DNA of 64,000 nucleotides from an uncultured Rhizobiaceae bacterium (GTDB lineage Bacteria > Pseudomonadota > Alphaproteobacteria > Rhizobiales > Rhizobiaceae), in the NCBI GenBank assembly GCA_951813045.1, contig CATOTF010000001.1:186001-250000 (forward strand), in the 5' to 3' direction. The position numbers and the translations under genes are program-made. How positions within the stretch are numbered: position 1 is the stretch's first letter; the number at the start of each line of letters is the position of its first letter. Below are positions 1-64,000 of the stretch, piece after piece. The notes beneath the pieces are model-generated. The model ran no database searches. It was not told where the DNA came from and was given only the letters and a program-made list of their open reading frames with translations.

Positions 1-360
1 AATTTTGGCTGCATTGTCCAGCCGTTCTTTCATGATGGCCGGGTCAGTTTTGCGCAATTTGAGAGCAAAAACCATATTATCAGCGACCGTTTTGTGAGGG
101 TATAATGCGTAGCTCTGAAAAACCATCGCGATATCGCGATCTTTCGGCGGAACGTTGTTGACGACCTTTTCTCCAATTTTAACCGTACCGCCCGTGATGC
201 TCTCAAGTCCGGCTGTCATGCGAAGAAGGGTAGATTTACCGCAACCGGAAGGCCCGACAAGAACTACAAATTCACCGTCTTCGATCTCGATATCAATACC
301 GTGCAGGACTTCGGTGTCCCCGTAGGACTTGCGTATCTGACCAACACTTACTCCAGCCAT
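1..360 (-). CDS. Sugar ABC transporter ATP-binding protein (MalK/UgpC family), partial
   Basis: This is the N-terminal 120 residues of an ABC ATPase; the C-terminus lies beyond the left edge. It starts [20 protein letters not shown] and shows a full Walker A (GPSGCGKST, about residues 37-45) and a Q-loop ([14 protein letters not shown]). The wording of these motifs is that of MalK/UgpC-type importer ATPases, which energise uptake of sugars or sugar derivatives at the inner membrane. The signature and Walker B motifs are outside the window. It is divergent from the binding protein and two permeases to its right, so it probably powers that transporter. The family is clear; the substrate is not. 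Confidence 0.9.
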
Positions 361-462
361 TGATAATCTTCCGTCGGAATTGCCGCTTAAAATCCGGAGC
401 TTATCAGGCTTCATCGCGATGTCTATTCCCGACTTTATCTGTCGTGAATTTTATTGTTTGGG

Positions 463-492
463 TTGACGGGACGAATTTCGCACCCCTACACT
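463..492 (+). promoter_or_regulatory. Candidate sigma70-type promoter upstream of the sugar-binding protein
   Basis: TTGACG (463-468) and TACACT (487-492) are separated by 18 bases, in the 275-base divergent gap between the ATPase gene and the binding-protein gene. It would give a leader of about 140 bases. This is a match by eye only and no operator was recognised. Confidence 0.35.
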
Positions 493-635
493 TTAGTCTT
501 ACTCATTAGGAGTAACTGGCGACAGGTCCGCTGAAACCAGGTCCCATTGTTGGTGTTGGAATTTCCAGCGTCCCGGGGCGTCATTTATTGTTGGATGCAG
601 GGTAGGTGACTTCCCGCGTCTATTGGGAGGATATT

Positions 636-2300
636 ATGAAAGTCCATATTCACGAAAACCTTATGGGGAAGCAGGCCAGCCGCCGCGATGTATTGCGCGG
701 CACCGCTGTTGCTGCACTGGGGGCAACTACAGCACTCGCTGGCCTGCCAAAATCGGCAAAAGCACAGGATAATGTTCGCGCCGCGATTTTGCAGATTCCC
801 GGTGTTGGTAAAGGGTCACCAACCGATGCGGACTGGCAAAAGGTCGGTGAAATGTGTCTCGCCGCCACCAAGGCCAACGTCAAGGAAGGCGAATTTGCCG
901 GTGTTGAACTGACATTTATGGGGCTGAACAACCAGAACCTGCACAACTTCCTGTTCCGCGGGTTCCTGAAACCATGGGAAGCCTATACGGGTGCCAAGAT
1001 TAACTGGATTGACCTTGCACAAGCAGATTATAACGCCCGCCTTCAACAGGCGATTGCCACTGGAACGGTCGATTTCGATATTGCCGAAATGGGAGCCCCG
1101 TTTGAAGGTGACGTGTGCGGTAAAGGCCTGGCGTCCGAGATGCCCGACTGGGTGAAGAAGCAAATCGACATGGACGATTATGTTGATTACCTCAAGGCAC
1201 CTGTTGGCACATGGGAAGGTAAAACCTACCGTATTTCAATTGATGGCGACTGCCACAATTATAATTATCGCACCGACTATTACGACAACGCAGATTTTGC
1301 AAAAGCCTGGAAAGAGGCTGGTAACGATTCTGAGTGGGCACCACCGAAAACCTGGCAGGAAGTGCAGGCGCACACGAAATTCCTGAAAGGCAAGAAAGAC
1401 CCGCTCACTGGCCTGTCAGCCCATGGCTATCTTGATCCGTTGAAAGGCTGGGGTGGATTTGGTTTCTACTTCCTGGGCTCCCGCGCGACAGCCTATGCCA
1501 AACACCCGGATGATCCGGCATTCCTGTTTGACCCGGATACGATGAAACCACGGGTCAACAACGAGGCTTGGGTCCGCGCAATTCAGGACGTGCTAGACGT
1601 CATTGACGCGCAACCCGCTGACCAGATCAATGCTGACCCCGGCACAACCGGCTTCCAGCAGTTTCTTGCCGGTACAGGTTCAGGTCTGTCCTGGTGGGGG
1701 GACATTGGTTCTAACGCAAAAACATCCGACACGTCTGTCGTGGGTGACGTTACCGGATTCTCCATTCTTCCCGGCTCCGATGACGTCTGGAACCACAAGG
1801 AATGCAAATGGGAAACACTAGCCAGCGGCCCGAACTATGCGCCTAATATGGCCTATATCGGCTGGGGTGTTTACGTCATGAAAACCGTTGAAAGCGATGA
1901 CAAGAAAAAGCGCGCTGCTTGGTCCGCTGCGGCCCATCTGGGTGGCAAGGATCTGTCACTTTGGTGTTCAGCTTACCCATCCGGCTTCCAGCCTTACCGC
2001 CAGTCTCACTTCAACATAGCTGAATGGGTTGGTGCGGGTTATGATAAAGCATTCATTGAGGATTATCTCGGTTCGGAAGCGGATTCCTATAACCACCCGA
2101 ATGCTGCAATTGAACCCCGCATCCCGGGCATCTTCCAATATTATTCGGTTGCGGAAGATGAGTTGGCGAAAATCTACGCCGGTCAATATGGTTCAGCTCA
2201 GGAAGGGGCAGACGCAATCGCCGCCGCCTGGGAGAAAATTACAGATCAAATCGGGCGTGAAAGCCAGATCGCCCTGTATAAGGCGAGTTTGGGGTTGTAG
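636..2300 (+). CDS. Extracellular solute-binding protein of sugar ABC transporter, Tat-exported
   Basis: A 554-residue periplasmic binding protein of the MalE/family 1 type. The start at 636 is chosen because GGGAGG lies at 625-630; an upstream GTG at 606 has no such site. Near the N-terminus the twin-arginine motif SRRDVLRG is followed by an alanine-rich hydrophobic stretch and AKAQDN, so it is probably Tat-exported already folded. It is long for the family (usually 400-450 residues). It is followed by a stem-loop and then two permease genes. The neighbouring kinases, isomerases and dehydrogenases suggest a carbohydrate or polyol substrate, but nothing in the sequence identifies it. Confidence 0.88.
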   Translation: MKVHIHENLMGKQASRRDVLRGTAVAALGATTALAGLPKSAKAQDNVRAAILQIPGVGKGSPTDADWQKVGEMCLAATKANVKEGEFAGVELTFMGLNNQNLHNFLFRGFLKPWEAYTGAKINWIDLAQADYNARLQQAIATGTVDFDIAEMGAPFEGDVCGKGLASEMPDWVKKQIDMDDYVDYLKAPVGTWEGKTYRISIDGDCHNYNYRTDYYDNADFAKAWKEAGNDSEWAPPKTWQEVQAHTKFLKGKKDPLTGLSAHGYLDPLKGWGGFGFYFLGSRATAYAKHPDDPAFLFDPDTMKPRVNNEAWVRAIQDVLDVIDAQPADQINADPGTTGFQQFLAGTGSGLSWWGDIGSNAKTSDTSVVGDVTGFSILPGSDDVWNHKECKWETLASGPNYAPNMAYIGWGVYVMKTVESDDKKKRAAWSAAAHLGGKDLSLWCSAYPSGFQPYRQSHFNIAEWVGAGYDKAFIEDYLGSEADSYNHPNAAIEPRIPGIFQYYSVAEDELAKIYAGQYGSAQEGADAIAAAWEKITDQIGRESQIALYKASLGL

Positions 2301-2325
2301 ATTAGCAACCTGACTAACCCATGAG

Positions 2326-2351
2326 GTCGGCCTGGAAACGGGCCGACTTTT
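2326..2351 (+). terminator. Stem-loop with T-run after the binding-protein gene
   Basis: GTCGGCC (2326-2332) pairs with GGCCGAC (2341-2347) around an 8-base loop, followed by TTTT. It lies between the binding-protein gene and the permease genes. Such a site would stop part of the transcripts or protect the 3' end, so that the binding protein is made in excess over the permeases. Confidence 0.65.
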
Positions 2352-2377
2352 CAAATATTTTAAGCTTCATCCATAAT

Positions 2378-2479
2378 TTGTCATGCCCGCTATTGCGGGC
2401 ATCCAGAGCCGAGATACATGAATTTAACTACATCCCCGGAATATGCTGCACTGGATCCCCGCTGTTACGGGGATGACAA
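2378..2479. repeat. Dispersed palindromic intergenic repeat, copy 1
   Basis: The ends are inverted: TTGTCATGCCCGC...GGGCATCCAG on the left and CTGGATCCCCGC...CGGGGATGACAA on the right, each arm itself a short hairpin. The same architecture recurs at 9660, 19669 and 21245. It resembles the REP/BIME-like intergenic elements common in proteobacteria. This copy fills the gap between the binding-protein gene and the first permease gene. Confidence 0.75.
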
Positions 2480-2494
2480 ACGGGGGGTTGGTGA

Positions 2495-3613
2495 ATGAGC
2501 ACCGCAGACGGCGACCTTCTCCACACTGTTGATGCGGATAATATTTCAGATGACCGCCGCCGATTGGGCAGGCTTTTGCACTGGGGTGCCGTCGCTCTGA
2601 TGGCCGGGTTGTTTCTTGTTCAGGCGCTTTACGAGTCTGGAACGATCTCGTTTGGCTTTGAGACCTGGAGGCCGGTTCTAGCGGGCTATATTCTTTGGGC
2701 TATTGCTCTGTGTATATCGCGAGTGATGATTTATGGTGAGCAGGGGAAAAAGTCCCTGTTCGTTTTACCCGCCGCGCTGTTCGTCATTTCTATGGTGGTG
2801 TTCCCGCTGGTTTTTGCCCTGTGGATTTCCTTTTCAGACTGGAACCTAGCCTCCCTGACCGGGCGAAAATTCAACGGACTCGATAATGTGCGCCAAATGG
2901 CAAGCGACCCGTTTTACTGGAATGCGCTCTACAATATGGTGTTGTATACGCTTGTGATACTGGTGGAATATGCCATCGCCTTTGGTCTCGCCTTGCTACT
3001 GAACGCGGAAATCAGAGGGCGTAAATTCTGGCGCGTTACGTTTCTCTTGCCGCTCATGCTGTCACCTGTCGCCGTTAGCTGGATGATCGGAAAATCCATG
3101 CTGGAAATCAGGTTTGGTCCGATTTCCAGATTTGTGCGCTGGCTGGGTTGGGAAAACCCGTCATTTTTCAGTTCACCCGAACTTGCCAAATTCATGGTTA
3201 TGGCCATGGATGCATGGACCTTCATACCGTTCATGATGATCATGATTTTAGCCGGATTGCAGGCGATGCCGAAGGAAGTACTGGAGGCGGCGGAAGTCGA
3301 TGGAGCGACACCGTGGCAGCGTTTTTGGGAAGTCACATTTCCCCTCATGCTGCCCGTCTCGATTACTGCGGTAATGATCCGCATTATCTTTAAATTAAAG
3401 CTTGCGGACATCATTATCAACGTCACTTCCGGTGGGCCGGGAGGGGCAACAGATTCCGTTACGAGCTTTATTTTCCGGGAATACCGGGACCGATCGAATG
3501 TCGGCTATGGCACGCTTTTGGCCATTGTATATCTGATTATCATCGTCATTTTCATGACGATTCTGCTTAAACTATCAGACCGTATCGTGCGGCGCGTCAC
3601 GGGGGCCGGATAA
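2495..3613 (+). CDS. Sugar ABC transporter permease (MalF-like)
   Basis: A 372-residue inner-membrane permease. Hydrophobic segments begin near residue 30, and the binding-protein-dependent transport domain occupies about residues 140-365. The EAA loop that contacts the ATPase is clear (EAAEVDGATPWQRFWEVTFP). The N-terminal extension with two extra membrane segments is typical of MalF/UgpA-type subunits. It overlaps the next permease by one base (TAATG), so the two are translationally coupled. It should form the channel with the 3613-4524 product, served by the binding protein at 636 and the ATPase at the left edge. Confidence 0.9.
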   Translation: MSTADGDLLHTVDADNISDDRRRLGRLLHWGAVALMAGLFLVQALYESGTISFGFETWRPVLAGYILWAIALCISRVMIYGEQGKKSLFVLPAALFVISMVVFPLVFALWISFSDWNLASLTGRKFNGLDNVRQMASDPFYWNALYNMVLYTLVILVEYAIAFGLALLLNAEIRGRKFWRVTFLLPLMLSPVAVSWMIGKSMLEIRFGPISRFVRWLGWENPSFFSSPELAKFMVMAMDAWTFIPFMMIMILAGLQAMPKEVLEAAEVDGATPWQRFWEVTFPLMLPVSITAVMIRIIFKLKLADIIINVTSGGPGGATDSVTSFIFREYRDRSNVGYGTLLAIVYLIIIVIFMTILLKLSDRIVRRVTGAG

Positions 3614-4524
3614 TGGCGCAGGTAACAACAGATGATTATGACCGTCGCCAACGCATGCGCTGGTGGTCGATGCGCGTCGTACTCTACGGCCTGTTGATCA
3701 TATGGGCCATCATTTGCCTTTTCCCGATTTTCTGGACATTGACTACGTCGTTTAAAGTCGCTCGCAATGTCATGCAGGGGGACATTCTGCCGTGGATTGA
3801 ATTTACGCCAAAATGGCTTGGCTGGCGGTCGTTGGGCTTAAGCCCCGATACGATTGCCAATATTTCAACCGTGCGCGAAGAATTTCTCAAGCGGTTTTTC
3901 AATAGCGCGGTCATTTCCGTCTCCGCATCTGCTCTGGCGGTGATGCTCGGGTCGCTAGCGGCATATGGGTTGAGCCGTTTTTCCTACAGGTTCGGATTTA
4001 TGCGAAACTCGGATATTTCTTTCTTTTTCCTGTCGCAACTTATCCTGCCCCCTGTTGTTCTGGCGCTGCCTTTCCTTGTTTTATATAAGGAACTTGCCCT
4101 GCTCGACACGCGCATTGGTATGATTGCGATTTACACATTGATGGTGTTGCCTATCGTCATCTGGATCATGCGCGACCAGTTTGCGTCGGTGCCGGTTGAA
4201 CTGGAAGAGGCCGCACTTGTTGACGGCCTTTCCGTGTGGGGCGCATTCATGCGCATCGTTATGCCTCTCGTCCTGCCCGGCATGGTGGCGGCCTTCATCC
4301 TTGCGCTGGTCTTGTGCTGGAATGAATATTTCTTCGCAGCATTGCTCACGGCAACAGACGCGAAAACCCTACCGGTCATGATCGCCAGCCAGACGGGGTC
4401 ACAAGGCATTAACTGGTGGTCGATGGCTGCCCTGTCGGCGGCTGGAATATTACCGCTTGTCTTCATCGGTGTGCTTTTAGAAAAACATATCATCAAAGGC
4501 ATGACTGCCGGCGCGGTAAAATAG
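3613..4524 (+). CDS. Sugar ABC transporter permease (MalG-like)
   Basis: A 303-residue inner-membrane permease of the MalG/UgpE class. A first membrane helix lies near residues 20-40, followed by a periplasmic loop and the five-helix transport domain. The EAA loop reads EEAALVDGLSVWGAFMRIV. The ATG overlaps the stop of the preceding permease. It ends only 18 bases from the 3' end of the convergent SIS gene, with no obvious terminator between them. Confidence 0.9.
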   Translation: MAQVTTDDYDRRQRMRWWSMRVVLYGLLIIWAIICLFPIFWTLTTSFKVARNVMQGDILPWIEFTPKWLGWRSLGLSPDTIANISTVREEFLKRFFNSAVISVSASALAVMLGSLAAYGLSRFSYRFGFMRNSDISFFFLSQLILPPVVLALPFLVLYKELALLDTRIGMIAIYTLMVLPIVIWIMRDQFASVPVELEEAALVDGLSVWGAFMRIVMPLVLPGMVAAFILALVLCWNEYFFAALLTATDAKTLPVMIASQTGSQGINWWSMAALSAAGILPLVFIGVLLEKHIIKGMTAGAVK

Positions 4525-4541
4525 TTGCAGTTGCAGGTGTG

Positions 4542-5096
4542 TCATTCCATATTCGTGTGACGGGCTCTCATGGTTTCTGCAGTCTCACCTGTAATCGTTT
4601 TAAGATTGGCCACCATCCATTCGAACAGGAAGAATAGTGCTGCCTCGTAAACGGAACCCATGGGCAGGATGTCGTTCTCATCCCAACGGGAATCATTTGC
4701 CATCGTCTGTGCCGGTACGGTGAGGATCAAGTCCGCAACACCGGTTTGCTGTGCGTCGAGCTGGGCGGTGACGAGAATGATGGTTACTCCGGCGGTACGC
4801 GCCGTTTCCATGTGGGCGTTAACGGTCGATAGATTGCCCGGACCAGATGATACGATGAGCAAGTCACCCTCGCCCAGTGGAGGCATCGTCGTATCTCCAA
4901 GATAACCGACGTTAAATTCCAGATGGAAAAGCCGCATTGCAAACCCGCGCATTTGGTAGCCTTCGCGCCCGCAACCATAGAGGCCTATCGATTGACCAGA
5001 TGCAATTATCCGACACGCAGCATCAACATCGTCTTGTTCGATTCCTGACAGGGCAGCTTTAACTTCTGCAAGAGCTATCGATAGTTGGTCTTTCAT
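4542..5096 (-). CDS. SIS-domain sugar isomerase (6-phospho-3-hexuloisomerase-like)
   Basis: A 184-residue single SIS domain. The motifs GLYGCGREGYQMRGFAMRL and LIVSSGPGNLSTV are the phosphosugar-binding loops of this family, and the length suits stand-alone isomerases such as HxlB. Proteins of this type interconvert ketose and aldose phosphates in the cytoplasm. It is the last gene of a four-gene minus-strand operon and its start overlaps the stop of the FGGY kinase by four bases, so it probably acts on a sugar phosphate made by that kinase. The exact substrate cannot be read from the sequence. Confidence 0.8.
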   Translation of the reverse strand: MKDQLSIALAEVKAALSGIEQDDVDAACRIIASGQSIGLYGCGREGYQMRGFAMRLFHLEFNVGYLGDTTMPPLGEGDLLIVSSGPGNLSTVNAHMETARTAGVTIILVTAQLDAQQTGVADLILTVPAQTMANDSRWDENDILPMGSVYEAALFFLFEWMVANLKTITGETAETMRARHTNME

Positions 5097-6595
5097 GGAG
5101 TATCGCCAATCTCCGCCATCAGGCCTTTGTTATTTTCGTAAAGCGCCTTGAATTGCGCCATGCGCTCCAAATAAAGCTGGCTTGTCGAGGCATCAGGATC
5201 GATTTTCCCAATGGTTGGATTCCAAGCTTCGATGTCTTCAAGCTTGACACTTCCAATGGCAAGAGCCGCCAAAAATGCATCGCCATAGGATGCCCCAAAC
5301 GCGTTCTTTCGAAGAACCTGCGGCATTGAAACGATATCCGACGTTGCCTGGGACCAGACCTTGTTCTTAGTCCCACCGCCAACTGCGAATAATGCATCCG
5401 GTGGTGCCCCTGCATCTCGGTAGGTTTCAATCGCGTGGCCGGTACCAAGCGCGATGCCTTCCAACATGGCTCTGTAGACGTCACCACGTGTGTGGGTGAG
5501 GTTCAATCCCGTTAAGGTTCCCTTGGCAAACGGGTCATGAATCGGTGTCCGTTCACCGGAAAAATACGGAAGCATAACCAGGCCATTTGCCCCTGCCGGT
5601 GAAGCCTCGGCTTCCTGTGCGAGAACTGAAAAGGCTTTTCCTGGCGATAGTTCCTTTGCAAATTGATCCCGGAACCAGTGAGTCAGCGTGCCACTTGTGG
5701 CAAGGCCCGCCATACTGGCGTGTTGCCCCTCAAACAACCACGGCGCATACCACAGGCGTGGGTCAACAACTCTGTCGGCCGTTGGCATAATGATGAAAAT
5801 CGTAGAGCCATACATGATCATCATCTCATTGGGGGAGGTAACGCCCACGCTGATGGCTTCCGCCGCCGCGTCGACAGTGCCGGTCAGCACCGGTGTCCCG
5901 GCGGCAAGTCCTGTGGCTTTTGCCGCTGCTGTAGTGACTTCACCCGCAATTTCTGACGACCACAGGATTTCCGGCAACCTGACCCGGTCAATAATCTCAT
6001 TGGACAATTCCATCGTCCAGTCTTGCTTCTCAATATCGTAAAGCGGGCTGAAACCCGCGGCGGTATAATGGTCTATGACGTTGCGCCCGGTAAGTCTTTG
6101 AACAAGATGCGTTGTCGATGTTTGTATCATCGCGGCACGGTCATATAATTCGCGATGATTACGTTTTAACCAGAGTATCTTTGGCCCGACCGATTGGGAT
6201 GTCAGGGCGTTGCCGCACCGCTTGAGCAGAACATCATTGCCAATATCGACCGTTAGTTCTTCCACTTCGCTGGCCGCGCGGTTGTCTACACCGTAGAGAA
6301 CCGCATTCATTAGCGGCTTGCCGTCAGCATCGACTGGTAACATGCAAGGACCAATCGCACTGCAGCCGACTGCCTTAATGTCCTTGGGGCCAATACGGGA
6401 TTCGGTCAACAGCTTTTGCGTGATAAACGTAAAGTCGCCCCACCAGTCCTCGTCCGCATTATGTTCCGCCCAACCGGCGTGGGGTACATGCATTTTGTGG
6501 GCACGGGAGGCCTGGGCGAGAATACTGCCACCCCCATCGACAAGGACACCTTTGGATTCAAACGTCCCGATGTCTACGCCCAGGGTATAGCTCAT
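5093..6595 (-). CDS. FGGY-family carbohydrate kinase (xylulokinase-like)
   Basis: A 500-residue kinase with the two-domain actin-like fold of the FGGY family. The phosphate-1 loop is visible at the N-terminus (LGVDIGTFESKGVLVD), and the C-terminal half has ALFAVGGGTKNKVWSQATSD, the adenosine-binding region. Family members phosphorylate xylulose, ribulose, glycerol, gluconate and related polyols; this length and wording are closest to xylulokinase-like members. It overlaps the M42 peptidase gene and the SIS gene by four bases on each side, so all are translated together. Confidence 0.88.
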   Translation of the reverse strand: MSYTLGVDIGTFESKGVLVDGGGSILAQASRAHKMHVPHAGWAEHNADEDWWGDFTFITQKLLTESRIGPKDIKAVGCSAIGPCMLPVDADGKPLMNAVLYGVDNRAASEVEELTVDIGNDVLLKRCGNALTSQSVGPKILWLKRNHRELYDRAAMIQTSTTHLVQRLTGRNVIDHYTAAGFSPLYDIEKQDWTMELSNEIIDRVRLPEILWSSEIAGEVTTAAAKATGLAAGTPVLTGTVDAAAEAISVGVTSPNEMMIMYGSTIFIIMPTADRVVDPRLWYAPWLFEGQHASMAGLATSGTLTHWFRDQFAKELSPGKAFSVLAQEAEASPAGANGLVMLPYFSGERTPIHDPFAKGTLTGLNLTHTRGDVYRAMLEGIALGTGHAIETYRDAGAPPDALFAVGGGTKNKVWSQATSDIVSMPQVLRKNAFGASYGDAFLAALAIGSVKLEDIEAWNPTIGKIDPDASTSQLYLERMAQFKALYENNKGLMAEIGDTP

Positions 6596-7719
6596 TGTTC
6601 GAATTCATCCCTGTCCAATGAAAACCCACCGTCGATCATCGACAGGGCGTTCGTCAATAAATCTGCCAGTCCGGTCAGATCGTTTAGGTCGCATATTTCG
6701 AGGGATGAGTGGGTGTAACGACATGGGAAACCCACATCAATGCAGGCCACACCTTCGCCAACCAGTTGCACGTAAGAAGTTTCCGTCAGCACGCCCGATT
6801 GGGCACTTCGTTGGAGTGGAACTCCGCTTTGTACTGCGGCCTGCTCGAAAAGCCGGGGCAGGGCAGGGTGAGGGATAGTGCCATTTAACGTTCCCCGCCC
6901 GTGGAACGAATAAAGGCTAATGCCGGGTCCGCCGCCCAGCGTAACATCGGTTCGATCAGCCATGTCGGGGGTGTCACCAGTCAGCAATAAATCCAGTTGA
7001 ATGGCGATATCGGGCTGCAGCGCTTGCGCCGCGACAACCGCCCCGCGCAGATTAAATTCCTCTTGCGTGGAAAAGACAATGTGAATTGTCGGGTGTTTTT
7101 CGAGCTTCAATATTCGTTGAACTACCTCCAACAAAACGGCACATCCCGCCCTGTCATCGACGGCCGTGCCCGCAATCCTGTCATCGGATAGTTCCATAAC
7201 ATGCGGTTTGTAAACGACCGGCGTACCAACATTAATGCCAGCGGCGAGAACAGCCTCTGCGCTATCGAGACCTGTATCGATATAAAGCTCACGATAGGGA
7301 ACAACCTGATATTTCTCGTCCGGCAAAGTCGCGTGGTGGCTCTTGTTGGCGATAACGCCATTACGGTCCCGCCCTTCGCCAATCTGAAACAAAACGGGTT
7401 GCGATAACAGCGCCCGTTCTGGTACACCACCAACCCGCTCAACGCGGACAAAGCCATCGTTTTCGATTTTCCGAACAATAAATCCAAGCTGATCCATATG
7501 GGTAAACAGCATGACCGATGGTGCTTCATTCTCCCCTTCCACAGTCGAAATGAGGTTACCAAGCCGGTCCGTTTTTGTGGTCAGGTCCAAGTCAATCAGC
7601 TGTTTTTTGATATAGCTTCGCTCCCGCCCTTCGTGGCCGCACAGGCCCGGGATGAGCATGAGTTCACGCAATGATTCTGAAATATGCGAGCTTGCAATAC
7701 GTGATTTGTCAGCGCTCAT
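6592..7719 (-). CDS. M42-family metallopeptidase-like protein (SgcX/FrvX type)
   Basis: A 375-residue protein of the M42 glutamyl aminopeptidase/cellulase M family. Metal-ligand regions are visible: LFTHMDQLGFIV, TAVDDRAGCAVLL, STQEEFNLRGA (catalytic Glu pair) and RYTHSSLE (final His). E. coli relatives SgcX and FrvX are also encoded inside sugar operons, and SgcX occurs with the BtpA-like SgcQ, exactly the neighbour here. A real role in a sugar pathway, for example hydrolysing an amide or ester conjugate, has to be inferred. It overlaps BtpA by one base and the kinase by four. Confidence 0.85.
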   Translation of the reverse strand: MSADKSRIASSHISESLRELMLIPGLCGHEGRERSYIKKQLIDLDLTTKTDRLGNLISTVEGENEAPSVMLFTHMDQLGFIVRKIENDGFVRVERVGGVPERALLSQPVLFQIGEGRDRNGVIANKSHHATLPDEKYQVVPYRELYIDTGLDSAEAVLAAGINVGTPVVYKPHVMELSDDRIAGTAVDDRAGCAVLLEVVQRILKLEKHPTIHIVFSTQEEFNLRGAVVAAQALQPDIAIQLDLLLTGDTPDMADRTDVTLGGGPGISLYSFHGRGTLNGTIPHPALPRLFEQAAVQSGVPLQRSAQSGVLTETSYVQLVGEGVACIDVGFPCRYTHSSLEICDLNDLTGLADLLTNALSMIDGGFSLDRDEFEQ

Positions 7720-8531
7720 TATTCACCACGTGCCTTGCGTACCCTGTCCATAAAATCAAGGGCCCGATCCGGGTCGACGGACTTCCATGTATCCCCGCCG
7801 ATTTTCAGGCACGACCCGACGATACAACCGTCAGCGGCAGCGAATACTTCATTGACCGTTTCATGTTTTACGCCCGTATTCGCCAGCACTGGCGTTGAGG
7901 GTAAAACTCTTTTAACCGCTTCCAACTCCTCCATCTTCGCGGCCTCTCCGGTGATTTGTCCGGAGACGAGAACAGCGTCCGGCAGGCTGGAAAAGACGGT
8001 GCTTCGCGCCCGGTCGGCCAATGATCTTGTATCCATAGAGGCTGCGAATTCGGCGGAGATGTTGAAGAGTGTCGCAAGGTCTTTACGGCCCAGCGTATTG
8101 CGATAACGGATGGCTTTGCCCGCATCCGGTGCCCACACACCCATGTCAGACGCATAGACGCCGGTAAATATTTCGCGAACGAAAGCGGCATTAGTCGCGG
8201 CAGCTACTGCCATCGTCGCCATGGGGTCCCACAAAACATTTACACCGAATGGTATATTTATCTCACTGCGCAGCGCGCCTATGACATGCGCCATCGTGGC
8301 GGATGATGCTGTATCGACAGTCAACTCATAAGGCCGGTCGTTTTCGTTGCCGAACATGATAGCGTCAAAACCTGCGGCCTGCAGCGCCATCAGGTCGGCA
8401 TGGGCGGACTTGATAATGGCATCCACCCCACCGTCGGCATCATACAATGGAGACCCAGGTAAAGCGGGCAGATGCACCATGGCGATTGCGGGTTTTGCGT
8501 CTCCAAAGACTGCCTTAAAACTACCAGACAT
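7719..8531 (-). CDS. BtpA/SgcQ family TIM-barrel protein
   Basis: A 270-residue protein with the BtpA-family signature near the N-terminus (MVHLPALPGSPLYD) and conserved FGNENDRPYE and ANTGVKHETV segments. BtpA was first linked to photosystem I biogenesis in cyanobacteria, but most bacterial members sit in sugar operons and are predicted (beta/alpha)8 enzymes of unknown reaction. The start is supported by AGGAAG a few bases upstream. It is the first gene of the four-gene operon running to 4542 and is divergent from the aldo/keto reductase, with a gap of about 90 bases that must hold both promoters. Confidence 0.85.
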   Translation of the reverse strand: MSGSFKAVFGDAKPAIAMVHLPALPGSPLYDADGGVDAIIKSAHADLMALQAAGFDAIMFGNENDRPYELTVDTASSATMAHVIGALRSEINIPFGVNVLWDPMATMAVAAATNAAFVREIFTGVYASDMGVWAPDAGKAIRYRNTLGRKDLATLFNISAEFAASMDTRSLADRARSTVFSSLPDAVLVSGQITGEAAKMEELEAVKRVLPSTPVLANTGVKHETVNEVFAAADGCIVGSCLKIGGDTWKSVDPDRALDFMDRVRKARGE

Positions 8532-8620
8532 CGCTTCCTGCTCTTATCATTTTCATTTTCCTCTGCCATGATGCGACGGTTGATGACCAACCGCAATATC
8601 AAATGTCCGGAGTGCCCAAA

Positions 8621-9643
8621 ATGAAATCAAATCACTGGCAGCGCCCGGGCAATAACGGGTTGGATTTCACTGAGCTCGGCATGGGCACGGCGCCGCTTGG
8701 AAACCTCTATAAAGCCATCAGCGAAGATGAGGCTAATGCAGCGCTGGAAAAAGCCTGGGACAATGGCGTGCGTTATTTTGATACCGCACCGCTGTATGGA
8801 CTGGGGCTTGCAGAAACCCGGTTGAACCGGTTTCTCAAGGGCAAGCCGCGCGATGAATACACATTGTCCACCAAGGTTGGCCGCCTGATGTTGCCTTGCG
8901 CGCCCGAAGACCGAACCGGAATTGACAAGTTTTTCGAGACGCCAACCCGGCGCCAGATGTTTGATTATTCCTACAACGGCATCATGCGGTCGTTTGAGTT
9001 TTCACTGGAGCGGCTGGGCGTTGATCGGGTGGACATCCTGTTTGCCCATGACCTGGATATTTTTAATCAGGGTAGCCGAGAAGTCATGGAAGCGCGTCAG
9101 GAGGACTTTTTTGCGTCCGGCTATCGGGCATTGGTTAATCTGCGTGACCAAGGCGTTATCAAGGCGATCGGAGCGGGGATTAATGAATGGGAGGCGGCGC
9201 AAACGCTTTTGGAACGGTGCGATATGGACCTGTTTTTGCTCACCGGGCGATATACATTACTGGAACAGGAAGCGCTGAACAGTTTTTTGCCCATGTGCGA
9301 GGAGCGCGGTGTCGGCATCGTCCTTGGCGGGCCGTATAATTCCGGCATTCTTGCGAGCGGCCCGGTAGAAGGCGCGTTCTTCAACTACGACCCGGCACCT
9401 CAGGAAATTCTGGACCGAGTGTCGAAAATCGAAGCGGTCTGTAAAAATCACAATGTTCCGTTGATTGAGGCTGCTCTGCGGTTTCCTCTCCATCACCCTT
9501 GCGTTGTCAGTACGATACCAGGCGCGCAATCAGCATCGGAAGTTGAAAACAATGCAGCGAATATCAAGGTCGACATTCCTGCTGACCTATGGGCTGATTT
9601 GAAAGAGCAGGGCCTGTTGCGAAATGACGCCCCCACTCCATGA
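8621..9643 (+). CDS. Aldo/keto reductase (aldose 1-dehydrogenase type)
   Basis: A 340-residue AKR with an (alpha/beta)8 barrel. The catalytic region reads RYFDTAPLYGLGLAETRLN, containing the Asp and Tyr of the tetrad; STKVGR supplies the Lys and LFAHDLD the His. The wording resembles D-threo-aldose/L-fucose 1-dehydrogenases, which oxidise a sugar to its lactone with NAD(P). The start at 8621 is preferred because CCGGAG lies 8 bases upstream; an in-frame ATG at 8603 has no such site. A lactonase-like amidohydrolase at 12890 could act on its product. The actual sugar is unknown. Confidence 0.85.
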   Translation: MKSNHWQRPGNNGLDFTELGMGTAPLGNLYKAISEDEANAALEKAWDNGVRYFDTAPLYGLGLAETRLNRFLKGKPRDEYTLSTKVGRLMLPCAPEDRTGIDKFFETPTRRQMFDYSYNGIMRSFEFSLERLGVDRVDILFAHDLDIFNQGSREVMEARQEDFFASGYRALVNLRDQGVIKAIGAGINEWEAAQTLLERCDMDLFLLTGRYTLLEQEALNSFLPMCEERGVGIVLGGPYNSGILASGPVEGAFFNYDPAPQEILDRVSKIEAVCKNHNVPLIEAALRFPLHHPCVVSTIPGAQSASEVENNAANIKVDIPADLWADLKEQGLLRNDAPTP

Positions 9644-9659
9644 TGCGGTAAGTTCTTAA

Positions 9660-9743
9660 TTGTCATTGTCGTTTCAACGACAATCCAGAACCGCTTGTTC
9701 TAAGCTTACCGCTCTGGATCCCCGCTGTGTGCGAGGATGACAT
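9660..9743. repeat. Dispersed palindromic intergenic repeat, copy 2
   Basis: The left arm is TGTCATTGTCG/CGACAATCCAG and the right arm CTGGATCCCCGC followed by GCGAGGATGACA. The left half is nearly identical to copy 3 at 19669. It lies between the convergent aldo/keto reductase and PfkB kinase genes, where it may serve as a transcript end. Confidence 0.75.
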
Positions 9744-9767
9744 GGGAGAGCTTACAGACAGTTACAT

Positions 9768-10682
9768 TCAAACCGAGTCGGAAATAAGCGCCACCACAGA
9801 GCTCTGATTAACCTGACCACGTCGTTCTACGGGAGTAGAAACGTGCAATGCTGCTGCGGCGCTGGCGTAATTCAATGCTGTGTCCAGATCATCATTGCTC
9901 ACCATTTGGGCACACAGGGCGCCAACGAAAGTATCGCCCGCACCATGACTGGAAATAGACCTAACAGTGCGGGCGCTAATGTGCTTGGGAGCTTGTTTGT
10001 TCGCAATGAAGACCAACCCATCGGCACCCAAGGTCACGATGATTTCCGGACAGGCTAGGGTAGATTTATCGAGCGCAATAATCGCGTCTTCGTGGGAGCG
10101 AATCGATCTCTCAAACAGGGCCTCAGCCTCAACCCGATTGACGATCAACATGTCTATCAATCCCAATAGTGCGTCGGGCATTGTTCGCATCGGCGCTGCA
10201 TTGAGTATGGTCTTCGCGCCTATTTCACGCGCTTGCCGCGCCACGGCAATGTTCACCCGATCCGGTATTTCGTTTTGCAAAATAACGAGAGCCGTATCAT
10301 TGGGGAGTTTTACCACGCTTGCCTCAATTGCCTGATTAACTCCGCTGGCCACAACGGCACCGTATTCACCTGATGGTTCGACGATCGCAACGCTCATGCC
10401 GGACGCAGTGTTTTGGCTACGCATCACCTGGCTCGTCTCGACATCCGCCCGATGTAAATTGTCCAACAGGGCATCGGCAAAAAAGTCCTCCCCTACGGCC
10501 CCGGCAAAACATACTGTCGCACCGTGTTGGGCTGCTGCAATTGCCTGGTTTCCCCCTTTCCCGCCACAGACATATTTTACGTTGTTCCCCATCACCGTCT
10601 CGTCGCGGGCGGGCAGGTGAGGCGCTTTCAACACGATATCGTAGTGCAGTGACCCAACAACGAATATACTCTGTTTGGTCAT
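9768..10682 (-). CDS. PfkB-family carbohydrate kinase (ribokinase-like)
   Basis: A 304-residue ribokinase-fold enzyme. The N-terminal glycine pair region KYVCGGKGGNQAIAAAQHGA and the C-terminal anion-hole and catalytic Asp motif SSHGAGDTFVGAL are both intact. Family members phosphorylate sugars such as ribose, fructose, tagatose 6-phosphate and nucleosides; closeness to ribokinase is suggested by GGKGGNQA. The start overlaps the upstream TIM-barrel gene by four bases. It is the last gene of the Gfo/Idh/MocA - TIM barrel - PfkB operon. Substrate not determinable. Confidence 0.88.
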   Translation of the reverse strand: MTKQSIFVVGSLHYDIVLKAPHLPARDETVMGNNVKYVCGGKGGNQAIAAAQHGATVCFAGAVGEDFFADALLDNLHRADVETSQVMRSQNTASGMSVAIVEPSGEYGAVVASGVNQAIEASVVKLPNDTALVILQNEIPDRVNIAVARQAREIGAKTILNAAPMRTMPDALLGLIDMLIVNRVEAEALFERSIRSHEDAIIALDKSTLACPEIIVTLGADGLVFIANKQAPKHISARTVRSISSHGAGDTFVGALCAQMVSNDDLDTALNYASAAAALHVSTPVERRGQVNQSSVVALISDSV

Positions 10683-11662
10683 CGGTTGAACAATGCGGCC
10701 TGAACAATACGTTGGCTAAGCGGTGCGTTTTGCGCGGCAATGGCGGACGCAAGTTCTGCATTATTTGCAAGTTCTTCCGCAACCGACCACATCTGTTCAA
10801 CGGCGCGAATATTGGTGCGGGCTTCTTCAACCGGATCGAGGCCGGAATGGTCGGGAAACGTATCGAAGTAGATTGTCTTGTCATATTCCATGCGGATTAG
10901 CTCCACGAGCAGTTCGATGGTTTGGATCGGGTGGACGCTGCCCACCATCAGACCGTTATCCCATTTTCCGTATCCATCGTTGAGATGTACGCCTAGCAGT
11001 TTCGAATGCCGCGCGATGAGTGCTGCCGTATGGGCTGGCATTTCATCGGCATAAAGCACGTGGGCAAAATCAAGTGTGACGCCCAAATTAGGTGCATTGA
11101 TTTCCTTAATGGCCAGCAGTGTCGTGGCCACATCCGGCATCAGGGCGAAAGCGCGGGGTTCATTGGGTTTATACTCAATGGCGATATCGATATCGCGATT
11201 GTGGTGGACAACTTCATCCATCGCCGAGATTGTGTGGTCCCACATGGCTCCGTAGTTGCCCTGAAAGGAGTAATCAAACCCATCTTGACCCATCCACAAG
11301 GTCATGAGGTTGCCGCCCATTTCCGCCAGCGCGTCGAGCCCCTGTTTCGTGACATCAATTGCTGCCCGACGTACTTCTTTGTCGGGGTTGGTGAAGGCAC
11401 CAAGCTTAAATCCGGATTCGGTGTAATATCGCATCGCCAACCCGTTCAGTTTCATCCCCATGCCTTCCATGGCGTTGCGGAGCTTCGTTGGAGCCGCGTC
11501 CTGAAAATGATCCGGGTAATTCAAGTCAGCCGCATCTAGCCCCGCACTTGCCGCGCGTTCCAGTACATCAATTGTTGTGATGCGATTCTTGCCGGGCCAA
11601 TGAATATCAGCACCGATCTTAAAAGCGTTGAGGCGGGCGGCGTAATGTTTAGGAGGCGCCAA
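10679..11662 (-). CDS. Sugar phosphate isomerase/epimerase (xylose isomerase-like TIM barrel)
   Basis: A 327-residue AP-endonuclease-2/IolE-like TIM barrel. Conserved metal-ligand positions are suggested by DIAIEYKPNEPR (Glu), GVTLDFAHVLYA (Asp/His), LGVHLNDGYG (His/Asp) and DTFPDHSG. These proteins isomerise, epimerise or dehydrate sugars and cyclitols using divalent metal. The start codon is TTG, supported by GGAGAG five bases upstream. It overlaps the PfkB gene by four bases and lies 70 bases after the Gfo/Idh/MocA gene, so the three are probably co-transcribed. Confidence 0.83.
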   Translation of the reverse strand: MAPPKHYAARLNAFKIGADIHWPGKNRITTIDVLERAASAGLDAADLNYPDHFQDAAPTKLRNAMEGMGMKLNGLAMRYYTESGFKLGAFTNPDKEVRRAAIDVTKQGLDALAEMGGNLMTLWMGQDGFDYSFQGNYGAMWDHTISAMDEVVHHNRDIDIAIEYKPNEPRAFALMPDVATTLLAIKEINAPNLGVTLDFAHVLYADEMPAHTAALIARHSKLLGVHLNDGYGKWDNGLMVGSVHPIQTIELLVELIRMEYDKTIYFDTFPDHSGLDPVEEARTNIRAVEQMWSVAEELANNAELASAIAAQNAPLSQRIVQAALFNR

Positions 11663-11732
11663 TTTTCTCTCCGATATGGGAACGGTTAAATGCCAGCGTA
11701 AGACCTTTGTAACAAACGCGAAAGGTGTTGAT

Positions 11733-12809
11733 TTAATTGAGGTTGAGCTCGACGCCTTTCACCGCGTTTGCCTCATAACAGGCTTCCACAAGGGCCATAG
11801 TTTCAAACGCGTCATCAACGCTTGAGACGAGAAGGTCATCCTCTCCGGCGTCATATCGCTGGACATTGCTCATGGTGCCGATAAAGGCGTCAGGGAACCA
11901 TGTACCGTTGAGATCAAGCGATTGCCATTCGCCCCCATTGGCACAATGTAAAACTTCATCCGGTTCACCGTTGGGGTAGTCATAGAGAACGCCGAGTTTT
12001 ACCAATAAACAGCCTTCACTACCCTCTAGACGGAAACGCGCGATTTGGTGGTCATTCCCGCCCCGGTGATTGTGATTGATGTTCATAATCGCGCGCAGGT
12101 CTGGCCCGTAATCGAGAATCGCCGAGGTCCGGGTCTGGGCATAATCCGTGGAGCGTGGATCGCCCATTGTTCGGCAAAATACGCCGCGGGGGTTGCCCGC
12201 CAACGCACGGATCATGTCGAGGTAATGGATAGAGTGAACAGATATCTCCACCCGATCCATACCGAGTAAAAACGGGAAAAGATGCCATGGGGTGAAGATG
12301 TTCACCTGAACGTCAATTTCCAGTAGTTCACCAATCAGGCCTTGCCGGATGATATCTGTAGCGGCCAACATCATCGGGCTGAAACGCAGTTGGAAATTCA
12401 CAGCGGCTTTTAGGTTACGGGCAGCTGCTAGCTTGCGAATCTGGCGGGCTTCATCGAGATTGGAACCCATCGGTTTTTGAATGAGGACAGCGGCCCCTTC
12501 CGGCAGTTGGCCAAGAGTATTCGCAATTGCATCCGGTGGGATTGCAAGATCGTACACGACATCTGTACCGCTTTGTGATGCAGCGCTTCGCAGGTTTTCA
12601 AATACCGAAAGTATTTCCCATTCTTTCGCAAGTGCCTTTGATTGTTCAACATTCGTGTCAAAGATACCTTGAACCGGGAACCCGGCTTTTTGATACGCGG
12701 GTAAATGAGCATCGCGGACTATACCACCGGCACCAATCATGACAATTGGCTTTGGAGAAGCAGGCTTTGGCCAGCTTTGCTGAAATTTAATATCACTGAA
12801 TGCAGTCAT
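11733..12809 (-). CDS. Gfo/Idh/MocA family oxidoreductase
   Basis: A 358-residue NAD(P)-dependent oxidoreductase. The Rossmann start reads KPIVMIGAGGIVRDAHLPAY, followed by the family motif IQKPMGSNLDEARQI (catalytic Lys in the EKP-equivalent position, here QKP). These enzymes oxidise or reduce sugar and cyclitol hydroxyls. The start at 12809 is preferred; the open frame continues upstream to 12971 but that part would overlap the divergent amidohydrolase gene and has no family similarity. First gene of the operon ending at 9768. Confidence 0.87.
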   Translation of the reverse strand: MTAFSDIKFQQSWPKPASPKPIVMIGAGGIVRDAHLPAYQKAGFPVQGIFDTNVEQSKALAKEWEILSVFENLRSAASQSGTDVVYDLAIPPDAIANTLGQLPEGAAVLIQKPMGSNLDEARQIRKLAAARNLKAAVNFQLRFSPMMLAATDIIRQGLIGELLEIDVQVNIFTPWHLFPFLLGMDRVEISVHSIHYLDMIRALAGNPRGVFCRTMGDPRSTDYAQTRTSAILDYGPDLRAIMNINHNHRGGNDHQIARFRLEGSEGCLLVKLGVLYDYPNGEPDEVLHCANGGEWQSLDLNGTWFPDAFIGTMSNVQRYDAGEDDLLVSSVDDAFETMALVEACYEANAVKGVELNLN

Positions 12810-12889
12810 TTTTGATAGCGTTGCTCCTGCGTCTTGTAGCACTATAATAATTCCAGCTATCCGGTTGAATGCAAGCTGAAAGGTAGAAA

Positions 12890-13735
12890 ATGATTGAACT
12901 GCTCGATACCCACCAACACCTGCTTTATCGCGATGCGCTGAATTATGATTGGGCGGATGAATTGCCGGCATTGGCGGGTCGGGATTTTACCGTCGCTGAT
13001 TATCAAGGATTAACGCAGGATCGCGCCGTTGCCGCCAGTATTTTCATGGAAGTAGATGCCGCCGATTATCAGGCTGAAACACGGTTCATCAGCGAACTCG
13101 CGAAAGACGCCGACAATGGCATTGCTGGTCTAATTTCCTCGTGCCGACCGGAAACAGATACGGGTTTTGAAAATTGGATTGAGGAGTGTTCACAACTCCC
13201 CGTTGTTGGATATCGACGTATTCTTCACGAAGTTCCCGACGAGATGAGTGGGGCGGAAACCTTCCGGGCCAATGTTCGCAAGATTGGTACTCAGGGGAAA
13301 GTGTTCGACATGGTATTTCGCGCCGATCAACTGGGTATCGCCCGCGACCTCGCCGCCAGTTGTGATGACATGGTGCTCGTGCTCGACCATTGTGGTGTGC
13401 CCGATATCGCATCGGGAGAAATGGAAAATTGGAAGGAATCAATCCGAAAAATTGCCGAATTACCGCATGTTTTTGGCAAAATTTCCGGAATTTTGGCCTA
13501 TTGTTCGCAAAATTCGGCCAATTTTCGTGCTGTAAAACCCTATTTTGATCACATGATCGACAGTTTTACCCCTTCCCGATTGGTCTGGGGCAGTGATTGG
13601 CCGGTGGTCAATCTCAGGTCTGATCTACCGAATTGGATTGATATTTACCGTCAACTCATCGCCGATTTAAGCGTCGATGAACAGGTCGCCATTTCAAACG
13701 GCAATGCAAAGAAGATTTATGGCGTGAGCTATTAA
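12890..13735 (+). CDS. Amidohydrolase-2 family lactonase (fuconolactonase-like)
   Basis: A 281-residue metal-dependent hydrolase of the amidohydrolase-2 family. It begins with the metal motif DTHQHLLYRD and shows VLDHCGVPDI (His) and LVWGSDWPVVNL (catalytic Asp). The closest described relatives are L-fucono-/L-rhamnono-lactone hydrolases. It is divergent from the Gfo/Idh/MocA gene and may hydrolyse the lactone formed by the aldo/keto reductase at 8621; that link is inference. No sugar-acid dehydratase was found in the window, so the pathway is incomplete here. Confidence 0.83.
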   Translation: MIELLDTHQHLLYRDALNYDWADELPALAGRDFTVADYQGLTQDRAVAASIFMEVDAADYQAETRFISELAKDADNGIAGLISSCRPETDTGFENWIEECSQLPVVGYRRILHEVPDEMSGAETFRANVRKIGTQGKVFDMVFRADQLGIARDLAASCDDMVLVLDHCGVPDIASGEMENWKESIRKIAELPHVFGKISGILAYCSQNSANFRAVKPYFDHMIDSFTPSRLVWGSDWPVVNLRSDLPNWIDIYRQLIADLSVDEQVAISNGNAKKIYGVSY

Positions 13736-13788
13736 TCGTCGTAAAAATCAAGGTTGAGCGGTTCAATAGCCTGCGGAAAAGTGCAGGA

Positions 13789-14391
13789 TCAGCCTTCGAC
13801 AGATTCGCCCGGGTAAACACCCCAGAGTTTCTCATGCTCCACCCAGAATTTTACATCTTGAGCTTCAAGCTGGCACCATTTTTTTGTGCATTCTTCAACA
13901 TTGGCCATCAGACCGACCTGGAGTTGTACAATTGTTGCAGAATCCTGTCGGGCTGCGTATTTACCGTTCAACAGAAGGGTTTTGGCCGGTTTACCGAATC
14001 CGACTTCAGGTTTTTCCCAAGGGGCAATAATCGCTGTACGTTTGCTTGACAGGAGCGAATGTAAAACCCAGCCACTTGAGCCTTCGGAATCCCGAATACG
14101 GCGCCATTGATCAAATTCCTGAATAACTTCAACCGGTAAGCCAAGTTTTTTGTAGTGCCAGCTAATCGCGTATTTACGGCCGGGGCCGACACGCAGGTTC
14201 ACAGCAGGTGATTTGAGACTCACAAAACGGGGCAGAGGAAGTCCGGTTTCGCGACCATGGGTAATCGTGCCATCTGCGGCCTGAGCGTGAGGCGCGACCA
14301 CTCCCAGGCCGACCCCTGTAAAGATCAGCGCTGTTAACGCCAGATGGATCCTTTTTATGGAAAATAACTTACTGAATTTGCCGTGAACCAT
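13789..14391 (-). CDS. Secreted SH3-domain protein
   Basis: A 200-residue exported protein. The start at 14391 is chosen over 14424 because AGGGTAGGA lies just upstream. A hydrophobic signal segment (ALTALIFTGVGLGVVAPHAQA, minus its last residue) ends in a plausible signal peptidase I site. The mature part has two bacterial SH3-like modules (SPAVNLRVGPGRKYAISW and a later one around AARQDSATIVQLQVG) as in DUF1058 proteins. These are periplasmic proteins thought to bind peptidoglycan or partner proteins; no catalytic motif is present. It is a single gene, convergent with the amidohydrolase. Confidence 0.75.
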   Translation of the reverse strand: MVHGKFSKLFSIKRIHLALTALIFTGVGLGVVAPHAQAADGTITHGRETGLPLPRFVSLKSPAVNLRVGPGRKYAISWHYKKLGLPVEVIQEFDQWRRIRDSEGSSGWVLHSLLSSKRTAIIAPWEKPEVGFGKPAKTLLLNGKYAARQDSATIVQLQVGLMANVEECTKKWCQLEAQDVKFWVEHEKLWGVYPGESVEG

Positions 14392-14604
14392 TAATCCTAC
14401 CCTGCTCTTCTTTCCCGCCACCATAATCGATGCATTGCGTTCCGGTCTGGGTCTGCTAATAAACAGGGGCGTCCCAGAGGACTCGAAACGGTGAATCCAT
14501 AGTCACCGATCTCGGTTAATCCGACCTCAAGAGACAGGGTTAATAAAATCTTAGATGCGTGTATTGCGCAGGGTAATTTGATCAACAGGGGTGAACTGAT
14601 CTCA

Positions 14605-15603
14605 ATGACAGGTAAGAGACCGCACGTAGTTGTCACCCGCAAGTTGCCCGACGGTGTTGAAACGCGCATGCGTGAGTTGTTCAACACGGACTTGAACGTC
14701 GATGATATTCCGTTGACCCAACCGCAACTGGTAGCCGCTGTTAAACAGGCCGACGTTCTTGTTCCCACCGTTAGCGATAAAATAGATTCTGCGGTAATCG
14801 CCCAAGCCGGTGATCAATTGAAACTAATAGCGAATTTCGGAAACGGCACCGATAACATCGATATTGCTGCCGCGACTGAAAAAGGCATTACGGTCACGAA
14901 CACGCCACGTGTTCTCACCGATGATACAGCCGATATGATCCTGGCGATGATTCTGGCCGTGCCCCGTAGGCTGGTCGAGGGTGCCCAGATTATGGCCAAT
15001 CCAGATGGCTGGCCGGGCTGGTCTCCCAACTGGATGTTGGGGCGGCGGGTTACTGGAAAACGCCTCGGCATTATCGGCATGGGTCGCATCGGTTCAGCGG
15101 TGGCGCGTCGTGCAAAAGCTTTCGGTCTTGCGATACACTATCATAACCCAAGGCGTGTACATCCAGACCTTGAAGAGGAACTGGAAGCGACCCATTGGGA
15201 TAGTCTCGATCAGATGTTGGCTCGTATGGATATCATTTCGGTAAACTGCCCGTTTACACCCGCAACCTTCCACCTTTTATCAGAACGACGCATCAAACTG
15301 TTGCGCCCGGAGGCCTATGTGGTGAACGCGGCGCGAGGCGAGATTATCAACGAAAAAGCCTTGATTGATGCCCTTGATGCCGGGGCGATTTCCGGAGCGG
15401 CATTGGATGTGTTTGAAAAAGAACCGGCAGTATCGCCACGCATGCGTCAATTGTCTGAACAGGGGAAACTGGTCATGCTCCCTCACATGGGTTCAGCCAC
15501 CGTTGAAGGCCGCATGGAGATGGGGGATAAAGTGATTATCAACATTCGCACCGTCTTCGACGGGCATCGCCCACCGGACAGGGTGCTGCCAAACAAGGAT
15601 TAA
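14605..15603 (+). CDS. D-isomer-specific 2-hydroxyacid dehydrogenase (glyoxylate/hydroxypyruvate reductase-like)
   Basis: A 332-residue NAD(P)H-dependent dehydrogenase. The Rossmann motif is LGIIGMGRIGSAVARRAKAF, and the catalytic Arg, Glu and His lie in NAARGEIIN, LDVFEKEP and LPHMGSAT. It reduces 2-oxoacids such as glyoxylate or hydroxypyruvate, or acts in reverse, in the cytoplasm. The ATG at 14605 is preferred over an upstream TTG at 14578 because GGGGTGA lies about 11 bases before it. It appears to be a single-gene unit. Confidence 0.88.
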   Translation: MTGKRPHVVVTRKLPDGVETRMRELFNTDLNVDDIPLTQPQLVAAVKQADVLVPTVSDKIDSAVIAQAGDQLKLIANFGNGTDNIDIAAATEKGITVTNTPRVLTDDTADMILAMILAVPRRLVEGAQIMANPDGWPGWSPNWMLGRRVTGKRLGIIGMGRIGSAVARRAKAFGLAIHYHNPRRVHPDLEEELEATHWDSLDQMLARMDIISVNCPFTPATFHLLSERRIKLLRPEAYVVNAARGEIINEKALIDALDAGAISGAALDVFEKEPAVSPRMRQLSEQGKLVMLPHMGSATVEGRMEMGDKVIINIRTVFDGHRPPDRVLPNKD

Positions 15604-15857
15604 CCGGGTCACGAATGGTGCGCGCATGAGGAATTACTACCCGGTATTATTCTTCGGCATCTCACCGTTTGCTGACTATGCTCAGTGTGGTTGATGAGAT
15701 TTAGCGCGTGTTGCGCTTATTCGTCCAAACAAATGAGCTATAGAAATATCCGTTACCGGCCCCTTATAATAAAGCTCAAGCGCGTTTCAATGAACCTTGT
15801 TAAGCGAAATGCGCTGTAGGCCATGGGATAATTCTGGCGATAGACTCCATCATAAAC
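15604..15857. other. Intergenic region between the dehydrogenase and pnp genes
   Basis: About 250 bases between two convergent genes. Apart from the pnp terminator at its right end I see no gene, repeat or clear regulatory site. Confidence 0.6.
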
Positions 15858-15889
15858 AAAAAAGGGCGCCGCAGTTGCCTGCGAAGCCC
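15858..15889 (-). terminator. Rho-independent terminator of pnp
   Basis: Read on the minus strand, GGGC-tt-CGCAG pairs with CTGCG-gc-GCCC around a short loop, followed by six or more T. It begins 24 bases after the pnp stop codon. Confidence 0.85.
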
Positions 15890-15912
15890 TTGTAACTAAC
15901 CAGCGTTGGTTC

Positions 15913-18033
15913 TTATTCGTCGTCTTCAAATTCTTCGCCGCTTTCCTGATCGACGACTTTCATTGACAGGCGGACTTTGCCGCGGTCATCGAAGCCCATC
16001 AGTTTTACCCAGACTTTATCGCCTTCATTGACAACGTCTGTGGTTTTACCAACGCGCTCATCGGCCAGTTGCGAAATGTGGACGAGACCGTCTTTCGCGC
16101 CGAAGAAGTTTACGAACGCACCAAAGTCAACGGTTTTAACAACCGTACCCTGATAGATCGCGCCAACTTCCGGGTCGTCGGTGATGGAGCGGATCCATTT
16201 GACCGCAGCATCGATTTCCTTACCGGAAGAGGATGCCACTTTCACGGTGCCATCGTCTTCGATGTTCACTTTCGCGCCGGTTTTCTCAACGATCTCGCGA
16301 ATTACCTTACCGCCGGAACCGATGACTTCACGGATTTTGTCGGTTGGGATTTTGAAGCTTTCGATGCGTGGTGCAAATTCACCAAGCTCCGCACGACCTT
16401 CGGTCAATGCATGCGCCATTTCACCAAGGATGTGCTCACGGCCGTCTTTGGCCTGGGCCAGGGCGACTTTCATGATTTCTTCGGTGATACCGGTGATTTT
16501 AATGTCCATCTGCAGGGAGGTAATACCCTCAGCAGTACCGGCCACTTTAAAGTCCATGTCACCGAGGTGGTCTTCATCGCCCAAAATATCGGAAAGAACA
16601 GCGAAATCATCGCCCTCTTTGATCAGACCCATGGCGATACCGGCAACAGGTGCTTTTAATGGAACACCCGCATCCATGAACGCCAGTGATGTGCCGCAGA
16701 CGGTTGCCATGGAGGATGAACCGTTGGATTCCGTGATTTCGGAAACCGCACGCAAGGTATAAGGGAATTCTTCCTTCGACGGCAGAACCGCCCGAACGGC
16801 GCGCCATGCGAGCTTACCGTGGCCGATTTCACGGCGTGAGGTAAAGCCGATACGGCCCGTTTCACCCACTGAATAGGGGGGGAAATTATAATGCAGCAGG
16901 AAGTTTTCTTTGTAAGTCCCGGTCAGCGCGTCGATGAATTGTTCATCATCACCTGTACCGAGCGTTGCCACAACAATCGCCTGCGTTTCACCGCGGGTGA
17001 ACAGAGCAGAACCGTGGGTGCGGGGCAGAATACCAACTTCTGATTCAATCGCGCGAACGGTTGAAAGATCACGGCCATCAATACGTTTTTTGGTTTTGAT
17101 GATCGAACCGCGAACCACTTTCGCCTGTACCGATTTGAAAACTTCACCAAGCGTGTTGACCTCCCCCTCAGTTGATTCCTCTGACAGGAATTTTTCCTTG
17201 GCTTTGGTTTTAGCCGCATCAAGCTCCGCATAACGGTCTTGCTTGTCGGCAATCTTGTAAGCTTTTTCGATGTCCTTACCGACGAGTTTTTCAACGTCTT
17301 TCATCAGTTTGGAATTGTCAGCAGGCGTAAACTCGCGTGGCTCTTTAGCGCATTTTTCAGCCAGAGCAATAACCGCGTCAATGACCGGTTGGAACTCTTT
17401 ATGGCCGAACATGACAGCACCGAGCATCGTGTCTTCGGACAGGACCTGCGCTTCTGATTCAACCATCAGGACAGCGTCTTGCGTACCGGCGACAACCAGA
17501 TCGAGATCGCTTTCAGGCATTTCATCGATATTCGGGTTGAGGACATATTCACCGTCGATAAGGCCGACACGGGCACCACCGATTGGGCCCTGGAACGGCA
17601 CGCCGGAAAGGGTCAGTGCAGCCGATGTTGCGATCATCGCAACAATATCCGGGTTGTTTTCCATGTCGTGGGAAAGAACGGTACAGGTAACCTGCGTATC
17701 GTTCTTGTAGCCATCGGCAAACAGGGGACGGATTGGACGGTCGATCAGGCGGCAAACGAGGGTTTCGTTTTCTGATGGACGGGCTTCACGCTTAAAAAAG
17801 CCGCCGGGGATTTTACCCGCAGCATAGGCTTTTTCGATGTAGTTGACAGTAAGCGGGAAGAAATCGAGGCCGGGTTTCGGCTGAAATTGGGAAACGACGT
17901 TACACATAACAGTGGTTTCGCCGTAGGTAACAAGCACGGAGCCGTGGGCCTGACGGGCAACCTGGCCCGCTTCAAGCGTGAGCGGGCGTCCGCCCCATTC
18001 AATTTCGACGACGTGTTTTTCAAACATAGACAT
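15913..18033 (-). CDS. pnp: Polyribonucleotide nucleotidyltransferase (PNPase)
   Basis: A 706-residue 3'-5' phosphorolytic exoribonuclease, the catalytic partner of the degradosome. It has two RNase PH cores (about residues 10-230 and 310-540, with [19 protein letters not shown] in the second), a KH domain ([12 protein letters not shown], about 560-615) and an S1 domain (about 625-690, [20 protein letters not shown]), and ends in an acidic tail. The start at 18033 ([11 protein letters not shown]) has GAAGGAAA upstream; the open frame runs 40 codons further but without homology. It follows rpsO as in most bacteria, with a long leader between them. Confidence 0.97.
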
Positions 18034-18503
18034 ATAGTTATTTTCCTTCGTGTGCGGCCGCACAGCGCCTATCGCTGTACGCACAAACCGCACGGGGTAT
18101 GCGTGGTCAGGTAATTTGATCAGGAATCGCGCAGAACCGCGCGGACATGCCACTTTATAAAACTGAAAAGGATTATGGCCTAAGCCATGTCACGGCTTTT
18201 GCCGCGTGATCCTTGCCTTTAATACGCGGTTCTTCCGCGTTCACATCAAAGGGCAAAAATCCCCTTCCATTTCGCCAGTTTGGCATTTGTCGAGGGCAAG
18301 ACAATAAGCGGCATCACTTGATCTAGCGGGGTTTCTTATGTTTTGGCTTACCGCCAAAAGGAAACACCTTGGTGTGATGCGTCTTATAATCCTGCCCCAT
18401 CCCTGTCAGAAACCTGACCGTACTGGTAAAGCACCCTATCAGGATGCTCGGGGTTACAAGCGGCGTGTTTCGAGAACCGAAATCGCCGCCCGATTTCATA
18501 AAG
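18034..18503 (-). promoter_or_regulatory. Long pnp leader between rpsO and pnp with two hairpins
   Basis: The 470 bases contain an exact stem ACGCGG-TTCTT-CCGCGT (18224-18240) and, next to it, an imperfect stem TCACGGC/GCCGCGTGA (18190-18209). Neither has a T-run. In E. coli the pnp leader forms a hairpin that RNase III cuts and PNPase then degrades to limit its own synthesis; these stems could play that role. A small open frame at 18323-18574 overlaps rpsO and is not considered a gene. Confidence 0.4.
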
Positions 18504-18773
18504 CTATCGGCGGATACCGAGGGCAGTAATGAGTTTTTTATAGCGCTCTTCGTCTTTACGCTTTGTATAATCAAGAAGCGAACGACGGGTTGCTACCATT
18601 TTCAATAGTCCACGGCGGGAATGATTATCCTTTTTGTGGCCTTTGAAATGCTCAGTTAGATTGTTGATCCGTTCCGTCAGGATTGCCACCTGCACTTCAG
18701 GGGAACCGGAATCGCCTTCATTTGTGGCATATTCCTTGATCAATTCTGCTTTACGCTCAGGCGTAATCGACAT
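18504..18773 (-). CDS. rpsO: 30S ribosomal protein S15
   Basis: An 89-residue protein, the standard S15 length, beginning [20 protein letters not shown] and ending [13 protein letters not shown]. It contains the 16S rRNA-binding segments [17 protein letters not shown] and [21 protein letters not shown]15 binds early to the central domain of 16S rRNA. The start at 18773 has AAGGAG upstream. It precedes pnp. The truB gene that often precedes rpsO is not adjacent here. Confidence 0.98.
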
Positions 18774-18969
18774 CGGGATACTCCTTAAAAATGTGGGTAA
18801 AAAGACGCCCGGGCCGGGATGTCGTCCAGCAAGGGCCGTGATGTGTTTATGAACACACGGGCGATATAGGGGGAAAGCTGGGAAATGGCAAGAGTGCAAA
18901 CTTAGGCAAAATATCTGATGGCCAGATTGATCAATCAGTCAGATATTTGGTGCTGCTTGCTACATTTCA

Positions 18970-19566
18970 CTAACCAACCCGCTTGGGCGCCAATCGCTTT
19001 AACCGGCGGTTAAAGGGTTTGTATTGGTTGCGGTCAAAGCTGCGGTTACGCCGGGTGTTGGATTTTTCATGACGCGCGCGCAATTGCTGCTCCAGCTTTT
19101 TAAATTGATTGCAGTTTTTCTGCGGTTTCATGTTGACCAAGGATTTCTGAAGTTCTGCTGCAAACCGTCGATAAAAACGGCCATGCTGATCTTCATGACG
19201 TTTAATCATGGAACTGATCGCCCGCCATTTGGATTGATCCCGGCGGTTGAGTTTTGATGACGTGGAGAGCTTCGGCAGCACATAAAATATCCGCAGCTTT
19301 ATCGATGCGTCGGTCACGTGGCACCGGCCGTTTTCCACCTTTGTTTTTATGGCGGTTCGATAGCGATAATCGGCGAGGCCGAGAGCGCGCCGTCCATGGA
19401 ATTGCGACAGCGGACCGTTGCGTTTCATCGACCTGACAACCGCCTGAATATTGTTTCCCGCAACCCGGTAGTTTCGGGTTCGCTCGGTAACACTTATTCC
19501 GGCGGCAAGGGCCATTGTCCCAACACCAAAAGACAGCATTACCAATAGTATTCTAATCCCCAGCAC
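18970..19566 (-). CDS. Secreted DUF922 Zn-protease-like protein
   Basis: A 198-residue protein with an N-terminal hydrophobic signal (residues 3-22). The central part fits the DUF922 family, including an HExxH zinc motif at 124-128 (HEDQH) preceded by the typical KWRAISSMIKRHE helix. The C-terminal 50 residues are very rich in Arg, Lys and Asn and probably disordered or nucleic-acid/envelope-binding. The family is predicted to be periplasmic zinc-dependent proteases; activity has not been shown for most members. It is a single gene upstream of rpsO. Confidence 0.75.
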   Translation of the reverse strand: MLGIRILLVMLSFGVGTMALAAGISVTERTRNYRVAGNNIQAVVRSMKRNGPLSQFHGRRALGLADYRYRTAIKTKVENGRCHVTDASIKLRIFYVLPKLSTSSKLNRRDQSKWRAISSMIKRHEDQHGRFYRRFAAELQKSLVNMKPQKNCNQFKKLEQQLRARHEKSNTRRNRSFDRNQYKPFNRRLKRLAPKRVG

Positions 19567-19668
19567 GCCAACAACTCCAACTTATCCCCAAACAGAGAAT
19601 AGCATAGATCGGTCTTTCCATCTACTTGGGAGGGTAAATTGAGATTGGGTTTGATGGGAACCCTCCTC

Positions 19669-19752
19669 TTGTCATTGTCGTTTCAACGACAATCCAGGGC
19701 TGCTTGTTCGGAATCCGTAGCACTGGATTCCCGCCGATAGCGGGAATAACAA
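19669..19752. repeat. Dispersed palindromic intergenic repeat, copy 3
   Basis: The left arm TTGTCATTGTCG/CGACAATCCAG is the same as in copy 2, and the right arm is CTGGATTCCCGC/GCGGGAATAACAA. It lies in the 255-base gap between the P450 3' end and the DUF922 gene start. Confidence 0.75.
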
Positions 19753-19821
19753 AGGAGGAAGTGTATATAATTCAAACTCCGGAGCCGCAGGTCGAAACCC
19801 GGAATCAAGGTTTCGGAGCTA

Positions 19822-21144
19822 TCACTTCTTACCCAACTCGACCTGTAATTCCTGCACTCCTCTAAAGGTCAAAGTCGGAATGAACTTCCACTCCTGGTTT
19901 TCAACCAAACGAAGGTCGGGTAGGCGTTTTGACAATTCTTCCAAAATAATGCGCATTTCCATACGGGCCAGCGGTGCGCCCATGCAGAAATGCGCGCCGA
20001 GGCCCAGCCCGAGATTTCGTTTCGCATTTGGCCGGTGGATATCGAACTGTTCTCCGTTTGGGAACATTGCATCATCCCGGTTACCGGAGCCAAGCAGGAG
20101 CAGTATTTTTGACCCTTCAGGAATGGCGGTCCCCGCAATTTCAGTATCAGTGGTGGCAATCCGCCGCCACGTGAAGATTGATGTGTCGTAGCGCAAAATC
20201 TCTTCCACCGCATTGGCAGCGAGACTTGGGTCATTGCACAGGGCTTCCCATTGCACCCGGTCGGACAACATGGCTCGGATGCCATTTGCGGACGCCTGCG
20301 TCGTCGTTTCATGGCCGGCAAATTGCATCAGGAACATGACATTATAGAGATAGTTCACCGTGAACCGCGAGGGGTCTTCGCGATGAATGCGAACCATGTC
20401 TCCCAGATAATTATCGCCGGGGTCCGCTATGGCTCCATCAACCAATTCCTTGGTAAAGTCCCAGTGGCGCCCCATGTCCTTCATTAGCTCGACCTGTTCA
20501 TCGTTCGACGGGCGGCCCCAATTAACGATGGCCCGACTGGAGCCAAGCTGCTTGACCAGCACAGCATCGTCATCGGGTGCACCAAGGAAAATAAAGATGG
20601 CGAGCGCTGGCACTTCATACAGCAATTGGGAGACAAGTTCGGCTTGGCCATTCTCCCGGCCTTCTTCAATAAATCTGTCGATATAATCTGTTACGATCTG
20701 ACGGATGCGTGGCTCCACTTCCGCCACTCTTTTGGGAGTGAAGGCGTCGCCAAATATCTTGCGGTGAGGGCGGTGGGTTTCGCTGGACTCATCGACAAGA
20801 CAGGGTTCGATGGCAATATCCAGCGTGTCGCGGACCTGTGCAGCAGCCGGGCATAGGGGTGTAACCGGGTGCCGCGCCAGGGCTGGTGAGAAGGTTTGCG
20901 GATCCTGAAAAACCTTGCGGATGTCTTCGTAGCGGGTGACGACCCAACAGCCGGTTTCGCGGTTATAAAACACCGCCTCTTCAGATCGCGCGCGCGCAAA
21001 GAACTTATAGGGATCGTCGATATATGTTTTTGAAAACGGCTCGAAATCCGCAGCGATCCCACTCATGGGGCATTGTTCTGGAATAATATCTTCCAACACC
21101 TGCGTATCCGACTGGAACATGCCCAATCCGGCAAATTTAGACAT
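19822..21144 (-). CDS. Cytochrome P450
   Basis: A 440-residue soluble bacterial P450. The haem-binding loop is GLGLGAHFCMGAPLAR with the axial Cys at 387. The I-helix oxygen-activation motif is FAGHETTT and the ExxR motif is EEILRYD. It uses a reduced ferredoxin to hydroxylate an organic substrate. No ferredoxin or ferredoxin reductase gene is adjacent. GGGAG precedes the ATG. The long N-terminal segment (QVLEDIIPEQCPMSGIAADF) is unlike CYP101 types but common in alphaproteobacterial P450s. Substrate unknown. Confidence 0.92.
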   Translation of the reverse strand: MSKFAGLGMFQSDTQVLEDIIPEQCPMSGIAADFEPFSKTYIDDPYKFFARARSEEAVFYNRETGCWVVTRYEDIRKVFQDPQTFSPALARHPVTPLCPAAAQVRDTLDIAIEPCLVDESSETHRPHRKIFGDAFTPKRVAEVEPRIRQIVTDYIDRFIEEGRENGQAELVSQLLYEVPALAIFIFLGAPDDDAVLVKQLGSSRAIVNWGRPSNDEQVELMKDMGRHWDFTKELVDGAIADPGDNYLGDMVRIHREDPSRFTVNYLYNVMFLMQFAGHETTTQASANGIRAMLSDRVQWEALCNDPSLAANAVEEILRYDTSIFTWRRIATTDTEIAGTAIPEGSKILLLLGSGNRDDAMFPNGEQFDIHRPNAKRNLGLGLGAHFCMGAPLARMEMRIILEELSKRLPDLRLVENQEWKFIPTLTFRGVQELQVELGKK

Positions 21145-21244
21145 CCAAGAATTCTCCCGTCAGCGCGCCCAATGGCAACAGTAACAGGGATGAAGACAGG
21201 TAAGCAATCTTCGATTGAATATCCGGGAGCAAACCTACCCACTA

Positions 21245-21384
21245 TTGTCATCCCCGCGCAGGCGGGGGTCCAAGTCGGCCATGCGAAGAAAGACATTGGT
21301 GGAGACGACGATTACCCTCGCATGCGTAGAAATAATCCATTTTCTTCCAGCCGAAATTTAGGTCCCCGCCTGTGCGGGGATGAC
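21245..21384. repeat. Dispersed palindromic intergenic repeat, longer copy 4
   Basis: TTGTCATCCCCGC/GCGGGGGTCC on the left and GGTCCCCGCC/TGCGGGGATGAC on the right enclose about 90 bases of unrelated sequence. The arms are diverged from copies 1-3 but keep the inverted TGTCATCCCCGC ends. It lies between the divergent P450 and glycerol-transporter genes; the rest of that 470-base gap (21145-21614) shows no further gene. Confidence 0.65.
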
Positions 21385-21614
21385 GGTGGAGGACGTGTCT
21401 GAGCGGGATGACAAAGGAAAAGCGCCTTTGAGTCGACATTGATGGGGAGTGAGAAGGTGTGAATAATATTTATCCTTTGTTTTCAAAGCACAATAGAACT
21501 CTCCACAGCCACAAAACTCTTCTACTAAATTTTTAGTTGACAAATCTTTCCGTTTGTCGCGTTGTTTGGGTTCATCAGCCCCCGTTGATGAAATTGATGT
21601 TCAGGAGGAAAAAT

Positions 21615-23349
<1,735 letters not shown>

Positions 23350-23351
<2 letters not shown>

Positions 23352-23399
23352 GCGGTTCTCCCCCGCTTAGAACCCTGGTCGGGGCAATTTGCCCCGACC
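23350..23399 (+). terminator. Two stem-loops between binding-protein and ATPase genes
   Basis: AAGCGG/CCGCTT (23350-23369) is followed by an exact 9-bp stem GGTCGGGGC-AATTT-GCCCCGACC (23377-23399). There is no T-run. The position suggests a transcript-protecting or partly terminating structure that keeps binding-protein mRNA more abundant than the rest of the operon. Confidence 0.55.
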
Positions 23400-23461
23400 G
23401 TTCATTCGCCATAAATCAAGCCGGTTTCATTGACCGGTTCTCCTGAAATTTCCAGAGCGTC

Positions 23462-24541
23462 ATGACCCTTGAACTTCACGATGTCAGTAAACAGGTCGCG
23501 AGTGTTACCCACATCAAGCCGACGACGCTGTCGCTTAAAGCCGGACATTTCAATGTATTATTGGGTGAAACCGGTGCCGGAAAAACATCGCTGATTAAGA
23601 TGATGGCGGGCCTGGATCCCATCGCATCCGGCCAGATTTCTATTAATGGTACTGACGTCACCAAACTATCCCCCCAACAACGCAACGTCAGCCTCGTGCA
23701 TCAGTTTTTCGTCAATTACCCTCACATGACGGTCTTTGAAAATATTGCTTCGCCTTTGAAGGTTGCGGGCATGGCGAAATCAGAGATCGCCGACCGGGTG
23801 CATGACGCTGCAAAAATTCTACAATTGGTCCCGATGCTCGACAGACGCCCCCATGAACTTTCCGGTGGGCAACAACAGCGCACGGCGCTTGCCCGTGCGA
23901 TTGCCAAGGAAAGCAGTGCTGTATTTCTCGACGAACCTCTCGCGAACCTTGACTACAAGCTTCGTGAAGAATTGCGCGAACAATTGCCCGAACTCTTTGC
24001 CGGGCGCGGTGCGGTTGTCGTTTATGCAACGTCCGAACCGGAAGAAGCGCTTCTACTCAGCGGCCATACGGCCCTTATGAACGACGGGCGGGTCACTCAA
24101 TTTGGACCGACCGCCGAGATTTACCGCAACCCGGCCAACCTTGATTCTGCCCGTGTGTTCTCAGACCCGCCTATTAATACAGCCACTGTGACCAAGACCG
24201 GAAAAACGGTGCGGATTGGCGAGGGTGTAAAGTGGACTTTATCTGGAGAACCGGCGGGACTGGCTGACGGCGACTATATTGTCGGAGTTCGCCCCATTCA
24301 CGTTCACCCGGCTGGCAAGGCCGGTAAGACGCGTGTCGCGCTTCCTGGCACAGTTCAAGTTACAGAATTGAGCGGTTCTGATTCCAGCGCTCATTTTCGT
24401 TTTGGTGATGAATCCTGGGTTTCCCTCGCGTCGGGCGTGCACAGTTTCGACATTGGTGAAGTCCATACATTTTACCTCGACACGTCCAATTGCTTCTACT
24501 TCACGCAAGACGGTGTTCTTGCGGCAAAAGGGGCAGGCTGA
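23462..24541 (+). CDS. glpS: Glycerol-type ABC transporter ATPase 1 (GlpS-like), no H-loop His
   Basis: A 359-residue importer ATPase. Walker A is GETGAGKT (residues 35-42), the Q-loop VHQFFVNYPH, the signature LSGGQQQR (from 133) and Walker B VFLDEP (Asp157, Glu158), all canonical. The switch histidine is missing: where VTHD is expected the protein has YATSEPEEA, with Ser191 in the His position. The C-terminal third is the MalK-type regulatory (TOBE) domain. It probably pairs with the next gene product, whose signature motif is degenerate, so only one ATP site of the dimer would be canonical. Confidence 0.85.
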   Translation: MTLELHDVSKQVASVTHIKPTTLSLKAGHFNVLLGETGAGKTSLIKMMAGLDPIASGQISINGTDVTKLSPQQRNVSLVHQFFVNYPHMTVFENIASPLKVAGMAKSEIADRVHDAAKILQLVPMLDRRPHELSGGQQQRTALARAIAKESSAVFLDEPLANLDYKLREELREQLPELFAGRGAVVVYATSEPEEALLLSGHTALMNDGRVTQFGPTAEIYRNPANLDSARVFSDPPINTATVTKTGKTVRIGEGVKWTLSGEPAGLADGDYIVGVRPIHVHPAGKAGKTRVALPGTVQVTELSGSDSSAHFRFGDESWVSLASGVHSFDIGEVHTFYLDTSNCFYFTQDGVLAAKGAG

Positions 24542-24543
24542 TT

Positions 24544-25644
24544 ATGGCAAAGATCACTCTTTCCAATCTGCGGCACAGTTATTTGCCAACGCCCAAAGCG
24601 CGTGAGGATTACGCGCTGCAGGAAATCGACCTGAATTGGGATGATGGCGGGGCCTATGCCCTTTTGGGGCCTTCGGGGTGTGGGAAAACAACCCTGTTGA
24701 ACATTATATCCGGCCTGCTCACCCCGTCCGAAGGGGCGATTTTGTTCGATGGGCGGGACGTTACAACCTTGACGCCGGAACAGCGTAACATCGCGCAGGT
24801 TTTCCAGTTTCCCGTGATCTATGACACGATGACTGTTTACGATAATCTCGCTTTCCCGCTTCGTAATCGCAAGATGCCGGAAGCTGAGGTTGATCGCCGT
24901 GTGCGCGAAACCGCTGAAATGCTGGAAGTGACAAATCTGTTAAACCAGCGGGCTTCGGGCCTCGCTCCGGACAACAAACAGAAAATCTCAATGGGTCGCG
25001 GTCTCGTGCGTGATGACGTGAATGTCGTTATGTTTGACGAACCGTTGACGGTGATTGATCCCCACCTGAAATGGAAGTTGCGTTCGAAGTTGAAGGAACT
25101 GCATCAACGGGTCAAAGCAACGATGATTTACGTCACCCATGACCAAACGGAGGCGTTGACTTTTGCTGATCAGGTGGTGGTCATGCAATTGGGGGAAATT
25201 GTTCAGATCGGCACACCGGTCGAATTGTTTGAACGCCCGCAACACACATTCGTTGGTCATTTCATCGGCTCGCCCGGCATGAATGTCATTCCCTGTGAGT
25301 TGCGTGGGAAAAAAATCCTTATGGGCGATACGGAAATTCCGATTGAAGGGAGTTTTACTGAAGAGGCCGAGGGTCAAATGGAAGTCGGAGTGCGGCCCGA
25401 ATTTGTATCCTTCGCCAACAAAGGCCTGCCTGCGGTCGTTCGAAAAGTCTCAGATATTGGCCGCCATATCGTTGTTGAATGTCGGGTTGGTGATGTTCCC
25501 GTGCGGGCAATCATCGAAAAAGACGCGCCGGACGTCGGCCAAAACATCCATCTGAAATTCGAAAAGCAACAGACCAGATTATATTGCGACAGCTGGCTGG
25601 TTTCAAAACCATCAAGTGCCGCAAATCGAAAGATGGCATCATGA
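24544..25644 (+). CDS. glpT: Glycerol-type ABC transporter ATPase 2 (GlpT-like), degenerate signature
   Basis: A 366-residue importer ATPase that starts two bases after the stop of the first ATPase; the open frame upstream of 24544 overlaps that gene and is ignored. Walker A is GPSGCGKTT (from residue 42), Walker B VMFDEP, and the H-loop is intact (YVTHDQTEA, His199). The LSGGQ signature is replaced by LAPDN (140-144), followed by KQKISMGRGL. A MalK-like TOBE domain follows. Its complementary defect to the GlpS-like partner indicates an asymmetric heterodimer. The stop overlaps the next start (ATGA). Confidence 0.85.
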   Translation: MAKITLSNLRHSYLPTPKAREDYALQEIDLNWDDGGAYALLGPSGCGKTTLLNIISGLLTPSEGAILFDGRDVTTLTPEQRNIAQVFQFPVIYDTMTVYDNLAFPLRNRKMPEAEVDRRVRETAEMLEVTNLLNQRASGLAPDNKQKISMGRGLVRDDVNVVMFDEPLTVIDPHLKWKLRSKLKELHQRVKATMIYVTHDQTEALTFADQVVVMQLGEIVQIGTPVELFERPQHTFVGHFIGSPGMNVIPCELRGKKILMGDTEIPIEGSFTEEAEGQMEVGVRPEFVSFANKGLPAVVRKVSDIGRHIVVECRVGDVPVRAIIEKDAPDVGQNIHLKFEKQQTRLYCDSWLVSKPSSAANRKMAS

Positions 25645-26504
25645 AAACTGAAAACCAAAAAGCCTGGTTTTTTGTGCTGCCGGTTCTTCTACTGGTAGCA
25701 TTTAACGCGCTCATACCCATGATGACCGTTGTCAATTATTCGGTTCAGGAAACCTTCGGCAATAATGTCTTTTTCTGGCAAGGGCTGGACTGGTTTCAAC
25801 AGTTGATGCGGTCAGAGCGGTTCCACGCCGCACTTGGTCGGCAATTCCTGTTCACCGGCATAATTCTTGCAATAGAAATTCCGTTGGGCGTCATCATTGC
25901 GCTTGCAATGCCGCGAAAAGGATTCTGGGTTCCAGTCTGCCTGGTAACGATGGCCCTGCCCATGTTGATTCCCTGGAACGTGGTCGGTGCGATGTGGAAT
26001 ATCTTCACATTACCGGACATCGGGTTGCTTGGTTATTTCATGAACCATGTGCTGGGCATTAGTTATAACATGACCCAAAGCCCGTTTGCCGCGTGGGTTA
26101 CCATCATTGTTATGGACGTGTGGCACTGGACGTCGCTTGTGGTTCTTCTCTCCTATGCAGGGTTGGTTTCTATTCCGGAAGCCTATTATCAGGCGGCCAA
26201 GATTGACGGTGCATCGAGCTGGTCTGTCTTTCGTTTCATCCAGCTGCCGAAGATGAAACAGGTGCTGACAATTGCGATATTGTTGCGCTTTATGGATTCT
26301 TTCAACATCTATACCGAGCCATTTGTGCTGACCGGCGGCGGGCCCGGGAATTCGACAACCCTGCTGTCAATCGATCTCGTAAAAATAGCCCTTGGGCAAT
26401 TCGACCTCGGCCCGGCTGCCGCCATGTCGCTTATCTATTTCGCCATAACGCTGCTGGTCTCATGGTTGTTTTACACTCTGATGACCCGCAACGACACACG
26501 ATAG
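25641..26504 (+). CDS. glpP: Glycerol-type ABC transporter permease 1 (GlpP-like)
   Basis: A 287-residue inner-membrane permease with six predicted helices. The EAA loop facing the ATPases reads PEAYYQAAKIDGASSWSVFR. The start at 25641 overlaps the upstream stop as ATGA; the frame extends upstream but inside the ATPase gene. It forms the channel with the 26515 product. Substrate assignment follows the operon, not this protein. Confidence 0.85.
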   Translation: MKTENQKAWFFVLPVLLLVAFNALIPMMTVVNYSVQETFGNNVFFWQGLDWFQQLMRSERFHAALGRQFLFTGIILAIEIPLGVIIALAMPRKGFWVPVCLVTMALPMLIPWNVVGAMWNIFTLPDIGLLGYFMNHVLGISYNMTQSPFAAWVTIIVMDVWHWTSLVVLLSYAGLVSIPEAYYQAAKIDGASSWSVFRFIQLPKMKQVLTIAILLRFMDSFNIYTEPFVLTGGGPGNSTTLLSIDLVKIALGQFDLGPAAAMSLIYFAITLLVSWLFYTLMTRNDTR

Positions 26505-26514
26505 GAATGTTGCC

Positions 26515-27312
26515 ATGACAAAACGCCATATCATTCCCATCGTCTATATTATCTTTCTATTGCTGCCCATTTACTGGCTCATCGCAATGAGTTTCAAAAC
26601 AACCGGCGAAATTCTCTCCGGCTTTTCGTTGTTTCCCCAGACATGGACTTTTGATAATTACCGCACGATCTTCACAGACCCCACCTGGTATGGCGGGTAC
26701 ATAAACTCCATCATTTACGTCTCCATCAATTCGGTGATCTCGGTCGCCGTTGCCCTCCCCGCAGCCTATGCGTTTTCGCGGTATCGTTTTCTTGGTGACA
26801 AGCAGCTTTTCTTCTGGTTGTTGACCAACAGAATGGCCCCCGCAGCGGTGTTTGCACTGCCGTTCTTTCAACTTTATTCAGCTGTTGGCCTGTTCGACAC
26901 CCATCTGGCAGTGGCTCTTGCCCATTGCCTGTTTAACATTCCGCTCGCCGTGTGGATTTTGGAAGGCTTCATGGGTGGCGTGCCGAAAGAGCTTGACGAA
27001 ACCGCCTATGTAGACGGTTATTCATTCCCACGCTTCTTCGTGACCATTTTTCTGCCAACCGTAAAAGCAGGCGTCGGGGTCACCGCGTTTTTCTGCTTCA
27101 TGTTTTCCTGGGTGGAACTGTTGTTGGCAAAAACGCTCACCGCGATCGCGGCCAAGCCGATTGCCGCGACCATGACAAAAACTGCGTCGAGCGCAGGGTA
27201 CGAACTCGGTCTCCTCGCCGCGGCGGGCACACTGACAATTATTCCAGGTGCCATCGTGATTTATTTCGTTCGAAACTATATTGCCCGGGGCTTCGCCCTT
27301 GGACGGGTTTAA
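26515..27312 (+). CDS. glpQ: Glycerol-type ABC transporter permease 2 (GlpQ-like)
   Basis: A 265-residue inner-membrane permease of the MalG class, with six hydrophobic segments and an EAA loop PKELDETAYVDGYSFPRFF. AGGAATG lies before the ATG, 10 bases after the previous stop. It is somewhat shorter than sugar permeases of the same class, as is usual for the glycerol-type system. Confidence 0.85.
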   Translation: MTKRHIIPIVYIIFLLLPIYWLIAMSFKTTGEILSGFSLFPQTWTFDNYRTIFTDPTWYGGYINSIIYVSINSVISVAVALPAAYAFSRYRFLGDKQLFFWLLTNRMAPAAVFALPFFQLYSAVGLFDTHLAVALAHCLFNIPLAVWILEGFMGGVPKELDETAYVDGYSFPRFFVTIFLPTVKAGVGVTAFFCFMFSWVELLLAKTLTAIAAKPIAATMTKTASSAGYELGLLAAAGTLTIIPGAIVIYFVRNYIARGFALGRV

Positions 27313-27322
27313 GGAGGTTATA

Positions 27323-27601
27323 ATGCTGAGTTGGATGGCATGGACATGGCCCACCGCCCTCGTTTTCATCGGTATTTTCAGCGCGATGGGAATTTTGACA
27401 GTTCTTGAGATTAAAAATCCAGGTGGAGATGAAAGACAGGGCGCGCTTGGCCTTGTGACCACCAGAGGCGACCGCCTGTTCATCACCCTCTTGGGTTCTG
27501 TCTACATCATGCTTGCCTGGCTCGGAATAATTGGAATGCCGCTTTGGATACCATTGGCGCTGTGCATTACATGGGCAGGATTTTGTTTTTGGAAAGTGTG
27601 A
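27323..27601 (+). CDS. glpU: DUF2160 small membrane protein (GlpU-like)
   Basis: A 92-residue membrane protein with about three hydrophobic segments (for example TWPTALVFIGIFSAMGILTV near the start). AAGGAGG lies just before the ATG at 27323, and the gene begins 10 bases after the second permease. DUF2160 proteins are found almost only next to GlpSTPQ-type transporters; in R. leguminosarum the equivalent is GlpU, of unknown function. Its presence is a main reason for assigning the operon to this transporter type. Confidence 0.82.
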   Translation: MLSWMAWTWPTALVFIGIFSAMGILTVLEIKNPGGDERQGALGLVTTRGDRLFITLLGSVYIMLAWLGIIGMPLWIPLALCITWAGFCFWKV

Positions 27602-27680
27602 ATGGCAAACCGATGAAGGCTGGCCAGTACCGCAGATTTAGTTTAGGGCAGCGCAAATTTTGGATATTCCGGTGAATGGA

Positions 27681-28076
27681 ATGAGAAAACGCAAAACGCA
27701 TGATCTGCTGACCGAGGTTGAGCTCGAATTCATGACATTGTTGTGGGAACACGGCGGTGGCACGGTGCGCGAAGTCATGAGTCGCCTCGATGATGATCGA
27801 GACCTTGCCTATACGTCAGCTGCGACAATCCTGCGCATTTTGGAACAAAAAGGATTTGTTACCAGCCAAAAAACAGGAAAGACTCTGGCCTACAGCGCAG
27901 ATTTGAGCAAGGATGTGTATCAGTCGCGCCTGTTAAGGGATGTTTCGGCCAAGTTATTCGACAATACACCGGCGGCACTTGTTGCCCGGCTGGTTGACGA
28001 TAATCACTTGAGCGAAGAGGCTTTGGAGGAGCTCAGGGCGCTTCTTGGGAGGAAGCTTGGAGATGGAAAATCTTGA
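27681..28076 (+). CDS. BlaI/MecI/CopY-family transcriptional repressor
   Basis: A 131-residue winged-helix repressor. The N-terminal domain (LLTEVELEFMTLLWEHGGG, then TVREVM and YTSAATILRILEQKGFV as recognition region) matches the BlaI family, and a short C-terminal helix gives dimerisation. The ATG at 27681 has GGTGA five bases upstream; a TTG at 27660 is an alternative. Its 3' end overlaps the M56 peptidase gene, the usual BlaI-BlaR1 pairing: the sensor protease cleaves the repressor when a signal arrives. The regulated genes are not identified; no beta-lactamase is nearby. Confidence 0.85.
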   Translation: MRKRKTHDLLTEVELEFMTLLWEHGGGTVREVMSRLDDDRDLAYTSAATILRILEQKGFVTSQKTGKTLAYSADLSKDVYQSRLLRDVSAKLFDNTPAALVARLVDDNHLSEEALEELRALLGRKLGDGKS

Positions 28077-29202
28077 GATTTTTATTGCCACTTATATCGA
28101 CATAAACCTGCTGCTGTTGGGAGTCGCGCTCATATGGTTTGTCGCTCGAAAACTCTTTTCCAACACCGATATTGGCAAAGCCTTCACATCGCAATTTCTC
28201 CTGCTTAAATTCCTGATCATTTGCGCATTCCTGTTACCGCTGGCTTTAACACTGGGTACAAATCTGGCTGGCCCGTCTCAGTCGCTTCCCATCACTCTTT
28301 CAGATCTGGTTCTATCTCAATATCTCCAGGGCAATCTGGAAATGAGCCCCAGCTATCTTGAGAGCATTTTGGCACTGCGCCAAAATCTCACGTCAAAGAT
28401 CGCAACCCCGGACCATCCGCTTATTCAGGCGCTTGTAATCGGTGTTCTGTTAACAACATGTGCGATACTCATTCGGTCTGTCCTGACGGTATTCAAACTG
28501 CGCCGTATCCTCGGCTCTGCGCACCAGTGGCGTTCGTTTGGAAGGTTGAAAATTCTGGTCTGCGATACAATTCACATTCCATTTTCAACCCGCACGCTGA
28601 CCCGAAAATATGTGGTTATTCCGTCATCCATGATTGACCGGCCGCGGGACATAAAGGTGGCACTCGCCCATGAAATTCAGCACCTGCGGGACAGTGATGT
28701 TGATTGGGAAATCGGCATTACCGTTTTGACGCCGCTGTTTTTCTGGAACCCGGCCTTCCATTATTTCCGAAGGCAGTTGGAAGAATTGAGAGAACTTTCC
28801 TGCGACCAGAAAGTGCTCGCCCGCGGCCTGCTGCAAGTTGAAGAATATTGTAATTGCCTTTTGCGGGTCTGTGCCGATCGATTCCACCGGCCAAAATTAT
28901 TCCAACTTCGTGGCCCTGAAGTCGCTTTGGTGGAAGTTCGTAAGGGTTTAATCGGCAATCGCCCGGCGCGTCTGTTGGCCAACCGCCTGTTATCGGCTGC
29001 AGATGCCGGTTCATTTGTTCACTCTCCCAAAAAGCTGGTGATCATTGCAGCGGCGTTATTTACACTGACCTCAGTCCTTTCTTTTGCCGTTCAAAAGCCG
29101 CACGACTGGAGCCAGGATCGTTTGATGCTGTCCACCATCATCAATCTCGAACGGTTGGAAAACCGCAATCGTATCGGCCTGGGTACTTATCGGTCCTATT
29201 AA
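28063..29202 (+). CDS. BlaR1/M56-family membrane metallopeptidase
   Basis: A 379-residue integral-membrane protease. Three N-terminal hydrophobic segments precede the zinc motif ALAHEIQHLRDSD (His203, Glu204, His207), and one more helix lies near the C-terminus (LVIIAAALFTLTSVLSF). It lacks the large penicillin-binding sensor domain of classical BlaR1 and ends about 40 residues after the last helix, so the signal sensed is probably not a beta-lactam or is sensed by the membrane part. The start has GGAGGA upstream and overlaps the repressor gene by 14 bases. Confidence 0.82.
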   Translation: MENLEIFIATYIDINLLLLGVALIWFVARKLFSNTDIGKAFTSQFLLLKFLIICAFLLPLALTLGTNLAGPSQSLPITLSDLVLSQYLQGNLEMSPSYLESILALRQNLTSKIATPDHPLIQALVIGVLLTTCAILIRSVLTVFKLRRILGSAHQWRSFGRLKILVCDTIHIPFSTRTLTRKYVVIPSSMIDRPRDIKVALAHEIQHLRDSDVDWEIGITVLTPLFFWNPAFHYFRRQLEELRELSCDQKVLARGLLQVEEYCNCLLRVCADRFHRPKLFQLRGPEVALVEVRKGLIGNRPARLLANRLLSAADAGSFVHSPKKLVIIAAALFTLTSVLSFAVQKPHDWSQDRLMLSTIINLERLENRNRIGLGTYRSY

Positions 29203-29376
29203 ATAATTTGAGATGACAAGGGCACAATAGGGTGCCATGGATAGGTCTCCAGACGCCTTGTTGGGCATCTCCGGTATATTAAATAATGCTATCCCCGCAT
29301 AAATGTTTTTGCGTGATAACACCGGTTGTCATGCTGAAACACCCATTGCGTCGAAGAATAAGTTGGGTGCCAAAAG

Positions 29377-30600
29377 ATGACGCAGCAGGCAGTGCCGATC
29401 TATCTAAACCGCAAAACACCCCCGCATGTTACAACCCTGGTCCTCATAGCGGGGACCGGTGCAATACCGATGAACATCTTTCTCGCGTCCCTGCCGGAGA
29501 TGGCAGTATTTTATGACCGCCCCTATTCGATCATGCAATTCACGCTTACCGGTTATCTTGCCTTGACAGGGTTGGCACAATTGATCATCGGCCCGATATC
29601 CGACCGTATTGGGCGACGACCCGTTGCGCTGGCGACACTGGTAATTTTTATCATCGCGTCGCTGGGGGCAGCACTTTCCCCGACGTTTGAAATCTTCATG
29701 GGGTTTCGCCTGATGCAGGCCGCCATTGTTTCGGGTTTTGTCATCTCACGGGCCACAGTGCGCGATATTGTGGCGCGGGAAAAAGCTGCCAGCATGTTGG
29801 GATATGTCGCCATGGGCATGGCGCTTGCCCCCATGATGGCGCCGCCTTTGGGCGGGTTTTTAGCAGATAATTTTGGCTGGCAATCCAATTTTTACGCCCT
29901 GTCTCTTATCGGGTGCTTTACCCTGATGATCGCATTTCTCGATCTGGGCGAAACTAACCTACATCGTTCGACCAGTTACACCGCACAATTTAAAACCTAT
30001 CCGCAATTGTTTAAATCGCGACGGTTCTGGGGCTACGCCCTGTTGCAGGTTTTTGCTGTTGGAACGTTCTTTGCCTTCCTGGGCGGCGCGCCTTTTGTGG
30101 GAGATAAGTTTTTCGACCTGTCCGCTTCGCAGGTCGGACTGTATCTGGCTTTAACACCCCTTGGTTATATGATCGGTGCGGGAATCTCAGGGCGATTTGC
30201 TGCGCGGATTGGCCTTTACCGAATGATCTTTATTGGTGCCTTGATAACGTTGCTTGGCATGTCGATGACGCTGGTTACCGCTTGGTTAGGGGTCTCTCAT
30301 CCATCCGGCTTTTTTGCTTTCACAATTGCCATTGGCTTGGGCAATGGATTTATCCTTCCATCCGCTAACGCCGGCATGCTGGATGTAAAACCGGAGCTTG
30401 CCGGTTCTGCAGCGGGTCTTGGCGGGTCGCTCATGACCTTTGGTGGGGCGAGCCTTTCCGCGCTAACCGGATTTTTACTGACGGAAGAAAGTGGCATCTA
30501 TCCGCTGATATATTGTATATTGGGCTCATCTTTCCTGTGCCTGCTGGCCGCGATCTATACGATACGGGTCGAAATGCAGATGCGTGGAAATCAGGCGTAG
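29377..30600 (+). CDS. Bcr/CflA-family MFS drug efflux transporter
   Basis: A 407-residue 12-helix transporter of the major facilitator superfamily. Motif A between helices 2 and 3 is clear (GPISDRIGRRPVALATL), as is motif C-like GYVAMGMALAPMMAPPLGG (minus its last part), typical of drug:H+ antiporters of the Bcr/CflA group. It exports toxic small molecules using the proton gradient. It begins 174 bases after the BlaI/M56 pair in the same direction, which could be its regulator. That gap shows no clear terminator. Confidence 0.85.
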   Translation: MTQQAVPIYLNRKTPPHVTTLVLIAGTGAIPMNIFLASLPEMAVFYDRPYSIMQFTLTGYLALTGLAQLIIGPISDRIGRRPVALATLVIFIIASLGAALSPTFEIFMGFRLMQAAIVSGFVISRATVRDIVAREKAASMLGYVAMGMALAPMMAPPLGGFLADNFGWQSNFYALSLIGCFTLMIAFLDLGETNLHRSTSYTAQFKTYPQLFKSRRFWGYALLQVFAVGTFFAFLGGAPFVGDKFFDLSASQVGLYLALTPLGYMIGAGISGRFAARIGLYRMIFIGALITLLGMSMTLVTAWLGVSHPSGFFAFTIAIGLGNGFILPSANAGMLDVKPELAGSAAGLGGSLMTFGGASLSALTGFLLTEESGIYPLIYCILGSSFLCLLAAIYTIRVEMQMRGNQA

Positions 30601-30607
30601 ATCAATT

Positions 30608-30955
30608 CTACTCGGAATGAATTTTTCGGCTGTCGCCGGGCGCCTGTTCACGGTCGGTCATTCCGTAATCGCGAATGACGCTGGCGACACGCAGGCGGTA
30701 ATCGGAAAACACCCCGCCCCTGCCTTTGGCCTGCGCACCCCGGTGGGCTGAAAGATTGCGCCATCTTTCGACAGCTGCTTCGTCCTCGAAAAGTGAGAGC
30801 GACAGAAGTTTCGACGGGTCGGTTATACTCTGGAAGCGCTCGTTGGAAATAAAACCCTCAACCTGTTCAAGCAGGGGTTTCATATCGGCGGCAATATCCA
30901 GATATTCGGTTTTTCGACCATCCGTTGGATGGAATTCAAAAATGACTGCAATCAT
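30608..30955 (-). CDS. Antibiotic biosynthesis monooxygenase (ABM) domain protein
   Basis: A 115-residue single ABM ferredoxin-like domain. The pattern FEFHPTDGRKTEYLDIAADM, then EGFISNERFQSI and LSLSLFEDEAAVERWRN is that of the family, which includes small quinol-forming monooxygenases and haem-degrading enzymes as well as proteins of unknown function. No haem-ligand motif was recognised. It ends 8 bases from the MFS gene end and is convergent with it. Confidence 0.8.
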   Translation of the reverse strand: MIAVIFEFHPTDGRKTEYLDIAADMKPLLEQVEGFISNERFQSITDPSKLLSLSLFEDEAAVERWRNLSAHRGAQAKGRGGVFSDYRLRVASVIRDYGMTDREQAPGDSRKIHSE

Positions 30956-31017
30956 GGAAATTCCCGTTCTTGATCAATCTTTCCACCAATTGTTCGCCTA
31001 ATCGTTGAGAAAAACAA

Positions 31018-32163
31018 TCAGATAATGACGTCTTCAAGCGATTTTGGGTGATCTGTGATGGGTTCATAACCGTCATCGGTGATAATGAAACTATCCCCCA
31101 CTTGTGCGCGGAAAGTCTGCGTCGAAACTGACCCGTCAACCGCCAGAACCATGCCCGGCTGCAGGAATGTCCTGTCGCCGGTCACAAGCTGGGGTGCTTC
31201 GAGAAAACTGAAACCCGTGGCGCGACCGCAGCGGAACGGATATTCGAACCCGGCCTCTTGTATGACTTGCGCATAGGTGGCGTGCACACTTTCCGCCGTC
31301 ACACCCGGGCGCAGGGCATCTAAAGCAGCTTTTTGGCTGGCGAGCGCAACTTCATAGGTTTTAATCTGGGTCTTGTCAGCAATATCGCCGATCCAGAATG
31401 TGCGGTCAAAACCGAGTTTAAACCGGTGAAAATTAGTCATCCCGCAAAAGCACAGAAAAACCGGTTCACCCGTTTTCATCATGCGGTTTGTCGCCCGGTG
31501 ATGGGTTTTGGTGATCGTCTCGCCGGACGCCATGATCTGAAGAAAATGAATGTGCGGCGACATATCAACGTCGGTATAATGGGCTGCAAGCAGTTCTGCG
31601 GCTTTTCTGGTCCCCGCCTGAGACGTTGCCAAAGCCACTTCGAATTCCGGAACACCATGACCAATGGCGCTACGGCCCGCAGCCATCATGGCATTGGCAA
31701 CTTCGCCCGCGTGACGGGCGATTTTCAACTCTTCTTCAGATTTAATCATGCGCATTGAAGCCAACACTGGCATTACCGAAGTCAGGTTTTCAGTGCCCAC
31801 AAGTTCATCAACATAGGCTCGCACAAGGGGCGGCATATGATCCGGCTCGATGCCAATACGACCGGCACCCTTAACGATGGACGGTATCTCCTCACGCCAT
31901 TCACCGCCCATGCCGTCATTCCAGGGGGCGATACGGTTAACACGGGCTGCGCTTTGCGCCGTATTAAGATCGATACTGGGTGTGATGAGCAATGTGCCCC
32001 CTTCACGAGGCACCACGAGAATTGTCGGGCGGCCAAACTCCATATGGAGATAATCGTAATACCCCGTTAGATAATAAATATTATCGTCATCGGTGATGAG
32101 CGCAACGTCGATGCCATCGTCCGTCAAGCGTTTCCGGAAGGCCCTTAGATTCTTCTCAAACAT
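31018..32163 (-). CDS. M24-family creatinase-like hydrolase lacking metal ligands
   Basis: A 381-residue protein with a creatinase N-terminal domain (about 1-140) and a C-terminal pita-bread fold. In metallo-aminopeptidases the ligands are two Asp, a His and two Glu. Here only Asp253 (GFDRT) is kept: the first Asp region reads FCGMTNFHRF, the ligand His is Arg314 (RCGRATG), the first Glu is Asp343 (LAVDGS) and the last is Gly356 (QVGDSF). Creatinase itself works without metal using a His, and HH at 221-222 is available. So it is more likely a creatinase or ectoine-hydrolase-like C-N hydrolase than a peptidase. Confidence 0.8.
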   Translation of the reverse strand: MFEKNLRAFRKRLTDDGIDVALITDDDNIYYLTGYYDYLHMEFGRPTILVVPREGGTLLITPSIDLNTAQSAARVNRIAPWNDGMGGEWREEIPSIVKGAGRIGIEPDHMPPLVRAYVDELVGTENLTSVMPVLASMRMIKSEEELKIARHAGEVANAMMAAGRSAIGHGVPEFEVALATSQAGTRKAAELLAAHYTDVDMSPHIHFLQIMASGETITKTHHRATNRMMKTGEPVFLCFCGMTNFHRFKLGFDRTFWIGDIADKTQIKTYEVALASQKAALDALRPGVTAESVHATYAQVIQEAGFEYPFRCGRATGFSFLEAPQLVTGDRTFLQPGMVLAVDGSVSTQTFRAQVGDSFIITDDGYEPITDHPKSLEDVII

Positions 32164-32267
32164 CCGCAGTTCTTTTGGCAGAAATGGTCACATGCAACTT
32201 ATTGCAATATTCCCGAACTCGGAGAATAGACAAAACCGACATGGTTTTCGTATTTTGCCAGCAGCCG

Positions 32268-33062
32268 TCAGCGTCGGTTTTTGGCCATCCAGCTGGCCCA
32301 TTCCTTTTTACTACCCTTAAAAGCGTTGATATCGACAGGGCCTTCAACGCCCGGAATATTACCAGTCCCCGTATATTGCCAGAAAACCCAGGGGCGTTTG
32401 CCGTAGATAAATTTCGGTTCGGCTTTTACCGAACGTAACCAATAATGATAGCCGGGCAGAGCCCCTCCGGAGAAGTTTTCTTCATAGAAATCCACCGTCG
32501 TATAGATAATCGGTTTTTGCCCGTAATGGGATTCAACCTTATCGAGCCAGCGCTTTAACCGGTTCACCACGACTGCACGTTTTGGCCGTTTGCGGCAGGT
32601 GGGTGATTCCGGGTTCCACTCCACGTCCAGAATAGGTGGCAGTGCTGAATCCGATTTCGGAACAGTGCGAATATAATTGGCCGCCTGTGCTTCCGGTGGG
32701 GCGCAGAAATAGTAGAAATGATAACCACTGCGGGGCATTTTAACCCGACCGGTATCACGCCAGAATTCATCAAACCGGCGGTCTTTATCGTCGCGGCCCT
32801 CTGTGGCTTTCATAAAGGCAAATGCGACGCCGTTGCGTTTAATCCGGGCCCAATCTATTGCCTTATTGTGCCGGGAGATATCGATGCCGTGGATGGGGAA
32901 TTCTTTGGGTTGCTTACCTTTAATTTTCACCGGGTCGAAATCACCAAATCGCAGATGATCAACGGTTTTGACCCGCAGGACCTCACTCACGGCAACGTCA
33001 GAACCGGTGCATGCTGATGTTAGGACAGTGAGAATTAGAATGGGAAGTAATTGAAGCTTCAT
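32268..33062 (-). CDS. GH25 lysozyme-like lipoprotein
   Basis: A 264-residue secreted muramidase. The start at 33062 has TTGGAG upstream; a hydrophobic signal ends in LTSAC, a probable lipobox (Cys 18 or so). The GH25 fold starts with HGIDISRHNKAIDWARIKRN, and the catalytic acidic residues lie in GIDIS and LDVEWNP. TEGRDDKDRRFDEFW and the C-terminal WVFWQYTGTG are also typical. It should cleave the MurNAc-GlcNAc bond of peptidoglycan from the outer or inner membrane face. It is a single gene. Confidence 0.87.
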   Translation of the reverse strand: MKLQLLPILILTVLTSACTGSDVAVSEVLRVKTVDHLRFGDFDPVKIKGKQPKEFPIHGIDISRHNKAIDWARIKRNGVAFAFMKATEGRDDKDRRFDEFWRDTGRVKMPRSGYHFYYFCAPPEAQAANYIRTVPKSDSALPPILDVEWNPESPTCRKRPKRAVVVNRLKRWLDKVESHYGQKPIIYTTVDFYEENFSGGALPGYHYWLRSVKAEPKFIYGKRPWVFWQYTGTGNIPGVEGPVDINAFKGSKKEWASWMAKNRR

Positions 33063-33219
33063 GGCGGTCTCCAACTGTAATTTTCGCGCACCACTGCTGA
33101 TCGTGCGCTTTTCAACAGGTGTTCAGTTAACTGTCATTTGTTGAAGCGGGGATTGGTTAATGAAGCCTTAATTCTACACCGGATGGTTGATCACTTTATG
33201 GCCGACATCGTTTTAGTGT

Positions 33220-33987
33220 TTATCCAATGGGTGGTAGGCCCACGTGCTTGCGGCCTTCATCGGTTTTCAAAGAAAAATCCGTCCCGCGATAAATATCCGC
33301 TTCCGCTGTACAGAGCCAGCAGATTGTTTTGCCTACCCACACGGCGGGAATATGAACAGATGGATCAAGTTGACTGACGGGATTAATGCCAGATGCCTTA
33401 ATTTGCACCTGCATCTCAGTGGCAACGGTTCCAGGTGAAAGGCCAATCATGCGGATATTATTTTCTGCCTCTTCCTTATGCACACATTTGGTGAGTGAAA
33501 GGACAGCGGCTTTTGTGGAACAATAGGCACTCCAACCTTCTAACGCTCCGGTCGCGGCGCCGGATGATATATTGATGATTGTGCCGCCGCCATTACGCTT
33601 CATATGGGGTAGGGCGAAACGAATGCCGTAATAGACGCCCTTTAAGTTCACATCAACGGTTTCCCCCCAATCAATAGGGTCGGAATCTTCTATCCTGTCT
33701 ATGGGATCAATGAGGCCAGCATTGTTAACCAACAGGTCTATAGAGCCGAAATTATCGACACAGGCTTCTATTGCACCTTTCACATCTTCAATGTTGGATA
33801 CATCTCCGCAGAAATAGGCAGCTTCACCGCCCGCCTGTTCGATTTCTGAAACAAGGATTTGCAACTTGTCCTGCGATCGGGCCATCAACATGACGGCAAC
33901 ACCATGTGACGCCAATTCCCGTGCCCCGGCGGCACCAATACCCGCTGATGCCCCGGTGATAAGAGCAGATTTTTGAAAAAGCTTCAT
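33220..33987 (-). CDS. Short-chain dehydrogenase/reductase
   Basis: A 255-residue classical SDR. The cofactor motif is TGASAGIGAAGA (about residues 11-22), NNAGLI follows beta-4, and the catalytic Ser, Tyr and Lys are in IINISSGAA and YCSTKAA. It oxidises or reduces an alcohol/ketone with NAD(P). It starts 11 bases after the thiolase gene on the same strand, so the two are probably one operon; the wording is not that of acetoacetyl-CoA reductase PhaB, so polyhydroxybutyrate synthesis cannot be assumed. Confidence 0.85.
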   Translation of the reverse strand: MKLFQKSALITGASAGIGAAGARELASHGVAVMLMARSQDKLQILVSEIEQAGGEAAYFCGDVSNIEDVKGAIEACVDNFGSIDLLVNNAGLIDPIDRIEDSDPIDWGETVDVNLKGVYYGIRFALPHMKRNGGGTIINISSGAATGALEGWSAYCSTKAAVLSLTKCVHKEEAENNIRMIGLSPGTVATEMQVQIKASGINPVSQLDPSVHIPAVWVGKTICWLCTAEADIYRGTDFSLKTDEGRKHVGLPPIG

Positions 33988-33997
33988 GATCTACCCC

Positions 33998-35200
33998 CTA
34001 TCGCTCAACACAGAGCGCAACGCCCATACCACCGCCGATACAAAGGGTTGCCAGGCCTTTATTGGCATCACGTGCCACCATTTCATGGAGAAGTGTTGTT
34101 AGAATTCTGGCACCCGATGCGCCAATTGGGTGACCGATGGCAATGGCACCGCCGTTGACATTCACCTTGTCCGTATCCCAACCCATTTCCTTGTTCACGG
34201 CGCAGGCTTGCGCGGCAAAGGCCTCATTTGCCTCGATGAGATCGAGATCGCTTGCTTTCCAGCCCGCTTTTGCAAGTGCCTTTTGCGACGCTGGAATCGG
34301 CCCTGTTCCCATGATCGACGGATCAACACCAGCGGTTGAGCGCGAAGCGATGCGGGCCATCGGAGTTAAGCCCCGTTTATTGGCCTCGCTTTCGCGCATT
34401 AATACCAGGGTTGCAGCTCCGTCATTGATGCCGGATGCATTTGCCGCTGTCACCGTACCTTCCTTGTCGAAAGCCGGGCGTAATTTCGCCATGGATTCCT
34501 GCGTCGCCCCGTGACGAGTATATTCATCGCTATGTACTACGGTATCGCCCTTGCGCGATTTGACTGTGACCGCTGCAATTTGAGATTGGAACCTGCCGGC
34601 AACCTGCGCCGCTTCCGCTTTATTTTGGGAAGCTACCGCAAATGCATCCTGATCATCACGGGTAATTTGAAATTTTTCGGCAACATTTTCGGCTGTGACA
34701 CCCATGTGGTAGCCGTTGAACGCGTCCCACAGGCCGTCGCGGATCATGGTGTCGATCATCTGAAAATCGCCCATGCGCTTGCCGTCGCGCAAATGCTGAC
34801 AGTGGGGTGAAAGCGACATGCTTTCCTGCCCTCCGGCAACAACAATGTCTGCATCCCCGCCCTCAATCTGCTGCATGGCGATTGCGACAGCGCGTAACCC
34901 CGATCCACAGACCTGATTGATACCCCAGGCGGACGCTTCTTTGGGGATTCCCGCTGCAATTGAGGCCTGTCTGGCAGGGTTTTGCCCCTGTCCGGCGGTC
35001 AATACCTGCCCCAAAATAACCTCATCGACCTCCGCGGCCTCGACCTTGGCTTCATGGAGAGCAGATTCAATCGCTATACGGCCAAGTTCGTGGGCGGGCA
35101 CAGAAGAAAAACTGCCACCAAACGAACCAACCGGGGTGCGCATGGCGGAAACAATGACGATTCCATCGCTGGACGATGAGTGTGAAGTGACTTTTTGCAT
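33998..35200 (-). CDS. Acetyl-CoA acetyltransferase (thiolase)
   Basis: A 400-residue biosynthetic-type thiolase II. The acyl-binding Cys98 is in [11 protein letters not shown], the catalytic His in [16 protein letters not shown] and the second Cys387 in [10 protein letters not shown]. It condenses two acetyl-CoA to acetoacetyl-CoA or runs the reverse reaction in the cytoplasm. It is the first gene of a two-gene operon with the SDR. It could be called phaA or atoB; the sequence alone does not decide. Confidence 0.92.
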
Positions 35201-35359
35201 AGGGAAATCGAGGCCAGTAATTTAATAAGGGATGTCGGATTGAGAACTATCACATAAATCGGCGGGGCACATACAACACAATTTTCTGTAAATGTGTGCA
35301 ATAACGCACTTGTTAAACATCAATGGTGGTCTATCGTTTTATTTGAGACGCCATGCGTG

Positions 35360-38149
35360 ATGGCCAAGGGGAAAATATTGCCGGAAAAGGACACATTTGA
35401 GGCTGCCAACAGGCCCTTGGATAATAATCTCTTGCGCTATGTATGGCGGCATACAAAAGCCGAACAGATTTGGATTCTGTTCGTCATTATTGCCTCAATG
35501 CCCACCTATTTTCTCGTGCTCGACCTTCCAGTTCGGATCATCAACGAACCTATTCAGGGTGAAGGATTTGAGGAAGCGGACGCCACACGACAATTCATGG
35601 ACCTCACCCTGTCCGTGCCGGATTGGCTGGGTGGGTTTTCACTGGAAATATTTGCCGGATTCGAATTGTCGAGATGGCCATATCTGATAGCTCTTTCAAG
35701 CTGGTTCCTCGTTCTTGTGTGTATTAACGGGCTCTTCAAGTTCTACATCAACACTTATAAAGGGCGGCTCGGTGAGCGCATGTTGCGTCGCATGCGTTAT
35801 CAGTTGGCCGACCGTGTATTGCGGTTCCCCATTCATCATTTCAAAAGGGTGAAGGGCTCCGAAGTTGCCTCTATGGTCAAGGATGAAGTGGAGCCCTTTG
35901 GCGAATTTATCGGCGATGCGTTTGTACAACCGGTTTATCTCGGCGGCCAGGCGCTTGTGGCGTTCGTGTTTATCCTTAACCAAAGCTTTTGGCTTGGCAT
36001 GATTGCGGTCGCGATCATCGCTGTTCAAGTCACGCTTATTCCCCACTTGCGCAAGCGCGTATTGGTGCTTGGACGCATGCGCCAGTTAACAGCCAGGCTT
36101 TTGTCCGGTCGAATTGGGGAGATTGTCGACGGGATAACCGCAGTTCATGTCAACGACACGTCGAATTATGAAAGGGCTGAGCTATCCAGCCGCCTCGGAA
36201 AAATATTTTTTATCCGTTATGAACTTTACCAAAGAAAGTTCTTCATCAAGTTTTTGAACAACTTTCTGGCGCAACTGACACCCTTTTTGTTTTATGTTGT
36301 GGGCGGGTATTTTGCCATTCGCGGTACACTTAATGTTGGGCAATTGCTGGGGGTCATCAATGCTTATAAAGATCTGCCTACCCCGATTAATGGTTTGATT
36401 TTATGGGATCAAAAACGGGTCGATATCAACATCAAGTACGCGCAGATTGTTGAACAATTCAACATCAAAGGAATGAGTGACGCCGAAATGCAGGCGCCCA
36501 GCACTGAGCCGGTGCCACCCATTACCGGAGACATCACCGTCAGCAATCTCAACGTGGTTGATGAGAGCGGTTCAACACTCGTTGAAGATGCTGATTTCAC
36601 ATTGCCGATCAATGGCATTACCGCGGCGATTGGCCCACTTGGTTCCGGTGCAGGGGCCATGGCGAATACTCTGGCTGGACTACAGGAGCCGACATCGGGG
36701 CGTATAAAACTGAACGACTCGCAGCTTGCTGATCTGCCACAATCAATACGCGGTCGACGTTTTGGTTATGCAGGTAGTGAATCTTATCTTCCCCAATCCA
36801 CCATCATCAACACACTGTTGTATGTGAACAAACACGCCCCGCTCGTCACCCTCGACCCGAACGAGTTGGGGGTAAATATTCATCCTAAAACGGAGACGGA
36901 AGCAAAAGCGTCTGGCAATACACTTCTCGATTATTATGCGGACTGGGTCGATTATGACGCGATGGGAATCTCTGGCCCAGAAGGTGTATATTCGAAAGTT
37001 CGCGACGCGCTTGAGTTGGTGGAATTGGACGAAACGATTTATGAACTGGCCATGCGTCAGATGTTAAGCCCCAAGGAAACACCGGAGCTTTGCCAGACGC
37101 TGATCGATATTCGCCAGGAATTTCACCAGCGAATTGACGGTTCCCCTCTTTCAGAAATGGTCGAGATTTGGGATCGCACCACCTATAATGAACATGCGAC
37201 AATTGCGGAAAACCTGCTGTTTGGTACCGTTGAAGAAGATGCGGATTTCACCGCTGATCACCTGTTGGATAATGATCATCTGCGTACAGTTCTTCAATCT
37301 ACCAAACTGGATCGTGATATGTTCGATATGGGGGTTGAACTGGCTGAGACTGCGATTGAATTATTTGCCGATTTGTCGCCAGACAACCCATTTTTTGAGC
37401 AGCTGAACTTCATGACACCGGAACAGCTTGAAGAATACCCACCGATTTTGGGTCGGGCGAAGCAGCTTGGTTTTGACGGTGTTGATGAAACTGACCGCCG
37501 CATGCTGTTACAATTACCCTTTGGCTATGTGGAACGCCGTAACCGGCTTCGTCTGTTGGATGAGGAATTACAGGAGCGAATTTTACAGGCGCGAAAAGTA
37601 TTCCATGATACGCTCCCCCAGACCATGCAGGGGCAAATCAGCGAGTATGATTTAAATTCTTATAACCCGCTTAATGCAGTCCGTGACAATATTCTGTTTG
37701 GAAAAATTGCTTACGGCCTGTCCAACGCCACTGAAGAGGTTCAGGAGACAATTCGAGAATTGTTAATCGAAAAAGGATTGGAAGATGACATCTTCAATGT
37801 CGGATTACAATTTGATATTGGTACAGGTGGCAAGCGTCTATCGGAAAATCAGCGCCAGCGCCTCATTGTTGCAAGAGTGCTTACCAAAGGAAGTGACATG
37901 GTTATCTTTAACCGTGCAATTAACACGCTTGATGCACGTTCACAGGAACGGATAATCAGCAAGGTTCTTGAACGGGCAAGAGGTAAAAACGGATCAAAAC
38001 CTTTTGGGTTATTATGGGTGCTGACGACACCCAGTCTGGCTGAGAAATTTGATGAAGTTATGGTTTTTGATCGACAGCGACTCTCGCAAATGGGATCACC
38101 GGATATACTTAAAAACGAAAATTCAACATACGTCGCTTTAGTAGCGTAA
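35360..38149 (+). CDS. Degenerate ABC-exporter-like membrane protein with expanded nucleotide domain
   Basis: A 929-residue protein. The N-terminal third is an ABC exporter transmembrane domain (hydrophobic segments and LRRMRYQLADRVLRFPIHHF before an intracellular helix). The nucleotide domain has lost its chemistry: Walker A is GPLGSGAGAM (from 425, Lys replaced by Ala431), the Walker B acidic pair is Asn851-Arg852 (MVIFNRA), the switch His region is LTTPS and the signature is LSENQ (827-831). Walker A and signature lie about 400 residues apart rather than 100, and a motif like TIAENLLFG recurs at about 481, 615 and 774. It is unlikely to hydrolyse ATP. Start uncertain; a GTG at 35294 is possible. 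First gene of the cyclic-nucleotide cluster. Confidence 0.8.
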   Translation: MAKGKILPEKDTFEAANRPLDNNLLRYVWRHTKAEQIWILFVIIASMPTYFLVLDLPVRIINEPIQGEGFEEADATRQFMDLTLSVPDWLGGFSLEIFAGFELSRWPYLIALSSWFLVLVCINGLFKFYINTYKGRLGERMLRRMRYQLADRVLRFPIHHFKRVKGSEVASMVKDEVEPFGEFIGDAFVQPVYLGGQALVAFVFILNQSFWLGMIAVAIIAVQVTLIPHLRKRVLVLGRMRQLTARLLSGRIGEIVDGITAVHVNDTSNYERAELSSRLGKIFFIRYELYQRKFFIKFLNNFLAQLTPFLFYVVGGYFAIRGTLNVGQLLGVINAYKDLPTPINGLILWDQKRVDINIKYAQIVEQFNIKGMSDAEMQAPSTEPVPPITGDITVSNLNVVDESGSTLVEDADFTLPINGITAAIGPLGSGAGAMANTLAGLQEPTSGRIKLNDSQLADLPQSIRGRRFGYAGSESYLPQSTIINTLLYVNKHAPLVTLDPNELGVNIHPKTETEAKASGNTLLDYYADWVDYDAMGISGPEGVYSKVRDALELVELDETIYELAMRQMLSPKETPELCQTLIDIRQEFHQRIDGSPLSEMVEIWDRTTYNEHATIAENLLFGTVEEDADFTADHLLDNDHLRTVLQSTKLDRDMFDMGVELAETAIELFADLSPDNPFFEQLNFMTPEQLEEYPPILGRAKQLGFDGVDETDRRMLLQLPFGYVERRNRLRLLDEELQERILQARKVFHDTLPQTMQGQISEYDLNSYNPLNAVRDNILFGKIAYGLSNATEEVQETIRELLIEKGLEDDIFNVGLQFDIGTGGKRLSENQRQRLIVARVLTKGSDMVIFNRAINTLDARSQERIISKVLERARGKNGSKPFGLLWVLTTPSLAEKFDEVMVFDRQRLSQMGSPDILKNENSTYVALVA

Positions 38150-38185
38150 ATGTTTACCTGAAAATCAGGGACAAGGAGAAAACAG

Positions 38186-38662
38186 ATGAGCAAATTGAAG
38201 GATGAAGTTGATCTATTGCGATCAATTCCTATGCTCGCAAATATGCCGGCCAACAAGCTTAAGCTTCTCGCCTTCGCTTCGGACCGTGTTTCATATCCAG
38301 AGGGTGCGATGCTATTTGAACAGGGCGACGAGGCGGATGCCGCATATATTGTCATCAGCGGTAGTGCAGACGTTCTTGTATCCAGCGATGGAGAAGCAAA
38401 ACCCAACAAAGTTGCAGAACTCGGCCCCAATTCATTTGTCGGAGATATGGCAATATTATGCGATATCCCGCGAACCGCTGGTATTCAGGCAAATTCTCAG
38501 TTGGATACCCTGCGCATCCGTAAGGAACACATGATGGATATGGTCAAGGAGAGCCCGACCCTTGCCATGGCGGTGTTACGGGAACTCGTTCAGCGGCTGG
38601 CTAAAACCACTCAGGATCTCTCCCAGGCGCGTGAAGAGGTTTCCAGCTTAAAGGCCTCATAA
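38186..38662 (+). CDS. Cyclic nucleotide-binding domain protein
   Basis: A 158-residue protein consisting of one cNMP-binding (Crp/PKA regulatory) domain with no DNA-binding helix-turn-helix. The phosphate-binding cassette reads FVGDMAILCDIPRTAGIQAN: Arg of PRTA is kept, and Asp replaces the usual Glu of FGE. The C-terminal helix (VQRLAKTTQDLSQAREEVS) may be a coiled coil. It would act as a cAMP/cGMP-responsive subunit for another protein, plausibly the degenerate ABC protein encoded 36 bases upstream. The partner is inferred from position only. Confidence 0.88.
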   Translation: MSKLKDEVDLLRSIPMLANMPANKLKLLAFASDRVSYPEGAMLFEQGDEADAAYIVISGSADVLVSSDGEAKPNKVAELGPNSFVGDMAILCDIPRTAGIQANSQLDTLRIRKEHMMDMVKESPTLAMAVLRELVQRLAKTTQDLSQAREEVSSLKAS

Positions 38663-38734
38663 TGAATATACTTCGTTTTTCTCCAACGAACGGACCATCG
38701 TTGAAACCTCTTTCACCAAGTATCGGCTCAAACA

Positions 38735-39592
38735 ATGACTGAAATTCCATTCTCCGTTAAAATCTGGGGGGCACGGGGAACGTTGGCCTCGCAAAGTAAA
38801 GAGACCATCGGGTACGGCGAAAATACCGCATGCGTTGAGGTGTTTTGTGGAGATGAGAGTATTATTTTTGACGCCGGTACCGGCCTTCGCAGTGTCGGTG
38901 ACAAGATTATCAAAGATATCATCAAAGGTGACAAGGCGGGAAAGAAACGTAAGAAGATCAATCTGTTTTTCACCCATTGCCATTACGACCACATTTCCGG
39001 ACTTCCGTTTTTTGCTCCATTTTACGACCCTAATACGGAAGTTGATATTTGGTCAGGGCATTTGACGGGGCCGGATAAAACTCGAAAAATGGTCGTAGAC
39101 TATATGTCTTCCCCGTTTTTCCCGGTGGGGCCTGAGGTATTTTCCGCAAAAATTACGTATAAGGATTTTGAACCGCGGGATGTTTTGCGCCCGCTCAAAG
39201 GTATCACAATACGGACCTGTTCTCTCAATCACCACGATGAATGTGTCGGTTATCGCATCGAATTTGATAACCGTTCAATTTGCTACATCACCGATACAAC
39301 CCATATTGTCGATCAACCGGACGAAGGATTGATCGAGTTCATCCATGACAGCGATCTGATGATTTATGATGGCACGTATACCGATGCTGAGTTTCCTCAA
39401 TTTTGGAACTTTGGCCATTCTACATGGGAAGAGGGCGTTCGCTTAGCAAAAGCCGCCGGCGTTAAAAGATATTGTATTTTTCACCATCGACCAAGCCGCG
39501 ATGACAAGTCGCTGGATGCTATTGGCAAGGCCTGCAAGAAAGAATTCGCGCGCTCCTATGTTGCCCGTGAAGGTATGAAAATTAAGGTCTGA
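38735..39592 (+). CDS. Metallo-beta-lactamase-fold hydrolase
   Basis: A 285-residue MBL-fold enzyme with an intact dinuclear metal site: THCHYDHISGLPFF (His81, His83, Asp85, His86), a His in SLNHHDECVGYR (166/167), Asp187 in YITDTTH and a His in CIFHHRPSRDD. The arrangement is that of phosphodiesterase/phosphorylcholine-type MBL proteins with a GARGT start similar to PhnP-like members. Since it lies between a cNMP-binding gene and two cyclase genes, hydrolysis of cyclic nucleotides (class II phosphodiesterases also use HxHxDH) is an attractive but untested role. Confidence 0.85.
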   Translation: MTEIPFSVKIWGARGTLASQSKETIGYGENTACVEVFCGDESIIFDAGTGLRSVGDKIIKDIIKGDKAGKKRKKINLFFTHCHYDHISGLPFFAPFYDPNTEVDIWSGHLTGPDKTRKMVVDYMSSPFFPVGPEVFSAKITYKDFEPRDVLRPLKGITIRTCSLNHHDECVGYRIEFDNRSICYITDTTHIVDQPDEGLIEFIHDSDLMIYDGTYTDAEFPQFWNFGHSTWEEGVRLAKAAGVKRYCIFHHRPSRDDKSLDAIGKACKKEFARSYVAREGMKIKV

Positions 39593-39681
39593 TGCTCGGT
39601 TATTCTGCGCGAGTAATGCCTGGTATTGCGGGCTTTCGAAATTGCAATCAGACAATCAATTAGGCGTACATCATTCAAAAT

Positions 39682-41040
39682 GTGAGCAAACAGAACCCCA
39701 ACTATGAAATGGCCAACCGATTAAAAGGGGCTGTTGACAGTGTATGGCGGCGACCGGATTGGAAAAATCTGCCGGCCAGGGTTCAAAATACAATTTTAAA
39801 GATAGACGACAGCAGCGAGATTCTGGTCAAGCTGATCCAATTATTCGTCTTTGCAATTTGGGGTATCGCTTATTTCGCAGCCCCTCAACCCGACCCTGAC
39901 ACGGTTTCGCGGGTGCCCGTCGTCATCACTATCTACTTGATATTCACATTTGTGATGCTTTTGATTGCCCTATCAAGACGCACACCGGTCTGGCTTATCT
40001 ACGCGTCGATATTCATAGACATGGCGTTACTGACCTATCTGATATGGAGCTTCCATATCCAGTACAATCAACCCGCTTCCTTTTCTTTAAAGGTGGTGGA
40101 GGTGATGAACTATTTTGTGCTTATTGGTTTGCGTGCCCTTCGGTTTGAAGCCCGATATGTGCTTGCTGCAGGTCTTACCGCGGTGCTCGGCTGGGCTGCG
40201 CTTGTGACATATGTGGTCAGTATCGACCCGGATGATCCGATGATTACACGCGATTATGTCACCTATATCACGAGCAATTCAGTTCTTATCGGAGCGGAAA
40301 TCAGTAAGATGATGTCAATGGTGATGTTTACCGCAATCCTCGCCATTGCTGTGCGACGAGGTCATCATTTTCTTGCAACTTCGATTACGGAAGGCAGCGC
40401 GGCAAATGAACTATCCCGTTTCATGTCATCCTCCGTTGCCAGCCAGATTCGGGATTCAGAACAGACAATCCAGGCGGGCCAGGGGGAACGCAAAGAGGTT
40501 GCCATTCTCAATGTCGACATTAGGGGGTTCACCAAGCTCGTTGCCGATATGGATCCCGGTCAAGCAATGCAACTATTGTCGGATTATCAGCACCGCATCG
40601 TTCCGGTCGTCCATCAACATGGTGGCACCATTGACAAATTTATGGGTGACGGCGTGATGATTACTTTTGGCACAACGTCAAATGAACACAGTGCCTGTGC
40701 TGATGCGATGCGATGTATCGATGATCTGTTGGCACAGCAATCCGCGTGGACAGGGCCTTCTGCACCACTCAATATCAATATGGCTGTAACAGCCGGACCT
40801 GTTATATTTGGTGCAGTGGGCGATGGCGACAGGCTGGAAGTTACGGTGATCGGTGCCAGCGTAAATTTCTCCGCCAAGTTGGAAAAACATAACAAGATAC
40901 TGAAAACAAAAGCACTGAGCGGCGAATATTTTTTCAAAAAAGCCGTCGAACAGGGCTATCAGAATATTGCCAACCGTAAAATGGTAACAACACAATTGGA
41001 AGAACAGGACACGTCTACAAACGTGGTTATATTAGCATGA
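39682..41040 (+). CDS. Six-TM class III adenylate/guanylate cyclase
   Basis: A 452-residue membrane cyclase. About six hydrophobic segments span residues 50-225, followed by a catalytic domain: the metal-binding Asp279 (LNVDIRGFT) and Asp323 (KFMGDGVMITFG) are present, and EVTVIGASVNFSAKLEK carries the transition-state Asn/Arg-region. It should make cAMP (or cGMP) at the inner membrane face. The start is GTG at 39682, with an in-frame ATG at 39709 as alternative. It overlaps the next cyclase gene by four bases (ATGA), so the two cyclases are translationally coupled. No known sensor domain was recognised in the membrane part. Confidence 0.87.
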   Translation: MSKQNPNYEMANRLKGAVDSVWRRPDWKNLPARVQNTILKIDDSSEILVKLIQLFVFAIWGIAYFAAPQPDPDTVSRVPVVITIYLIFTFVMLLIALSRRTPVWLIYASIFIDMALLTYLIWSFHIQYNQPASFSLKVVEVMNYFVLIGLRALRFEARYVLAAGLTAVLGWAALVTYVVSIDPDDPMITRDYVTYITSNSVLIGAEISKMMSMVMFTAILAIAVRRGHHFLATSITEGSAANELSRFMSSSVASQIRDSEQTIQAGQGERKEVAILNVDIRGFTKLVADMDPGQAMQLLSDYQHRIVPVVHQHGGTIDKFMGDGVMITFGTTSNEHSACADAMRCIDDLLAQQSAWTGPSAPLNINMAVTAGPVIFGAVGDGDRLEVTVIGASVNFSAKLEKHNKILKTKALSGEYFFKKAVEQGYQNIANRKMVTTQLEEQDTSTNVVILA

Positions 41041-42797
41041 ATATTCCAAACCCGATCGAGCTCATCAACAGATTGAAAAGCGAGGACGGCTGGTTTAGCA
41101 AGGCAAACCAGAGTAACCTGAGAATTGTTTCGGGGATGGTTCTTTTTGGCTATGTAACCATCCATTTCATGAACCATTCGCTGGGCTTGATTTCGCGTGA
41201 AGCCATGTCAGCCGTTGGTGGATGGGTTCACTGGTTCATCGCATTCTGGCCGATTTCGATTATTCTTTATGGTGCGATTGCCGTGCATGTGGGCCTGGCA
41301 ATTCTTCGCATTTTTCAGCGCAAAACGCTGCGGTTTCCGGCGAAGGAATGGGTGCAATTATTACTCGGATTTGCCCTGCCGATATTCATAATCGGCCACG
41401 TTATGAATACGCGATACGCCAATGCAGTTTACGATGTTAACGCTTCATACGATTACATTCTTCTATCCACATTCTATTTCAGTCCATTTTCAGCGTATAT
41501 GGATACAGCCGGCCTGCTGGCAGCATGGCTTCACGGGTGCCTTGGGCTACACATGTGGTTTCAGGCTCAGCCAATGTATCGGGTTAAGAAAAAAGTTCGC
41601 TTAGCTCTTGCAACTGTGCTTGTGCCTGTGCTGGCACTGACCGGGTTTCTTTCCGGCGGGCGCAGTATCCTGCCCCTCGCCGAAGACGGCGAGTTCATGG
41701 GTCCCTATTACGAAGCGCTTAACGTTGCTGATGATGCCATCTGGGACATGCTGGGGTCGGACACACAATACGCCCGTCTCATACTATTCAGCGTTATCGG
41801 ATTAGCGATTATTGCGCGTATTGCCATGGTGGTATTTTCGCCAAAAACCGACAAAGTGACAATTGATTATATTGACGGGCCAAAAGTTACCCAATCGTGT
41901 GGTGCCACTTTGCTTGAGATCAGCAAACTCTCAGATGTGCCCCATGCCAGTGTGTGCGGTGGGAAAGGACGTTGTTCCACCTGCCGCGTTCGTATTTTCG
42001 GGGATATCACATCCCTTGAGGCGCCAAGTGAGGCGGAATGCAAGGTATTAACCCGGATCAAGGCGGGTGATGATATCCGACTGGCCTGCCAGTTGGTTCC
42101 GTCTACCGATCTGAAAGTAATGCGTCTTTTGCCCAGTGACGGCGCGCCGCCTAAATTGGCAGATCTCGCACCTGCAGCCAGTGGACGGGAGAAAGTTGTG
42201 ACCATTATGTTTGCCGATATCCGCGATTTTACAAGAATATCAGAATCCCGCCTGCCGTTTGATGTCGTTTATCTGATCAACCAGTTCTCCAAAGTGATGG
42301 GGGACGTGGTGAAACAAAATAAAGGTACAGTCGACAAATTCCTGGGTGACGGTTTTATGGCCCTGTTTGGCGTCGATGGTTCCCCGGAAAAAGGTGCTCT
42401 TAATGCTATTAAGGCTGCTGATATCATGACCACCGAACTTCAAAAACTCAATGAAAAACTCGCCATAGATCTGGACGAGCCACTTCTCATGGGTATCGGA
42501 ATTCACACAGGCTCGGTAATTCTTGGTAATATGGGTTATGGTGCTTCACGCGGCCTCACTGCCATTGGCGATACGGTCAATACCGCCAGCCGCCTTGAAA
42601 CGGAAACCAAAATTCAAAAGGCACGAATATGCATATCGGACGATTCCGTTAAGATTGCCGGACTGGTGGGCAACGCCGACGACCGAGTACGTGTGTCAAT
42701 CCGCGGTAAAAAGATTGAACTTGATGTATATGCTCTAGATAATACAAATGAGTTGATGGCGGCGGGAAAAACACTGGAAAAAGCCGGAGAGATTTAA
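41037..42797 (+). CDS. cyaC: CyaC-type redox adenylate cyclase: diheme membrane anchor, 2Fe-2S domain, class III cyclase
   Basis: A 586-residue protein in three parts. Residues 30-210 are a membrane anchor with several His in helices (His43/47, 84, 121, 166/172) like the diheme-b subunit of succinate:quinone oxidoreductase. Residues 273-366 are a plant-type ferredoxin with Cys307, 313, 316 and 351 (SVCGGKGRCSTCR). Residues 385-575 are a class III cyclase with Asp394 (FADIRDFT) and Asp438 (FLGDGFMALFG). This matches CyaC of Sinorhizobium meliloti, whose quinone-responsive haems and iron-sulfur cluster control cAMP formation. Here it should couple quinone redox state to cAMP level. Confidence 0.88.
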   Translation: MNIPNPIELINRLKSEDGWFSKANQSNLRIVSGMVLFGYVTIHFMNHSLGLISREAMSAVGGWVHWFIAFWPISIILYGAIAVHVGLAILRIFQRKTLRFPAKEWVQLLLGFALPIFIIGHVMNTRYANAVYDVNASYDYILLSTFYFSPFSAYMDTAGLLAAWLHGCLGLHMWFQAQPMYRVKKKVRLALATVLVPVLALTGFLSGGRSILPLAEDGEFMGPYYEALNVADDAIWDMLGSDTQYARLILFSVIGLAIIARIAMVVFSPKTDKVTIDYIDGPKVTQSCGATLLEISKLSDVPHASVCGGKGRCSTCRVRIFGDITSLEAPSEAECKVLTRIKAGDDIRLACQLVPSTDLKVMRLLPSDGAPPKLADLAPAASGREKVVTIMFADIRDFTRISESRLPFDVVYLINQFSKVMGDVVKQNKGTVDKFLGDGFMALFGVDGSPEKGALNAIKAADIMTTELQKLNEKLAIDLDEPLLMGIGIHTGSVILGNMGYGASRGLTAIGDTVNTASRLETETKIQKARICISDDSVKIAGLVGNADDRVRVSIRGKKIELDVYALDNTNELMAAGKTLEKAGEI

Positions 42798-43501
42798 TGT
42801 TATTTAAAAATTGCTGCTTTTATGCGTTCGCCTTCTTAAGCGCCGGTATTGGATATACACTGTTTGCACCCCAGGCCTTGGCGGGTTGCAGCGACTATCC
42901 CGAACCCGGTGTCGATTGGTCATCCTGCCGGAAACGCAATGTCATTTTAACCGGTAGCGATCTATCCAATGCGGTTCTTGAAAAGGTCAACCTGACGGGT
43001 TCGGACCTTCGGGATTCAAAACTGGTTAAAGCCGATTTGAACAAAGCCCTGATGCAAAGGGTGAATATCTCAAACTCTGATCTTTCGGGAGCCAACCTGA
43101 GTAAAGTGGAAGCTAGCCGGTCAAAATATCTGAATTCAAATCTGGAGGGCGCAACTTTTTTGAAAGCGGAAATGTTCCGCGCTGATTTTAGCGGTGCGAA
43201 CCTTAAAAATACCGATTTGAACAAGGCCGAAATGGGGAGAGCCAAGTTTACCGAGGCAGAATTATCCGGCGCAATGATTACGTTTACCAATCTCGCTCGG
43301 GCGGATTTTACCGGAGCAACTTTGATCGACACGGACCTGCGCTCGTCCTATACCTACCAAACAAACTTCAATGGTGTTGACCTCAGCAAGGTGAAAAATC
43401 TGAGCCAGACTCAGCTGGATTTAGCCTGCGGGAACGAAGATACAAAACTTCCCGATGGCCTTACAAAATCGGCTAATTGGCCGTGCGAGGACGATGGTTG
43501 A
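42797..43501 (+). CDS. Secreted pentapeptide-repeat protein
   Basis: A 234-residue protein with an N-terminal signal peptide (hydrophobic residues 6-30, ending PQALA-GC) and about 25 pentapeptide units of A(D/N)LXX type from about residue 55 to 200 (for example SDLSGANLSKVEA, ANLKNTDLNKAEM), predicting a right-handed quadrilateral beta-helix. The start overlaps the last base of the cyaC stop, so it belongs to the same operon. Such proteins act as scaffolds or inhibitors; location in the periplasm beside a membrane cyclase pair suggests an envelope partner. Function unknown. Confidence 0.8.
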   Translation: MLFKNCCFYAFAFLSAGIGYTLFAPQALAGCSDYPEPGVDWSSCRKRNVILTGSDLSNAVLEKVNLTGSDLRDSKLVKADLNKALMQRVNISNSDLSGANLSKVEASRSKYLNSNLEGATFLKAEMFRADFSGANLKNTDLNKAEMGRAKFTEAELSGAMITFTNLARADFTGATLIDTDLRSSYTYQTNFNGVDLSKVKNLSQTQLDLACGNEDTKLPDGLTKSANWPCEDDG

Positions 43502-43561
43502 GCAAGATTGCTCAATATGCCGGCGGAGGGCCACCCGCTCGTTACTTTGTAATCGATACCG

Positions 43562-44746
43562 TTAGCGTGTGAGTTCGCGCATCGCATCGCCAATACCTGA
43601 AAGGGTCAGGGGGAACATCCGATCCCCCATGATCTCTTTGATCATCGCCGTTGATTGGGTGTAGCGCCAGCCTTTTTCAGGAACCGGATTTAACCAGACC
43701 GCAGACGGCCATTGGTCGGATACCCGTCGCAACCAAGTCTCCCCACTTTCTGCATTCCAATGTTCGACTGCTCCGCCGGGATAAACCACCTCATAAGGGC
43801 TCATGGCGGCGTCGCCCACGAAAATGCATTTGTAACTTGGACCGTAGGTGCGCAAGACGTCCCACGTATCCCGCTGTTCGCCATAGCGGCGGCGGTTATC
43901 CTTCCAGACCCCTTCATACAGGCAGTTATGAAAATAGAAATATTCCATATGTTTGAACTCGGCACGGGCGGCTGAGAACAGCTCCTCGACCACACGAATG
44001 TAGCCATCCATTGAGCCGCCAACATCGAGAAACAGTAAAAGCTTGACCGCATTGCGCCGTTCGGGCCGGGTTTTGACATCAAGGTAACCGTGTTCCGCAG
44101 TTGCCCGGATTGTGCCATTGAGGTCGAATTCGTCTGCTTCACCTTCTCTCGCCCAGCGGCGCAGGCGTTTTAACGCAACCTTGATATTACGGGTTCCCAA
44201 TTCGACATCATCATCGAAATTCTTGAACTCACGCTTGTCCCAGACTTTAACAGCGCGGCCATACCGTCCCTCCTTTTGGCCAATGCGGACACCTTCTGGG
44301 TTATAACCATAGGCACCAAAGGGGGAAGTTCCGGCTGTTCCGATCCATTTCGAACCGCCCTGATGGCGTTTTTCCTGTTCTTCAAGACGTTGCTTGAGCG
44401 TCTCCATCAGTTTTTCCCACCCGCCAAGGGCTTCAATCTGCTGTTTTTCTTCGTCAGACAGATGTTTTTCAGCCATCATGCGCAACCATTCCTCCGGCAG
44501 TTCCTGTTGGGGAATGGCATCCGCTCCGGACACCGTTTCGAGGCCCTTGAACACTTGAGAAAACACCCGGTCGAATTTATCGATATTGCGCTCGTCCTTC
44601 ACCAGCGCGGAGCGGGCAAGAAAATAGAATTCCTCCACATCCCACATGGCAACCCCATGCTCCATCGCCTCAAGCAGGGTCAGATATTCCCGCAGAGAAA
44701 TGGGAACTGAAGCTTCTTTGAGGCTGTAGAATAGGTTGGTGAACAT
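43562..44746 (-). CDS. VWA-domain protein, CoxE-like
   Basis: A 394-residue cytoplasmic protein. The N-terminal half is alpha-helical and charged; the C-terminal half is a von Willebrand A domain beginning LLLFLDVGGSMDGY (Asp241). The MIDAS motif reads D-x-G-x-S rather than D-x-S-x-S, which is common in this subfamily. It forms a functional pair with MoxR/CoxD-type AAA ATPases that insert metal or remodel enzymes; the partner here is probably the 45946 gene, separated from it by metA. No CO dehydrogenase structural genes (coxMSL) are in the window, so its client is unknown. Confidence 0.82.
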   Translation of the reverse strand: MFTNLFYSLKEASVPISLREYLTLLEAMEHGVAMWDVEEFYFLARSALVKDERNIDKFDRVFSQVFKGLETVSGADAIPQQELPEEWLRMMAEKHLSDEEKQQIEALGGWEKLMETLKQRLEEQEKRHQGGSKWIGTAGTSPFGAYGYNPEGVRIGQKEGRYGRAVKVWDKREFKNFDDDVELGTRNIKVALKRLRRWAREGEADEFDLNGTIRATAEHGYLDVKTRPERRNAVKLLLFLDVGGSMDGYIRVVEELFSAARAEFKHMEYFYFHNCLYEGVWKDNRRRYGEQRDTWDVLRTYGPSYKCIFVGDAAMSPYEVVYPGGAVEHWNAESGETWLRRVSDQWPSAVWLNPVPEKGWRYTQSTAMIKEIMGDRMFPLTLSGIGDAMRELTR

Positions 44747-44815
44747 GGTATCAGTCTAGCAATTCTTCCAAAGGGACGCCATCAGCGCGTGATTAGTAAT
44801 ATTGAGCAGAATAAA

Positions 44816-45736
44816 TTACTGCCTCCCTATATCTTCAAGCTTATAAGGCGTTGTCTGATAAATCTGGTTGATCCAGTTGCCGAACAAGAGATGAGCGTGG
44901 CTTTTCCAGCGGTTTTGGGGTGGTAGGTTTGGATCATCGGCCGGGTAATAATTGTGGGGCACCTCTATAAGCTTCCCGCTATCGACGTCCCGATCATATT
45001 CTTCCTTTAAAGTCGCTGAATCATACTCAATGTGATTGAATATATACAGCCGGTTACCTTCTTCCTCGGCAATCAGACATGGGCCGGTAATTTCGCTTTC
45101 CATCAGGAGTTCAAGACCATCATGTTGTGCGATATCTGCGCTACGCATCTCTGTCCAACGCGAGACAGGAATCTGAAAATCATCGGAAAACCCGTTCAGA
45201 TAAGGCGAGGACGGGTTTAGGTTTCGGTGCCTGTAAACACCGAACGCTTTTTGTTCCAGATCATATTTAGGAATGCCGTGGAAATGATAAGCCGCTGCCA
45301 TCGCACCCCAGCATATATTGAAAGTGGAAAGAACATTGGTGCGGGTCCACTCAAATATCTGTTTCAACTCTTCCCAATAGTCCACATCCTCAAAATCGAG
45401 CAGCTCGATTGGCGCTCCGGTGATGATGAAACCGTCAAATTTTTCATCCCTGATCTCTTCCCATTTTTTATAAAAAGAAATGAGGTGATCTTCCGCAGTA
45501 TTTTTGGACTTGTGACCTGTTACCCGCACCAGTGTCATTTCGACTTGTAAGGGCGTTGCCCCGACTAGGCGTGCGATTTGTGTTTCGGTTCGTATCTTAT
45601 CGGGCATCAAGTTGAGCAGGCCGATACGCAAGGGGCGGATATCCTGCCGGGCTGCTGCATTGTCGTCCATGACCATAACGCCTTCAGCCTCCAGCGTGGT
45701 GCGGGCAGGAAGTTGATCTGGAATACGGATAGGCAT
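44816..45736 (-). CDS. metA: Homoserine O-acyltransferase (MetA family, predicted acetyltransferase)
   Basis: A 306-residue enzyme of the MetA family, which activates homoserine for methionine synthesis. The acyl nucleophile is Cys142 (NICWGAMAA). Residue 111 (in GAPIELLDF) is Glu. In studies of MetA proteins, Glu at this position gives acetyl-CoA use and Gly (E. coli) gives succinyl-CoA use, so this is predicted to be an O-acetyltransferase. The start at 45736 ([10 protein letters not shown]) is the family start; the frame continues to 45802 but that part overlaps the riboswitch terminator. Controlled by the SAM-II riboswitch upstream. Confidence 0.93.
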
Positions 45737-45761
45737 GGAACAGGCACTTTCAGTTGGACAT

Positions 45762-45792
45762 AAAAAAATCCGGGACGAAGACGCCACCGGAT
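45762..45792 (-). terminator. Intrinsic terminator between SAM-II riboswitch and metA
   Basis: On the minus strand ATCCGG pairs with CCGGAT around a 13-base loop and is followed by seven T. It lies about 20 bases downstream of the aptamer and 26 bases before the metA start. Termination here would depend on whether the aptamer is occupied by SAM, giving control at transcription; SAM-II elements are often thought to act at translation, so this site decides the mechanism. Confidence 0.75.
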
Positions 45793-45810
45793 CATGTCTC
45801 AAAACGAGAT

Positions 45811-45867
45811 ACGGCCCTTTAGCAACTTCTTTTACGTGGCTGCAAGCCGACCGGCCAAATCACCACG
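45811..45867 (-). ncRNA. SAM-II riboswitch (metA leader)
   Basis: The minus strand holds the P1 stem CGTGGTGATTTG...TTGCAGCCACG (45835-45867) and the downstream AAGTTGCTAAAGGGCC that forms the pseudoknot. The conserved GTGATTTG, GCTTGCAGCCACG and GCTAAA elements match the SAM-II (metA) family known from Alphaproteobacteria. SAM binding represses the methionine-synthesis gene metA that follows. Confidence 0.93.
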
Positions 45868-45945
45868 GATCAAAATCTAATTGGCGAAGCCGGTTTGGTC
45901 AATAAGATTTCTTTACCACCGGGCAGCCCTTTGCGGCATGGAACG

Positions 45946-46800
45946 CTACCGGCGCTGCCCACCTCCCTGCGAGCGCGCCATGAACGCCAAGCGCTCAAAC
46001 AAGTGAACATCCTGCTCGTTCTTCAGCAGGGCGCCATGGAGTTTTGGTAGGGCATTGATTGCCTTGTCGCGCAGGATTTCAGGATCAACGTCATCGGCCA
46101 CCAGAAGTCTGATCCAATCGAGTGCCTCGCTGGTGCTGGGCTTCTTCTTCAGTCCCGGGGTCTCGCGAATTTCATAAAATTGCGTCAATGCTTCGCGAAC
46201 CAGCCGTTGTTTAATATCCGGGTAATGAACATCAACGATTTTCGTCAACACATCGGCTTCGGGAAAAGAAATATAGTGAAAGAAACAGCGCCGCAGGAAG
46301 GCATCGGGCAATTCTTTTTCGTTGTTTGATGTGATGATAACGATCGGCCTGTTTCTGGCTTTAATCGTTTCGTCCAATTCGTAACAATAGAACTCCATTT
46401 TATCGAGTTCCTGTAACAGGTCGTTTGGAAATTCGATGTCGGCTTTATCAATCTCATCAATAAGCAAAACGACTTTTTCGTCCGCCTCAAATGCTTCCCA
46501 GAGCTTGCCTTTTTTAATGTAGTTCCGGATGTCCTGAACCTTTTTTTCCCCGAGCTGGCTATCGCGCAGGCGCGATACGGCATCGTACTCATAGAGGCCC
46601 TGTTGCGCTTTCGTCGTGGATTTCACGTTCCACTCCAGCATTTTTAAGCCGAGCGCCGCGGAAATCTGTTTCGCCAGTTCAGTTTTACCCGTGCCCGGTT
46701 CACCTTTCACAAGAAGGGGACGTTCAAGTGTTATGGCAGCGTTAACAGCCGTCGTGAGGTCACGACCGGCGACATAGGATTCAGTACCGGAAAATTTCAT
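45946..46800 (-). CDS. MoxR-family AAA ATPase, CoxD-like
   Basis: A 284-residue AAA+ ATPase. Walker A is VKGEPGTGKTELA (about residues 34-42), Walker B LLIDEIDKAD, sensor 1 is IITSNNEKELPDAFLRRC with the arginine finger. This is the MoxR/CoxD type, a remodelling chaperone that works with VWA proteins. The matching VWA gene lies at 43562 on the same strand, beyond metA with its riboswitch and terminator, so the pair may be transcribed separately. Confidence 0.85.
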   Translation of the reverse strand: MKFSGTESYVAGRDLTTAVNAAITLERPLLVKGEPGTGKTELAKQISAALGLKMLEWNVKSTTKAQQGLYEYDAVSRLRDSQLGEKKVQDIRNYIKKGKLWEAFEADEKVVLLIDEIDKADIEFPNDLLQELDKMEFYCYELDETIKARNRPIVIITSNNEKELPDAFLRRCFFHYISFPEADVLTKIVDVHYPDIKQRLVREALTQFYEIRETPGLKKKPSTSEALDWIRLLVADDVDPEILRDKAINALPKLHGALLKNEQDVHLFERLAFMARSQGGGQRR

Positions 46801-46987
46801 CTAATTTACACGCCTAGCAGAAAGTTCAGCCTTACTTAATCCACGCACCACAGGGATTGCAACGGTTCTCTGTCGGTGGCTGTATCCCAAACCTGATTTC
46901 TAACAGGAACTGCAGGTACAAGCATGGTTGTAGTTTGCGAACAGGGTATAATCCACATGACAAAATGGCGATTGGGTTGACCGGAAA

Positions 46988-47818
46988 ATGAAGAATACAC
47001 AGGAAACCGCGCAGTTTAGATACGCAGAAGAAATCGATATGGGTAATTCGGGAAATACACCCGAGTTGTTGTCGAGCATGATTGCGCGCGGCTCATGCAG
47101 ATCCTTCACGGGTCAAGAGGTCAGCCCAGAGTTGATAAATCTCCTTTGCGCAGCGGCACTAGCTGCACCCACAAAAAGTGACCTCCAGCAACGAGATATC
47201 ATATTGGTGAGAGATGCCGATGCCAAAGCTAAGCTCATTAGTTTGGTGGAAACACAATCCTGGGTTTCCAAGGCACCCAACATCGCTGTGTTTTGCGGTA
47301 ACAACAGTCGCCAAAGGAAGATCCACGAGATGCGCGAGCATGAGTTTGCGAACGACCATCTGGATGCCTTTTTTAACGCAGCCGTGGATGCTGGTATTGC
47401 TCTTTCAGCGTTTGTGACCGCCGCCGAGGTGCTTGGTTTGGGGTGTTGTCCAATTAGCGCGGTTAGAAATGAAGCTGCTGTTGTCAGCGAACTTCTAGGC
47501 CTTCCGGATTATATTTTCCCCGTTGCCGGACTTGCATTTGGACATCCGGTGGCGGAGGCACCTGCCATTAGCATGAGGTTGCCCCTGTCGGCTACGGTGC
47601 ATGAAGATCGATATTCTGCAACCGGGGTTGAGGATGTGATCACGACCTATGATCGGCAAAGGGCAGCCCTGCAACCCTATGATAATCAAAGGGAAAAGGC
47701 CAAATTCGGTAGTACTGACAACTACTGTTGGTCGGAAGATAAAAGCCGTCAATACGCCTTGCCGGAAAGACAGGGTTTCGGCGAGTTTGTCAGAAATAAG
47801 GGATTCAAATTATCCTGA
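46988..47818 (+). CDS. Nitroreductase-family protein
   Basis: A 276-residue FMN-dependent nitroreductase-like flavoprotein. FMN-binding signatures are SSMIARGSCRSFTGQEV (basic N-terminal motif) and AAEVLGLGCCPISAVRNEA, and AGLAFGHP near residue 180 is the usual C-terminal loop. It probably reduces a nitro- or quinone-like compound with NAD(P)H. The first ATG at 46988 is used; one at 47039 is possible and would remove 17 residues without similarity. The segment between its stop and the next gene, 47819-47930, shows no gene. Confidence 0.82.
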   Translation: MKNTQETAQFRYAEEIDMGNSGNTPELLSSMIARGSCRSFTGQEVSPELINLLCAAALAAPTKSDLQQRDIILVRDADAKAKLISLVETQSWVSKAPNIAVFCGNNSRQRKIHEMREHEFANDHLDAFFNAAVDAGIALSAFVTAAEVLGLGCCPISAVRNEAAVVSELLGLPDYIFPVAGLAFGHPVAEAPAISMRLPLSATVHEDRYSATGVEDVITTYDRQRAALQPYDNQREKAKFGSTDNYCWSEDKSRQYALPERQGFGEFVRNKGFKLS

Positions 47819-47930
47819 TCGCAGTTGAGGCGGCATGCTACTCAGTTGCTCACGATCCACCGTATGGCGTTCTTGCCGTTGATGGGCGTCGAATAACATT
47901 TGCTGACGTTTTGCCGGTGCTTAAATTAGG

Positions 47931-49751
47931 TTAGCGTCCATGCCATCCTGAAAGTCGCAACCCTTCCAAAAACCTGTCCATGTGCTCTTTATGGGTGAAC
48001 GGGTGACCGTATTTCAAAACTTCGAGCGGGTAGTTGGGTATCTGGCGGCGGCCTTCCGCCATAGCCTGGTATGCGGCATCCTTGTTCCCGGCCAATACCT
48101 CGCAGACAGCAACAAATGCGTGGTGAAAAAACCAGTCCGGACGTTTTGCTGCCGCCTCTGAAGCAAAACCGGCTGCCTTTTTATAATCGCCGTCAATAAA
48201 TGCCGCAATGCCAAGACTACGTACAAAAAGGCTTATGTGGGGGTCACTGGGACTCAGTTCTATCGCCTTCAGAACCACCCTGCGCGCTTCTTCGGCTTTG
48301 CCGCTAAAGGCAAGGAGCCTTCCATATTCACCTAACGCACCAGCACAATTCGGGTTCAGTTCGAGCGCCCGGCGTTCGGCCGCAATGGCCGGTCCGATCT
48401 TACCAACCAGCGACAGGGCCGTCCCCAGAGTAAAATGGGCATCATGGTTCATTTCATCCAGATTGACGGCCTGATTGGCAAACCTCAGGGCTTCTTTTAG
48501 CTGAAACGCACTGTCGGTTGAAAGGCCGGTCCACACTTGTGTCATGTGGCAAAACGAAAGCAGCGCCATGGTCTGCGCGCTGTCTGGTTCCAGCTGCAGT
48601 GCTTTTTCCGCATTGCCCAACGCCAGTTTGATGTGAGGAGCTGTGCCGCGCCAGAAATGCCACCGCGCCCGCATCAAAAGATCCCACGCATTCACATCAC
48701 GCGGACGGTTATTCGCTGCCCTTTCAGATTCGTGACGCAGAAATTCAGGCTCAATCTTGGCAACTATGAGGTCGGTAATTTCATCCTGAATATCAAAAAT
48801 TGACATTTCACGACGGTCGTAGCTCTCAGACCACACGGTGTGTCCTGTTTCGCAATCTATTAACGAGGCCGATATTCGAACTGTTTCACCGGCTTCGCGA
48901 ATGAGACCTTTCAGTAAATACCGGACCCCAAGTTCCCGCGCGATATCGTTGTTTTGATAGGTTGCATCGGAATAGTTCATCGAAGATCGGGGCGAAATGA
49001 CCTTTAGCCAGTTCGATCTGGAAAGTCCGTTGGCAATGTCACTCGCCATCCCGAGCGCCAGATATTCATCATCCTCTTTAACAAGGCTGTTGTTGGGCGG
49101 CACTTCAAACGGTAGCACCGCTACGCCACGGGCGTTGGCCACCCAATCATCAGTGGATTCCACTTTATATTCAGCAGCTAATGCAGACGATGCCTCGAAA
49201 CGGCCCTCGTCATCGTGATGGAGCAAGCGCCAAATCCGTACCGGGTTGGAAATGCCCTTGAGAATACGAAACTTGAGGTCAACGAAAGAGAATGAATCCA
49301 GCTCCTCAACCTGTTTTCGGGCTTCGCCATCTACATTGGTAGCCCCTGGTTCGGCTAACTGCTGCAATCGCGCTGCTATGTTGACGGTGGTGCCCGAGAT
49401 CAGATGCTCTTCCTGAAGAACTTTTCCGTAGGCAACACCGCAACGAAATTTCATGCGGCGATCGATTGGGTAATCTGAATTTTGATCGTCAACCTGATCG
49501 TGGAATTCCGAAACACAGTGCAGGGCAGGTGCAACATTTGAAAACTCTGCAAACAAGCCGTCGCCAGCCTTATCAATCACACGCCCACCGGATCGGATGA
49601 TCCTTTCCTCCAGTTCGGTAAACAGGGAAGACAGGCGTTGCCGGGTTTTTAGTGTAGATGTCTCAATACTTGAGGAGTAACCGACGGCATCCAGGAAAAC
49701 AGCGCAACTGTTTTTCCAATAATATGTATCAGCCTGCCTCTCTTCACTCAC
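47931..49751 (-). CDS. Class III adenylate cyclase with TolB-like and TPR domains
   Basis: A 606-residue soluble protein. The cyclase domain spans about residues 10-170, with Asp21 (FLDAVGYSS) and Asp64 (KAGDGLFAEF) and GTTVNIAARLQ. A TolB-like segment follows (about 205-330; VAVLPFEV, LLKGLIREAG, SASLIDCETG), and TPR repeats fill 370-580. The combination is frequent in Alphaproteobacteria, where many copies exist per genome. It should convert ATP to cAMP in the cytoplasm, with the C-terminal region as a protein-binding part. It is a third cyclase within 12 kb but lies outside the 35-43 kb operon. Confidence 0.87.
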   Translation of the reverse strand: MSEERQADTYYWKNSCAVFLDAVGYSSSIETSTLKTRQRLSSLFTELEERIIRSGGRVIDKAGDGLFAEFSNVAPALHCVSEFHDQVDDQNSDYPIDRRMKFRCGVAYGKVLQEEHLISGTTVNIAARLQQLAEPGATNVDGEARKQVEELDSFSFVDLKFRILKGISNPVRIWRLLHHDDEGRFEASSALAAEYKVESTDDWVANARGVAVLPFEVPPNNSLVKEDDEYLALGMASDIANGLSRSNWLKVISPRSSMNYSDATYQNNDIARELGVRYLLKGLIREAGETVRISASLIDCETGHTVWSESYDRREMSIFDIQDEITDLIVAKIEPEFLRHESERAANNRPRDVNAWDLLMRARWHFWRGTAPHIKLALGNAEKALQLEPDSAQTMALLSFCHMTQVWTGLSTDSAFQLKEALRFANQAVNLDEMNHDAHFTLGTALSLVGKIGPAIAAERRALELNPNCAGALGEYGRLLAFSGKAEEARRVVLKAIELSPSDPHISLFVRSLGIAAFIDGDYKKAAGFASEAAAKRPDWFFHHAFVAVCEVLAGNKDAAYQAMAEGRRQIPNYPLEVLKYGHPFTHKEHMDRFLEGLRLSGWHGR

Positions 49752-50154
49752 TTAGATCGCCCAACTCTAGTATATCAGAGGGTTACCGGCAAAAGCACTA
49801 CAGCTTACCCCAATATTACAACGCTAACACAGTGGTTTACTAAACGGAACCCGGAAGAAATCAGGCTCTAGAGCGTTTCAATCTTTGATTGAAACGCTCT
49901 AACTCCATTTTTGCTTACGGTAGTTCGGCCACGCCAAACACCTACGCGGGTGCGGCGCAATGGCACCGGGTTGCTCTTCGCAACCAGCGTTTCCACGTAG
50001 ACGTGAAACACTCTAGTGTCGGCAAATATTACCAATTTCCATATTCGACGAGCTCCGGGAACATCTGCCAATCATCTCAATTTCAATCTCTTGCATCGTG
50101 CCTTTGAGGTTCGTATTTATAGAGCTAGATGATTCATCACCCGGACCTCCCGTT
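49752..50154. other. Intergenic region upstream of sppA
   Basis: About 400 bases between divergent genes. Besides the two palindromes near 49870 and 49986 no protein gene or further motif was recognised; the start at 50155 for sppA is uncertain and may lie at 50098. Confidence 0.5.
49870..49900. repeat. Near-perfect palindrome in sppA upstream region
   Basis: AGAGCGTTTCAATC and GATTGAAACGCTCT form a perfect 14-bp stem with a 3-base loop. A related, less regular palindrome lies about 100 bases on (49986-50013; GTTTCCACGT, then ACGTGAAAC, flanked by ACTCTAG). No T-run is present. It is similar to short palindromes dispersed in alphaproteobacterial genomes, but only these two are in the window. 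Confidence 0.65.
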
Positions 50155-51120
50155 ATGGCACTCGATATAGATTCAATTCTGGACCGCAGACAATTGCGCA
50201 GAAAGGTTTCTTTCTGGCGCATTGGAACTTTGATTGCCCTGGCGCTCGCCATAATCGGCACTTTGAGCACTTCCGGTCTGTTTGAAAATGTGGGTAGCAA
50301 TAAGGACCATATTGCAAGGGTCAGCATTTCAGGCACAATTACAGAAGACCGTGACCTCCTCAAAATGCTGAAAAAGATCAAGGACGACGATAACGTAAAA
50401 GGAGTTCTCGTTTCCATGAACTCGCCGGGCGGTACAACAGCCGGTGGCGAAGCCATTTACGAAGCCATTCGCAAGATCGCAAAAGAAAAACCGGTGGTGA
50501 CGAGTGTCAAAACTCTGGCGGCATCGGCCGGTTATATGATCGCATCAGCCTCGGATCACATTGTGGCCCGTCGTTCCTCGATTGTCGGTTCCATCGGCGT
50601 TATTTTCCAATATCCACAGGCTTCCAAACTGTTGGAGAAGATTGGTGTGTCTTTGGAGGAAATCAAGTCATCACCCTTGAAGGCTGAACCGTCTCCCTTT
50701 CATACACCGCCACCGGGGGCAGAAGCCGTTATCAAGGAGTTGATCGACGACAGTTATAACTGGTTCGTCGATCTGGTAACAGAACGCCGCCCGCTGAATC
50801 GAGACGAAGTGCTGAAATTGGCCGATGGAAGGATCTATTCCGGCGACCGGGGTTTTAAGAATAAACTCGTCGATGCGCTGGGCGGCGAAGATGTCGCCAA
50901 AGACTGGCTGACCGAGGAAAAAGGGTTGGACAAATCCTTGAAACTTCGCGATTGGTCTCCAAAACGGCCAACTGACAATCTGCTATTCGCCTCGGCGGTT
51001 GACCGTTGGTTGAAAGGTCAATCCGCATTACCGTTCTCGGATATCGACCCAGACATGCTGCCGGCGATTCTACCAAAAAGAGTATTCCTTGACGGTTTAC
51101 TTTCCATTTGGCACAAATAA
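50155..51120 (+). CDS. sppA: Signal peptide peptidase SppA, 36 kDa type
   Basis: A 321-residue membrane-anchored serine protease. One N-terminal membrane helix (about residues 25-45) precedes the protease domain; the nucleophile Ser lies in AASAGYMIAS and the general-base Lys in SSPLKAEPSP. NSPGGTTAGGEAIYEAI is the conserved oxyanion region. It degrades signal peptides left after export. The ATG at 50155 (MALDIDSI) is assumed; the frame runs upstream to 50098. Upstream of ihfB as in many alphaproteobacteria. Confidence 0.88.
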   Translation: MALDIDSILDRRQLRRKVSFWRIGTLIALALAIIGTLSTSGLFENVGSNKDHIARVSISGTITEDRDLLKMLKKIKDDDNVKGVLVSMNSPGGTTAGGEAIYEAIRKIAKEKPVVTSVKTLAASAGYMIASASDHIVARRSSIVGSIGVIFQYPQASKLLEKIGVSLEEIKSSPLKAEPSPFHTPPPGAEAVIKELIDDSYNWFVDLVTERRPLNRDEVLKLADGRIYSGDRGFKNKLVDALGGEDVAKDWLTEEKGLDKSLKLRDWSPKRPTDNLLFASAVDRWLKGQSALPFSDIDPDMLPAILPKRVFLDGLLSIWHK

Positions 51121-51160
51121 TTTTTTAATTCATTGCTGTGCGCTTGTAATTGAACAAGAA

Positions 51161-51189
51161 TTGACACTCGCGGCTGCTTGAACAATGAT
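51161..51189 (+). promoter_or_regulatory. Candidate promoter for ihfB
   Basis: TTGACA (51161-51166) and AATGAT (51184-51189) are separated by 17 bases, giving a 5' leader of about 45 bases to the ihfB start. The -35 is exact, the -10 weak. Confidence 0.5.
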
Positions 51190-51243
51190 CTCTTGAGCCA
51201 TCGTTTATTTTACGAGGGTCCTTCGCATGTAAGAGGAAGTCAA

Positions 51244-51540
51244 ATGATAAAATCTGGCCTGGTTCAAACTATTGCGGAACAAAACCCCCACCTTTATCAG
51301 CGTGATGTGGAAAATATCGTCAATGCGGTATTGGATGAAATCACCGAAGCTCTGGCCAAGGGAGATCGGGTTGAATTGCGTGGATTTGGGGCATTCTCGG
51401 TGAAGAATCGCGGGGCCAGAATTGGACGCAGCCCGCGCACCGGAGAGCGGGTGGAAGTTGAAGAAAAATGGGTCCCGTTTTTTAAAACCGGTAAGGATTT
51501 GCGGGACCGGTTGAACGGCGAGGATAATTCGGGGAATTAG
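51244..51540 (+). CDS. ihfB: Integration host factor subunit beta
   Basis: A 98-residue protein of the HU/IHF family. The start at 51244 has AGAGGAAG upstream; the frame reaches 51178 without homology. It begins [20 protein letters not shown] and contains the DNA-intercalating arm region [20 protein letters not shown] with the beta-type GRNPRT-like signature, here GRSPRTGE. With IhfA it bends DNA at sites for replication, recombination and transcription. It is followed by lapA. Confidence 0.95.
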
Positions 51541-51641
51541 CGCGGTAGAACTTAATCTTGAGTTGATTATTTGCCGCTTGAGTGATCAATACACAGCAGG
51601 TTTATTGGTGTATGCCAGCATGAAGTTGTGAGGTCCGAATC

Positions 51642-52019
51642 GTGAAAAAATTTATAACCCTGTTGATTCTTGTTCCTGTCGGAATTGTCGTTGTCGCCCT
51701 TTCCGTGGCGAACCGCCAGAATATTACCCTTTCGGTGCCTCCGCAGGTGGGTGACGCCCCCTTGTATTCATTTGATTTGCCACTGTATGCAGTTTTGTTT
51801 GCCGCGCTATTTGTGGGAGTACTGATTGGAAGTTGCGCGGCCTGGTTTAGTCAGGGCAAACATCGCAAATCAGCACGCGAAAACAAGATTGAGGCAACCA
51901 AGCTCGGTTTTGAGACCCAACAACTGAAAGAAAAAGTTCACGACAGTTCGCAAGATGCGTCGGATGAAAGTAAGGCCTTACGGGCTCTTGGGCTGCCCGC
52001 CCCATCGCGAGCAGCTTAA
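51642..52019 (+). CDS. lapA: LapA-domain (DUF1049) membrane protein
   Basis: A 125-residue inner-membrane protein starting with GTG at 51642 (GAGG upstream). Two hydrophobic segments (residues 4-22 and 46-68) flank a short loop, followed by a charged cytoplasmic coiled-coil tail. That is the layout of LapA, which helps regulate lipopolysaccharide synthesis in E. coli. It commonly follows ihfB in alphaproteobacteria, as here. Confidence 0.8.
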   Translation: MKKFITLLILVPVGIVVVALSVANRQNITLSVPPQVGDAPLYSFDLPLYAVLFAALFVGVLIGSCAAWFSQGKHRKSARENKIEATKLGFETQQLKEKVHDSSQDASDESKALRALGLPAPSRAA

Positions 52020-52075
52020 CTCTTTAAGTAAATTGGCCTGGGGTTGCGAATCCGCGAGCCGTTGTTCCGATACGT

Positions 52076-52519
52076 TTATTTCTCACCAACTTGATTGGAA
52101 AAATTGGTAAAAAACTCGCCAGCGAGTTTTTTTGCGGTGGAATCGATCAACCGCGACCCCAGCGCCGCGAGTTTTCCGCCCACTTTAGCATCAACATTGT
52201 AATCGAGTTGAGTTCCACCATCGACCTCGCTGAGGCTCACGTTTGCACCACCTTTTGCAAATCCCGCAATACCTCCTTTACCTTCACCTGAAATCGTATA
52301 GCTGTCAGGTGGGTTGAGGTCGCCCAGCGTAACTTCACCTTTGAAGGTCGCTTTTACCGGGCCAACCTTGGCAACCACCGTTGCACTCAGCTCAGTATCG
52401 GATTTTTTATGAAGTTCCTTGCAACCTGGAATACAGGCTTGCAATACTTCCGCATCGTTGAGGGCGTCCCAAACCTTTTCCTTACTGGCGGTGATGATGT
52501 GACCGCCGGTCATTTCCAT
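52076..52519 (-). CDS. SRPBCC protein, CoxG-like
   Basis: A 147-residue single START/SRPBCC-fold domain of the carbon monoxide dehydrogenase subunit G family. It has the start pattern MTGGHIITASKEKVWDALND, then IPGCKEL, and the C-terminal helix KLAALGSRLIDSTAKKLAGE (minus its tail). CoxG is thought to anchor or mature CO dehydrogenase-like molybdenum enzymes at the membrane. It is about 5 kb from the CoxD/CoxE-like genes, which may be its functional partners. AAGGAG lies 11 bases before the ATG at 52519. Confidence 0.85.
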   Translation of the reverse strand: MEMTGGHIITASKEKVWDALNDAEVLQACIPGCKELHKKSDTELSATVVAKVGPVKATFKGEVTLGDLNPPDSYTISGEGKGGIAGFAKGGANVSLSEVDGGTQLDYNVDAKVGGKLAALGSRLIDSTAKKLAGEFFTNFSNQVGEK

Positions 52520-52635
52520 TGAAGTGCGCTCCTTGAAAAGAAGCTCCACAGTTAGCAGCGGCAACCCATCACAACAAGGCGAACCAACTAAAGTTCAAGC
52601 TATGCGGATCGCTTCAGAAACGCTAAAGCGGGGCC

Positions 52636-53739
52636 ATGGCAAAACCGTCCTATAAAAATAAGCGTAAACAGAACAACCCGGATTCGGGGAAGACGCGTAG
52701 CCACAAGAAGGCAATGGGAAAGGCGTCTGTTAGTGCTGCCACAAATACCAATGGACAGGAGGTTCGACCCAAGGCGGTAAAAACTCCGCCGCCGCCGCGC
52801 CGTATTTGGACCGGGGGTCGCCTTGAAGAGACGACGGGCATGGTCCTGGAATCAACACCCACCAAAGATTACGCCGTAATCGATAGCGGTGCTGGAGAAA
52901 AGCTGGAGCGTTATGGCCCGCTGATTATCCGCCGTCCGGAAGGGCAGGCGATCTGGCAAAGGACGCGTGGAGACGATGTTTGGGAAAATGTTGATGCCAT
53001 TTTCACAGGTGATACTGACGAAGAAGGGCAAGGCCGATGGCGGTACCCCAGGAAATCGCTTGAAGAGACCTGGGGGCTGGAGTTTGACGGTATTTCCTAT
53101 TGGGGACGTTTCACATCATTTCGGCATACGGGCGTATTTCCCGAACAGGCGGCCCATTGGTTTGCCTTACAAAAGGCGATTCGTATCGCTTCACTTGAAT
53201 TAGGACGCCCGGCGCGAATGCTCAACCTGTTCGGTTATACCGGCCTTGCTTCGCTGGTTGGTGCGCGTGCCGGGGCAGAGGTGACCCATGTGGACGCTTC
53301 CAAAAAGGCGATCGGCTGGGCGCGCGAAAATCAGGAAAAAGCCGGATTAAATGATTATCCCATTCGCTGGATTTGCGACGATGCAGTAAAATTCTGCGCG
53401 CGCGAAGAACGTCGCGGACAAACCTATGATGTTATTCTACTGGACCCACCCGCCTATGGGCGTGGTCCCAAAGGGGAGGTTTGGCAATTGTTCGACCACC
53501 TGCCTCCTATGCTTGATCTTGTTCGCGCTCTGCAGTCAGATCAACCATTGATGACCGTACTCACGGCATATGCAATACGGGCCTCTCATTTCGCTATCCA
53601 CGAAATCATGCAGGAAGTTTTTGCCGGTCTTGATGGCCGTCTTGAATCCGGTGAATTGATCCTGCGGCAGGAAGCAGGCGGGCGTGCTTTATCGACGTCG
53701 ATGTTCTCCCGGTTTATCGCGACAGGTTGCGCGACATGA
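52636..53739 (+). CDS. Class I SAM-dependent RNA-type methyltransferase
   Basis: A 367-residue methyltransferase with a Lys/Arg-rich, probably disordered N-terminal 50 residues, an intermediate beta domain, and a Rossmann core: MLNLFGYTGLASLVGARAGA (SAM-binding loop I), THVDASKKAIGWARENQ and the catalytic-type motif ILLDPPAYGRG. This is the RlmI/YccW-like family of rRNA cytosine methyltransferases, though the target is not certain. Its stop overlaps the next start (ATGA). Confidence 0.83.
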   Translation: MAKPSYKNKRKQNNPDSGKTRSHKKAMGKASVSAATNTNGQEVRPKAVKTPPPPRRIWTGGRLEETTGMVLESTPTKDYAVIDSGAGEKLERYGPLIIRRPEGQAIWQRTRGDDVWENVDAIFTGDTDEEGQGRWRYPRKSLEETWGLEFDGISYWGRFTSFRHTGVFPEQAAHWFALQKAIRIASLELGRPARMLNLFGYTGLASLVGARAGAEVTHVDASKKAIGWARENQEKAGLNDYPIRWICDDAVKFCAREERRGQTYDVILLDPPAYGRGPKGEVWQLFDHLPPMLDLVRALQSDQPLMTVLTAYAIRASHFAIHEIMQEVFAGLDGRLESGELILRQEAGGRALSTSMFSRFIATGCAT

Positions 53740-54623
53740 AACAGAATTTACCGTCAAAACAAGGCGTTATGAAGCCGGGACGTGTTGAGGAAATTACGTC
53801 AACAGCAAATCCTCGCATAAAAGCGATAAAAGCGCTCGCGATGAAGAAAAATCGTGACAGCGAGAATCTGTTTGTCTGCGAAGGGCTTAAACTCGCAACA
53901 GATGCCCTGGATGCCGGGTGGTCCATAAAAACACTTTTGTATAGCAAGAATGCAGCAGGTGATGACGGGCTGCGCGGACGCATTGAAGCCCTCTCGACCA
54001 AAGCCCGCGCCCGTGGAAGTGATATTCTGATCACATCAGACAAGGTTCTGACCGCCCTTACGCGGCGCGACAACCCTCAGGCGGTGGTTGCTGTGGTTGA
54101 ACAGAAACTGGCATCACCAGATGAAATTCAATGTGATCCTGGTACAACATGGATTGCTCTCGACAGGGTGCGGGACCCTGGAAACCTTGGCACCATTATT
54201 CGCACCTGTGACGCACTGGGGGCACAAGGTGTTATATTGGTGGGTCAAACAACAGACCCATTTGCGCTGGAAACGGTGAGAGCCACCATGGGCTCTTTGT
54301 TTCATACTCATCTCTTTAAGATGGATGAAGAATCTTTCATCGAACTGGCACAATCCTGGCGCAAGACCGGTGGCCAGCTCGTCGGCACGCATCTCAATGG
54401 TGCCGTGGATCACCGGTCCATTGATTATTCGCAGGCGCCGCAAATTCTGTTGATGGGCAATGAACAACAGGGGCTAACGGATGATCTGGCAGCAACCTGT
54501 ACTCATCTTGCCCTTATTTCAATGAATGGACGGGCGGATTCTCTTAACCTTTCAGTGGCTACCGGGATCATGCTTTTTGAGGCGCAACGGCATAAGTTGG
54601 CAACAATTGGAGCGGGCGCGTGA
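53736..54623 (+). CDS. TrmH/SpoU-family RNA methyltransferase
   Basis: A 295-residue SPOUT methyltransferase. The N-terminal part is a substrate-binding domain (FVCEGLKLATDALDAGW); the C-terminal trefoil knot shows LDRVRDPGNLGTIIRTCDAL, ILLMGNEQQGL and SLNLSVATGIMLFE, the SAM-binding motifs 1-3. It 2'-O-methylates ribose in tRNA or 23S rRNA. Translated by overlap with the preceding methyltransferase gene and overlapping lspA by four bases. Confidence 0.87.
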   Translation: MKQNLPSKQGVMKPGRVEEITSTANPRIKAIKALAMKKNRDSENLFVCEGLKLATDALDAGWSIKTLLYSKNAAGDDGLRGRIEALSTKARARGSDILITSDKVLTALTRRDNPQAVVAVVEQKLASPDEIQCDPGTTWIALDRVRDPGNLGTIIRTCDALGAQGVILVGQTTDPFALETVRATMGSLFHTHLFKMDEESFIELAQSWRKTGGQLVGTHLNGAVDHRSIDYSQAPQILLMGNEQQGLTDDLAATCTHLALISMNGRADSLNLSVATGIMLFEAQRHKLATIGAGA

Positions 54624-55093
54624 AAAAACAATTATTCGGCCTGATCATTGTGTTGGTGATAATTGATCAGGCCAGTAAATGGTTTGCCACCAATAATCTA
54701 CCGTTCCAGCAGCCGTTCGATGTCATCCCGTTTTTCTCGCTCTACCTTACGCACAACACCGGTGTGGCCTTTTCCATGCTCGATTGGATGGGCAGTTGGG
54801 GGCTCGTGGTGATGACGGCATTGATCGTCGTTTTCATGTTCTTTTTATGGGTGAAAACACCGCGAGACCATGTATGGGCCAATCTAGGTTTTGCCTTGGT
54901 GATTGGCGGTGCTATTGGAAACCTGATCGACCGGGCGTTATTGGGATATGTTGTGGACTTTTTTCTGTTTCACACACAATCATGGTCGTTTGCAGTGTTT
55001 AATGTTGCTGACAGTTTCATTACTGTTGGCGCAATCGCTATAGTCGGGCAGGAATTGATTAATATGCGTAAGTCGAAAGCAGCCCCCTCATAA
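54620..55093 (+). CDS. lspA: Lipoprotein signal peptidase
   Basis: A 157-residue inner-membrane aspartyl protease with four membrane segments. The catalytic Asp residues lie in GNLIDRALLGYVVDF and FAVFNVADSFITVG. It removes lipoprotein signal peptides after diacylglyceryl attachment; the lipoproteins at 32268 and 56473 are likely substrates. It starts with GTG overlapping the TrmH gene end. Confidence 0.94.
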   Translation: MKKQLFGLIIVLVIIDQASKWFATNNLPFQQPFDVIPFFSLYLTHNTGVAFSMLDWMGSWGLVVMTALIVVFMFFLWVKTPRDHVWANLGFALVIGGAIGNLIDRALLGYVVDFFLFHTQSWSFAVFNVADSFITVGAIAIVGQELINMRKSKAAPS

Positions 55094-55130
55094 AACGCAA
55101 TATTAGATTTGGAACAATTGGAGTATCCGA

Positions 55131-56117
55131 ATGTCAACATTTAAAGCCATTTTGGTTTCTCGTGACGAGGAAAAAAAACAATCCGTCGAGGTCACGAACC
55201 TCAATGATAGTGATCTTATGGAAGGTGACGTAACCGTTGCCGTTGAAGCCACCACCGTGAACTATAAGGATGGCCTGGCCATCACCGGAAAATCCCCCGT
55301 TATACGGCATTGGCCCATGGTGCCGGGTATCGATTTTACGGGAAAAGTCCTTGGATCAAGCCATAAGGATTTCAACGAAGGAGATGATGTGATCCTGAAC
55401 GGTTTTGGCGTCGGTGAAACCCATTGGGGAGCTTATGCGCAAAAAGCCCGGGTTAATGGCGATTGGCTGATTAAGCGCCCATCTGGAGTTTCTGCAAAAC
55501 AGGCCATGTCCATCGGCACAGCCGGTTACACCGCCATGCTTTGTGTGATGGCGTTGCAAAGCCATGACATCACGCCTGAACGAGGCCCGATTATCGTTAC
55601 CGGTGCCAATGGTGGTGTTGGTTCAGTCGCAATCTCTCTCCTGTCAAAATTGGGCTATGAGGTGATCGCCTCCACAGGGCGCATGGAAGAATCAGAATTT
55701 CTCAAAAACCTCGGTGCAAATGAAATCATTGATCGCAATGAACTCTCGGAAGCCGGACGCCCGCTGGGTAAGGAGCGCTGGGCCGGTGGTGTAGACGCTG
55801 TGGGATCCCACACATTGGCGAATGTGCTGGCGCAAACTAAATACGGCGGCGCTGTTGCAGCCTGTGGTCTTGCTCAGGGTTTTGACCTGCCCACCAGCGT
55901 TATGCCGTTCATCCTCCGTGGTGTCAGCCTGCTCGGAATAGACAGCGTCATGGCTCCCAAAATGGTGCGCGAAGAAGCGTGGAGCCGTTTGGCCAGTGAT
56001 CTCGACATGACTAAGCTTGAAAATCTGACGACCGAAATCGGGTTTGACGATCTCATCAGTACAGCAACCGATATCGTCGATGGTAAGATCCGTGGCCGTG
56101 TTGTCGCGATGATGTAG
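55131..56117 (+). CDS. Acrylyl-CoA reductase AcuI/YhdH-like oxidoreductase
   Basis: A 328-residue NADPH-dependent medium-chain reductase without the zinc ligands of alcohol dehydrogenase. It has [20 protein letters not shown], the Rossmann motif [20 protein letters not shown], and [11 protein letters not shown], as in the YhdH/AcuI group, which reduces acrylyl-CoA to propionyl-CoA in DMSP and 3-hydroxypropionate metabolism. GGAG precedes the ATG. No dddP, dddL or prpE is near, so the physiological substrate is inferred from family only. Confidence 0.85.
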
Positions 56118-56472
56118 CCAGTTGCCAAACTGGAAAGTTCTCGTCTGCAATAGAACCTGGGATGGAGTATGTTCGGGTGTCAGTTCGTCAAACGCGGACT
56201 GGACAAGCGTAAAATTTCAAGCAAGGCTCGGATTACCCTCAATAAATCCGTTAACCATAAAGGTATACCAAACACAGCACCCGATATTGTGATTGGTATT
56301 GGTTAACGAGTATTGGGTAAGATGGCTTTTTTAACGAACCAGCTATAAATTGATGTGGTGCGACTTGTGTGGGGTGTGGAAATTGGTTGAATTTGTCATT
56401 AGCGTAATTGGTCTGCCGACTAAGGCCATCGAATACCGGCTCTTTTTCGACAACCGCCACCACTGAGTTTCC
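56118..56472. other. Intergenic region before the patatin gene
   Basis: About 355 AT-rich bases between two co-oriented genes. I see no protein gene, RNA or clear terminator; it probably holds the promoter for the following lipoprotein gene. Confidence 0.5.
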
Positions 56473-57615
56473 ATGACGATGCGAGTTTTGAATTCTACTA
56501 AATTTGTTGCGTTGTTTTTTGGCCTGTTTTTAGTTGGTTGCGTCATTCGCCCTCCTGAAAGCCGGGATAACCGGGCGCTCACACCGGCAGAAGCGATTTC
56601 TGTCCATGATCTGGTTGAAAATCCTAATTTAAAACTTCCCGATAAGCTGGGAAGTAAGGTCACAATTCTGGCCCTTTCAGGCGGTGGGGCAGACGGTGCT
56701 TATGGTGTTGGTGTTCTCAACGGTTGGACTAAAACGGGCACCCGTCCGAACTTTGATATTGTTACAGGTTCCTCCACTGGCGCGCTGATGGCCGTGTTCG
56801 CATTTCTCGGACCACAATACGATGAATTGCTGAAAACGCTTTATCTTTCGCAGAAGGATTCCGACATATTTCGCAAAAAGGGCATCGTTGGACCTTTTGG
56901 CGACAGCCTGTATGACAACACGCCGCTGCAAAGACAGATTGAAAAATTTGTATCCTCATCTGTATTGCGCGAAATCGCGGCAGAACACAAAAAAGGTCGT
57001 CGACTTTACGTCTCTACAACCAATCTGGATTCTAACGAACTTGTCATCTGGGACATGGGTCTGCTGGCGTCTGGCGGCGCACAAGGGCGTTCAAATTCGC
57101 TACAGTTGTTTCAAAAGGTTTAACGGGCGTCTGCTGCAATACCCGTTCTGTTCCCCCCTGTTTATATCAAGCCAATACGCGGCGTTCAATTGCGTCAGGC
57201 CCATGCGGATGGCGGTGTCAAAGCGCCGATAATAATAAATGATTTCCTGTTTAGCCAAAAAGCGAGAAGCCGGGAAATTTACGTGATCGTCAACGGATCG
57301 CTGGCGTTGGAAAATACCGCTTCGGCGACTCAGCCCAGTCTAAAAGATGTTGCGACCAGAGCGGTCACAGGCCTCACCAGCGAGCTCGCGCAACAGACAG
57401 TCTATCGTGGATATGTTCGGGCTCAAAATTCGGGTACTAAATTCAATTTAACGGCGATTCCGAATGATATTCCGATACTTTCCGATGCGCTCGCCTTCAA
57501 TCCCGAGCACCTTAAACTGATTTATGATCGTGGTTATGAGGAAGTTGGCCAACCCGGTTTTTGGTTGGACGCACCGCCAACCTTAAAGAAATTCGATCGA
57601 ATTGTGCGTCGATAG
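56473..57615 (+). pseudogene. Patatin-like phospholipase lipoprotein interrupted by an in-frame stop
   Basis: Two open stretches in the same frame are separated by one TAA at 57121-57123. The first has a lipoprotein signal (FGLFLVGC, Cys23), the oxyanion loop ALSGGGADGAYGVGVLNG and the nucleophile Ser101 in TGSSTGA. After the stop the frame continues with RASAAIPVLFPPVYIKPIRG and the catalytic Asp246 in HADGGVKAP, the standard order of the patatin fold; no residues are missing around the stop, where the family has a hydrophobic residue. A TTA-to-TAA change explains it. So it is a nonsense-mutated gene or a sequencing error. Without readthrough the first product lacks the catalytic Asp. Confidence 0.85.
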
Positions 57616-57661
57616 TCAAAGCGCTGCGGATTTATTGTTCGTTGTGCTACTTGGGTAAGAT

Positions 57662-58645
57662 ATGGCCGATTATCGTGACACCCTCATTCTACCCTTCACC
57701 AACGGTGATTTGTCTCTACCCGAACATGGGCAATCCTGGAGATTTCTCAACGCTCAACCTATTGAAAATGCGAGTTTTATAGGTGAGCTAAAATGTGAGC
57801 AGCGTTTTCGCGTAGACTACCTTGCATTGGAAAAGATGGGTGTGGATGTGGAACCACTTCGCACCGATATTGCCGATTGCGATGGGGTGTTGGTTCTGGC
57901 TACCAGGACCCGTAAGGAGAATGAACGCAACATTATTCGGGCCTGGAATGGCTTGAAAAAAGGCGGAGTTCTTGTCTTTGCGGGGGACAAAACAAGTGGT
58001 GTCCAGCCGTTGCGAAAATGGATAAAAAGCCAAACTCCCATTGCCGGCAGCCTATCGAAACACCATGGCGTTGTTTTTTGGGCCTATCGAAACGGTAAAG
58101 ATTGGCCGATGCCAGATAATACGGTTCACACAGAAGATTATAACCTTGAACCGGGCATGTTTTCAGCCAACGGAATAGACAAAGGCTCGCGTCTCCTAGT
58201 TGAACATTTCGGTCATCGAATTTTTGGCCGTGTGGCGGATTTCGGAGCCGGTTGGGGATATCTTTCCCGCGAGCTTCAGTTGAGATGCGATCGAATGGAA
58301 TGTCTGGATTTATACGAGGCGGACTGGATATCCTTGCGGGCTGCAAATCAGCATTTGGGTGACGCTGCCCACTATCATTGGGTTGATTTGATGAGGGAAG
58401 CACCAAAGGGCCCGTTTAACTGGATCATCATGAACCCGCCATTTCACACGGGCCGCGCCGCCGAACCCGGCCTGGGGCAGGTGTTTATCAAACAGGCCGC
58501 AAAAGCGCTGCCCTCTGGTGGGCGGCTGTTAATGGTCGCAAATAATAACCTGCCTTATGAGGCTGTATTAGCTTCACAATTCAAGAGGTTTGAATTCCGC
58601 GAGAAATCGCAAGGTTTCAAGGTAATAGAAGCGGTGAAAGGCTAG
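57662..58645 (+). CDS. RsmC-like 16S rRNA guanine methyltransferase
   Basis: A 327-residue two-domain methyltransferase. An N-terminal pseudo-catalytic domain is followed by a C-terminal catalytic domain with VADFGAGWGYLSREL (SAM-binding), and the amino-methyltransferase motif IIMNPPFHTGR. This is the RsmC/RlmG arrangement, which makes N2-methylguanine in rRNA (RsmC at G1207 of 16S). It starts 47 bases after the interrupted patatin gene. Confidence 0.85.
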   Translation: MADYRDTLILPFTNGDLSLPEHGQSWRFLNAQPIENASFIGELKCEQRFRVDYLALEKMGVDVEPLRTDIADCDGVLVLATRTRKENERNIIRAWNGLKKGGVLVFAGDKTSGVQPLRKWIKSQTPIAGSLSKHHGVVFWAYRNGKDWPMPDNTVHTEDYNLEPGMFSANGIDKGSRLLVEHFGHRIFGRVADFGAGWGYLSRELQLRCDRMECLDLYEADWISLRAANQHLGDAAHYHWVDLMREAPKGPFNWIIMNPPFHTGRAAEPGLGQVFIKQAAKALPSGGRLLMVANNNLPYEAVLASQFKRFEFREKSQGFKVIEAVKG

Positions 58646-58705
58646 TTGCCTCACCAGGAAATTTTGCCGGCATACATAGGCTACAGAAGATAGGGTGACG
58701 ATAGG

Positions 58706-59773
58706 ATGACGGGTATGATGACGAATGAAATAGAGACGCCCGCCGTTGTTATTGACGAAGCGATTGCGAGTCAGAATATTAAGGCATTTCAGGCGTATTG
58801 TAATAAACACGGGCTAAATCTGCGGCCTCATATTAAAACCCATAAGCTCCCGCATTTCGCCAAAATGCAATTGGCAGCCGGGGCTCAGGGTATTACCTGC
58901 CAAAAAATTGGTGAAGCCGAAGTGATGGCGGATGCAGGTGTTCGCGATATCCTGATAACTTTCAATATATTGGGTGAAGCGAAGCTGAAGCGCTTGCGAA
59001 CGCTTTCTGACCGCCTTGAAAGATTGTCGGTAACTGTCGACAGTAAGGTTACAATCGATGGATTGGGCAGTGTTTACGATGGTGCAGCGCGCCCCTTAAA
59101 TGTCCTGATCGAATGTGATACCGGAGCCGGCCGTTGCGGTGTGCAGACCCCACAGCAAGCCGTCGAACTGGCCAAATGTGTCGCGCGGTATCCAGGCCTG
59201 AATTTTGATGGTTTGATGACGTACCCCCCCGCCGGGGGTACAAAGGCAGTGAATGACTTCATGGCCCAAACGCCCGAGCTGCTTAAAGCTGATGGTTTGG
59301 ATTGCAGCACTGTATCCAGTGGCGGTTCGCCGGATATGTGGCTCGCCCATGAGCAAACGGCTGTGAATGAATATCGCATTGGCACCTACATCTACAATGA
59401 CAGGTCTTTGGTGGAACACGGCACCTGTGCCTGGAGCAATTGTGCTATAAGTGTGCTTGCGACCGTGGTGAGCACACCAACCCCCGGTCGATCGGTTATA
59501 GATGCTGGTTCTAAAGTTCTAACATCTGACCTACCGCACCTGGACGGTTACGGACATGTGGTGGGTTATCCTGACATACGCGTTGCTTCGTTGAGTGAGG
59601 AACACGGTGTCTTGCATCACAATGAATCCACGCCGTTTACGGTGGGCGAGCGCATATCAATTATCCCCAATCACGCCTGCGTCGTGTCCAACATGGTGAA
59701 TGCGGTTCATTTGTTGGCAGAAAATGGAGAGACAAATGAGGTAACGGTGGCCGCGCGTGGGCTCGTCACATGA
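58706..59773 (+). CDS. D-threonine aldolase-like PLP enzyme (DSD1 family)
   Basis: A 355-residue alanine-racemase-fold type III PLP enzyme. The PLP Lys is in RPHIKTHKLPHFAK; the C-terminal beta domain carries the metal motif PNHACVVSNMVN (His and Cys) typical of D-threonine aldolase and D-serine dehydratase-type enzymes. It cleaves D-beta-hydroxy amino acids to glycine and aldehyde, or dehydrates D-serine. It is a single gene, convergent with tpm. Confidence 0.85.
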   Translation: MTGMMTNEIETPAVVIDEAIASQNIKAFQAYCNKHGLNLRPHIKTHKLPHFAKMQLAAGAQGITCQKIGEAEVMADAGVRDILITFNILGEAKLKRLRTLSDRLERLSVTVDSKVTIDGLGSVYDGAARPLNVLIECDTGAGRCGVQTPQQAVELAKCVARYPGLNFDGLMTYPPAGGTKAVNDFMAQTPELLKADGLDCSTVSSGGSPDMWLAHEQTAVNEYRIGTYIYNDRSLVEHGTCAWSNCAISVLATVVSTPTPGRSVIDAGSKVLTSDLPHLDGYGHVVGYPDIRVASLSEEHGVLHHNESTPFTVGERISIIPNHACVVSNMVNAVHLLAENGETNEVTVAARGLVT

Positions 59774-59815
59774 AGTGGGTTCACCAAAATAAACAGCACT
59801 CCTCAGTGAAGAATT

Positions 59816-60466
59816 TTATGTGTTCCGATTGACTGGTTTGAGCAGCCACACGTTTTCGTCGCCCTGACAGCGTTGGGATAGTGGCCCTGAAATCTTACGG
59901 CTGATCAACGACTCAATTGTATAATTCTTTCCATAGTGCTTTTGAATCTCTTCGCCTGGAACAGAAAATGGTGGGCCGTCCATGTGAGTCTGGTCGTAAT
60001 CGAAGGTTATCAGCAATTGCGGTGCACAATGGGTAAGTTGGCAAATACGCTCCGAATATTTGCTTCGAGTGGTTGAGGGGAGGGCGACCAATGCTGCCCG
60101 GTCGTAGATCGCGTTAACGTCGCCCAGGTCATCTCCATCCAGTTCAAAAAAATCTTCAACGAAAAGCGTTATCCGATCAGTGTCATAGCGCAGAAGGGGG
60201 CCGATTTCCGTAATCTCGGGAGTTAGTTCCAAACGGGCAAAGACTTCCTCCGCGGCTTGCCGGTTGAAGTCGATACCAACCACTCGAAGACCCTGTGTTA
60301 GCAGCCAGTCCAGATCGATCGATTTTCCGCACAATGGAACAAACACCGTGTCGCCTTTGCGAAGGCCAAGGTGCCGAAAGTTGTCAATAAGCAGATTGTT
60401 TGCCTGTGCCTCGTGAAAGGAAATTCTATTTTCGCGCCAGCGCGCTTGCCAGAATTCTTCGTCCAT
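59816..60466 (-). CDS. tpm: Thiopurine S-methyltransferase
   Basis: A 216-residue SAM-dependent methyltransferase of the TPMT family: EEFWQARWRENRISFHE at the start, VFVPLCGKSIDLDWLL as SAM-binding loop, and VVGIDFNRQAAEEVF. Bacterial members methylate thiopurines and detoxify selenium and tellurium oxyanions. Length and motifs are complete. Single gene. Confidence 0.92.
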   Translation of the reverse strand: MDEEFWQARWRENRISFHEAQANNLLIDNFRHLGLRKGDTVFVPLCGKSIDLDWLLTQGLRVVGIDFNRQAAEEVFARLELTPEITEIGPLLRYDTDRITLFVEDFFELDGDDLGDVNAIYDRAALVALPSTTRSKYSERICQLTHCAPQLLITFDYDQTHMDGPPFSVPGEEIQKHYGKNYTIESLISRKISGPLSQRCQGDENVWLLKPVNRNT

Positions 60467-60644
60467 CTCTCGACCGAACCAGTGCTGAAGTTCTTTGTTT
60501 CATCCAGATTAGTCGCCTCAACGCGCATGCAGGTCAACAGGGCCTGCCACAAAGAAAATTGATGAGATGCCCGAAGTATTGGTCAATCACCGTAAATCAG
60601 GAAGCCGCATATCAACTTGCTGGGGACTGATTGGTGATTTAAGG

Positions 60645-60684
60645 TTTAAAAAGTTGCGACCCCGGAAGGGATTTCCGAGGTCGC
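60645..60684 (-). terminator. Terminator of the hexapeptide-repeat protein gene
   Basis: On the minus strand GCGACCTCGGAA pairs with TTCCGGGGTCGC (one mismatch) around a short loop and is followed by a T-rich stretch (AACTTTTTAAAC). It lies about 85 bases after the 60769 stop. Confidence 0.7.
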
Positions 60685-60768
60685 GTGGCCGCTGACTGGG
60701 GATGATGTCAGTCGGCTTAGGTCAGGGTTACGCCCAGTAGTTGTCCCGACCTAATCTGAAGATGTTTA

Positions 60769-61164
60769 TTAGCGGAAGCGACGGCCCCCTCTAAAGCCAC
60801 GGTTCCGTCTAAACCCACGATTAAATCCAAAACTGCGGTTGCGCCTGAATCCACGATTGCTTCTAAATCCACGGTTGCGTCTAAACCCGCGGTTAAATCC
60901 AAAACCACGGTGGCGTCTAAAGCCCCTGTGGTGGCCAAAACTGCGGTGGTGCCTGAACCCTCTGTGGTGACCGAAACTGCGGTGATGGCCAAAACTTTTG
61001 AAACCGACCTTGGTGGCGAGTGCTGCGCCGCCGACAACGGCAAGTTCTTCAGCAGGAATTGTTATAGGAAGTTGGCTGGTCGGTGAGGCTGCGATTGCCG
61101 GAACTGTAAAGGGAGCGGCTGCGATTGCGATGGCGGCGAAAACTGATTTGATAGAAAGTTTCAT
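60769..61164 (-). CDS. Secreted Arg/His/Gly-rich hexapeptide-repeat protein
   Basis: A 131-residue exported protein. A signal peptide (hydrophobic residues 8-26, probable cut after AIAA) is followed by a 30-residue linker and twelve tandem hexapeptides F-[GR]-x-[HNG]-R-[GSR] from residue 58 to the end. The first units carry HH (FGHHRS, FGHHRG) and later ones RN or FN (FRRNRG, FGFNRG). GAGGA lies 9 bases before the ATG. The basic, aromatic, periplasmic repeat suggests binding of polyanions, metal ions (His units) or self-assembly; no family was recognised. The unit similarity at DNA level points to recent expansion. Confidence 0.75.
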   Translation of the reverse strand: MKLSIKSVFAAIAIAAAPFTVPAIAASPTSQLPITIPAEELAVVGGAALATKVGFKSFGHHRSFGHHRGFRHHRSFGHHRGFRRHRGFGFNRGFRRNRGFRSNRGFRRNRSFGFNRGFRRNRGFRGGRRFR

Positions 61165-61647
61165 CTGGCTAAATCCTCGTTGCGTTTCGTTAACCAGAAC
61201 GTAGGTGATGAGATTGATTCAACAACCCTGTCGGATTGGTCAATAAATGATGTTCCCGCACCTTACGTGAACGTAAATTATTCAATAAAATCAACAAGTA
61301 ACCTATTGTATTTGTTGAATTTCTCACAACCTCCACACTGATACGTGTTCACTGGTGATTGCTGGTTTACCAGGTTATTCTTGGAGAAATTGGAGTAGTT
61401 TTTCGCTAAATTACCGATTAAATGGAGATTCAGATTACCGGTGAAAAAATGTCGATATTTTTTTCTGTTTGAACCTCATAAACACCCCCAGCTAAAGAGA
61501 ATCGTTGAGAAACATTTAAAAACTCGGTTTTGATGCCAAATTAAAACTGGAAAGCTATCCAAATGGCCTTTGGTGTAAATGCGGGTCACTTACGGAGGTA
61601 AGCAAAAGACAAATTGGCACATATACACAGTATCCCAACGGTATGGC
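61165..61647. other. AT-rich intergenic region
   Basis: About 480 bases between two minus-strand genes. No gene or RNA is recognised. The part just right of 61164 should hold the promoter of the repeat protein. Confidence 0.5.
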
Positions 61648-62256
61648 CTAAAACGCCACGTCGCCTGTAACTTTAGGAATTATGGGCGCAAGCGCCTCGT
61701 GCAGGCGGGTTTCCCATTCTTCACGCCCTTTTCGCGCATTGGGCACAGGGTTGATGAAGTCAAACAGGGACCAGAGCGGCTCGATACCATATTGGGGCAG
61801 GCCTCTTGCGGACCGAAGGCCTTTTCGGTGTTCAGTGCACCTTTGGGCCGGTGTTTTCCCGGTGCTGCCCACATAAGCGCCGTACCAGCCGTTATCGGCG
61901 GTGTAACCGTGGCGCAGCATGACGTAGATATTTGCCCCAAGGCGACCTTTCTTTTGGGTCGACAATATATCGGGAGTAAAAACCTCGTGCAATCTGTGTC
62001 TAGCGGCGGAAAGCCAGCCGACAGGTTCAAGCCCGGCACCGGCAAATTTCATGCCCGCATCTAGATCGGTGCCCCGCGAGACGAGTTCATCATAGGCAAG
62101 TGTTGCCAGTTCTAGCGATGGCGGGTTGCTCACAAGCCATCCGCCGATTGCAGCGGTCATCTGACTGTCGGTCCAGTTTCGAAAAGGGCGTGGATGGGCG
62201 TAATTCAGTCCCGGGAATTTCTGAAACCGCCCCACATCATATTTTGGCAGTTTCAC
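61648..62256 (-). CDS. GIY-YIG nuclease-like protein
   Basis: A 202-residue protein starting with GTG at 62256, 7 bases after the deoA stop on the same strand, so possibly co-transcribed. The C-terminal half resembles a GIY-YIG domain: NIYVML for the GIY strand, YGAYVGSTGKTPAQRCTEH for the YIG strand with catalytic-type Tyr, Arg and the following His. The N-terminal part (about 90 residues) is unrecognised. Such domains nick DNA or act as endonucleases, but the C-terminal metal-binding Glu is not certain. Moderate confidence in the domain, low in the function. Confidence 0.6.
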   Translation of the reverse strand: MKLPKYDVGRFQKFPGLNYAHPRPFRNWTDSQMTAAIGGWLVSNPPSLELATLAYDELVSRGTDLDAGMKFAGAGLEPVGWLSAARHRLHEVFTPDILSTQKKGRLGANIYVMLRHGYTADNGWYGAYVGSTGKTPAQRCTEHRKGLRSARGLPQYGIEPLWSLFDFINPVPNARKGREEWETRLHEALAPIIPKVTGDVAF

Positions 62257-62262
62257 GTTCTA

Positions 62263-63588
62263 TCAATCTATAAATTCAATTAAGGTAGGCCGATCAGCAA
62301 CATCGCGAGGGTTACCAAGGGTATAAGCCTGCCTGATCAGGGTTTCCGCAGCCTTAAATTGGTCTTCCGATTGGGCATGGACAAAACATAAGGGTTGTTC
62401 GTTGTCGATTGGATCACCGGGCAAGGCGAGTTCCGTCAGGCCAACTGCTGGATCAATGGTGTCCGACGCCCGGGTTCGTCCGCCTTTCAAGGTTACCACT
62501 GTAAGACCGATTGAACGGGTATCTACATCAGTAACACTGCCACCCTTCTGCGCGAATACAGGGCGCACAATCGGTGCGGCGGGCAGATGAATCTCCGGCT
62601 TCTCGATGAGATCAACAGGCCCGCCCAAAGCACTTACCATTTGGGAAAACTTGGTGGCCGCAGCGCCGGAGGTGAAAGCCTGTTCCATTTTCGCTCGCCC
62701 GTCAGCCTTGTCAGAAGCCAGACTACCGCTCACCAGCATGTCCGCCCCAAGGGCGACGGTAACATCCCACAAGCGCGGGTCGATGTGACGGCCGGTCAGG
62801 AAATCGATACAATTACTGATCTCAACGGCATTGCCAGCAGCAGTCGCCAAAGGTTGGTTCATGTCAGTCAGGATGGCTGTTGTGGGCAGTCCGGCGCCAT
62901 TCGCCACTTCGACGAGGGAGGTGGCGAGCTCGCGGGCCTGTTCCAGATCATCCATGAATGCGCCATTGCCGCATTTCACATCCAAAACGAGCCCGGTGAG
63001 GCCCGCCGCGAGTTTCTTCGACAGGATGGAGCCCGTGATCAACGGCACGCTTTCAACCGTCGAGGTCACGTCGCGGATTCCGTAAAACCGTTTATCCGCC
63101 GGTGCGAGGTCCGCCGTTTGCCCGATAATCGCGCAGCCGACATTTTTGGTGACCTTGCGAAACAGATCATTATCCGGCTGGCTGATGTAGCCGGGGATAG
63201 AATCCAATTTGTCCAATGTGCCACCGGTATGACCAAGGCCGCGCCCGGAAATCATCGGAACATATCCGCCGCAGGCCGCAACCGCCGGTGCCAGCATCAA
63301 AGAGACATTGTCCCCCACACCACCGGTGGAATGTTTATCAAGAACCGGCCCATCGAGATGCGACCAGTCAAGCACAATTCCTGAATCCCGCATGGCAAGC
63401 GTAAGCGCCACTGCTTCATCCCGCGCCATACCGTTAAAGAAGATGGCCATCGCAAGGGCCGCAATCTGCCCCTCAGAAATACTGTCATCGGCAATGCCAC
63501 CAACAAAGGCCTGAATTTCCTCGGACGAGAGTGCACCGCCATCGCGTTTTTTCCGGATAATCTCTTGCGGCAGGATGGGAGTGGTCAA
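62263..63588 (-). CDS. deoA: Thymidine phosphorylase
   Basis: A 441-residue nucleoside phosphorylase of the thymidine/pyrimidine phosphorylase family. The N-terminal helix domain ([20 protein letters not shown]) and the phosphate/nucleoside signature [14 protein letters not shown] are present, with the lid segment [20 protein letters not shown] (minus its last residue). It cleaves thymidine to thymine and deoxyribose 1-phosphate. Divergent from iolB with 130 bases between, including a palindrome ATCCCT/AGGGAT at 63610-63631. Confidence 0.95.
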
Positions 63589-63609
63589 TTTTGCGTTTCC
63601 TGTGATTTG

Positions 63610-63631
63610 ATCCCTCTACTATAGAAGGGAT
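63610..63631. promoter_or_regulatory. Inverted repeat between deoA and iolB
   Basis: ATCCCT and AGGGAT flank CTACTATAGA. It sits in the divergent promoter gap and could be an operator for either gene; the protein that binds it is unknown. Confidence 0.35.
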
Positions 63632-63720
63632 GTGTGGATTACCCAATGGTACAATGATATTTCAAGGCACCGGTGCGTTTGTAAAATCAGTTGCAACACC
63701 ATTCGTCAAAGGAACTCCAC

Positions 63721-64000
63721 ATGTCTTCACTTCTCGTCAAACCAACCGGTACATCGGGCAAGGTGATTGATATCACGCCGCAAAGTGCAAAGAGCGACCT
63801 TGCACCGGACTGGGCCTACGTTGGATTTGCCATCCACCACCTTGCGGCCGGTGATACCACCAGTGAGGCGACTGGGGACCGGGAGGCAATAATCGTCATC
63901 GTTGATGGCAAGGTAGAACTAGCGGCAGGTGGGCAGGAGTTTGGCGAGTGTGGAGACCGGATGAGCGTTTTTGAAAAGAAGAAGCCGACCTGCCTTTATG
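63721..64000 (+). CDS. iolB: 5-deoxy-glucuronate isomerase, partial
   Basis: The first 93 residues of IolB, cut by the right edge. The start MSSLLVKPTGTSGKVIDITP with AAGGA upstream, the VGFAIHHLAAGD and TGDREAIIVIVDGK motifs and GDRMSVFEKKKPT are those of the cupin-type 5-deoxy-glucuronate isomerase of inositol catabolism. Other iol genes may lie further right. The sugar-transport region at the left end contains families also used in inositol catabolism (IolE-like TIM barrel, PfkB, Gfo/Idh/MocA), but is 50 kb away. Confidence 0.92.
   Translation, partial: MSSLLVKPTGTSGKVIDITPQSAKSDLAPDWAYVGFAIHHLAAGDTTSEATGDREAIIVIVDGKVELAAGGQEFGECGDRMSVFEKKKPTCLY

Follow-up and report, generated by a model that had tools for sequence, protein, structure and literature searches.

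A degenerate ABC exporter-like protein and its cyclic-nucleotide-binding partner: a possible control unit for envelope glycans in Alphaproteobacteria

Gene order and residue conservation indicate that the core of the system described here is a degenerate ABC protein (pseudo-ABC) together with a cyclic-nucleotide-binding (CNB) protein. The occurrence of this pair with sugar-polymer genes in many alphaproteobacteria suggests an undescribed cAMP-type control of the cell surface. We tentatively propose, at somewhat less than an even chance, that a cyclic nucleotide, acting through the CNB protein on pseudo-ABC, controls an envelope-glycan system. No described system of this gene composition was found in the open-licence literature.

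The locus and its range

The window is the whole 64,000-nt stretch of DNA analysed, and the coordinates of the locus are positions within it. The six co-oriented genes claimed in the initial annotation were all found, as + strand open reading frames:

35360-38149, + strand: pseudo-ABC, 929 aa, with an exporter-like membrane domain and a split nucleotide-binding domain whose ATP site is degenerate
38186-38662, + strand: CNB, a stand-alone cyclic-nucleotide-binding protein, 158 aa, partner of pseudo-ABC
38735-39592, + strand: MBL, a metallo-beta-lactamase-fold hydrolase, 285 aa, with the metal motif THCHYDH
39682-41040, + strand: CYA1, a membrane class III cyclase, 452 aa, GTG start
41037-42797, + strand: CyaC-type class III cyclase, 586 aa, with a membrane domain, a 2Fe-2S ferredoxin domain and canonical cyclase residues
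42797-43501, + strand: pentapeptide-repeat protein, 234 aa, N terminus signal-peptide-like by eye

The overlaps were likewise as claimed, with the two cyclase genes sharing ATGA (41037-41040) and the CyaC and pentapeptide genes sharing one base (42797). Pfam searches matched pseudo-ABC to ABC_membrane (6.7e-14) and to the first half only of the ABC_tran model (1.6e-9), the CNB protein to cNMP_binding (2.5e-18), MBL to Lactamase_B_2 (4.2e-20), the two cyclases to Guanylate_cyc (4.2e-10 and 1.2e-22), the CyaC-type cyclase also to Fer2 (1.3e-5), and the last protein to Pentapeptide (1.2e-31). Hydrophobic stretches were seen by eye in the cyclases and the pentapeptide protein. The window's genome has 19 PF00211 matches in 4.84 Mb, so that a tandem cyclase pair at this place is unexpected from position alone.

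The six-gene order is retained in 10 of 11 same-genus loci read with wide flanks, a set that leaves out two more same-genus copies (G007 and G010), and among 30 relatives' loci it is confined to the same genus. In those 30 loci the pentapeptide gene lies in the cluster in 11/11 of the same genus and in 0/19 of the others. The CyaC and pentapeptide genes, earlier counted as core parts, thus appear to be mostly local additions, and the six-gene cluster as an ancient operon was ruled out, because its order was seen among these loci in the same genus only. Ahrensia sp. R2A130 (L075), a cultured relative, also shows this order.

The degenerate ABC protein and its CNB partner

The degeneracy attributed to the ABC protein is plain in its motifs: Walker A reads GPLGSGAG, without the Lys, and Walker B reads VIFNRA, without Asp and without Glu, in a nucleotide-binding domain split by about 290 additional residues. 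In the window and 30 relatives, the Walker A Lys is found in 0/31, the Walker B Asp in 3/31 and the Walker B Glu in 0/31, and the intact Walker A and Walker B of an active MsbA/P-gp-type exporter are absent from all of them; Asn occupies the Walker B Asp position in 41/41 sequences of an alignment drawn mainly from Rhizobiales (A4). Among class members, the Walker A Lys is retained in 39/58, GK[ST] in 4/58, and GK[ST] plus Asp-Glu in 2/58, and ATP binding may therefore persist in part of the family.

Conservation is strong in the membrane domain: many residues are invariant across 41 sequences, a pattern that fits a working translocation path. An AlphaFold model of pseudo-ABC (pLDDT 80.6, pTM 0.73) gave Foldseek matches of probability 1.00 to P-gp, TmrAB, Atm1-type and MsbA structures, with a best TM-score by target length of about 0.6, and the protein is accordingly modelled with the membrane fold of exporters.

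The CNB gene adjoins pseudo-ABC in 30/30 relatives' loci that were read. In 60 class loci, which are a picked set, it is adjacent in 46, fused to pseudo-ABC in one frame in 7, and was not found in 7; two Ruegeria replicons also carry the fusion. Aligned CNB sequences retain an Arg in 89/89 and a Glu/Asp in 87/89, which we take to be the binding-cassette residues for cyclic nucleotide (the Arg for its phosphate), and binding of such a ligand is predicted. The solved structures closest to CNB by sequence are those of PKA regulatory subunits and of a multi-CNB protein, TGME49. We also considered whether loss of CNB goes with retention of the ATP site: Asp-Glu is retained in L208 and GK[ST] in L214 and L215, three loci where CNB is missing. 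The idea was dropped, because L244 and L256, also without CNB, keep neither motif, and both are kept in L257, where CNB is present, and in L252, where it is fused.

Among the closest described systems is HetC of Nostoc PCC 7120, an ABC exporter that contains a peptidase and also a cNMP-binding domain, the latter needed for function (PMC10986499); in both cases a CNB domain would act with an ABC exporter. HetC differs in that its ATPase is essential, it has a C39 peptidase, and its CNB domain is N-terminal and fused (PMC10986499), whereas here there is no Pfam match at E 0.01 to a C39 peptidase domain of the HetC/PCAT type, the ATP site is degenerate, and CNB is separate or C-terminal. Apart from HetC, nothing bearing on a pseudo-ABC/CNB pair appeared among the open-licence papers listed.

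Cyclases, hydrolase and glycosyltransferases

MBL and CYA1 form a second old pair: of 55 genomes, at least 33 have the two genes side by side. Both are carried by L281 and L282, in whose genomes there is no pseudo-ABC match at E 1e-60, and MBL is present in 47 genomes without pseudo-ABC. Across 289 genomes, in counts uncorrected for shared ancestry (as are those for MBL and the glycosyltransferase gene GT4), CYA1 and pseudo-ABC occur together in 47, pseudo-ABC only in 51, CYA1 only in 8 and neither in 183. Where both occur, they are spaced by 1.6-19.3 kb in 20 genomes, lie far apart on one contig in 4 and are on different contigs in 23. Of the 60 genomes entered for this count, 31 have an MBL within 50 kb of pseudo-ABC. 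The stretches read around pseudo-ABC in the 60 class loci mostly showed neither an MBL nor a cyclase; in the window's branch, cyclases often neighbour it.

The proposal that all six genes form one system therefore stands in part: the pseudo-ABC/CNB and MBL/CYA1 pairs are conserved, but the core and limits differ from those first drawn. Synteny is strong within each pair and weaker for the two together (20/47 within 19.3 kb), and the scattering in related genomes that had been named as evidence against a single system was in part observed.

Every one of 26 MBL sequences carries [TS]HxHxDH, a motif of the atypical class-II cyclic-nucleotide phosphodiesterases Rv1339, YhfI and CpdA, with which MBL also shares PF12706 and RNase Z kinship (PMC9293780). 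Its match to the NCBI cyclic nucleotide-degrading phosphodiesterase profile NF041851 is weak (2.5e-8, 33.6 bits), far below the curated cut-off of 400, as is that of the class member L277 (1.6e-12, 47.4 bits), and ribonuclease Z models outscore the phosphodiesterase model. The structure model (pLDDT 94.1) matches the folds of RNase Z and YhfI, the latter among its best matches. Motif, weak profile match and predicted fold thus support the earlier suggestion of MBL as a possible cAMP hydrolase.

For the cyclases, we assumed the usual class III residue roles (metal Asp, substrate Lys/Thr, transition-state Asn/Arg). The full set is not found in CYA1, in which the transition-state Arg position holds Lys in 12/14 (the window protein among them), Asn in 2/14 and Arg in 0/14, the other class III residues being kept. 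In CyaC, the metal Asp pair, substrate Lys and Thr, and transition-state Asn and Arg are kept in 16/16 sequences, and H43, H47, H84, H121 and H166 of the membrane part are invariant in 7/7. CyaC of Sinorhizobium meliloti is likewise described as a succinate-dehydrogenase-type membrane domain joined to a class III cyclase, and the partners reported for it are transcription regulators (PMC10463352). The S. meliloti type is marked by a di-heme 6TM membrane domain. The window protein differs from CyaC as described there by its added 2Fe-2S ferredoxin domain.

A glycosyltransferase cluster is, by co-occurrence, the strongest class-wide partner of pseudo-ABC among those tested. In the 289 genomes, GT4 and pseudo-ABC are both present in 91, pseudo-ABC only in 7, GT4 only in 2 and neither in 189. 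Of the 91, 67 have the two genes within 8 kb of each other and 24 do not. In L229, the cluster comprises two GT28-type and two group-1 glycosyltransferases and a histidine phosphatase. In the window's genome it is unlinked, on the other contig (C2:3617.5-3622.3 kb), and it was absent from the module as initially annotated.

Related genes have been described in rhizobia. Judged by gene number, one glycosyltransferase beside the R. johnstonii pseudo-ABC copy may be pRL110056, reported as an O-antigen enzyme required in root colonisation (PMC11103875), and the S. meliloti homologue of pseudo-ABC may be SMb20813, which has been called an msbA homologue (PMC10945364). The MsbA2 (SMb21191) operon of S. 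meliloti resembles the present case in linking an ABC exporter type with glycosyltransferases; its polysaccharide product is described as unknown, and removal of MsbA2 as harmful only with the glycosyltransferase genes intact (PMC3687685, PMC12239276). Identity of pseudo-ABC with MsbA2 was ruled out by map position on pSymB (SMb21188 of the MsbA2 operon at about 938.3 kb; homologue of the window protein within 841.5-845.1 kb).

A possible mechanism and its alternatives

In the mechanism that we propose, cAMP or a similar cyclic nucleotide would come from CyaC and perhaps CYA1, and the MBL enzyme, a neighbour of CYA1, would perhaps hydrolyse it, giving a local pool. On binding the nucleotide, the CNB protein, as a subunit dedicated to pseudo-ABC, would switch pseudo-ABC to export, flip or gate something made by the co-inherited glycosyltransferase cluster. 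In the window's lineage, pseudo-ABC would do so without the residues needed in normal ATP use. The sequences show the gene order, fusion, co-occurrence, residue conservation and predicted folds given above; the ligand, the MBL activity, the CNB effect and the glycan as cargo we infer.

Pseudo-ABC might instead move nothing and serve to anchor glycosyltransferases or a lipid-linked product at the membrane, with nucleotide binding by CNB as an on/off signal. The loss of the ATP site in the window's branch, the glycosyltransferases as closest partners and the additional residues within the nucleotide-binding domain all agree with such a role, but the invariant residues of the membrane domain and the match of the model to exporters speak for translocation, and we regard an anchor as rather unlikely. 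A quite improbable reading is an ATP-using exporter in disguise, in which pseudo-ABC works through a residual site or together with a second ABC half, and CNB reads, for example, ppGpp rather than cAMP. The CNB domain of HetC is reported to have bound ppGpp, not cAMP (PMC10986499), and the Walker A Lys, or even GK[ST] with Asp-Glu, survives in the class members counted above. This reading is opposed by the loss of that Lys in all 31 sequences of the window's branch and by the cyclases that often adjoin there, as well as by the Arg and Glu/Asp that CNB retains, presumably those of cyclic-nucleotide pockets.

It is just as doubtful that pseudo-ABC/CNB and MBL/cyclase are two unrelated units with separate roles, made neighbours by historical chance. 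Each pair is found without the other, as in L281 and L282, and 27/47 genomes have CYA1 and pseudo-ABC on separate contigs or at a great distance on one contig; their co-occurrence in the 289 genomes, their close spacing in 20/47 and the proximity of MBL in 31/60 nevertheless argue for a connection.

A bolder and unlikely extension of the proposed control unit is that an ABC exporter gave up its ATP site, gained a dedicated CNB subunit and became a surface-glycan flippase or channel gated by a cyclic nucleotide. It would have spread through Alphaproteobacteria and, in lineages like that of the window, would be fed by membrane cyclases and a phosphodiesterase of its own. In S. meliloti, which has 28 adenylate cyclases, the routing of their cAMP to separate targets has been called unclear (PMC10463352). 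If the control unit is real, its receptor, conserved throughout the class and co-occurring with glycosyltransferases, would be a membrane-protein subunit and would provide a direct, non-transcriptional route for cAMP to the envelope.

Gene order around the six-gene cluster

The initial annotation had read six co-oriented genes as one candidate membrane cyclic-nucleotide signalling module, and both the genes, at the following positions of the window, and their domain assignments, the latter by profile searches, were confirmed.

35360-38149, + strand, pseudo-ABC: exporter-like membrane protein with a degenerate ATP site
38186-38662, + strand, CNB: stand-alone cyclic-nucleotide-binding protein
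38735-39592, + strand, MBL: metallo-beta-lactamase-fold hydrolase
39682-41040, + strand, CYA1: first membrane class III cyclase
41037-42797, + strand, CyaC: CyaC-type cyclase with a 2Fe-2S ferredoxin domain
42797-43501, + strand: pentapeptide-repeat protein

The genome consists of one contig of 4.45 Mb and one of 0.39 Mb, and the window lies on the smaller. At 47931-49751, around 4.4 kb past the six-gene cluster, the opposite strand encodes a third, long-tailed class III cyclase.

The pseudo-ABC is present in 33 of the 61 genomes searched, including that of the window, and of the 32 relatives that carry it, 30 were read with wide flanks. The CNB gene lies 3' of pseudo-ABC on the same strand in all 30 loci, and the MBL gene lies downstream on that strand in 25. 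The order pseudo-ABC, CNB, MBL, CYA1, CyaC, pentapeptide was found in ten of the 11 same-genus loci read, among which L048 has its pseudo-ABC truncated by a contig end. The exception, L047, has CyaC around 7 kb upstream on the opposite strand. Cyclase content differs among the 19 loci outside the genus, with other cyclase matches in some and none in others: a CYA1-type cyclase follows MBL in L054, and a CyaC-type cyclase lies upstream in L052, L053 and L057 and downstream in L058. In two loci from the named-genome collection (L077 and L078), two cyclases accompany pseudo-ABC, CNB and MBL, and the pentapeptide gene is absent.

The pseudo-ABC and its cyclic-nucleotide-binding partner

At least 559 pseudo-ABC relatives were confirmed in the named-genome collection; the titles of the best 80 of these are mostly of Hyphomicrobiales members or Alphaproteobacteria, and one of the 80 is from the gammaproteobacterium Plasticicumulans lactativorans. 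Matches were found in 98 of 289 genomes sampled evenly across the class (E 1e-60) and in 25 of 299 genomes of a phylum survey, all 25 from the window's class or closer.

In 60 class loci chosen for a check of CNB (59 from the class draw and one from the phylum draw), CNB is adjacent to pseudo-ABC in 46, fused to its C-terminus in seven, and was not found near it in seven (L208, L214, L215, L244, L253, L254 and L256), of which L214 stops soon after the pseudo-ABC gene, and L253 and L254 hold homologues that are partial or cover the membrane domain alone. The fused form is also present on two Ruegeria replicons. This fusion is the best sequence evidence for joint working of the two proteins, which very probably act together.

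Membrane-domain-only homologues of around 400–430 amino acids were recognized at L151:5779-7083, L153:5785-6984 and in L254 (genome G167), and a Phaeobacter plasmid and a Thalassospira plasmid carry such homologues amid copper-related and c-type cytochrome genes. At L272:1359-3374 (genome G270), pseudo-ABC is split into two ORFs, reflecting a broken gene or a sequencing error.

The roles of the ATP-site and CNB residues named here, such as the phosphate-binding Arg, are those that we assume for them. Both the Walker A Lys and the Walker B Glu are missing from all 31 sequences of the window and 30 relatives, and the Walker B Asp is retained in three and replaced by Asn in 28. In an alignment of 41 mainly Rhizobiales pseudo-ABC sequences, Asn is invariant at this position and the Glu is replaced by Arg, Gln or Lys. 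Among 58 class members, 39 have the Walker A Lys, usually directly before Glu or Asp; GK[ST] occurs in four, and together with Asp-Glu in two. The phosphate-binding Arg of CNB is present in 89 of 89 aligned sequences (the window, 30 relatives, and 58 loci from the class and from plasmids that gave a clear match), and the Glu/Asp in 87. The predicted pseudo-ABC structure (pLDDT 80.6, pTM 0.73) resembles ABC exporters (TM-score, normalized by target length, up to around 0.6); its nucleotide-binding domain is split by around 290 residues, and two additional Q-loop-like stretches were recognized by eye.

Association with a glycosyltransferase cluster

Single-linkage clustering of ORFs placed a glycosyltransferase group in 59 of 95 loci. 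The examples read contain GT28-type and group-1 glycosyltransferases and a histidine phosphatase, mostly divergent from pseudo-ABC; the pseudo-ABC/CNB pair of R. johnstonii 3841 is directly preceded by three glycosyltransferase genes.

Presence of three genes relative to pseudo-ABC in 289 genomes (p ignores shared ancestry)
Gene	Both	Pseudo-ABC only	Gene only	Neither	p
GT4	91	7	2	189	7e-64 (Fisher)
MBL	89	9	47	144	9e-29
CYA1	47	51	8	183	1e-18

GT4 (presence threshold E 1e-70) and pseudo-ABC are concordant in 280 of the 289 genomes, and the MBL family, as comparison gene, is tied to pseudo-ABC less tightly than GT4. By eye, four pseudo-ABC-only genomes (G229, G326, G287 and G315) each come from a family in which another genome carries both, and a fifth (G343) has a partial match only. 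The two genes are within 8 kb of each other in 67 of the 91 genomes with both, and not so in 24. Pseudo-ABC and CNB are likely to belong with the glycosyltransferase cluster.

In the window's genome, the GT4 and GT28 genes (56 and 51% identity to a class member) lie at C2:3617.5-3622.3 kb, on the other contig. By eye, the cluster there (L264, G000:C2:3611000-3629000) adjoins ORFs resembling a nucleotide-sugar dehydrogenase, a GGDEF-EAL protein and a polysaccharide flippase.

MBL is situated within 50 kb of pseudo-ABC in 31 of 60 genomes compared, mostly at 13–21 kb. CYA1, present in 55 of the 289 genomes, lies 3' of an MBL gene on the same strand and within 2.5 kb in at least 33 of them; its distance from pseudo-ABC in the 47 genomes with both is up to 19.3 kb in 20, the two being far apart on one contig in four and on different contigs in 23, counts that draft assemblies blur. 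In L277 and L279, the glycosyltransferase cluster is followed by a peptide-importer cluster, presumably yej-like, and then by CYA1 and an ORF resembling a response regulator; in L277, MBL lies between these two. MBL and CYA1 lie at the far end of L278, and close to pseudo-ABC and CNB in L272 and L273, where no importer is labelled. Both are also carried by L281 and L282, from genomes in which no pseudo-ABC match was found (E 1e-60). In L280, CYA1 occurs with a methyltransferase, and no MBL is labelled. Thus, by the gene orders across the loci read, the window packs two pairs into one stretch, and these pairs, pseudo-ABC/CNB and MBL/CYA1, stand in some relatives at either end of a glycan supercluster.

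Predicted enzyme activities and a working model

Atypical class-II phosphodiesterases are characterized by PF12706 and the motif [TS]HxHxDH (PMC9293780). MBL is in part consistent with such a phosphodiesterase: it belongs to PF12706, has this motif in 26 of 26 sequences, weakly matches a cyclic nucleotide-degrading phosphodiesterase profile, and is closest in predicted fold to RNase Z and YhfI. Ribonuclease Z models outscore the phosphodiesterase model in the profile search; MBL is possibly an RNase or other hydrolase.

The class III catalytic residues of CyaC are intact in 16 of 16 sequences, and four invariant Cys of 2Fe-2S type and several invariant His residues in the membrane part were found in seven of seven. 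In 14 sequences of the putative cyclase CYA1, the transition-state Arg is replaced by Lys (12) or Asn (2). The CYA1-type cyclases (39682-41040 in the window, and relatives), joined by this Lys or rarely Asn, may form a distinct cyclase subfamily.

In our working model, MBL and the cyclases would feed or drain the ligand of CNB, a role that we consider slightly favored. The effect of pseudo-ABC/CNB would be to export or flip a glycan in a gated manner, which we propose tentatively.
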